Assembly: GCA_003695765.1 (NCBI GenBank)
Contig: RFHQ01000164.1
Location: 1 to 34,643 of the forward strand
Reading direction: 5' to 3'
From: Gammaproteobacteria bacterium
GTDB taxonomy: Bacteria; Pseudomonadota; Gammaproteobacteria; Steroidobacterales; GCA-2729495
DNA length: 34,643 nucleotides
Each line of letters begins with the position of its first letter. The stretch's first letter is position 1. Positions 1 through 34,643 of the stretch are shown in pieces. Under the pieces are notes generated by a model. That model saw only the letters and a list, made by a program, of their open reading frames with translations. It was not told the DNA's origin and searched no databases. Both the position numbers and the translations under genes were made by a program.

Positions 1-28
1 CCGCCGGGCCGGCCTGCACTCAAGGTGG

Positions 29-1082
<1,054 letters not shown>

Positions 1083-2983
1083 CGGCTTCGCTCAGCGGTG
1101 CCAGGCTGACGAGGCGCCCGCCGCTGATCCGCGCCCAGTGCAGGCGGCGGTGGATGCGCCCGTCGGCCGCGAGATACAGGCGCCCGGCCGCGCCGGCCAG
1201 TTCCGCGCCATTGGCCAGCGTGCCGCCGGCCAGTTCGGGCAGCAGCCGCCAGGCATCGAAGCCCATGGCATGCAGCCGCGCCCGCGCCTCGGCGTCCTGC
1301 GGCCAGAACTCGGCCAGCACCGCCCGCGCCCGCGCCTGTTCGCCGCTCGGTGATACCAGCCACGGCAGTTCCGGCAGCAGGATGCCGTTGAGGTCCGAGT
1401 TGTTGCGCGAGCCTTCGCGCCAGATCGCCGTCGTCGCATAGGTCGGGACATCGCCGGCGTAGTAGAACTTCAGTTGCGGCCGGATCAGCTTGCCGGCATC
1501 CGGGCTCGCGATCAGGAAGATTAGGTCGATGTCGGCCCGCCGGCGAGGCTCGAAACCGAGTTCCGTGCGCAGATTTGCAGCCAGGCGCGCGTGCCGGGCC
1601 TCGCTCTCGTTGATCAGCAGCAGGTCCTTGATGGTCGCGGAGAAGTCCGTCGCCCGCGGGTCGTAGAAACGATAGGCAAGAATGCGTCCACCGCGGCCCT
1701 CATAGCTGGCGGCGAAGCTGTTCAGCAAGCGCCGCCCGAAGGCATTGTTCGGCGCGAGCACCAGCGCCCGCCATTGCTGCAACTCGATCGCACGCTCGGC
1801 CACGGCCTGGGCCTCGTCCTCCGGCGCCAGGGCGAACTGGTAGAAGGCCGCCGGCGCCGGCTGTTCGTCCGGCAGGTAGTTCAGTGCCAGCGTCGGCAGG
1901 CTGCTACCGGCACCGGCCAGCGCCTGCACCGACCGCTTCAGCAGCGGGCCGACGACGAATTGCGCGCCGTCCGCGAGCGCCTGATGGCTGGCAGCCAGCA
2001 CGCCGAGCGCTTCGACATCGTAGACCCTGATCACCGGTCGCGGCACCTCGAGGCCGCCCGCCGCGTAGTGTGCTGCGAGAAATCCCTCGCGCAGCGCTCT
2101 GCCGGCCGCCGCCTGCCGCCCGGACAGCGGCAGCAGCAAGGCGACGCGCTGTGGCATCTCGGCGATGCCGACGTAGTCACGCAGCAGCCGCGGCAGCAGC
2201 ACGCGGGCCGCCGGATGATTTGGATGGCGGCTCTGCCAGCCGAGCAGGGCGAGGTTCAGGCCGGCCTGGCTGTCGCGGCGGGCCGCGGCGATGTAGCCGA
2301 GCCGCAGCCAGCCGGCCACGATCGGGTCATCCTCCGCCTCGGCCATTTCCGGTGTGATGCCGTCACCGAAGCGCTGATAGGCGGCCCACAGGGCCGCCTG
2401 GTTCTCGGCAATGGCCGCCGGGTCTTCCAGCCAGACCTCGCGTTCCAGGTAGGCGCGGGTCGCCCCGGCCGGATCTCCGACCCGGAACAGGGCCTCGGCG
2501 CGGATCCGGGCCAGTTCGGCGGCGGCGCCGGGCTTGGACGTGGCCGGCGCCAGCGCGAGGATCTCCAGCGCCCGTTCCGGCTCGCCGCTGGCGACAGCGA
2601 CGTCGGCCGCGACCTGGGCCCAGCCGAGCCGGTTGGCCGCGGCCACCGGCTCGGGCAGGCCGTCGAGGATCGCCCGGGCGGCGCCGACGCGGCCGGCGAG
2701 GCGCCGTTCCCGCGCCGCGAGGATCAGGTAGCGTTCGCGCTCGGGGCCACGAGCGGCCTGCGCGAGCGCGAGGAAGGCCTCGGCCGCGTCGTCGTGACGT
2801 TGCTGATTGGCCAGGGCCTCGGCGCGGGCGCGCTCGGCGGCCCCGCGTTCCGGCCGCTGCAGCGGTTCGCAGGCGGCGAGCAAGGCCAGCAGCAGCCACA
2901 GCGCCACCGGCAGTCGCAGGCGCCGGAGGCGCGGCTCGCGCGGTATGCTGTCGCTGACTGTCACTGGCTGTTGACGGGAATCC

Positions 2984-3826
2984 ATGCCGCCGCTCGAAGC
3001 TGCCCTGTACGTGGTCGCCACGCCCATCGGGAATCTCGCGGACCTGGGCGCCCGCGCGCGCGACGTGCTGGCCGGCGCCGATTGGCTGGCGGTGGAGGAT
3101 ACTCGGCGCACCGGCCAATTGCTAACGAGCCTGGGGCTCAGCAAGCGCATGCGCTCGCTGCACGAGCACAATGAAGCGGCGCGTGTGCCGGAACTGCTGG
3201 GGCGCCTGGCCGCCGGCGAGAGCGTGGCGCTGCTCAGTGACGCGGGGACGCCGCTGGTCAGCGATCCCGGTTACCGGCTGGTCAGCGCCGCCGCGGCCGA
3301 GGGCCTGCCGGTGATCCCGGTGCCTGGCCCCTGCGCGGCGATCGCGGCCCTGTCCGTGGCCGGCCTGCCGACCGACAGTTTCTACTTCGCCGGCTTCCTG
3401 CCGGCGCGCGCGGCCGCCCGCCGGCGGCGCTTGCAGGCGCTGGCCGGCGAGCGCGCGACCCTGGTGTTCTACGAGACGGCGCGCCGCATCGATGCGAGCC
3501 TCGCGGCGCTGGCCGACGAGTTCGGCGGCGACCGGCCGGCCGTGCTCTGCCGCGAACTGAGCAAGCGCCATGAGACGATCTACCGCGGCAGTCTGGCGAG
3601 CTTGCCCGCCTTGCTGGCGGCCGACCCGGGCGGGCACCGTGGCGAAATGACGCTGGTCGTCGGCGGGGCGCCGGCCGCGGCGGCGGCCGAGGCGGAATTG
3701 CGACGGGTCTTCGGGATCCTGGCCGGCGAGTTGCCGCCGGCCCGGGCCGCGAGCCTCGCCGCGCGGATCGCCGGCGGCCGGCGGGCCGACGCCTATCGGC
3801 TCGCGGGCTTGCAGGACGAGGACTGA
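2984..3826 (+). CDS. rsmI: 16S rRNA (cytidine1402-2'-O)-methyltransferase RsmI
   Basis: A 280-residue SAM-dependent tetrapyrrole-methylase-fold enzyme (E. coli RsmI has 286) that 2'-O-methylates C1402 in the ribosomal P site. RsmH, encoded just downstream, methylates the base of the same nucleotide. Motifs in order: VATPIGNLADL (11-21), EDTR (38-41), HEHNE, SDAGTPLVSDPG and the GPC motif of the SAM pocket. It starts at ATG 2984, back to back with lpoA. A TATGCT at 2944-2949 could be a -10 element inside the lpoA signal-peptide codons, but no matching -35 is visible. Its stop lies inside the rnpB promoter spacer. Confidence 0.95.
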   Translation: MPPLEAALYVVATPIGNLADLGARARDVLAGADWLAVEDTRRTGQLLTSLGLSKRMRSLHEHNEAARVPELLGRLAAGESVALLSDAGTPLVSDPGYRLVSAAAAEGLPVIPVPGPCAAIAALSVAGLPTDSFYFAGFLPARAAARRRRLQALAGERATLVFYETARRIDASLAALADEFGGDRPAVLCRELSKRHETIYRGSLASLPALLAADPGGHRGEMTLVVGGAPAAAAAEAELRRVFGILAGELPPARAASLAARIAGGRRADAYRLAGLQDED

Positions 3827-3837
3827 AGCCATAGATT
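3809..3837 (+). promoter_or_regulatory. Sigma70 promoter of rnpB
   Basis: TTGCAG (3809-3814), a 17-base spacer and TAGATT (3832-3837) lie across the last codons of rsmI. Seven bases after the -10 comes G3845, exactly where the P1 helix of RNase P RNA begins, so promoter and RNA start support each other. Confidence 0.75.
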
Positions 3838-3844
3838 GGTCGCT

Positions 3845-4217
3845 GGAGCCGGCCAGGCAGTCGCTCGCCGCATGGCGGCGGGAGGAAAGTCCGGGCTCCG
3901 GCGGACAGGGTGCCAGGTAACGCCTGGGGGGCGCGAGCCCACGGAAAGTGCCACAGAAAACAGACCGCCGGCGCCGCTGTGCGGCGCAGGCAAGGGTGAA
4001 AAGGTGCGGTAAGAGCGCACCGCGCGGGTGGTAACACGCCGCGGCACGGTAAACCCCACCCGGAGCAAGACCAAATAGGGGAGCAGGCGACGGGCGCGAG
4101 CCCGGCGCACCGGTGTCCGCCCGGGCTCCCGGGTAGGTCGCAAGAGGCCGCCGGCGACGGTGGTCCCAGATGAATGGCTGCCCCCGACAGAACCCGGCTT
4201 ATCGGCCGGCTCCATTT
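3845..4217 (+). ncRNA. rnpB: RNase P RNA, bacterial class A (M1 RNA)
   Basis: The catalytic RNA subunit of RNase P, which matures tRNA 5' ends. Hallmarks seen: GAGGAAAGTCCGGGCTCC (3892-3909), the GCCAGGTAACGCCTGG segment, GTAAGAGCGCACCG, CACCCGGAGCAAGACC, AAATAGGG and the closing ACAGAACCCGGCTTATCGG. P1 is a perfect ten-pair helix between GGAGCCGGCC (3845-3854) and GGCCGGCTCC (4204-4213), which fixes both ends to within a few bases. Position between rsmI and mraZ is common in gammaproteobacteria. Open reading frames across it on either strand are not genes. Confidence 0.97.
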
Positions 4218-4230
4218 CAGATCCAGGCCG

Positions 4231-4256
4231 GCGGCCGCCCCGCGCGGGGCGGCCGC
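4231..4256 (+). terminator. GC-only hairpin after rnpB, possible terminator or processing element
   Basis: A perfect 26-base palindrome with arms of up to 13 bases. It lies 14 bases past the end of rnpB and has no T-run, so it is not a classical intrinsic terminator. It may protect or pause the rnpB 3' end before RNase processing. Confidence 0.45.
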
Positions 4257-4441
4257 GCGGCCCCCATCGCCCGGCACCGGCCGGCCGGCGATGCGGCTGG
4301 CAGGGACGCCGGCTCAATATCACCTGAAGTAGCCCCTCTAAGCTGCTGATATCTGTTGGCCAAAAGTCCCTGCAGCGACCGGAAAACACCGGTAGGAGGT
4401 GGATAAGTTGCTGTGCGGAAAGAATTTAATGGCGAATTCGG
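4257..4441. other. Non-coding stretch upstream of the dcw promoter
   Basis: No convincing gene. It is less GC-rich than its surroundings. A small dyad ACCGG-N6-CCGGT lies at 4378-4393, and an A/T-rich patch (about 4419-4440) abuts the -35 box of the mraZ promoter, where an UP element would lie. I see nothing else of note. Confidence 0.5.
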
Positions 4442-4470
4442 TTGACGTCCTCCAGCCCGCTACCTATAGT
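4442..4470 (+). promoter_or_regulatory. Sigma70 promoter of the dcw cluster (Pmra)
   Basis: TTGACG (4442-4447), exactly 17 bases, then TATAGT (4465-4470), five of six matches to consensus in each box. It is the best sigma70 promoter in the window. Transcription should start near 4477, at the edge of the MraZ boxes, giving a leader of about 45 bases. Confidence 0.85.
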
Positions 4471-4479
4471 GTCGAGAAG

Positions 4480-4504
4480 TGGAAAAAAGTGGGAGGAGAT
4501 GGGC
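4480..4504 (+). promoter_or_regulatory. MraZ operator: three direct repeats
   Basis: TGGAA (4480-4484), TGGGA (4490-4494) and TGGGC (4500-4504) are separated by five bases each, one per helical turn. Known E. coli MraZ boxes are TGGGN repeats with five-base spacing; the first copy here deviates by one base. The site lies just downstream of the predicted start, so bound MraZ would block promoter clearance (autorepression). Confidence 0.8.
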
Positions 4505-4522
4505 TAACTTGTCCAGGTTGGC

Positions 4523-4969
4523 ATGTTTCGTGGGGCAACCAAAGTCACGCTCGACGCGAAGGGCAGGGTCGCGATCCCGGTACGTTACCGGGAGCGTCTC
4601 AAGGCCCGTTGCGACGGGCAATTGGTCTGCACCGTCGACCAGGACTACTGCCTGCTTCTCTATCCCCTGCCCGAATGGGAGGAGATCGAGCGCAAGCTCA
4701 TGCGGCTGTCGAGTTTTCAGCCGCGCGTCCGGCGATTGCAGCGCCTGATGGTCGGTCATGCGTCGGAAATCGACATGGACGGCCACGGGCGGGTGCTGAT
4801 CCCGCGCGAGTTGCGCGAATTCGCCAGCCTGGATCGCCAGGCCATCCTGATCGGACAGGGCAACAAGTTCGAGCTCTGGGACGAGAGTCGCTGGAACGAG
4901 AAACGGGACGAGTGGCTGTCGGCGAGCGACCAGGACCTGCCGGCCGATCTCGAATCGCTGTCGCTCTAG
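4523..4969 (+). CDS. mraZ: MraZ transcriptional regulator of the dcw cluster
   Basis: A 148-residue DNA-binding protein with two tandem SpoVT/AbrB-like halves, each carrying the family DxxGR motif: DAKGR (11-15) and DGHGR (86-90). Known role: it forms a ring-shaped oligomer that binds TGGGN repeats and represses its own dcw promoter; the repeats are present at 4480-4504. The start MFRGAT matches E. coli. The Shine-Dalgarno is weak (AGG at 4515-4517), which would keep translation low; the stronger GGAGG within the operator is too far upstream. Length and C-terminus (SLSL) are typical. First gene of the long plus-strand operon. Confidence 0.96.
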   Translation: MFRGATKVTLDAKGRVAIPVRYRERLKARCDGQLVCTVDQDYCLLLYPLPEWEEIERKLMRLSSFQPRVRRLQRLMVGHASEIDMDGHGRVLIPRELREFASLDRQAILIGQGNKFELWDESRWNEKRDEWLSASDQDLPADLESLSL

Positions 4970-5025
4970 CGGTCGCCCGGAGTATTGACGACAACGCGTC
5001 CTCGTAACGGTCGGGGAGCGGCGGG

Positions 5026-5946
5026 GTGGAGCAGCATGTTCCCGTCTTGCGGGAGGAAGTGGTTGAGCAGCTGGCCATTCGGCCGGATGGCCTGTATGTG
5101 GATGCGAGCTTCGGCCGCGGCGGTCACAGCCGCGCGATCCTCGAGCGGCTCGGCCCCGGCGGCTGCCTGCTGGCGATCGACCGCGATCCGGACGCGGTGC
5201 GCGCCGCCCGCCGACTGGCTGCCGCGGAGCCGCGGATGCTGACCGCGCAGAGCCGCTTTTCGGAGCTACGCGGCTGTGTCGCCGAGCACTTCGGCGACGC
5301 GCGCGTGCAGGGCATTCTGCTGGATCTCGGCGTGTCGTCACCGCAGCTCGACGATCCGCAACGCGGTTTCAGTTTCCTGCGTGAGGGCCCGCTGGACATG
5401 CGCATGACCCCGGGCGAAGGCCAGAGCGCTGCCGATTGGCTGGCCACCGCCGAGGAAAGCGAGATCGCGCGCGTGCTGCGGCGGCTCGGCGAAGAACCGG
5501 CGGCCCGGCGGATCGCGCGGGCGATCTGCGAGCGGCGCGAGGAACGGCCGATCGAGACGACGACGGAGCTCGCGGAACTCATCGCCGCCTGTGTGCCGGC
5601 GCGGCCGGGGCGTCACCCGGCGACCCGCGCATTCCAGGCGATTCGCATGCACATCAATCGCGAACTGGAAGAACTGGAGCAGGCGCTGGAGGCGGCGCTG
5701 GACCTGCTAGACCATGGCGGCCGGCTGTGCGTGATCAGTTTCCATTCGCTGGAGGACCGGCTGGTCAAGCGCTTCCTGCGCGATCACTCGCGCATCGACC
5801 CGGCGCTCGCCGATCTGCCGGTCGTACCGCCGGCGGCTCGACCGAAACTGCGCCGGCCGGCACACGCGATCCGGCCGACGGCCGCCGAAGTCGCCGCCAA
5901 TCCTCGGGCGCGCAGCGCCACGCTGCGGACCGGAGAACGGCTGTGA
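5026..5946 (+). CDS. rsmH: 16S rRNA (cytosine1402-N4)-methyltransferase RsmH (MraW)
   Basis: A 306-residue class I methyltransferase. It methylates N4 of C1402, partner modification to RsmI. SAM-binding motifs FGRGGHS (29-35) and AIDRDP (50-55) are intact, as are DLGVSSPQLDD (100-110), the PLDMRM segment and SFHSLEDRLVKRF near 240. Start is a GTG with GGGGAG about nine bases upstream; an ATG start is not available without cutting the conserved N-terminus. It follows mraZ after 56 bases, and its TGA overlaps the GTG of ftsL. Confidence 0.96.
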   Translation: MEQHVPVLREEVVEQLAIRPDGLYVDASFGRGGHSRAILERLGPGGCLLAIDRDPDAVRAARRLAAAEPRMLTAQSRFSELRGCVAEHFGDARVQGILLDLGVSSPQLDDPQRGFSFLREGPLDMRMTPGEGQSAADWLATAEESEIARVLRRLGEEPAARRIARAICERREERPIETTTELAELIAACVPARPGRHPATRAFQAIRMHINRELEELEQALEAALDLLDHGGRLCVISFHSLEDRLVKRFLRDHSRIDPALADLPVVPPAARPKLRRPAHAIRPTAAEVAANPRARSATLRTGERL

Positions 5947-6215
5947 ACGGCCTGCGACACTGGCCGGAGATCCTGCTGGCGGTTGCGGTCATCGTCTCCG
6001 CCGTGGCCGTCGTCTATGCCAGGCACCAATCGCGCCAGTTGTTCACCGAATTGCAGGGCCTGATTGCGGAACGTGATGCACTGGAAGTGACCTGGGGGCA
6101 GTTGCGCATCGAGCACGGCACCTGGTCGAACCACGCGCGGGTCGAAAAACTGGCCCGCGAACGGATGGGCATGGTGGAACCGTCGCCGGCAGACATCCGG
6201 CTGGTGCAGCCATGA
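5943..6215 (+). CDS. ftsL: Cell division protein FtsL
   Basis: A 90-residue bitopic membrane protein beginning at a GTG overlapping the rsmH stop (GTGA). A short cytoplasmic N-terminus, one transmembrane helix (about 9-26) and a periplasmic helical region with coiled-coil heptads (about 30-60) are followed by the family signature ARVEKLARERMGM (65-77). In the divisome FtsL forms FtsQLB with FtsB and FtsQ and activates FtsW/FtsI. FtsB is not encoded here. The gene is hidden within a longer overlapping frame; size, position and signature make the start secure. It overlaps ftsI by ATGA. Confidence 0.93.
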   Translation: MNGLRHWPEILLAVAVIVSAVAVVYARHQSRQLFTELQGLIAERDALEVTWGQLRIEHGTWSNHARVEKLARERMGMVEPSPADIRLVQP

Positions 6216-7939
6216 AACGCCGGCGGCGGCCGGCGGCTGTGCTGCCCGGTTTTGGCTGGCGCAGTTCATTGGTGGCGGGCCTGCTGGGGCTGGCCGGCCT
6301 CGCACTGGGCCTGCGCGCGGTGCAGTTGCAGGTCTTCGAAAAGGCGTTTCTGCTCGAGCAGGCGGCCGCGCGGCACGTGCGCGTCGCGCGGGTGTCGGCG
6401 CACCGCGGCGCGATCACCGATCGCCATGGAGAGGTATTGGCCGTGAGCACGCCGGTGGACAGCATCTGGGCGAATCCGCGCGAGTTGGCGGGCGCGCCGG
6501 ATCGGATCCCGGCGCTCGCCGCGGCGCTCGAACTGGATGCGGCCGAACTGGCCAGGCGCGTGGCCCGCAACGCCGGCCGGGAATTCATGTACCTGCGCCG
6601 GCACATGAACCCGGCCGATGCGGCGCGGGTCGCGGCGCTGGAGATCCCGGGCGTCGATCGCCTGCGCGAGTATCGGCGCTATTACCCGGCCGGCGAGGTC
6701 GTCGCGCACCTGATCGGCTTCACCGACGTCGACGACCACGGCCAGGAAGGCCTGGAACTGGCCTTCGACCAGTGGCTGGCTGGCCGGCCGGGCCGCAAGA
6801 AGGTCCTGAAGGATCGTCTCGGGCGCGTGATCGAGGACCTGGAGGCGCTGGAGGAGCCGAGACCCGGCCGCGATCTGCGCAGTGCCATCGACCTGCGCAT
6901 CCAGTACCTCGCCTACCGGGAACTGAAGGCCGCCGTCAGCCGCCACCGGGCCAGCGCCGGCTCGGTAGTCGTGCTGGACGTCGCCAGCGGCGAAGTGCTC
7001 GCGATGGCCAATCAGCCGGCCTACAACCCGAACGACCGCAGCCAGCTATCGGCGCGGCGCTACCGGAACCGGGCGATCACCGATATCTTCGAGCCCGGCT
7101 CGACACTGAAGCCGCTGGTCGTCGCGGCCGCGCTGGAGAGCGGCGCCTACCGGCCGGACAGTCAGGTCGACACCAACCCCGGCTTCATCCAGGTCGGTTC
7201 CAAGCTGATCGAGGACGAGCACAACCTCGGCCGCATCGGCCTCGCGACGCTGCTGGCGCGGTCCAGCAACGTGGGCGCGACCAAGCTGGCGATGTCTCTG
7301 GAGCCGGAGCAGCTCTACGAGGTGCTGTCGGCCTTCGGCCTCGGCCGGCCGACCGCCAGCGGCTTTCCCGGTGAGTCCGGCGGCCTGCTGAGCCATTACA
7401 GCAACTGGCGGCCGATCAGCCAGGCGACGCTGGCCTACGGCTACGGCATCTCGATGACCGCGTTGCAGCTCGCGCAGGCCTACGCGGTCTTCGCGGCCGA
7501 CGGGCTGCTGCGGCCGGTGTCGCTGATCGCCGTCGGCGAGCCGCCGATTCCGCGGCGCGTCGTCAGCGCCGAGACCGCGCGCGCCGTGCGCCTGATGCTC
7601 GAGGAAGTAGTGACGCCGGAGGGCACCGGCAGCCGCGCCGCGGTGCGCGGTTACCGCATCGCCGGCAAGACCGGCACGGCGCGCAAGTTTGCCGGTGGCG
7701 GCTATGCCGAGGATCGCTACACCGCCGTATTCGCCGGCATCGCGCCGGCCAGCCGGCCGCGGCTCGCGATCGCCGTGGTCATCGACGACCCGTCGGCCGG
7801 CGAGTATTACGGCGGCACGGTGGCCGCGCCGGTATTCGCCGAAATCGCGGCCGGCGCACTGCGCCTGCTCGCGGTGCCGCCCGACGAGCCGCCGGCGCCC
7901 GATGGCGCCCGCGGCGCCTTGCTCGCGAGGGGACCATGA
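6212..7939 (+). CDS. ftsI: Septal peptidoglycan transpeptidase FtsI (PBP3)
   Basis: A 575-residue class B penicillin-binding protein (E. coli 588). Order: short cytoplasmic tail, one transmembrane helix (about 18-38), a dimerisation/pedestal domain starting at the RGAITDRHG motif, then the transpeptidase domain. The three active-site motifs are complete: S297-T-L-K with nucleophile Ser297, S351-S-N and K486-T-G. It crosslinks septal wall in complex with FtsW. No maturation extension beyond a short Pro/Ala tail. Translationally coupled on both sides by ATGA overlaps. Confidence 0.96.
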   Translation: MKRRRRPAAVLPGFGWRSSLVAGLLGLAGLALGLRAVQLQVFEKAFLLEQAAARHVRVARVSAHRGAITDRHGEVLAVSTPVDSIWANPRELAGAPDRIPALAAALELDAAELARRVARNAGREFMYLRRHMNPADAARVAALEIPGVDRLREYRRYYPAGEVVAHLIGFTDVDDHGQEGLELAFDQWLAGRPGRKKVLKDRLGRVIEDLEALEEPRPGRDLRSAIDLRIQYLAYRELKAAVSRHRASAGSVVVLDVASGEVLAMANQPAYNPNDRSQLSARRYRNRAITDIFEPGSTLKPLVVAAALESGAYRPDSQVDTNPGFIQVGSKLIEDEHNLGRIGLATLLARSSNVGATKLAMSLEPEQLYEVLSAFGLGRPTASGFPGESGGLLSHYSNWRPISQATLAYGYGISMTALQLAQAYAVFAADGLLRPVSLIAVGEPPIPRRVVSAETARAVRLMLEEVVTPEGTGSRAAVRGYRIAGKTGTARKFAGGGYAEDRYTAVFAGIAPASRPRLAIAVVIDDPSAGEYYGGTVAAPVFAEIAAGALRLLAVPPDEPPAPDGARGALLARGP

Positions 7940-9432
7940 GCGCCAGGGTCATGGATCTCGCCGATCTGTTGGCCGGCATCGCTCCGGTCGGCGCCGGCAC
8001 GCAGGTGCGCGGCCTGGCCTGCGACAGCCGCCGCGTCCGGCCCGGCAGCCTGTTCCTCGCCTGCCGCGGCGCGCGCGGCCACGGGCTGGACCATCTGCAG
8101 GAGGCGCTGGCCGCCGGCGCGAGCGCGGTCGCCTGGGAGCCGGCCGGCGCCGTGGCCGCACCGGTGCTGCCGGCGGGGGTCACGGGGGTCGCCGTGCCGG
8201 CGCTGTCGTCCCGGCTCGCCGAGCTGGCGAACCGTTACTACGCGAGCCCGTCGGCGCGCCTGGCGCTGGCCGGCGTCACCGGCACCAACGGCAAGACCAC
8301 GACCGCGTGGCTGGTCGCGCAGGCGCTCGCCCGGCTCGGTGCCGATGCGGCCTACCTCGGCACTCTCGGCTACGGCCGCCTCGGCTCGCTGGCCGACAGC
8401 GATCTGACCACGCCCGATTGTGTGGAGTTCAACCGGCGGCTGGACGAACTCGCGGCCGCCGGGGTCACGCACGCAGTCAGCGAGGTCTCGTCCCACGCGC
8501 TCGACCAGGGCCGGGTCGACGGCTTGCGCTTCGCGGTCGCGGCGCTGACCAACCTGAGCCGCGATCACCTCGATTACCACGGGAGCCTGGAGGCCTATGC
8601 CGCGGCCAAGGCGCGGCTCTTCGTCGACTGCCGTCCGGCGCGCATGGTGATCAACGTGGGCGACGAGTTCGGCCGCGAGCTGCTCGCACGCTTGCCCACC
8701 GGCGCCGACGCGCTGACGGTCGCGCTGCTGGACACGGCCGGCGGCGATCGGCCGGCGCGCCTCGAAGGCCGGCTGCTGGCCGCGCATCGCGACGGTCTGG
8801 GGCTGGCGATCGACGGCGACTTCGGACGCGCGCAGCTGGCCAGCCCGCTCTGGGGACGCCACAACGCCGAGAACCTGGTCGTCGCGCTGGGCATCCTGCT
8901 GGCCATTGATTACCCGCTGGCACGAGCGGCCGCGGCGTTGGCCACGGCCGTGGCACCGCCGGGGCGGCTGCAACGGCTGACAGCCGCGCCGGACCGCCCG
9001 GCGGTGTTCGTCGATTTCGCGCATACACCGGCGGCCCTGCGCAGTGCGCTGAGCGCGATCCGGGAGCACTGCGCCGGGCAGGTCTGGTGCGTGTTCGGCT
9101 GCGGCGGCGAGCGCGATCGCGGCAAGCGTGCCGAAATGGCGGCCGTGGCCGAACGCCTCGCCGACCGGGTCGTCGTGACCGACGACAACCCGCGCGGTGA
9201 GGATCCGGCGCGGATCGTCGCCGACATCCTGGCCGGATTCAGCAATGGCGCCGGCGTCGACGTCCTGCGCGACCGCGGCGCCGCGATCGCGCGCGCGATC
9301 GGGTCGGCGGCCGCCGGCGATGCGGTGCTGATCGCCGGCAAGGGCCACGAGACACGCCAGCTGCAGGCCAGCGGCAGCCGCGAATTCTCCGACGCCAGGG
9401 CCGCGCTGGCCGCGCTCGGGCAGGTGGAATGA
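7936..9432 (+). CDS. murE: UDP-MurNAc-L-Ala-D-Glu:meso-diaminopimelate ligase MurE
   Basis: A 498-residue cytoplasmic ATP-dependent ligase adding the third stem-peptide residue. The Mur ligase P-loop GVTGTNGKTT is at 113-122, the carbamylated lysine is K225 and the substrate motif DNPR is at 417-420, which in characterised MurE enzymes selects meso-DAP over lysine. The wall is therefore predicted to be the usual Gram-negative A1-gamma type. An in-frame ATG five codons downstream is an alternative start. Overlaps ftsI and murF by ATGA. Confidence 0.96.
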   Translation: MSARVMDLADLLAGIAPVGAGTQVRGLACDSRRVRPGSLFLACRGARGHGLDHLQEALAAGASAVAWEPAGAVAAPVLPAGVTGVAVPALSSRLAELANRYYASPSARLALAGVTGTNGKTTTAWLVAQALARLGADAAYLGTLGYGRLGSLADSDLTTPDCVEFNRRLDELAAAGVTHAVSEVSSHALDQGRVDGLRFAVAALTNLSRDHLDYHGSLEAYAAAKARLFVDCRPARMVINVGDEFGRELLARLPTGADALTVALLDTAGGDRPARLEGRLLAAHRDGLGLAIDGDFGRAQLASPLWGRHNAENLVVALGILLAIDYPLARAAAALATAVAPPGRLQRLTAAPDRPAVFVDFAHTPAALRSALSAIREHCAGQVWCVFGCGGERDRGKRAEMAAVAERLADRVVVTDDNPRGEDPARIVADILAGFSNGAGVDVLRDRGAAIARAIGSAAAGDAVLIAGKGHETRQLQASGSREFSDARAALAALGQVE

Positions 9433-10802
9433 GCATGGCGTCGCTCAGCATGGTCGCCGCATCGGTGCAGGGCAGGCTCCGCGGGCCCGACCGGCCCTTC
9501 GACGCCGTCAGCACCGACACGCGCACGCTGAAGGCCGGAGAGCTGTTCATCGCCTTGCGCGGCGAACGTTTCGATGCCGCACGTTTCGTCGCCGAAGCGG
9601 AACGGCTCGGAGCGGCCGGCGCCGTGGTCGAGCAGCGCCAGCCGGTCGCGTTGCCGCAGGTCGAGGTCGACGACACGCGCCGCGCGCTGGGCGATCTGGC
9701 CCGCGCCTGGCGGCAGCGCTTCGAACTGCCGGTCATCGGCATTACCGGCAGCAACGGCAAGACCACGGTACGCGCGCTCACGGCCGCGATCCTGGCCGCC
9801 GACGCGGCCGACCCGGAAGAATTGCTGGCGACCGAGGGCAACCTGAACAACGAAATCGGCCTGCCGCTGATGGTGCTGCGCCTGCGGACCCGGCACCGGG
9901 TCGCGGTGTTCGAGATGGGCGCGAGCCGGGCCGGTGACATCGACTACCTCGCCGGCATCGCGATGCCGGGCATCGGCGTACTGACCAACGCCGGCCCGGC
10001 GCACCTGGCGGGCTTCGGCGATCTCGCCGGCGTGGCGCGCGCCAAGGGCGAATTGATCGAGCGCCTGCCGGCCAGCGGCATTGCCGTGCTCAATCGCGAC
10101 GATCCGTACTTCGACGAGTGGCGGCAGCGGGCGGGCGAGCGCGCCGTGCTCAGTTTCGGCCTGCAGTCTGGCGCCGACTTCCACGTGAGCCGGTTGCGCC
10201 GGGAGCAGGCGCCGGCGGGCGAGTGTTGGCGGTTCACGCTGCATGGCCCGCTGGGCGCCTTGCCGCTGCGGCTGCCGATGGCCGGGCAGCACAACCTGCG
10301 CAATGCGCTGGCGGCCGCGGCCGCAGCGACGGCGGCCGGCGCATCGGCCGAGGCCATCGTCCTGGGCCTTGCCGACGCGGCCAATGTCGCCGGCCGGTTG
10401 CGGCGCCTGCCGGCGCCGGGGGGCGCCTTCGTCTTCGACGACAGCTATAACGCCAATCCGGCATCGGTGCGCGCGGCGATCGATTTTCTCGCGAGCCAGC
10501 CGGGCGAGACCTGGCTGGTCCTCGGCGACATGGCGGAGCTCGGCGCGGACAGCGACGCCTTGCATCGCGAAATCGGCGCCGCGGCGCGGGACGCCGGTAT
10601 CACACGGCTGTTCACGGTCGGTGCGCAGGCGTCGCTGGCCGCGGAAGCCTTCGGTGCTGCAGCGGACAGCTTCGCCGATGCCGCGGCCGCCGCGGCGGGA
10701 TTGCCGACCCCGCCGGCCGGCAGCCAGGTGCTGGTCAAGGGTTCGCGCTGCATGGGGCTGGAAGCCGTGGTCGCCGCGCTGACCAACAGGGAGGGCGGTT
10801 GA
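9429..10802 (+). CDS. murF: UDP-MurNAc-tripeptide:D-Ala-D-Ala ligase MurF
   Basis: A 457-residue Mur ligase that adds the D-Ala-D-Ala dipeptide produced by Ddl (encoded at 17815) to the UDP-MurNAc tripeptide made by MurE. The P-loop GITGSNGKTTV is at 104-114, followed by the NLNNEIGLP segment typical of MurF and the DDSYNANP motif in the last third. All three Mur ligase domains are present and the length is normal (E. coli 452). The stop directly abuts the mraY start. Confidence 0.96.
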   Translation: MSMASLSMVAASVQGRLRGPDRPFDAVSTDTRTLKAGELFIALRGERFDAARFVAEAERLGAAGAVVEQRQPVALPQVEVDDTRRALGDLARAWRQRFELPVIGITGSNGKTTVRALTAAILAADAADPEELLATEGNLNNEIGLPLMVLRLRTRHRVAVFEMGASRAGDIDYLAGIAMPGIGVLTNAGPAHLAGFGDLAGVARAKGELIERLPASGIAVLNRDDPYFDEWRQRAGERAVLSFGLQSGADFHVSRLRREQAPAGECWRFTLHGPLGALPLRLPMAGQHNLRNALAAAAAATAAGASAEAIVLGLADAANVAGRLRRLPAPGGAFVFDDSYNANPASVRAAIDFLASQPGETWLVLGDMAELGADSDALHREIGAAARDAGITRLFTVGAQASLAAEAFGAAADSFADAAAAAAGLPTPPAGSQVLVKGSRCMGLEAVVAALTNREGG

Positions 10803-11885
10803 ATGCTGCTGTATCTCGCCGAGTACCTGACGCAGTACGTCAGCGCCTTCAACGTCTTCGGCTACATCACGATGCGCGCGATCATGGGCGCGCTGACCGC
10901 ACTGCTGATCTCGCTGCTGTTCGGGCCGGCGATGATCCGCCGCCTGCACGGCCGGCAGATCGGGCAGACGGTCCGCGACAACGGGCCGGAAGCGCACCTG
11001 ATGAAGGCCGGCACGCCGACGATGGGCGGCGCGCTGATCCTCGTCGCGATCCTGTCCAGCACGCTGCTGTGGTCGGACCTCGACAATCCCTATGTCTGGG
11101 TGGTCGCCGGCGTGACCGTCGCCTTCGGCGCGATCGGCTTCGTCGACGATTATCGCAAGCTGATCCTGCGCGATCCCGCTGGTCTGTCGGCCAAGGCCAA
11201 GCTGTTCTGGCAGTCGCTGGCGGCGCTGGGGGCCGCGGTCGTGCTCTACCAGCTTGCGGACCAGCCGTATCAGACGGCGCTGCTGGTGCCCTACCTGAAG
11301 GACGTGTCACTGCAGCTCGGCGGCCTGTTCATTCCCTTTGCGTTTTTCGTGATCGTCGGCACCAGCAATGCCGTGAACCTGACCGACGGTCTGGATGGCC
11401 TGGCGATCATGCCGGCGGTGCTGGTCGCCGGCGCGCTGGGGGTTTTCGGCTATGCGGCCGGCAACGCGATCTATTCGAACTACCTCGGCATCCCGTTCAT
11501 CCCCGGGGCCGGCGAGATGCTCGTGTTCTGTGCTTCGCTGGCCGGTGCCGGACTCGGTTTCCTGTGGTTCAACACCTACCCGGCGCAGGTGTTCATGGGT
11601 GACATCGGGGCGCTGGCCCTCGGGGCCGCGATCGGCACGGTCGCGGTGATCGTCCGCCAGGAACTGGTGCTGGCGATCATGGGCGGGTTGTTCGTCATCG
11701 AGACGCTGTCGGTGATCATTCAGGTCGCGTCCTACCGCTTGACCGGGCGGCGCGTGTTCCGCATGGCGCCGCTGCATCACCACTACGAACTCAAGGGCTG
11801 GGCCGAGCCCAAGGTCATCGTGCGTTTCTGGATCATCACGGTGATCCTGGTGCTGGTCGGCCTGTCCAGCCTGAAGATCCGGTGA
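10803..11885 (+). CDS. mraY: Phospho-MurNAc-pentapeptide translocase MraY
   Basis: A 360-residue polytopic inner-membrane enzyme (same length as E. coli) that transfers phospho-MurNAc-pentapeptide to undecaprenyl phosphate, forming lipid I. About ten hydrophobic helices are visible. Conserved catalytic aspartates D115, D116 (FVDDYRK) and D267 (FMGDIG) have E. coli numbering, and the HHH motif is at 325-327 ([11 protein letters not shown]). The ATG follows the murF TGA without a gap, and murD begins one base after its stop. Confidence 0.97.
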
Positions 11886-11886
11886 C

Positions 11887-13263
11887 ATGGCGGCGAACCT
11901 GATGGCAATGGGCAAGAACCGGCCAAGCCAGCCCGATCCCGGCCTGGCGGGCGTGCTGGTCCTGGGCATGGGTGCCACCGGCGCTTCGCTGGCCCGTTAT
12001 CTCGCGCGGCGCGGCGAGACCGCGGAGTTCGTCGACAGCCGCGACACGCCGCCGGGTCGGGCGGCGATCCGCGCAGCGCTGCCGGATGCCCGCCTTTACG
12101 CCGCCGAGTCCTACGCGCTGGGCGACCATATCCGCAAGGTGTTCGTCTCGCCCGGCTTCCCGCTCGATTCGCCGTTGTACGAGCTGGTGCGCGCGCGCGG
12201 CCTGCCGGTCAGCAGCGACATCGATCTGTTCATGACCGAGGCGCGCGCCCCGGTCGTCGGCATCACCGGCTCGAACGGCAAGAGCACGGTCACGGCGATG
12301 CTGGCCAGCGCATTGAGCGCAGCCGGCTGGCAGGTCCGGGCCGGCGGCAACCTGGGCACGCCGGCGCTGGACCTGCTGGATCCGCTGGCCGAGGCCTATC
12401 TGCTGGAGCTGTCGAGCTTTCAGCTGGAGCGCAGCGGCGATCTGCCGCTGGCGGCCGCCGCGGTGCTGAACCTGTCGCCGGACCACCTCGACAGCCACAC
12501 CGATTTCGCCGCCTACGCCGCGGCCAAGGCGCGCATCTACCGCCGCTGCCGCCACGCCGTGCTCAACCGCGCCCAGCCGGCCCTGCGCGAGCACATCCCG
12601 GTGGGCACGGCCGTGACCAGCTTCGGTCTCGATGCGCCGGATACCGATGATTTCGGGCTGCGCCGATCCGGTGCCCGCGAGTACCTGGCCTGCGGCGCCG
12701 CGCTGCTGATGCCGGTCGACGAACTGCCGCTGCCGGGGCGCCACAATGTCGCCAATGCGCTGGCGGCGCTGGCCCTCGGCGCTGCGCTGGACGCCGGCCC
12801 GCAGGCAATGCTGGACGGGCTGCGCGGCTTCCGTGGCCTGCCGCACCGGATGCAGCTGGTCGGCGACTGGCAGGGCATCCGCTTCATCGACGACTCCAAG
12901 GCCACCAACGTCGATGCGGCGGTCGCCGGCGTGAGCGGCATCAGCGGTCCATTGGTGCTGATCGCTGGCGGCGATGCGAAGGGCGCCGGGTTCGAGCCAC
13001 TGGCCGAGGCCTTGCGCGCGGCCGACACGCGGGCGGTCGTGCTGCTCGGTCGCGACCGCGAACGGCTGGCCGCGGCACTGACCGGCGTGGCCGAACTGTC
13101 GCTGGTCGACGACATGCAGGCGGCGGTTCGGCAAGCCGCGGCGCAATTGCCCGGTGGCGGAACCGTGCTGCTGGCGCCGGCCTGCAGCAGCCTGGACATG
13201 TACCCGGGCTTCGCGGCGCGCGGCGAGGCCTTCCGGCAGGCGGTGGAGGCCTTGAAGGCATGA
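11887..13263 (+). CDS. murD: UDP-MurNAc-L-alanine:D-glutamate ligase MurD
   Basis: A 458-residue ligase adding D-Glu to UDP-MurNAc-L-Ala. N-terminal Rossmann-like UDP-binding segment VLVLGMGATGASLARYL (24-40), P-loop GITGSNGKST (125-134), the SPDHLDSH stretch with the downstream lysine of AAAKARIY, and the C-terminal LAPACSSLDMYPGF motif are present. The first dozen residues before the Rossmann strand are variable; an ATG at codon 6 or 8 is also possible. Overlaps ftsW by ATGA. Confidence 0.95.
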   Translation: MAANLMAMGKNRPSQPDPGLAGVLVLGMGATGASLARYLARRGETAEFVDSRDTPPGRAAIRAALPDARLYAAESYALGDHIRKVFVSPGFPLDSPLYELVRARGLPVSSDIDLFMTEARAPVVGITGSNGKSTVTAMLASALSAAGWQVRAGGNLGTPALDLLDPLAEAYLLELSSFQLERSGDLPLAAAAVLNLSPDHLDSHTDFAAYAAAKARIYRRCRHAVLNRAQPALREHIPVGTAVTSFGLDAPDTDDFGLRRSGAREYLACGAALLMPVDELPLPGRHNVANALAALALGAALDAGPQAMLDGLRGFRGLPHRMQLVGDWQGIRFIDDSKATNVDAAVAGVSGISGPLVLIAGGDAKGAGFEPLAEALRAADTRAVVLLGRDRERLAAALTGVAELSLVDDMQAAVRQAAAQLPGGGTVLLAPACSSLDMYPGFAARGEAFRQAVEALKA

Positions 13264-14423
13264 AGGCGCAACGCGCAAAGGCGCTGCCGATCGCGGCCGG
13301 CTACGATGTCCCGCTGCTGCTGATCAGCGCCGCGCTGCTGGGGCTCGGGCTGGTCATGCTGACCTCGGCGTCGATCGGCTTCGCCGAACGCAGCACCGGC
13401 TCGCCGTTCTATTTCCTGGAGCGGCAGGCCGTGGCCGCGCTGCTCGGCATCGCTTGCGGGCTGGTCCTGCTGCGCCTGCCGACCCGCACCTGGGAGCGCG
13501 CCGGGCCGATGCTGCCCTGTCTGGCCATCGTGCTGCTGACGAGCGTGCTGGTCCCGGGCCTCGGGCATACGGTCAATGGCAGCACCCGCTGGCTGCGTAT
13601 CGCCGGCCTGGCGGTGCAGGTCGCCGAGCCGGCGCGGCTGTTGCTGATCCTGTACCTCGCCGGCTACGCCGTGCGCCACGCGGCCGAACTGCGCGCGAGC
13701 CTCGCTGGTTTCCTGAAGCCGATGGCGCTGGTGATCGTCTGCGACCTGCTGCTGCTGGCGCAGCCGGATTTCGGCTCCGCGGTCGTGCTCACGGCCGTCG
13801 CGATGGCCGTGCTGTTCGCAGCCGGTGCCCGGCTGCGCGACCTCGCCGTGTTCACGGCGCTCGCCGTCGCCGCGGGTGTGCTGCTCGCAATCGCGTCGCC
13901 ATACCGTCTGAAGCGCATCACCGGCTTCATGGATCCCTGGGCCGATCCCTACGACAGCGGCTTCCAGCTGATTCAGTCGCTGATCGCGATCGGCAGCGGC
14001 GAATGGCTCGGCACCGGCCTCGGCGCCGGCGTGCAGAAGCTGTTCTACCTGCCGGAAGCGCATACCGACTTCGTGTTCGCCGTGATCGCCGAGGAGTTCG
14101 GCCTGCTCGGCAGCAGCCTGCTGCTGTTGCTGTTCGCCGGACTGGTCTGGCGGGGCATCGCGATCGCCCGCTCGGCAGCCGCCGGCGGCTTGCCCTACCA
14201 GGCCTGCCTCGCGTTCGGGATCGCCGTCTGGCTGGGACTGCAGGTCTTCGTCAACATCGGCGTGAACATGGGCGTGCTGCCGACCAAGGGCCTGACCCTG
14301 CCGCTGATCAGCTACGGCCGCAGCAGCCTGATCATCACGCTGCTGTCGATCGCCCTGTTGTTGCGCGTCGACCACGAAGTCCGGCTCGCGGCCCAGCCGC
14401 GGCGGCGGAGGGGGGGGCGGTGA
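13260..14423 (+). CDS. ftsW: Septal peptidoglycan polymerase FtsW (SEDS family)
   Basis: A 387-residue SEDS glycosyltransferase with about ten transmembrane helices; it polymerises lipid II at the septum with FtsI. Conserved elements: DFGSAVVL, the YLPEAHTDF loop with catalytic-type Asp270 and LPTKGLTLPLIS. Two deviations from the sequences I know: S351-Y-G-R-S-S, where G354 is usual, and VAEP in place of the common PSE before LLLILYL. Both may be lineage traits. The last codons contain a run of eight G bases at 14410-14417. The stop overlaps the murG GTG. Confidence 0.95.
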   Translation: MKAQRAKALPIAAGYDVPLLLISAALLGLGLVMLTSASIGFAERSTGSPFYFLERQAVAALLGIACGLVLLRLPTRTWERAGPMLPCLAIVLLTSVLVPGLGHTVNGSTRWLRIAGLAVQVAEPARLLLILYLAGYAVRHAAELRASLAGFLKPMALVIVCDLLLLAQPDFGSAVVLTAVAMAVLFAAGARLRDLAVFTALAVAAGVLLAIASPYRLKRITGFMDPWADPYDSGFQLIQSLIAIGSGEWLGTGLGAGVQKLFYLPEAHTDFVFAVIAEEFGLLGSSLLLLLFAGLVWRGIAIARSAAAGGLPYQACLAFGIAVWLGLQVFVNIGVNMGVLPTKGLTLPLISYGRSSLIITLLSIALLLRVDHEVRLAAQPRRRRGGR

Positions 14424-15508
14424 CGGCCCCGGTGATGATCATGGCCGGCGGCACCGGCGGGCACGTCTTCCCGGCGCTGGCCGTGGCCCGCGAACTGGCG
14501 GAGCGGCAGGTCGACATCGTCTGGCTCGGCACGCCGCGCGGTATCGAGAACGAGTTGGTGCCGGCTGCCGGAATCGAGCTGGATCGGGTGCGCATCAGCG
14601 GCCTGCGTGGCAAGGGGCTGCTGCCGTGGCTGCTGGCGCCGTTCCGCCTGCTGCTGGCGCTGTTCGACGCGCTGCGCATCATGCGCCGGCGGCGGCCGCG
14701 CAGCGTGCTGGGCATGGGGGGCTTCGCCGCCGGGCCGGGCGGCGTCGCGGCCTGGCTGCTCCGGCGGCCGCTGGTCATCCACGAACAGAATTCCATCGCC
14801 GGTTTCACCAACCGTCTTCTGGCTGGACTCGCCCGGGAAGTGCTGGAAGCCTTCCCGGGCAGCTTTTCCGCCAAACGACGGACCCGCGTGGTCGGCAACC
14901 CGGTACGGCGCGAGATCGCCGCGCTGCCGCCGCCGGAAGTGCGCCTGGCCGGACGTACCGGCCCGCTGCGACTGCTGGTGCTCGGCGGCAGCCAGGGTGC
15001 GCTGGCATTGAACGAGCAGGTGGCCCGGGCCGTCGCCACGCTACCGGCCGCGCTGCGCCCCGAGCTCTGGCATCAGGCCGGCGAGCGGACGCTGGACCGC
15101 GCCGAGGCGGCCTATGCGGACGCGAAGCTGCCGGCCAGGGTCGAGGCATTCATCGAGGACATGGCCGCGGCCTATGCCTGGGCGGACCTCGTCGTCTGCC
15201 GGGCCGGGGCGCTGACGATCGCCGAACTGGCGGCGGCCGGCCTGGCCTCGATCCTGGTGCCGTTCCCGGCGGCGACCGACGATCACCAGACCCGCAATGC
15301 GCGGTTTCTCGTCGACGCTGGCGCGGCCGTGCTGCTGCCGCAGTTCGAATTGACGCCGGAACGGCTGGCCGGCGAAATCGCGGCGCTGGCGCAGGACCGC
15401 GGACAGCTGCTGGCACGCGCGTGCCGGGCGCGCTCGCTCGCGAAGCCCGAGGCCGCGGCCGCAGTAGCGCGCGCCTGCCTCGACGCCGGAGGGTTGCCGC
15501 ATGAATGA
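14420..15508 (+). CDS. murG: UDP-GlcNAc:undecaprenyl-PP-MurNAc-pentapeptide transferase MurG
   Basis: A 362-residue GT-B glycosyltransferase at the inner face of the membrane; converts lipid I to lipid II. The start is the GTG overlapping the ftsW TGA, with the purine-rich GGAGG stretch (14407-14411) seven bases upstream. N-terminal [15 protein letters not shown] (9-23), the HEQNSIAG segment, GGSQGA and the donor-binding [15 protein letters not shown] / DDHQT motifs are complete. The frame continues far upstream inside ftsW, but that part has no MurG-like content. Overlaps murC by 8 bases (ATGAATGA). Confidence 0.95.
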
Positions 15509-16922
15509 CCGCATGCGCAGGATCAGCCGGATTCATTTCGTCGGCATCGGTGGCGTGGGCATGGGCGGCATCGCCGAGGTGCTCGCGAACCTCGGCTACG
15601 AGGTGCAGGGATCCGACCTGCGGGAGTCCGCCGTGACGCGGCGGCTGCGCGCGCTCGGCGCCGATATCCGGATCGGGCATGCGGCGGACAACGTCGGTGC
15701 CGCCGACGTGGTCGTGGTCTCCAGCGCGATCGATCCGGAGAACCCGGAGGTGCAGGCGGCGCGCGCCGCGCGCAAGCCGGTCGTGCGACGGGCCGAGATG
15801 CTGGCCGAGCTGATGCGCTTCCGCCACGCGATCGCGGTCGCCGGCACCCACGGCAAGACCACGACGACCAGCCTGATCGCCAGCGTACTGGCCGAGGCGG
15901 GCGAGGATCCGACCTTCGTCATCGGCGGGCGCCTGAAGAGTGCGGACACCAACGGCCGCCTCGGCGCCGGGCGCTACCTGGTGGCCGAAGCGGACGAGAG
16001 CGATGCCTCTTTCGTCCATCTCAAGCCGATGCTCGCCGTGGTCACGAACATCGACGCCGATCACCTGGCCGCCTACGGCGGAGACATCGACCGCTTGCGC
16101 GACGGCTTCGTCGAGTTCCTGCACAACCTGCCGTTCTACGGCCTGGCCGTGGTCTGCCGCGACGACCCCGGCGTCGCCGGCCTGCTGCCGCGGATCCAGC
16201 GGCCCACCTTGAGCTACGGCGAGCACCCGGAGGCCGAGGTGCGCGTGACGAAAATCGTCGCCGACGGCCCGCGCAGCCGCTTCGAGGTCTGCCGGCCGGG
16301 CCGCGCCGCGCCGCTGCCGCTGGTGCTGAACCTGCCGGGCCGGCACAACGTGCTCAACGCGGCGGCGGCCTGCGCGATCGCGCAGGAACTGGAGCTGCCG
16401 GATGCGGCCCTGGCGAAGGCGCTGGCGGAGTTCCAGGGTATCGATCGCCGCCTGCAGGTGCTGGGCGAAGTGCGCACGGCGGCCGGCGAACTGCTGCTGG
16501 TCGACGACTACGGCCACCATCCGACGGAAATCGCCGCGAGCATCGCCGCGGCCCGGAGCGCCTGGCCAGGCCGGCGGCTGGTCGTGGTTTTCCAGCCGCA
16601 TCGCTATACCCGCACCCGCGACCTGCTCGACGACTTCGCCGAAGTCCTGTCGACGGCGGACCGGCTGCTGGTCTGCGAGGTCTACCCGGCCGGCGAGCCG
16701 CCGATCGCCGGCGCCGACGGCCGGGCGATCTGCCGCGCGGTGCGCAGTCGCGGCCAGGTCGAGCCGGTGTTCGTGCCCGCGCTGGAGCAGCTGCCGGAGC
16801 TGCTCGCTGGCGTGCTGGCGGACGGCGACCTGCTGCTGACCCTGGGCGCCGGCGACATCGGCAGTGCGGCCGCAGCCTTGCCGGCGGCCCTTGCCGTCGG
16901 GCCGAGGAGGCTGGAGCAATGA
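15501..16922 (+). CDS. murC: UDP-MurNAc:L-alanine ligase MurC
   Basis: A 473-residue ligase that starts stem-peptide synthesis. Visible are the glycine-rich [15 protein letters not shown] motif near 14-28, P-loop GTHGKTTT (115-122), [22 protein letters not shown] and DYGHHPTE in the C-terminal domain. GGAGGG (15488-15493) lies seven bases before the ATG. Length is slightly below E. coli MurC (491). Overlaps murB by ATGA. The two dedicated precursor enzymes MurC and MurB are adjacent, as in many high-GC gammaproteobacteria. Confidence 0.96.
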
Positions 16923-17818
16923 GCGCGGCGCAGGCACGGCACGGCGGCGATGAATTGCGGCGCGACGAGCCCTTGGCGCGCCACACCTCGTGGCGCGTCG
17001 GCGGCCCCGCAGACGTCTACTTCCGGCCGGCCACGCGGCAATCCTTGCTGGCCTTTCTGGCCGGGCTGGACCCAGCCTTGCCGGTGCACTGGCTCGGCCT
17101 CGGCAGCAACCTGCTGGTCCGCGACGGCGGGCTGCGCGGTGTCGTGATCGCGACCTCCCGCGCGCTGGGCACGCTGCAGCGCCTGCCCGGCCGGGTGGTT
17201 GCCGGCGCCGGCCTGGCCTGCACGGTGCTGGCCCGGCGCTGCGCCCGCTGGGGACTCGGCCCGGCGGAATTCTTCGCCGGCATACCCGGCACGGTCGGCG
17301 GCGCGCTGCGGATGAATGCCGGCGCCTTCGGCGGCGAGACCTGGGACCGGGTCATCGAGGTGGAGACCGTCGACCGGCGCGGGCGGGTCCGGCGGCGGCC
17401 GCGCGATGATTTCGGCATCGGCTACCGCGAGGTTCGTGGCGCCGAGGGCGAATGGTTTCTCGCCGCGCACTTCGATTTCGTCGACCAGCCGGAGGGCGGC
17501 CTCGAGCGCGTGCGCTCGCTGTTGCGCGAGCGGGAGCAGAAACAGCCGCTGGGCCTGGCCAGCTGCGGCTCGGTCTTCCGCAACCCGCCCGGCGATCACG
17601 CTGCCCGGCTGATCGAATCCTGCGGCCTGAAGGGGCTGCGCATTGGCGGTGCCGAGGTTTCGACCAAGCACGCCAACTTCATCATCAATACCGGCGGCGC
17701 GACGGCCGCTGACATCGAGCGCCTGATCGAGACCGTGCGCGAACGGGTCGCGGCCGAGACCGGCGTGCAGCTGGTGCCGGAAGTGCACATCGTCGGCGAG
17801 CCGGGAGGTGCCGCATGA
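16919..17818 (+). CDS. murB: UDP-N-acetylenolpyruvoylglucosamine reductase MurB (compact type II)
   Basis: A 299-residue FAD- and NADPH-dependent reductase that makes UDP-MurNAc. FAD-binding elements [13 protein letters not shown] and [13 protein letters not shown], then [22 protein letters not shown] in the middle. Catalytic residues are S218 (GSVFRNP) and E288 (VPEVH). It lacks the extra loop that makes E. coli MurB (type I, 342 residues) longer, so it is the compact type, and it lies within the dcw cluster instead of elsewhere as in E. coli. ATGA overlaps on both sides. Confidence 0.95.
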
Positions 17819-18768
17819 GCCGGCGGGCGGTGCACGATGCCCGCGAGTTCGGGCGCGTCGCCGTGCTGCTCGGCGGAGATTCGGCCGAGCGCGAGATCTC
17901 GCTGATGTCGGGACGAGCGGTGCACGCAGCCCTCAAGCGCCGCGGCGTCGACGCGCAGCTGCTGGACCCGGCCGACGGCCTGCTGGAACCACTCGGGCGG
18001 GGCGGTTTCGCGCGCGCCTGGATCGCCCTGCACGGCCGCGGCGGCGAGGACGGGCGCGTACAGGGAATGCTGGAACTGCTGGGCCTGCCGTTCACCGGCA
18101 GCGGCGTGACCGGTTGCGCGATCGCGATGGACAAGCTGCGCAGCAAATATCTGCTGAGCGGCTGCGGCCTCGCGACGCCACGCTTTCTGCGCCTCCGCGG
18201 GCCGGAGGACTTTGCCGACGCGGTCGAGCAACTCGGCCTGCCGCTGATGGTCAAGCCGGCCGCCGAGGGCTCCAGCCTGGGCCTGACGCGGGTCGCCAGG
18301 GCGGAGGATCTGCCCGCGGCCTTCGAGCGGGCCGCGGCCTATCGCTGCGAGGTCTTCGCCGAGCAATGGCTCGACGGTCCGGAGTACACCGCGGCAATCC
18401 TGCAGGGCGAGGTTCTGCCACTGGTCCGCATCGAGGCCGCCAACGGCTTCTATGACTACGAAGCCAAGTATTTCAGTGACGCCACGCGTTACGTCTGTCC
18501 CTGCGGCCTGTCGCCGGAGGCGGAAGGCGAATACGCGGCGCTGGCCCTGCGCGCCTTCGAGGCCGTCGGCGGCGAAGGCTGGGGGCGGGTCGACTTCATG
18601 CTGGCGGACGACGGGCGCGCCGAGCTGCTGGAGGTCAACACTGTGCCGGGCATGACCAGCCACAGCCTGGTGCCGATGGCGGCGGCCGAAGCCGGCATCG
18701 ATTTCGACGAACTGTGCTGGCGGATTCTCGAGACCAGTTACCGGGAGCAGGCAGATGGCCCGGCCTAA
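17815..18768 (+). CDS. ddl: D-alanine--D-alanine ligase (DdlB type)
   Basis: A 317-residue ATP-grasp ligase producing D-Ala-D-Ala for MurF. LLGGDSAEREISLMSG (15-30) gives the substrate-side Glu and Ser, HGRGGEDGRVQG the first loop, then MDKLRSKY, KPAAEGSSLG and the C-terminal metal-binding EVNTVPGMTSHSL. Length fits DdlB (E. coli 306). The N-terminus overlaps murB by ATGA; the C-terminus overlaps ftsQ by 14 bases. Confidence 0.96.
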   Translation: MSRRAVHDAREFGRVAVLLGGDSAEREISLMSGRAVHAALKRRGVDAQLLDPADGLLEPLGRGGFARAWIALHGRGGEDGRVQGMLELLGLPFTGSGVTGCAIAMDKLRSKYLLSGCGLATPRFLRLRGPEDFADAVEQLGLPLMVKPAAEGSSLGLTRVARAEDLPAAFERAAAYRCEVFAEQWLDGPEYTAAILQGEVLPLVRIEAANGFYDYEAKYFSDATRYVCPCGLSPEAEGEYAALALRAFEAVGGEGWGRVDFMLADDGRAELLEVNTVPGMTSHSLVPMAAAEAGIDFDELCWRILETSYREQADGPA

Positions 18769-19543
18769 CCGCAAGCGGCGTCCGGCACCGCGCCGGAAGC
18801 CCCGGCTGCCGGCGGTCAACTGGCCGGCCGTGATCGGCACGCTGGCAGTGCTGGCGGTCGTCGCGGCGGTCTACGTCAGCACCGTCTGGCTGATGAACCG
18901 GCCGATCCAGCAGGTCGTGATCAACGGCCGCTTCGAACGCGTCACGGCCTTGCAGTTGCAGGAAGCGCTCGCGGGGCTGCTGGACACCGGTTTCCTCAGC
19001 GCCGACCTGCGTGCGGTCCGCGAGCGCGCGACGGCCTTGCCCTGGGTGGCTGCCGCCCAGGTGCGCCGCCGCTGGCCCGGCGTCATCGAGGTGACGGTCA
19101 CCGAGGAGCAGCCGGTGGCACGCTGGGGCGAGGCGGGCCTGCTGAACGCCGACGGCGAGCTGTTCCTGCGCGAAGCCAGCCACCTGCCGGCCGAACTGCC
19201 ACGGTTGGACGGCCCGCCCGGGAGCGAAGGCGAGGTCGCGGCGCGTTACTTCGCGGTGGAACAGCGCCTGGAACAGCGTGGCCTGGCCGCGGTGGCGATG
19301 CGTCTGGATGCGCGCGGCGCCTGGGAATTCCAGTTGAACAACGGCGTCCGCGTGCGGCTCGGAACGACCGAGATCGACGCGCGCCTGAACCGCTTTTTCA
19401 TGGCGCTGGACGAAGTGCTGGCCGGGCAGGCCGAGCTGCTGCGCTACGTCGATCTGCGCTATCCGAACGGTTTCGCCGTGGGCTGGAAAGAGCCGCGGGC
19501 GGCCGCCGTGCAACAGAGGGAGGACGCCGGCCCGGATGTCTAG
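18755..19543 (+). CDS. ftsQ: Cell division protein FtsQ
   Basis: A 262-residue bitopic divisome protein. A strongly basic cytoplasmic N-terminus (1-22) is followed by one transmembrane helix (about 23-46), a POTRA domain (about 50-120, from PIQQVVINGRF) and the periplasmic beta domain that recruits FtsL/FtsB. The VRRRWPGVIEVTVTEEQPVARW segment closing the POTRA is typical. The ATG lies 14 bases inside ddl, with GGGAGCAGG just before it as ribosome site. Overlaps ftsA by eight bases. Confidence 0.94.
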   Translation: MARPNRKRRPAPRRKPRLPAVNWPAVIGTLAVLAVVAAVYVSTVWLMNRPIQQVVINGRFERVTALQLQEALAGLLDTGFLSADLRAVRERATALPWVAAAQVRRRWPGVIEVTVTEEQPVARWGEAGLLNADGELFLREASHLPAELPRLDGPPGSEGEVAARYFAVEQRLEQRGLAAVAMRLDARGAWEFQLNNGVRVRLGTTEIDARLNRFFMALDEVLAGQAELLRYVDLRYPNGFAVGWKEPRAAAVQQREDAGPDV

Positions 19544-20771
19544 GAAAGCGGACAAGGACCTGATCGTCGGTCTCGACATCGGTACCTCCAAGGTCGTGGC
19601 GATCGTCGGCGAGATCCAGGACGACGGCGCGCTGGAAGTCATTGGCTTCGGCACGCACCCGTCGCGCGGCCTCAAGCGCGGCGTGGTCGTGAACATCGAG
19701 TCGACCGTGAATTCGATCCAGCGCGCCGTCGAGGAGGCCGAACTGATGGCCAACTGCGAGATCAACTCGGTGTACGCGGGCATCGCCGGCAGCCATGTGC
19801 GCAGTCTCAATTCGCACGGCATCGTCGCGATCCGGGACCGCGAGGTGACCCGCAGCGACGTCGAGCGGGTCATCGACGCGGCGCGCGCGGTCGCGATACC
19901 GGCGGATCAGCTGATCCTGCACGTGCTGCCGCAGGAGTTCGTGATCGACGGCCAGGAGGGCATTCGCGAACCGGTGGGCATGGCCGGGGTCCGGCTGGAG
20001 GCGCGCGTACACATGGTGACCGGGGCCGCCAGCGCGGCGCAGAACATCGTCAAGTGCGTGGAGCGCTGTGGCCTGCAGGTCGAGGACATCGTGCTCGAGC
20101 AGCTGGCGTCGAGTTACTCGGTCCTGACCGAGGACGAAATGGAACTCGGTGTCTGCCTGGTCGACATCGGCGGTGGCACGACCGATATCGCGGTGTTCAA
20201 TGGTGGCGCGATCAAGCATACGGCGGTGATCCCGATCGCGGGCGACCAGGTCACCAACGACATCGCGATCTCGATGCGCACGCCGACCCAGTACGCCGAG
20301 GAGATCAAGATCAAGTACGCCTGTGCGCTGTCGCAACTGGCCAACCCGGAAGAAACCATCGAGGTGCCCAGCGTCGGCGACCGACCGCCGCGGCGGCTGG
20401 CACGGCAGACGCTGGCCGAGGTCGTCGAGCCACGCTACGAGGAGCTGTTCAGCCTGATCCGCGACGAACTGCGCCGCAGCGGCTTCGAGGACATGGTCGC
20501 GGCCGGCGTGGTGCTGACCGGCGGCAGCGCGAAGATGGAAGGCGCGATCGAACTGGCCGAGGAGGTGTTCCACATGCCGGTCCGGCTGGGTTTGCCGCAG
20601 CATGTGCGCGGCCTCGGCGACGTGGTCCGCAATCCGATCCATGCCACCGGCGTCGGCCTGCTGCTGTACGCGCGCAGCCAGGCGCGCAAGGGCGTCGACG
20701 AACCGCGGGTCGGCGGGAGCCTGCGCGAGGTCTGGGAGCGGATGAAGGCGTGGTTCCAGGGAAATTTCTGA
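19536..20771 (+). CDS. ftsA: Cell division protein FtsA
   Basis: A 411-residue actin-like ATPase that tethers FtsZ to the membrane. Phosphate-binding GLDIGTSKV (12-20) and VDIGGGTTD (209-217) loops, the inserted 1C domain and the adenosine motif GVVLTGGSAKMEG are present. The C-terminal helix (VWERMKAWFQ) is amphipathic, the expected membrane-targeting sequence. Its start overlaps ftsQ by eight bases and carries GGAGG upstream inside ftsQ. It is followed by 57 non-coding bases before ftsZ, the first real gap since rsmH. Confidence 0.96.
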   Translation: MSRKADKDLIVGLDIGTSKVVAIVGEIQDDGALEVIGFGTHPSRGLKRGVVVNIESTVNSIQRAVEEAELMANCEINSVYAGIAGSHVRSLNSHGIVAIRDREVTRSDVERVIDAARAVAIPADQLILHVLPQEFVIDGQEGIREPVGMAGVRLEARVHMVTGAASAAQNIVKCVERCGLQVEDIVLEQLASSYSVLTEDEMELGVCLVDIGGGTTDIAVFNGGAIKHTAVIPIAGDQVTNDIAISMRTPTQYAEEIKIKYACALSQLANPEETIEVPSVGDRPPRRLARQTLAEVVEPRYEELFSLIRDELRRSGFEDMVAAGVVLTGGSAKMEGAIELAEEVFHMPVRLGLPQHVRGLGDVVRNPIHATGVGLLLYARSQARKGVDEPRVGGSLREVWERMKAWFQGNF

Positions 20772-20799
20772 TCGGTGAGCCCCTGCGGGAAACACCGAT
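20771..20799 (+). promoter_or_regulatory. Hairpin in the ftsA-ftsZ gap
   Basis: ATCGGTG (20771-20777) and CACCGAT (20793-20799) are exact inverted repeats; the 15-base loop contains CCC and GGG that can pair further. No T-run follows, so it is not a terminator. It lies 14 bases before the ftsZ ribosome site and could serve mRNA processing or differential expression. Confidence 0.5.
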
Positions 20800-20828
20800 G
20801 TTGTTGTTGATGCGAGGAGGAAGACCAG

Positions 20829-21989
20829 ATGTTTGAACTCATGGATGCATACAGCCAGAACGCCGTGATCAAGGTGCTGGGGGTCGGCGGCGGCGGCGGC
20901 AATGCGGTGAAGCACATGGTGAGCACCGGCATCGAGGGCGTGGATTTCATCTGCGCCAATACCGATGCCCAGGCCTTGAAGAGCTCGAATGTCCGCACGG
21001 CCCTGCAGATCGGCTGCAATATCACCAAAGGGCTCGGCGCCGGCGCAGACCCCGAGGTCGGGCGCTCGGCCGCGATGGAGGATCGCGACCGGATCCTCGA
21101 GGTGATCGAGGGCGCCGACATGCTGTTCATCACGGCCGGACTCGGCGGTGGCACCGGTACCGGCGCGGCGCCGGTCGTGGCGCAGATCGCCCGGGAGCTC
21201 GGCATCCTGACGGTGGCGGTCGTCACCAAGCCGTTCGCGATGGAAGGCAGCAAGCGCATGCAGATCGCGGAGCAGGGCATCCAGGATCTCGGCAAATATG
21301 TCGATTCGCTGATCACGATCCCGAACGAGAAGCTGCTGTCGGTGCTCGGACCGCAGACCACGCTGCTGGACGCCTTCAAGGCCGCCAACGAGGTGCTGCA
21401 GGGCGCGGTGCAGGGTATTGCGGAACTGATCACGCGGCCGGGGCTGATCAACGTGGACTTCGTCGACGTGCGCACGGTGATGGCCGAAATGGGCATGGCG
21501 ATGATGGGCTCGGGCAGCGCCGCCGGCGAAGACCGCGCGCGGGAAGCCGCCGAGGCGGCGATCTCCAGCCCGCTGCTGGAAGACATCAACCTCGACGGTG
21601 CCCGCGGCATCCTGGTGAACGTGACGGCCGGTCAGGACCTGTCGATCGGGGAGTTCCAGCAGGTCGGCGATACGGTCAAGCAGTGCGCGTCGGACGATGC
21701 GACCGTCGTGGTCGGCACCGTGATCGATCCGGACATGAGCAACTCCATCCGCGTGACCGTCGTCGCGACCGGGTTGGGCCAGCCGCTGGCCCTGCGCCGC
21801 GAACCGCCGATCAAGGTGGTCGAGCCGGCCGAGACCGCGCCCACCGGCGAGCAGCCGGACTATCGCGACTACGAGCGGCCGACGCGGCAGCGGATGAAGC
21901 GCGCGGCCGGTGACGGCATCGACGCGGGCGAGCGGCCGGAATACGATCTGCTGGACATCCCGGCGTTCCTGCGACGGCAGGCCGATTGA
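20829..21989 (+). CDS. ftsZ: Tubulin-like cell division GTPase FtsZ
   Basis: A 386-residue Z-ring protein. The N-terminal [10 protein letters not shown], the GTP signature GGGTGTG (106-112), the catalytic T7-loop region [15 protein letters not shown] and [14 protein letters not shown] are intact. A linker of about 50 residues leads to the conserved C-terminal peptide [11 protein letters not shown] that binds FtsA, ZipA and ZapD. Unlike its neighbours it has a strong Shine-Dalgarno (GAGGAGGAAG, seven bases ahead), fitting the need for far more FtsZ than FtsA. Its TGA is part of a terminator stem. Confidence 0.98.
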
Positions 21990-22012
21990 CTTAAGAAAAG
22001 TCAATACTTTTA
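21985..22012 (+). terminator. Terminator of the dcw cluster after ftsZ
   Basis: ATTGACTT (21985-21992), loop AAGAA, then AAGTCAAT (21998-22005) form a perfect eight-pair stem, followed by ACTTTTATT. The ftsZ stop codon is inside the stem. The stem is A/T-rich and the T-tract short, so termination is probably partial. Confidence 0.6.
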
Positions 22013-22017
22013 TTGGC

Positions 22018-22047
22018 TTGCGAGCGGGCGATGGGCTGTGCTAGCGT
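22018..22047 (+). promoter_or_regulatory. Candidate lpxC promoter
   Basis: TTGCGA (22018-22023), 18 bases, then TAGCGT (22042-22047) preceded by TG at 22039-22040 (extended -10). This would give a leader of about 175 bases. It follows immediately after the ftsZ terminator. Confidence 0.5.
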
Positions 22048-22177
22048 GTGCGGCGTCTCAAGTCGCAAGTGTGTTGGGCTCCTGGAGATCCGATGATTTT
22101 CAGGGGCTTGCGATCAACCAGGGAGAGGGAGTCCCGAATTCCGTGTCCGGACGGTGCGCGCAGGGGCCAGGCTGAGC

Positions 22178-22213
22178 CCGGCCGGCACCGCGGCGCGGCC
22201 GGCGGATGCCGGC
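22178..22213 (+). promoter_or_regulatory. Two mutually exclusive hairpins in the lpxC leader
   Basis: CCGGCCG (22178-22184) pairs with CGGCCGG (22196-22202). GCCGGC (22198-22203) pairs instead with GCCGGC (22208-22213). The stems share 22198-22202, so only one can form. They end 17 bases before the lpxC ATG. Possible translational control, but GC-rich DNA makes such pairs easily by chance. Confidence 0.35.
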
Positions 22214-22230
22214 TGGCTCCCGTTGCAACG

Positions 22231-23142
22231 ATGCTCAGACAGCGAAGCTTGAAAAGCGTGATCCGGGCGACCGGCATCGGCCTGCATTCCGGGCGCAAGG
22301 TCTACATGACGTTGCGGCCGGCAGCCGAGAACACCGGCATCGTATTCCGCCGCGTCGACCTCGAGCCGCCGGCCGACGTGCCGGCGGACGCGCTGGCCGT
22401 GGGCGAGACCACGCTCGGCACGACGCTGGTCAAGGGCGAGGTCCGCGTGGCGACCGTCGAGCACCTGCTCGCGGCCTTCGCCGGTCTCGGGATCGACAAC
22501 GCCTATGTCGATCTCACCGCGCCCGAGGTGCCGATCATGGACGGCAGCGCGGCGCCGTTCGTGTTCCTGCTGCAGTCGGCCGGCATCGTCGAGCAGGCGG
22601 CCCCGAAACAGTTCCTGCGCATTCGCAAGCCGCTGCGCGTGGCGGAGGACGACAAATGGGCCGAGCTGCGCCCCTGTCGCGGCTTCCGCGTCGGCTTCCG
22701 CATCGACTTCGACCACCCGGTCTTCAAGCGCCACGCGCAGGAAGCCAGCATCGACTTCTCGACGACGGCCTTCCTCAAGGAGGTCAGCCGCGCGCGCACT
22801 TTCGGCTTTCTGCGCGACATCGAGGCCTTGCGGGCCCGCAACCTGACCCTGGGCGGCAGCATCGACAACGCGATCGTGTTGAACGACTACCGGGTGCTGA
22901 ACGAGGACGGGCTGCGCTACGAAGACGAATTCGTCAAACACAAGATCCTCGATGCGATCGGTGACCTGTACCTGGCCGGCCACAGCCTGCTGGGCGAGTA
23001 CCGTGCCTACAAGGCCGGCCACACGCTGAACAACCGGCTGCTGCGAGCCTTGCGCGCGGACGCCGAGGCCTGGGAACTGGTCAGTTTCGCAGATCCAGCC
23101 GACGCGCCGATCTCCTTCGCGACGCCGGTGCTGGCCAGCTAG
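22231..23142 (+). CDS. lpxC: UDP-3-O-acyl-GlcNAc deacetylase LpxC
   Basis: A 303-residue zinc deacetylase (E. coli 305) committing UDP-acyl-GlcNAc to lipid A. Zinc ligands are H78 (TVEHLLAA), H237 and D241 (HKILDAIGD); the catalytic-type H264 is in [12 protein letters not shown] chose ATG 22231 because [19 protein letters not shown] aligns with the E. coli N-terminus, although its Shine-Dalgarno is weak. An in-frame ATG at 22093 has a better site (GGAG, five bases ahead) and would add 46 residues rich in Arg and Gly. The C-terminus ends VLAS, near the VLA end that FtsH recognises in E. coli LpxC. Confidence 0.95.
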
Positions 23143-23154
23143 CCGGCGCAGCGC

Positions 23155-23463
23155 TCAGGCGGCGCCGCCGACCCGGACGAGGACCCGCGTCGCGCCCGGG
23201 TACTGGCGGCGGCAGGCCGCGAGCAGCCGGCTGCTCTCGAAGCGCAACCGTGTCGCCCATTCCGGCGAGTCGGCCAGCACCACGAGGCTGCCGTCCTCGC
23301 GCAGGTTTGCGCCGCGCAGATGGGCCGCCAGCGCCGGCTCGATGCTGCTGCGCAAATGCTCGCCCAGCGCCAGCCGCCCGGCCGCGGCCGCCGCCAGACG
23401 CTCGATCGCGCCGCCGCGCTTGGTCACCAGATCGGACAAGGACTTGGGGCCGGATTTTGACAT
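23155..23463 (-). CDS. dciA: DciA-type helicase loader (DUF721)
   Basis: A 102-residue protein of the DUF721/DciA family. Known role: DciA helps load or activate the replicative helicase DnaB in bacteria lacking DnaC-type loaders. The family core is the GSLVVLADSPEWATRLRFES stretch (58-77), preceded by a helical N-terminal half. It is convergent with lpxC (12 bases apart) and divergent from the riboswitch-led peptidase gene; the lpxC-dciA-M23-secA order is known in Pseudomonas. There is no clear Shine-Dalgarno before the ATG, and the bases just upstream are TATT. Confidence 0.85.
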   Translation of the reverse strand: MSKSGPKSLSDLVTKRGGAIERLAAAAAGRLALGEHLRSSIEPALAAHLRGANLREDGSLVVLADSPEWATRLRFESSRLLAACRRQYPGATRVLVRVGGAA

Positions 23464-23502
23464 AATATCGAGAACGAGCGGCCCGGTTGTGACACTGGTT
23501 CC

Positions 23503-23531
23503 TTGAGTTGGTTCAGGGGCTTCGGCATAGT
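23503..23531 (+). promoter_or_regulatory. Candidate promoter of the riboswitch transcript
   Basis: TTGAGT (23503-23508), 17 bases, CATAGT (23526-23531). A start seven bases later, near 23538, puts the first transcribed bases at the 5' side of the c-di-GMP aptamer. Confidence 0.6.
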
Positions 23532-23534
23532 CTA

Positions 23535-23616
23535 GCCGCGCCAGGGCAAACCTGTCGAAAGGCAGGGACGCAAAGCCACCGGTCTACGGGCGAGGCCCAC
23601 GACAGCGGGGTTGCTG
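23535..23616 (+). ncRNA. Cyclic di-GMP-I (GEMM-I) riboswitch aptamer
   Basis: The conserved core is unmistakable: AGGGCAAACC (23543-23552); a six-pair helix CCTGTC/GGCAGG (23551-23556/23561-23566) capped by the GAAA tetraloop; GACGCAAAGCC (23567-23577) with the intercalating A; a second helix with GTC/GAC and GGGC/GCCC pairs (23582-23603); and AGCGGGGTTGC (23604-23614). The guanine matching G20 of the Vibrio Vc2 aptamer is G (23545), as in c-di-GMP binders and not the A of cGAMP-type variants. It lies in the leader of the M23 peptidase gene. P1 is not obvious; CCGCG (23536-23540) with CGCGG (23624-23628) is one option. Confidence 0.9.
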
Positions 23617-23679
23617 AATGAATCGCGGAGGGAGATGCCGGGCGGGGAAATCACCGGAGCCGGCTGCAGCGAAGAACAA

Positions 23680-23733
23680 CCGGGCAGGAGCCCGCCGGCG
23701 AGCCGTTGCCGCCCGCGGCGCGAGCCTGCCCGG
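23680..23733 (+). promoter_or_regulatory. Likely expression-platform stem of the riboswitch
   Basis: CCGGGCAGG (23680-23688) and CCTGCCCGG (23725-23733) are perfect nine-base inverted repeats around a GC-rich 36-base loop. The stem ends five bases before the GGGGG ribosome site of the peptidase gene. With no T-run it would act on translation or through Rho, not as an intrinsic terminator. How it couples to the aptamer is not visible. Confidence 0.45.
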
Positions 23734-23751
23734 ATGCAGGGGGCAGCAGAC

Positions 23752-24678
23752 ATGCATCTGATCCTCTTCAGTCGCCGGCGCGGTGCGCGCCAGTACCGTT
23801 TTTCCGGCGGCCTGCTGGCCGGTGCCGGCGCTCTGGTTCTCGCCGTTGCCGGCGCCGGTTTCGCCGGTGGCTACTGGTTCGGCGGCGGGCAGGCGGCTCA
23901 GGCGCCGATCGAGGAGATCGCCGCACTGAAGCAGGAACTGGCCGGTTACCGCGCCACCGTTGCCGAATTGCGCGAGAATGCCCGCGAGAACCTCGACGCG
24001 CTGGCGCTCAGGGTCGGCGAGCTGAATGCCAGCGTGATCCGGCTGAATGCGCTGGGCCGCCGGCTGACGGACATGGCCGAGCTCGACGACGGCGAGTTCG
24101 ATTTCGACAATCCACCGGCACTCGGCGGCGGCCCGGAACTGCCGGCCTATGCCAGTGTGACCGGCCAGGTGACCGACCTGGTCCGTGAGATCGAGGGGCT
24201 GGACGAGTCCCTGTACGCCCAGCAGCAGCAGCTCGCGGTCCTCGAGGGCCTGCTGCTGAACCGCAAGCTGCGCGCCAAGGTCTTTCCGCACGGACGGCCG
24301 GTGCGCTCCGGCTGGATGTCCAGCCCATTCGGCAAGCGCACGGACCCGTTCACCGGCAAGCCCGGCTGGCATCGGGGCGTGGATTTCGCCGGTAAGCGCG
24401 GCTCCGAAGTCGTCGCCGTCGCCGACGGCGTCGTCACCTGGTCCGGCGACCGCTACGGTTACGGCAAGATGGTGGAGATCCGCCACGGCAATGGCTACGT
24501 GACGCGTTACGCCCACAACGAGGAAAACCTGGTCGCGGTCGGCGACCAGGTCCGCCAGGGGCAGACGATCGCGCGCATGGGCTCGTCCGGCCGCTCGACC
24601 GGCCCGCATCTGCATTTCGAGGTCTGGCACCTCGGCCGGCCGGTGGACCCGCGGCGTTATATCCGCCAGACCTCCTGA
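23752..24678 (+). CDS. M23 (LytM-type) peptidoglycan endopeptidase, membrane-anchored
   Basis: A 308-residue protein: cytoplasmic basic start, one transmembrane helix (about 20-43), a periplasmic coiled-coil stretch (about 52-165) and a C-terminal LytM domain. The zinc site is complete: H207 and D211 (HRGVD) and H286-x-H288 (HLHFE), so it should be an active hydrolase, unlike degenerate EnvC/NlpD activators. The start is ATG 23752 (MHLILFSRRRG), with GGGGG eight bases before it; the frame is open to a TTG at 23611, but that part covers riboswitch leader and reads as non-coding. Probable job: wall cleavage during growth or around envelope machines, under c-di-GMP control. The same gene precedes secA in Pseudomonas. 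Confidence 0.92.
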   Translation: MHLILFSRRRGARQYRFSGGLLAGAGALVLAVAGAGFAGGYWFGGGQAAQAPIEEIAALKQELAGYRATVAELRENARENLDALALRVGELNASVIRLNALGRRLTDMAELDDGEFDFDNPPALGGGPELPAYASVTGQVTDLVREIEGLDESLYAQQQQLAVLEGLLLNRKLRAKVFPHGRPVRSGWMSSPFGKRTDPFTGKPGWHRGVDFAGKRGSEVVAVADGVVTWSGDRYGYGKMVEIRHGNGYVTRYAHNEENLVAVGDQVRQGQTIARMGSSGRSTGPHLHFEVWHLGRPVDPRRYIRQTS

Positions 24679-24713
24679 CGGCGGCCGCTGGCCACGCGCC
24701 GGCTGCAATCCCT

Positions 24714-24760
24714 TACAATAGCGGGCTTTGCGGCCAGCGCCGGTCGGGTTGACCCGGCGC
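24714..24760 (+). promoter_or_regulatory. secA promoter -10 and leader hairpin
   Basis: TACAAT (24714-24719) is a good -10 box, but no clear -35 lies at the right distance. Downstream, GCGCCGG (24737-24743) and CCGGCGC (24754-24760) form a seven-pair stem with a ten-base loop in the predicted leader. No SecM-like arrest peptide gene is present, so any secretion-responsive control must work differently from E. coli. Confidence 0.5.
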
Positions 24761-24794
24761 CGGCGCCGTCCGATCGCGAAGGAGCGCTCCGGTC

Positions 24795-27728
<2,934 letters not shown>

Positions 27729-27734
27729 GCGCCG

Positions 27735-28163
27735 ATGGCCGCGCCGTTCCGCATCCGCGTGGCCGCCGGCGTACTGGAGGACGCGACGGGCCGGGTGCTG
27801 GTCAGCCGCCGGCCGGCCGGCAAGCATGCCGCCGGCGCCTGGGAATTCCCGGGCGGCAAGCTGCAGCCGGGCGAGAGCGCGCTGCAGGCGCTGGCCCGGG
27901 AACTGGACGAGGAACTCGGTATCCGCTTGCAGGCCGCCGAGCCGCTGATCGACTACACGCACCGCTATCCGGACCGGACCGTCGAGCTCCAGGTCTTCCG
28001 CGTGCGCCGCTATGCGGGCCGGCCGCGCGGCCGGGAAGGGCAGCCGCTGCGCTGGCTCGCGCCGGAGGCACTGCTGCCGGCCGGCCTGCTGCCGGCTGAC
28101 GAGCCGATCCTTCGTGCGCTGGCGCTCAGCAGATCTGCAGATCGAAGTCCACGTTCTCCGTGA
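27735..28163 (+). CDS. mutT: MutT family 8-oxo-dGTP diphosphatase
   Basis: A 142-residue Nudix hydrolase that removes 8-oxo-dGTP from the nucleotide pool. The Nudix box is perfect: G41-x5-E47-x7-R55-E56-L-x-E59-E60-x-G62. The RRPAGKHAAGAWEFPGGK run ahead of it is typical of MutT. There is no C-terminal ThiE-like extension as in Pseudomonas. The start ATG follows secA by six bases with GAGCGCCG as a poor ribosome site, suggesting co-transcription with secA. The last 38 bases overlap the end of zapD on the other strand. Confidence 0.93.
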   Translation: MAAPFRIRVAAGVLEDATGRVLVSRRPAGKHAAGAWEFPGGKLQPGESALQALARELDEELGIRLQAAEPLIDYTHRYPDRTVELQVFRVRRYAGRPRGREGQPLRWLAPEALLPAGLLPADEPILRALALSRSADRSPRSP

Positions 28164-28932
28164 CCTGCACGGGCCGGCTGGCGATGCCGGACCAGCGCAT
28201 GAAGCGCACGGTGAAGCGATGCGGGCTGGCGCTGATCTCCGGGTACACGGCCAGTCTCGCGGCCAGGCCGACTCGCAGCAGGCTGCAGGGGCCGGCTTCG
28301 CGCGCGAGGTTGTGCTGGAACACGCCGTTGACGGCCACCATCGGACTGGTCTGCGTGCCTGCGCGCATCAGCCACAGCAGTTCGGCGACACCCTCGCATA
28401 GCGGCCGCAGCCCGCCGAGCCAGTTCTCGACATCGTCGCGCCGTTGCTTCACCGGCCGCCGCAGCCAGTGGGTGTAGTCCGGCAAGTCGAATTCACAGGT
28501 GCCGCCGGGAATCGCGCTGCGGTGCCGGACGGCGTTCAGGAACTCGTTCTCGCGCAGGGGGTAGAGGTACTGCGGTCCGAGCTCGACGAGCTGGTCGCGG
28601 TAGGTTTGCAGATTGCGTAGGATGCCGGCGAGGCGCCGTTCGTCGACCGCCGGCTGCTGGCGCAGCTGCGCGTAGACGCCGATCTGGCGCTCCAGATCCT
28701 TGAGCACGTCGCTGCGCACGTCGCCGCGGCTCAGGATCGCGATGATGTCGAGCATCGCTGTCAGCACGACCCGGCTGTCCCAGCTACTGTCCAGTTCCAG
28801 GTGATGGCGAAGCTGCCGGTACAGGAATTCCAGGCGCAGGAAAGTCCGCAGGCGCTCGTTCAGCGGCTGCTCGAAGAACGCTCTGGAGCCCACTGAGTCA
28901 GAGCGGCTTGCCCGCGAGGCCAGCGAACTCAC
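28126..28932 (-). CDS. zapD: Z-ring associated protein ZapD
   Basis: ZapD crosslinks FtsZ filaments through the FtsZ C-terminal peptide. The family signature FEQPLNERLRTFLRLEFLYRQL (about 20-41) is clear, and an all-helical N-terminal region and beta-rich C-terminal part (ending FDLQIC) follow. The GTG at 28932 gives 268 residues; a GTG at 28893 gives 255, nearer the E. coli length (247), and neither has a good ribosome site. YacG, which follows zapD in E. coli, is absent: zapD runs directly into the end of mutT. Last gene of the minus-strand block after coaE, with a possible own promoter upstream. Confidence 0.92.
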   Translation of the reverse strand: MSSLASRASRSDSVGSRAFFEQPLNERLRTFLRLEFLYRQLRHHLELDSSWDSRVVLTAMLDIIAILSRGDVRSDVLKDLERQIGVYAQLRQQPAVDERRLAGILRNLQTYRDQLVELGPQYLYPLRENEFLNAVRHRSAIPGGTCEFDLPDYTHWLRRPVKQRRDDVENWLGGLRPLCEGVAELLWLMRAGTQTSPMVAVNGVFQHNLAREAGPCSLLRVGLAARLAVYPEISASPHRFTVRFMRWSGIASRPVQVTENVDFDLQIC

Positions 28933-28961
28933 GGTGATTCGGGGCGCGGCATCATCGGGCT

Positions 28962-28990
28962 ATTCTGCGCCAGCGACCGCGCGCCCGCAA
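28962..28990 (-). promoter_or_regulatory. Weak candidate zapD promoter
   Basis: On the minus strand, TTGCGG (28990-28985), 17 bases, CAGAAT (28967-28962), in the 66-base gap between coaE and zapD. Three and four matches to consensus; low certainty. Confidence 0.25.
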
Positions 28991-28998
28991 ACGGCCGC

Positions 28999-29628
28999 TC
29001 AGCCCTTGCGGTCCGCCAGCTCGAGGTACTTGCGGTGCAATGCTGTGACCTGCGCGCGCGTCTCCGCGATGCTGCCGCTGTTGTCGATGACGTCGTCGGC
29101 GATGGCCAGCCGGCGCTCGCGGCTGGCCTGGCTGGCCAGCATCCGACGGGCCTGTGCAGTGCTCTCGGCATCGCGCTTGCGCAGCCGCGCCAGTTGCTGC
29201 GCCTCGCTGCAGTCGACGACCAGCACGCGGTCCACCAGCCGGTCGAAGCCGGACTCGACCAGCAGCGGCACGACCACGATCAGGTAGGGGCCCTCGGCGG
29301 CCGCCATTGCCGCCAGCGTGCGCTCGCGGATCCGCGGATGCAGGAGGCGTTCCAGCGCCCGCCGTTCCGCCGGGTCGGCGAATACCCGGTGCCGCAGCGC
29401 CCGGCGATCGAGCTCCCCGGTGGCGTCGAAGACTGCGTCGCCGAACTGCGCGCGGATCTCGGCCAGCGCCGGCTCGCCCGGCGCGACGACTTCGCGGGCA
29501 ATCGCGTCGGTATCGACGACCGGCACGCCGAGGTCCGCGAACAGCCCCGCGACCAGCGACTTGCCGCTGGCGATCCCGCCGGTCAGGCCGACGCGGAATG
29601 GTCCAGGGCGACGCTGTGCGCCCGGCAT
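28999..29628 (-). CDS. coaE: Dephospho-CoA kinase CoaE
   Basis: A 209-residue kinase for the last step of coenzyme A synthesis. The P-loop GLTGGIASGKS (14-24), the DTDAIAREVV substrate segment, HPRIRE and VVPLLVESGF motifs are all present, and the length is usual (E. coli 206). The ATG lies two bases after the pilD stop, so it is coupled to the pilus genes, a common arrangement (pilB-pilC-pilD-coaE) without functional connection. Confidence 0.95.
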   Translation of the reverse strand: MPGAQRRPGPFRVGLTGGIASGKSLVAGLFADLGVPVVDTDAIAREVVAPGEPALAEIRAQFGDAVFDATGELDRRALRHRVFADPAERRALERLLHPRIRERTLAAMAAAEGPYLIVVVPLLVESGFDRLVDRVLVVDCSEAQQLARLRKRDAESTAQARRMLASQASRERRLAIADDVIDNSGSIAETRAQVTALHRKYLELADRKG

Positions 29629-29630
29629 GG

Positions 29631-30512
29631 CTAGATGCCGGCGAGTTGCCGGTAGCCGTGCAGCAGCGGCTGACCCCAGAGCAGCGCGATCAGGCCGGCG
29701 GCCGCGAGGAAGGGCCCGAACGGGATCGGCAGCTGCCGGTCGCGGCCGCGCAGCAGGATCAGCGCGATGCCGGTCACCGCGCCGACGCCGGCGGACAACA
29801 GGATCACCGCGGGCAGCATCTGCCAGCCGAGCCAGGCACCGAGGGCGGCGAGCAATTTGAAATCTCCGTAACCCATGCCTTCCTTACCGGTCACCAGGCG
29901 GAACAGATGATAAACGCTCCACAGCAGCAGGTAGCCGGCGGCGGCGCCGATGACGGCGCTGCGCAGGTCCGTGAACGCGGCGTCCGGCCAGGCCAGGTTG
30001 AACAGCAGGCCGGCCCACAGCAGCGGCAGCGTCAGCACATCGGGCAGCAGCTGGTGGTCGAGGTCGATGACGGTCAGCGCCAGCAGGGTCCAGGCCAGCA
30101 GCAGGGCGCCGGCGCAGCTGGCGCCGAAGCCGAAATGCCAGGCGAGCAGGGCGCTCAGCCCCGCGGTGAAAACCTCGATCAGCGGGTAGCGCAGCGAGAT
30201 CCGCTGGCCGCAGGCCGCGCAACGGCCGCGCAACAGCAGATAGCTGAGCACCGGGATGTTCTGCCAGGCGCGGACCGGCGCGCCGCATCGGCGGCAGGCG
30301 GAGCGCGGCGTTAGCAGGTTGAAGCGTTCCTCGGTTTCGCCGCTATCCGGCAGCTCGAGCTGCGCGCGTGCCTGGCGCCGCCAGCCACGCTCGAGCATCA
30401 CCGGCAGGCGATAGATGACGACGTTCAGGAAGCTGCCGATCAGCAGGCCGAACAGCCCGGCGACGGCCGCGAACAGGCCGGGCTGGGCCGCGAGCAGGGC
30501 CGTGATGCTCAG
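29631..30512 (-). CDS. pilD: Prepilin peptidase/N-methyltransferase PilD
   Basis: A 293-residue polytopic aspartic protease that cleaves prepilin leaders and methylates the new N-terminal Phe. N-terminal LIGSFLNVVIYRLP (24-37), the cytoplasmic zinc domain with C73-x2-C76 and C98-x2-C101, and the two catalytic aspartates D150 (VIDLD) and D217 (GYGD) are present. No ATG, GTG or TTG occurs near the right N-terminus. The CTG at 30512-30510, overlapping the pilC stop as CTGA with AGGTGA (30519-30514) nearby, gives the expected N-terminal length; an ATC at 30506 is the other option. The reading frame stays open far into pilC, but that part is a shadow. Confidence 0.9.
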   Translation of the reverse strand: MSITALLAAQPGLFAAVAGLFGLLIGSFLNVVIYRLPVMLERGWRRQARAQLELPDSGETEERFNLLTPRSACRRCGAPVRAWQNIPVLSYLLLRGRCAACGQRISLRYPLIEVFTAGLSALLAWHFGFGASCAGALLLAWTLLALTVIDLDHQLLPDVLTLPLLWAGLLFNLAWPDAAFTDLRSAVIGAAAGYLLLWSVYHLFRLVTGKEGMGYGDFKLLAALGAWLGWQMLPAVILLSAGVGAVTGIALILLRGRDRQLPIPFGPFLAAAGLIALLWGQPLLHGYRQLAGI

Positions 30513-31723
30513 ATCACCTGGCCCATCTTGAAGATGGGCAGGTACATGGCGACCACGAGGCCGCCGACCAGCACGCCGAGGATCGCCATGATCAGCGGCT
30601 CCAGCAGGCTGCTCATGCCGTCCACGGCGTTGTCCACGTCCTCCTCGTAGAAGTCCGCGACCTTGCCGGACATCTCGTCCAGCGAACCGGACTCCTCGCC
30701 GACGGCGATCATCTGGATCACCATGTTCGGGAACAGCTCGGTGTTGTGCATCGCGCGTTGCAGGCGCTGGCCGGTCGCTACTTCGTCTTTCATCTGCAGC
30801 ACGGCCTGCTCGTAGACGATGTTGCCGGTTGCGCCGGCCACTGACTCCAGCGCCTCGACCAGTGGCACGCCGGCGCTGAACATCGTCGACAGCGTGCGCG
30901 CGAAGCGCGCGATCGCCGCCTTGGTCAGGATCGCGCCGATGATCGGCAGCTTCAGGCTGATACGGTCCTGGATCTCGCGCAGCCGCCGCGAGCGTTTCTT
31001 CAACCACAGGTAGCCGAAGATCAGGGCACTGACGGCGATCAGCACCAGCAGTCCCTGGGCGCGCATGAATTCGGACAGGCCGATGACCATGCGCGTGAAG
31101 GCCGGCAGATCGGCGCCGAAGCCCTGGAACAGGTTCTCGAACTCCGGAATCACGAAGATCAGCAGAATCGTCGTCACGACGATCGCGACGACCATCACGG
31201 CCGCGGGATAGAACAGGGCCTTCTTGATCTTCTTCTTGATCGCCTCGGTCTTTTCCTTGTAGGTCGCGATCTTGTCCAGCAACGTCTCCAGCGCGCCGGC
31301 CTGCTCGCCGGCCTCGACCAGATTCACGTACAGGTCGTCGAAGTACAGCGGGTGCTTGGCCAGCGCCTCGGCCAGTGCGGTGCCGCCCTCGACGTCCGCC
31401 TTGATCGACAGGATCAATTCCGCCATCGCCGGGTTCTCGTGGCCCGAGCCGACGATGTCGAAGGCCTGTACCAGCGGAATGCCCGCGGCCAGCATGGTTG
31501 CGAGCTGGCGGCTGAAGACTGCGATGTCTTCGGAGGTGACCGTGCCCTTCTTCTGGAACAGCGTCGACTGCTTGCGCACTCGAATCGGCACGACGCCCTG
31601 GCGCCGCAACTCGGCGCGGACCGCGGCCTCGTCGGCCGCGACCGTCTTGCCCTTGACCCGCTTGCCGGTGCTGTCCGTGCCTTCCCAGCTGAAGGGGAAC
31701 TGTTTGACTGCTGCTTCCGCCAT
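30509..31723 (-). CDS. pilC: Type IV pilus inner-membrane platform protein PilC
   Basis: A 404-residue T2SSF-family protein, the platform on which PilB and PilT act. Two homologous cytoplasmic helical domains alternate with three transmembrane helices (about 160-190, 212-230, 370-395). The family segments FSRQLATMLAAGIPLVQAFDI and FARTLSTMFSAGVPLVEALESV mark the repeat. I chose ATG 31723 (MAEAAVKQF), which gives the normal family length; the frame extends 15 codons further without resemblance. It follows pilB after 70 bases and overlaps pilD by four. Confidence 0.94.
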   Translation of the reverse strand: MAEAAVKQFPFSWEGTDSTGKRVKGKTVAADEAAVRAELRRQGVVPIRVRKQSTLFQKKGTVTSEDIAVFSRQLATMLAAGIPLVQAFDIVGSGHENPAMAELILSIKADVEGGTALAEALAKHPLYFDDLYVNLVEAGEQAGALETLLDKIATYKEKTEAIKKKIKKALFYPAAVMVVAIVVTTILLIFVIPEFENLFQGFGADLPAFTRMVIGLSEFMRAQGLLVLIAVSALIFGYLWLKKRSRRLREIQDRISLKLPIIGAILTKAAIARFARTLSTMFSAGVPLVEALESVAGATGNIVYEQAVLQMKDEVATGQRLQRAMHNTELFPNMVIQMIAVGEESGSLDEMSGKVADFYEEDVDNAVDGMSSLLEPLIMAILGVLVGGLVVAMYLPIFKMGQVI

Positions 31724-31793
31724 GGCCCTGATTCCGTCCTGATCCTGCCAGCCTCGCAGCACCCGCATCCCTGCGGCGCCGGCGGCCGTTCAA

Positions 31794-33515
31794 CTAGTCG
31801 ATGGTAACGCGGTTGATTTCCTCGAGGCTGGTAATCCCGTCCTTGACTTTCTGCAGCGCCGAGCGCCTGAGATCCCAGACGCCCTCGCGCTCGGCCTGCT
31901 CGGCGATCTGCACCGCGTCGCCGCCCTCGAGGATGATGCGTGCGATCGCGTCGGTGACCGGCATCACCTGGTAGATGCCGACACGGCCCTTGTAACCATC
32001 GGCGCATTGCCGGCAGCCCACGGGCCCGTAGATCCGCAGGCCGGCCTGGACCTCGTCCTTCGTGAAGCCCTCCTGCAGCAGCGCTTCTTCTGGAATGTCC
32101 TTGACTTCCTTGCAGTTCTCGCAAAGCCGGCGCGCCAGCCGCTGGGCGATGATCAGGCTGACCGAGGTCGCGATCGCGTAGGGCTTGACACCCATGTCGA
32201 CCATGCGCGTCAGCGTCTTCGGGGCGTCGTTCGTGTGCAGCGTGGACAGCACGAGGTGGCCGGTCTGCGCGGCCTTGATCGCGATCTCCGCGGTCTCCAG
32301 GTCGCGGATCTCGCCGACCATGATCACGTCCGGATCCTGGCGCAGGAAGGCTTTCAGCGCCGCGGCGAAAGTCAAGCCCACTTTCGGATTGACGTTCACC
32401 TGGTTGATGCCCTGCAGATTGATTTCCGCCGGGTCCTCGGCCGTCGAAATATTGCGGTCCTCGGTATTCAGGATATTCAGGCCGGTGTACAGCGACACCG
32501 TCTTGCCGCTGCCGGTCGGGCCGGTGACCAGGATCATGCCGTAGGGCTTGGACAGCGCGTCCAGGTAGAGCTGCTTCTGGTGTTCCTCGTAACCCAGCGC
32601 ATCGATGCCGAGCTTGGCGCTGCTCGGATCGAGAATACGCATCACGATCTTCTCGCCGAATAGCGTCGGGCAGGTATTCACGCGGAAGTCGATCGCGCGG
32701 TTGCGCGACAGCCGCATTTTGATGCGCCCGTCCTGTGGCACGCGGCGTTCGGCGATATCGAGCCGCGCCATGACCTTCAGGCGTGCGCAGACCTTGGGCG
32801 CGAGCGCAATCGGCGGGGCGGCGACCTGCCGCAACACGCCATCCTGGCGGGTGCGCACACGGAATACCTTCTCGTAGGGTTCGAAATGGATATCCGATGC
32901 GCCGCGCTTGATCGCATCCAGCATGATCTTGTTGACGAAGCGCACCACCGGCGCGTCTTCGACATCGCTGGCCGAGACATCGTCGTCCAGCTCTTCTTCG
33001 CCGCCGGTGACTTCCAGGCCTTCGAGGTCGAAATCGTCCTCGTCGAAATTGGCCATCGAGGTGTCGACGGCCTCCAGCGCCCGGTTGACCAGCTCGTCCA
33101 GCTTGTCCTGCTCGACCACGACCGGGTCGATGCGGAAGCCGGTCTGGAACTTGATCTCGTCGATCGCCTGCAGATTGGTCGGGTCCGAGACGCCGAGGAA
33201 CATCCGCTGTCCACGACGCACCAGCGGGATCACGCGGTGCTTGTTCAGCAGCTTCTGGTCGACGGCGCGCACCGCGTCCAGGTCCATCTCCAGCACCGAG
33301 AGGTCCAGCAGCGGCACACCGAACTCGTGGGAGGCGGCGATTGCGATCTGGCGCGGATCGGCCAGCTCCTTGTTGACCAGGTACTGGACCAGCCCCTGCT
33401 TTTCCGCGCGGGCATCCTTGATGGCCTGCAGGCATTCGTCCTCGGCGATGATGCCGTCCTGGACCAGCCGGCGCGGCAGGCCGGTCAGCGGCGCGGTCGT
33501 TGCGGAGACAGCCAT
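31794..33515 (-). CDS. pilB: Type IV pilus extension ATPase PilB
   Basis: A 573-residue hexameric assembly ATPase. N-terminal T2SSE-N domain (about 10-150), an acidic linker (157-190), then the motor: Walker A GPTGSGKT (332-339), Asp box from E360-D361, Walker B region DPDVIMVGEIRD (394-405) and a zinc tetracysteine C465/C468/C501/C504. The start is ATG 33515 with AGGAAG six bases upstream; an upstream in-frame ATG at 33548 adds 11 unrelated residues. It is separated from pilA by a strong terminator, so it needs its own promoter, not clearly visible. Confidence 0.96.
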   Translation of the reverse strand: MAVSATTAPLTGLPRRLVQDGIIAEDECLQAIKDARAEKQGLVQYLVNKELADPRQIAIAASHEFGVPLLDLSVLEMDLDAVRAVDQKLLNKHRVIPLVRRGQRMFLGVSDPTNLQAIDEIKFQTGFRIDPVVVEQDKLDELVNRALEAVDTSMANFDEDDFDLEGLEVTGGEEELDDDVSASDVEDAPVVRFVNKIMLDAIKRGASDIHFEPYEKVFRVRTRQDGVLRQVAAPPIALAPKVCARLKVMARLDIAERRVPQDGRIKMRLSRNRAIDFRVNTCPTLFGEKIVMRILDPSSAKLGIDALGYEEHQKQLYLDALSKPYGMILVTGPTGSGKTVSLYTGLNILNTEDRNISTAEDPAEINLQGINQVNVNPKVGLTFAAALKAFLRQDPDVIMVGEIRDLETAEIAIKAAQTGHLVLSTLHTNDAPKTLTRMVDMGVKPYAIATSVSLIIAQRLARRLCENCKEVKDIPEEALLQEGFTKDEVQAGLRIYGPVGCRQCADGYKGRVGIYQVMPVTDAIARIILEGGDAVQIAEQAEREGVWDLRRSALQKVKDGITSLEEINRVTID

Positions 33516-33613
33516 GAACTTCCTGTTCCTGCGGAAAACCCCAGTCAATCAGGCGCATAGGCGCGATGATGTGACATAGTCTGACAGCAGTCCGGCGCCC
33601 GGTGCAACCAATC

Positions 33614-33635
33614 AATGCGCGTTTCTAGACGCATT
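33614..33635. repeat. Dyad upstream of pilB
   Basis: AATGCG (33614-33619) and CGCATT (33630-33635) form an inverted repeat, with TCTAGA inside. It lies about 100 bases before the pilB start, in the only space where its promoter can be. Possible operator; low certainty. Confidence 0.35.
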
Positions 33636-33704
33636 TCACGTCTTCCGGCCGGCGAGTGCTGGCCAGGCGTCCACGCAGTGGGTGCGGCGCGGTGGTTTGG
33701 GGGC

Positions 33705-33739
33705 AAAAAAAGACCGGCCAGGCAGCCGCCTGGCCGGTC
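33705..33739 (-). terminator. Intrinsic terminator of pilA
   Basis: On the minus strand, GACCGGCCAGGC pairs perfectly with GCCTGGCCGGTC (33739-33728/33723-33712) around a four-base loop and is followed by seven T (33711-33705). This is the strongest terminator in the window and should make most pilA mRNA monocistronic. Confidence 0.95.
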
Positions 33740-33783
33740 ACGTTCCGGGTTCGCCGTGGCGATCCCGGCGGCATCACTCTGCC

Positions 33784-34275
33784 TTACGGACGGCAGTTCG
33801 ACGGCAGGTACTGCGCTGGAATCGTCGTCGCCGTACTGCCGGTATTGCCACCCATCGGCCCCGTCGCGTCCTGCGGGTCGCTCGCCAGGCCGCAGCGCCA
33901 GGAAACGCTCCGGTCCGCCGAGATGAACGGCGTCAACACCAGCGTCGCGCCGTTGATGTTGCCGTTGGCGTCGTTGCCGTAGGTGATCAGCACCTCGCCG
34001 TTCGTGACCTGCACCTGATCGACGTACTTGCCGTTGGTGTCGGTGGCGTTCGCGCTCATGCCCGCGGCGGCGCGGTTGACCGGCGCGGTGTTGGAAGCCA
34101 TCCAGGTCTCCGCGACCGCGGTCTTCGCGGCCGAGGCCAGCGACAGGCCTTCCGAGACCTGTGCGCGGATCGTGTAGTCCTGGTAGGCCGGAATCGCGAT
34201 CGCGGCGAGAATGCCGATGATCGCCACGACGATCATCAGTTCGATGAGCGTAAAGCCCTGTTCAACCTTCTTCAT
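33784..34275 (-). CDS. pilA: Major type IV pilin PilA
   Basis: A 163-residue type IVa prepilin. Leader MKKVEQG is cut by PilD before F8; mature Glu5 (E12) is present in [20 protein letters not shown], the hydrophobic assembly helix. The C-terminal half is rich in Asn, Thr and Gly, with a likely disulfide loop between C128 and C161 near the end, as in Pseudomonas pilins. The ATG at 34275 has a perfect AGGAGAG six bases upstream; the frame extends 60 codons upstream through the promoter but is not coding. Expression is predicted to be sigma54/PilR dependent and high. Confidence 0.96.
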
Positions 34276-34337
34276 GAAACTCTCCTGAGGTTCGAAGCAA
34301 CTGCAAGAATTTCGGCTCTCGCCGACGGCAAGAATAG

Positions 34338-34353
34338 TGCAAGGCCCGTGCCA
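34338..34353 (-). promoter_or_regulatory. Sigma54 (RpoN) promoter of pilA
   Basis: The minus-strand sequence TGGCACGGGCCTTGCA fits the -24/-12 consensus TGGCACG-N4-TTGCA exactly, with GG (34352-34351), ten bases, then GC (34340-34339). Transcription should start near 34327, leaving a leader of about 50 bases. Confidence 0.93.
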
Positions 34354-34386
34354 GTCTGCCGGGCTATCAGGCAAGCCGCTGTTGTT

Positions 34387-34412
34387 GCAGCGAAAAATTC
34401 TTTTCTCGCTGC
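34387..34412. repeat. Inverted repeat with A/T-rich centre upstream of pilA
   Basis: GCAGCGA (34387-34393) and TCGCTGC (34406-34412) flank a 12-base A/T-rich core. It is between the sigma54 promoter and the enhancer-like array, where a bending site or a second regulator could act. No clear IHF consensus is seen. Confidence 0.4.
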
Positions 34413-34462
34413 GCAGCTCCACGGCCGGCATGACATAAGGAACCGGGCAACCCATGGCGGCC

Positions 34463-34497
34463 TGACGCAGAACGTCAGATATTGACGTCCAGCGTCA
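34463..34497. promoter_or_regulatory. Tandem palindromes, probable enhancer (PilR UAS) of pilA
   Basis: Two copies of TGACG-N5-CGTCA (34463-34477 and 34483-34497) are separated by five bases, so four half-sites repeat every ten bases on one DNA face. They lie about 135-170 bases upstream of the predicted pilA start, a normal distance for a sigma54 activator. PilR is the obvious candidate binder. Confidence 0.7.
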
Positions 34498-34507
34498 AGT
34501 TCCGGCC

Positions 34508-34643
34508 TCAGGAGATCCCGAGCTTCTCCATCCGGTAGCGCAGCGCCCGCAGGGTCAGGCCGAGCTTGCGGGCTGCCTGGGTCTTGTTGTAGCGGCATTC
34601 CTCCAGCGCCTGGCGGATCGCCTCGCGTTCCACCGACTCGAGC
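34508..34643 (-). CDS. pilR: Sigma54-dependent response regulator PilR, C-terminal end (partial)
   Basis: Only the last 44 codons lie in the window; the gene continues past its right edge. The visible part is a Fis-type helix-turn-helix: AIRQALEEC, then YNKTQAARKLGLTLRALRYR and MEKLGIS, matching the end of NtrC-family activators and PilR in particular (NKT-AA--LG---R-LRYR--KLG). Its position directly upstream of pilA, with a sigma54 promoter between them, supports PilR over other NtrC-type regulators. The array at 34463-34497 lies 11-45 bases past its stop. The receiver and AAA+ domains cannot be seen. Confidence 0.82.
   Translation of the reverse strand, partial: LESVEREAIRQALEECRYNKTQAARKLGLTLRALRYRMEKLGIS

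Follow-up and report, generated by a model that had tools for sequence, protein, structure and literature searches.

The Vc2 riboswitch of Vibrio cholerae, which belongs to the c-di-GMP-I (GEMM-I) class (Rfam RF01051), has been described as a translational OFF switch (PMC9262584). The Geobacter pilM riboswitch is also a GEMM-I RNA, which responds to cGAMP and acts as a transcriptional ON switch (PMC9262584). A cell-wall peptidase is known to be controlled by a riboswitch in Corynebacterium, where the ligand is c-di-AMP (PMC9960051). The locus analysed here lies in a 34,643-nt stretch of gammaproteobacterial DNA (hereafter the window) and can be compared with each of these systems. Like Vc2, it contains a full-length match to the RF01051 model with G20, A47 and C92 (Vc2 numbering), placed in a 5' leader with an envelope-related gene downstream. 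Its target, however, is a secA-linked M23 peptidase gene and, whereas Vc2 is a translational OFF switch (PMC9262584), no expression platform was found in the window. The aptamer architecture is the same as in the Geobacter pilM switch, and the window's genome also carries an RF01051 aptamer before pilM, but the window switch has G20, lacks an intrinsic terminator and precedes another target gene. With the Corynebacterium system it shares the position of a cyclic-dinucleotide riboswitch ahead of a wall peptidase (PMC9960051), while ligand, RNA class and phylum are different.

Scanning both strands of the window with RF01051 placed the aptamer at positions 23535-23618 of the forward strand (model positions 1-87 of 87, 75.4 bits, E = 3e-13; the gathering score of the family is 35 bits). 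An earlier note, made from the sequence alone, had claimed a complete GEMM-I aptamer between a candidate promoter and the M23 gene and had proposed a covariance-model search with the Rfam c-di-GMP-I model; this full-length match bears out the claim. A search of the whole 2.57-Mb genome gave six RF01051 matches, this aptamer among them (E = 5e-15), and the aptamer's top family within the clan is RF01051 and not the c-di-GMP-I-GGC variant RF03167, which is the best-scoring family for some relatives (L173, L055, L162, L218 and L044). By our own mapping, G20, A47 and C92 of Vc2 correspond to model positions 11, 38 and 83; the equivalent bases in the window are G (23545), A (23572) and C (23614), and the G reported earlier at the G20 equivalent is indeed present.

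The scan model used to find aptamers in relatives and for counting covarying pairs (R1) was built from 31 RF01051 matches of the window's genome and its relatives, some of which are themselves M23 aptamers. Among 100 M23-leader aptamers, 162 doubly changed cells were counted over the R1 pairs, which include a three-pair helix (columns 11-13 with 126-128) at odds with the Rfam structure, versus 54 for shuffled and no more than 30 for slid controls; the aptamer fold is therefore supported. The window RNA is a genuine member of the known c-di-GMP-I class.

The aptamer is preceded on the forward strand by a sigma-70-like promoter (23503-23531) composed of TTGAGT (23503-23508), a 17-nt spacer and CATAGT (23526-23531). 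The candidate promoter had been proposed at exactly these hexamers, and the same pattern recurs in relatives: among 99 leaders, a promoter score of at least 10 was obtained for 80% versus 5% of shuffles, and the -10 element reads CATAGT or CATATT in 79 of the 99. As the -10 element ends 2-7 nt ahead of the aptamer in 97/99 leaders, the aptamer should start at about +1. In the window this distance is 3 nt, and the position at which the conserved promoter stops indicates that the M23 mRNA starts with the aptamer. The RNA thus occupies a cis-regulatory location, inside the M23 5' leader and with a promoter upstream.

The downstream gene (23752-24678, forward strand) encodes a 308-aa M23 peptidase (PF01551, 124.8 bits) with an N-terminal hydrophobic segment (residues 21-39), a middle region and a C-terminal LytM domain. 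Its zinc and active-site motifs are complete, as the earlier note had stated: HxxxD at 207-211 (H207/D211), YAH at 253-255 and HLH (HxH) at 286-288 (H286/H288). The closest solved structures are those of the M23 proteins 3slu and 6muk. It resembles MepM and other M23 (LytM) endopeptidases in its catalytic domain with complete HxxxD and HxH motifs; however, it falls under every NCBIfam equivalog cut-off, and even with the nearest, MepM (NF008652), it scores 103.7 bits versus a cut-off of 341 in an alignment limited to the catalytic domain, and is not classed as MepM. The protein is probably a membrane-anchored periplasmic wall hydrolase. The locus is flanked on one side by lpxC and the divergent dciA (23155-23463, reverse strand; PF05258, 44.6 bits), and on the other by secA (24795-27728, forward strand; SecA domains) and a NUDIX gene. 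Elsewhere, the window contains a class A RNase P RNA (3845-4217, 299 bits).

The gap between dciA and the M23 gene, whose survey in relatives had been suggested, was compared across 142 orthologous M23 loci of the window's order (mostly uncultivated Gammaproteobacteria); genomes with only a partial best M23 match, e.g. genus g8 of family f1, were left out. The R1 scan found an aptamer just upstream of M23, on the same strand, at 101/142 loci and in 10 of 14 families: f1 (the window's family) 25/31, f2 5/5, f3 1/1, f4 3/4, f6 8/13, f7 33/34, f8 1/1, f10 5/5, f11 13/31 and f12 7/7. None was found at the ten M23 loci of families f5, f9, f15 and f16 together. A recognisable aptamer is absent from 41/142 leaders of the order, which we count against our preferred explanation. 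Rfam's own models recovered the aptamer in all 29 matching loci that were re-scanned, in agreement with R1. Outside the order, within the same class, there was no M23 aptamer at any of 88 loci (best score 14 bits), while RF01051 occurs somewhere in the genome in 35 of 185 class-wide sample genomes, two of the 35 being from the window's order. In a set of 80 named loci, 33 matches lay just upstream of M23, nearly all of them in MAGs and many in Woeseiaceae; none was detected at M23 in Luteibacter, Rhodanobacter, Halieaceae and other such loci of this set.

Based on these observations, we suggest that the M23 mRNA begins with a c-di-GMP-I riboswitch, which sets the output of the M23 gene with a predicted response to its ligand, and we regard this as very likely. 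Transcription would begin at the aptamer or no more than a few bases away from it, the emerging transcript would fold, and occupancy by c-di-GMP would alter the amount of M23 protein, the effect passing through a spacer that is 133 nt long in the window. As no intrinsic terminator was found on the forward strand of the scanned region, control would most likely be exerted on translation start or Rho access. As to its direction, the balance tips only slightly towards an ON switch. We infer ligand binding in vivo, hydrolase activity of the M23 protein and a link to pili. By such a switch c-di-GMP would set wall-cutting capacity alongside other surface targets such as pilM, and this pairing would tie a wall hydrolase to a bacterial lifestyle signal. 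The RNA class is already known; of its conserved target here, a secA-adjacent M23 peptidase, no description was found in the open papers searched. The locus offers a deeply conserved and directly testable connection between c-di-GMP and peptidoglycan hydrolysis in a mostly uncultivated order, and the aptamer losses behind an unchanged promoter, together with natural A20 variants (see below), provide ready-made comparisons.

Alternatively, M23 and secA might form one operon under the riboswitch, and c-di-GMP would then tune the Sec translocase together with the hydrolase. M23 adjoins secA in 121/121 loci where secA was found, with a gap usually of 80-300 nt, there is no forward-strand intrinsic terminator in the scanned region, and the M23 gene occupies the place of secM in E. 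coli, which we count in favour of joint control. However, comparison of the M23-secA gaps showed that a TAnAAT-plus-AGCGGGCTTTG-like motif is kept there. In the window it is represented by the conserved TTACAATAGCGGGCTTTG (24713-24730, forward strand), which probably comprises the -10 element and the start region of a promoter belonging to secA, and TAnAAT with a similar following sequence is found in most of 18 order-mates compared. This conservation suggests that secA is probably transcribed separately, from its own promoter, and that the riboswitch target would therefore be mainly the M23 gene; we consider joint control unlikely. The earlier description of a wall hydrolase within the dcw/sec region holds for its place next to secA, while control of secA, which has its own -10-like motif, should not be read into it.

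If the riboswitch acts on M23, as we prefer to think, its expression platform would be expected in the spacer between the aptamer and the start codon (23619-23751, forward strand, 133 nt; about 110-140 nt in most relatives). A Shine-Dalgarno (SD) sequence, AGGGGG (23738-23743, forward strand), stands 8 nt before the ATG at 23752, and the nine-pair stem to which the earlier note had drawn attention (23680-23733, forward strand) does exist, with the arms CCGGGCAGG (23680-23688) and CCTGCCCGG (23725-23733). Its perfect pairing and its end, 4 nt before AGGGGG, would suit a switch by which the ribosome site is masked or exposed. However, dinucleotide shuffling of the 133-nt spacer yields a repeat of this kind in 9% of cases, 7/80 relatives have one, the nine pairs form whether the aptamer is enforced, disfavoured or left unconstrained, and the SD remains outside them. 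With its occurrence at chance level, lack of conservation and folding independent of aptamer state, the stem was rejected as a regulatory switch, a role that seems very improbable; it is probably incidental.

The spacer of the window has no extra stability compared with shuffles of its 133 nt (z = -0.47). Ensembles were further compared for 81 leaders, with the aptamer either enforced or disfavoured by discouraging its 3' strand from intra-aptamer pairing, and no consistent aptamer-dependent change was predicted at the SD/AUG. Predicted SD accessibility was 0.435 with the aptamer enforced versus 0.416 with it disfavoured (p = 0.17), and on aptamer formation the SD opens in 17/81 leaders and closes in 9/81. 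Thus, neither the leader ensembles nor the spacer stability test nor the terminator scan identified an expression platform. RNAalifold analysis of 30 Woeseiaceae-type leaders predicted a common hairpin around GCAUCCGRGGCGUACUCGAUG at the SD/AUG, a purely local structure, with no pairing to the aptamer in these leaders; it is a possible platform element, and one confined to that family. The spacer is also spanned by a 47-codon ORF (23618-23761), out of frame with M23, which starts at the 3' end of the aptamer and ends in a stop codon overlapping the start of M23. This ORF has no visible ribosome site and is probably a chance product of high-GC DNA.

Several leaders without a full aptamer retain traces of what may have been one. 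Within the window's family, L048 and L051 keep the promoter followed by a short leader only, without a recognised aptamer, while in L038 and L041 the retained promoter is followed by a decayed aptamer of which a P2-like hairpin survives (L041, 13.5 bits); aptamer relics of 11-15 bits lie at the same spot in L042 and L191. Judged from these leaders, an ancestral aptamer seems to have been lost several times. It could then be asked if the window aptamer, too, is a decaying leftover that is now functionless, given that L038, L041, L042, L048 and L051 of the same family have decayed or missing aptamers and that the window has U at the C93 equivalent. Yet the decayed copies score below 16 bits, whereas the window aptamer scores 75.4 bits, with its helices intact and none of the three ligand-contact bases lost, which makes this explanation highly improbable.

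Among the 100 M23 aptamers, the C92 and A47 equivalents are invariant (100/100 each) and the G20 equivalent is kept in 92. The eight exceptions comprise one C and seven A, the latter in all five f10 genomes (L199:1305-1387, L198, L195, L193 and L190) and in two genomes of f11 (L229 and L230). The G20 position sets the specificity of cGAMP switches, and G20A is a specificity-changing form (PMC6274999). That the window switch answers another cyclic dinucleotide, e.g. 3',3'-cGAMP, can hardly be maintained, as the A20 carried by f10 relatives at this specificity position (PMC6274999) is opposed by G20 (23545) in the window itself. Binding of c-di-GMP may nevertheless persist in the natural A20 RNAs. 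In two f10 genomes, six aptamers at other loci, the one before pilM among them, have G20. One could speculate, though we doubt it, that the M23 switch is an ancestral, order-wide fixture and that in f10 the M23 copy alone changed to A20; if true, the f10 riboswitch would have changed its ligand, or lowered its affinity for c-di-GMP, at a single target within the regulon.

Another aptamer of the window's genome (L005, G000:C127:5402-5526) occupies the interval between pilM, whose product matches PilM_2 with 428 bits, and a divergently oriented gene for a class A penicillin-binding protein. Its place before pilM lends the pilus role suggested in the earlier note some indirect support. The remaining riboswitch targets in this genome are a thioredoxin-like protein and, to judge by visual inspection, an oxidoreductase and proteins that look extracellular. 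Taken together, and partly on this inspection by eye, the targets seem to correspond to the usual c-di-GMP surface regulon, and it is plausible that the M23 enzyme helps pili or secretion machines to pass through the wall. Aptamers of 85-130 nt were also seen ahead of pilM in L347, L349, L354 and L355, and the 4.7-Mb genome G042, of the Woeseiaceae-type family f7, carries 21 c-di-GMP-I aptamers, many of them 107-114 nt long.
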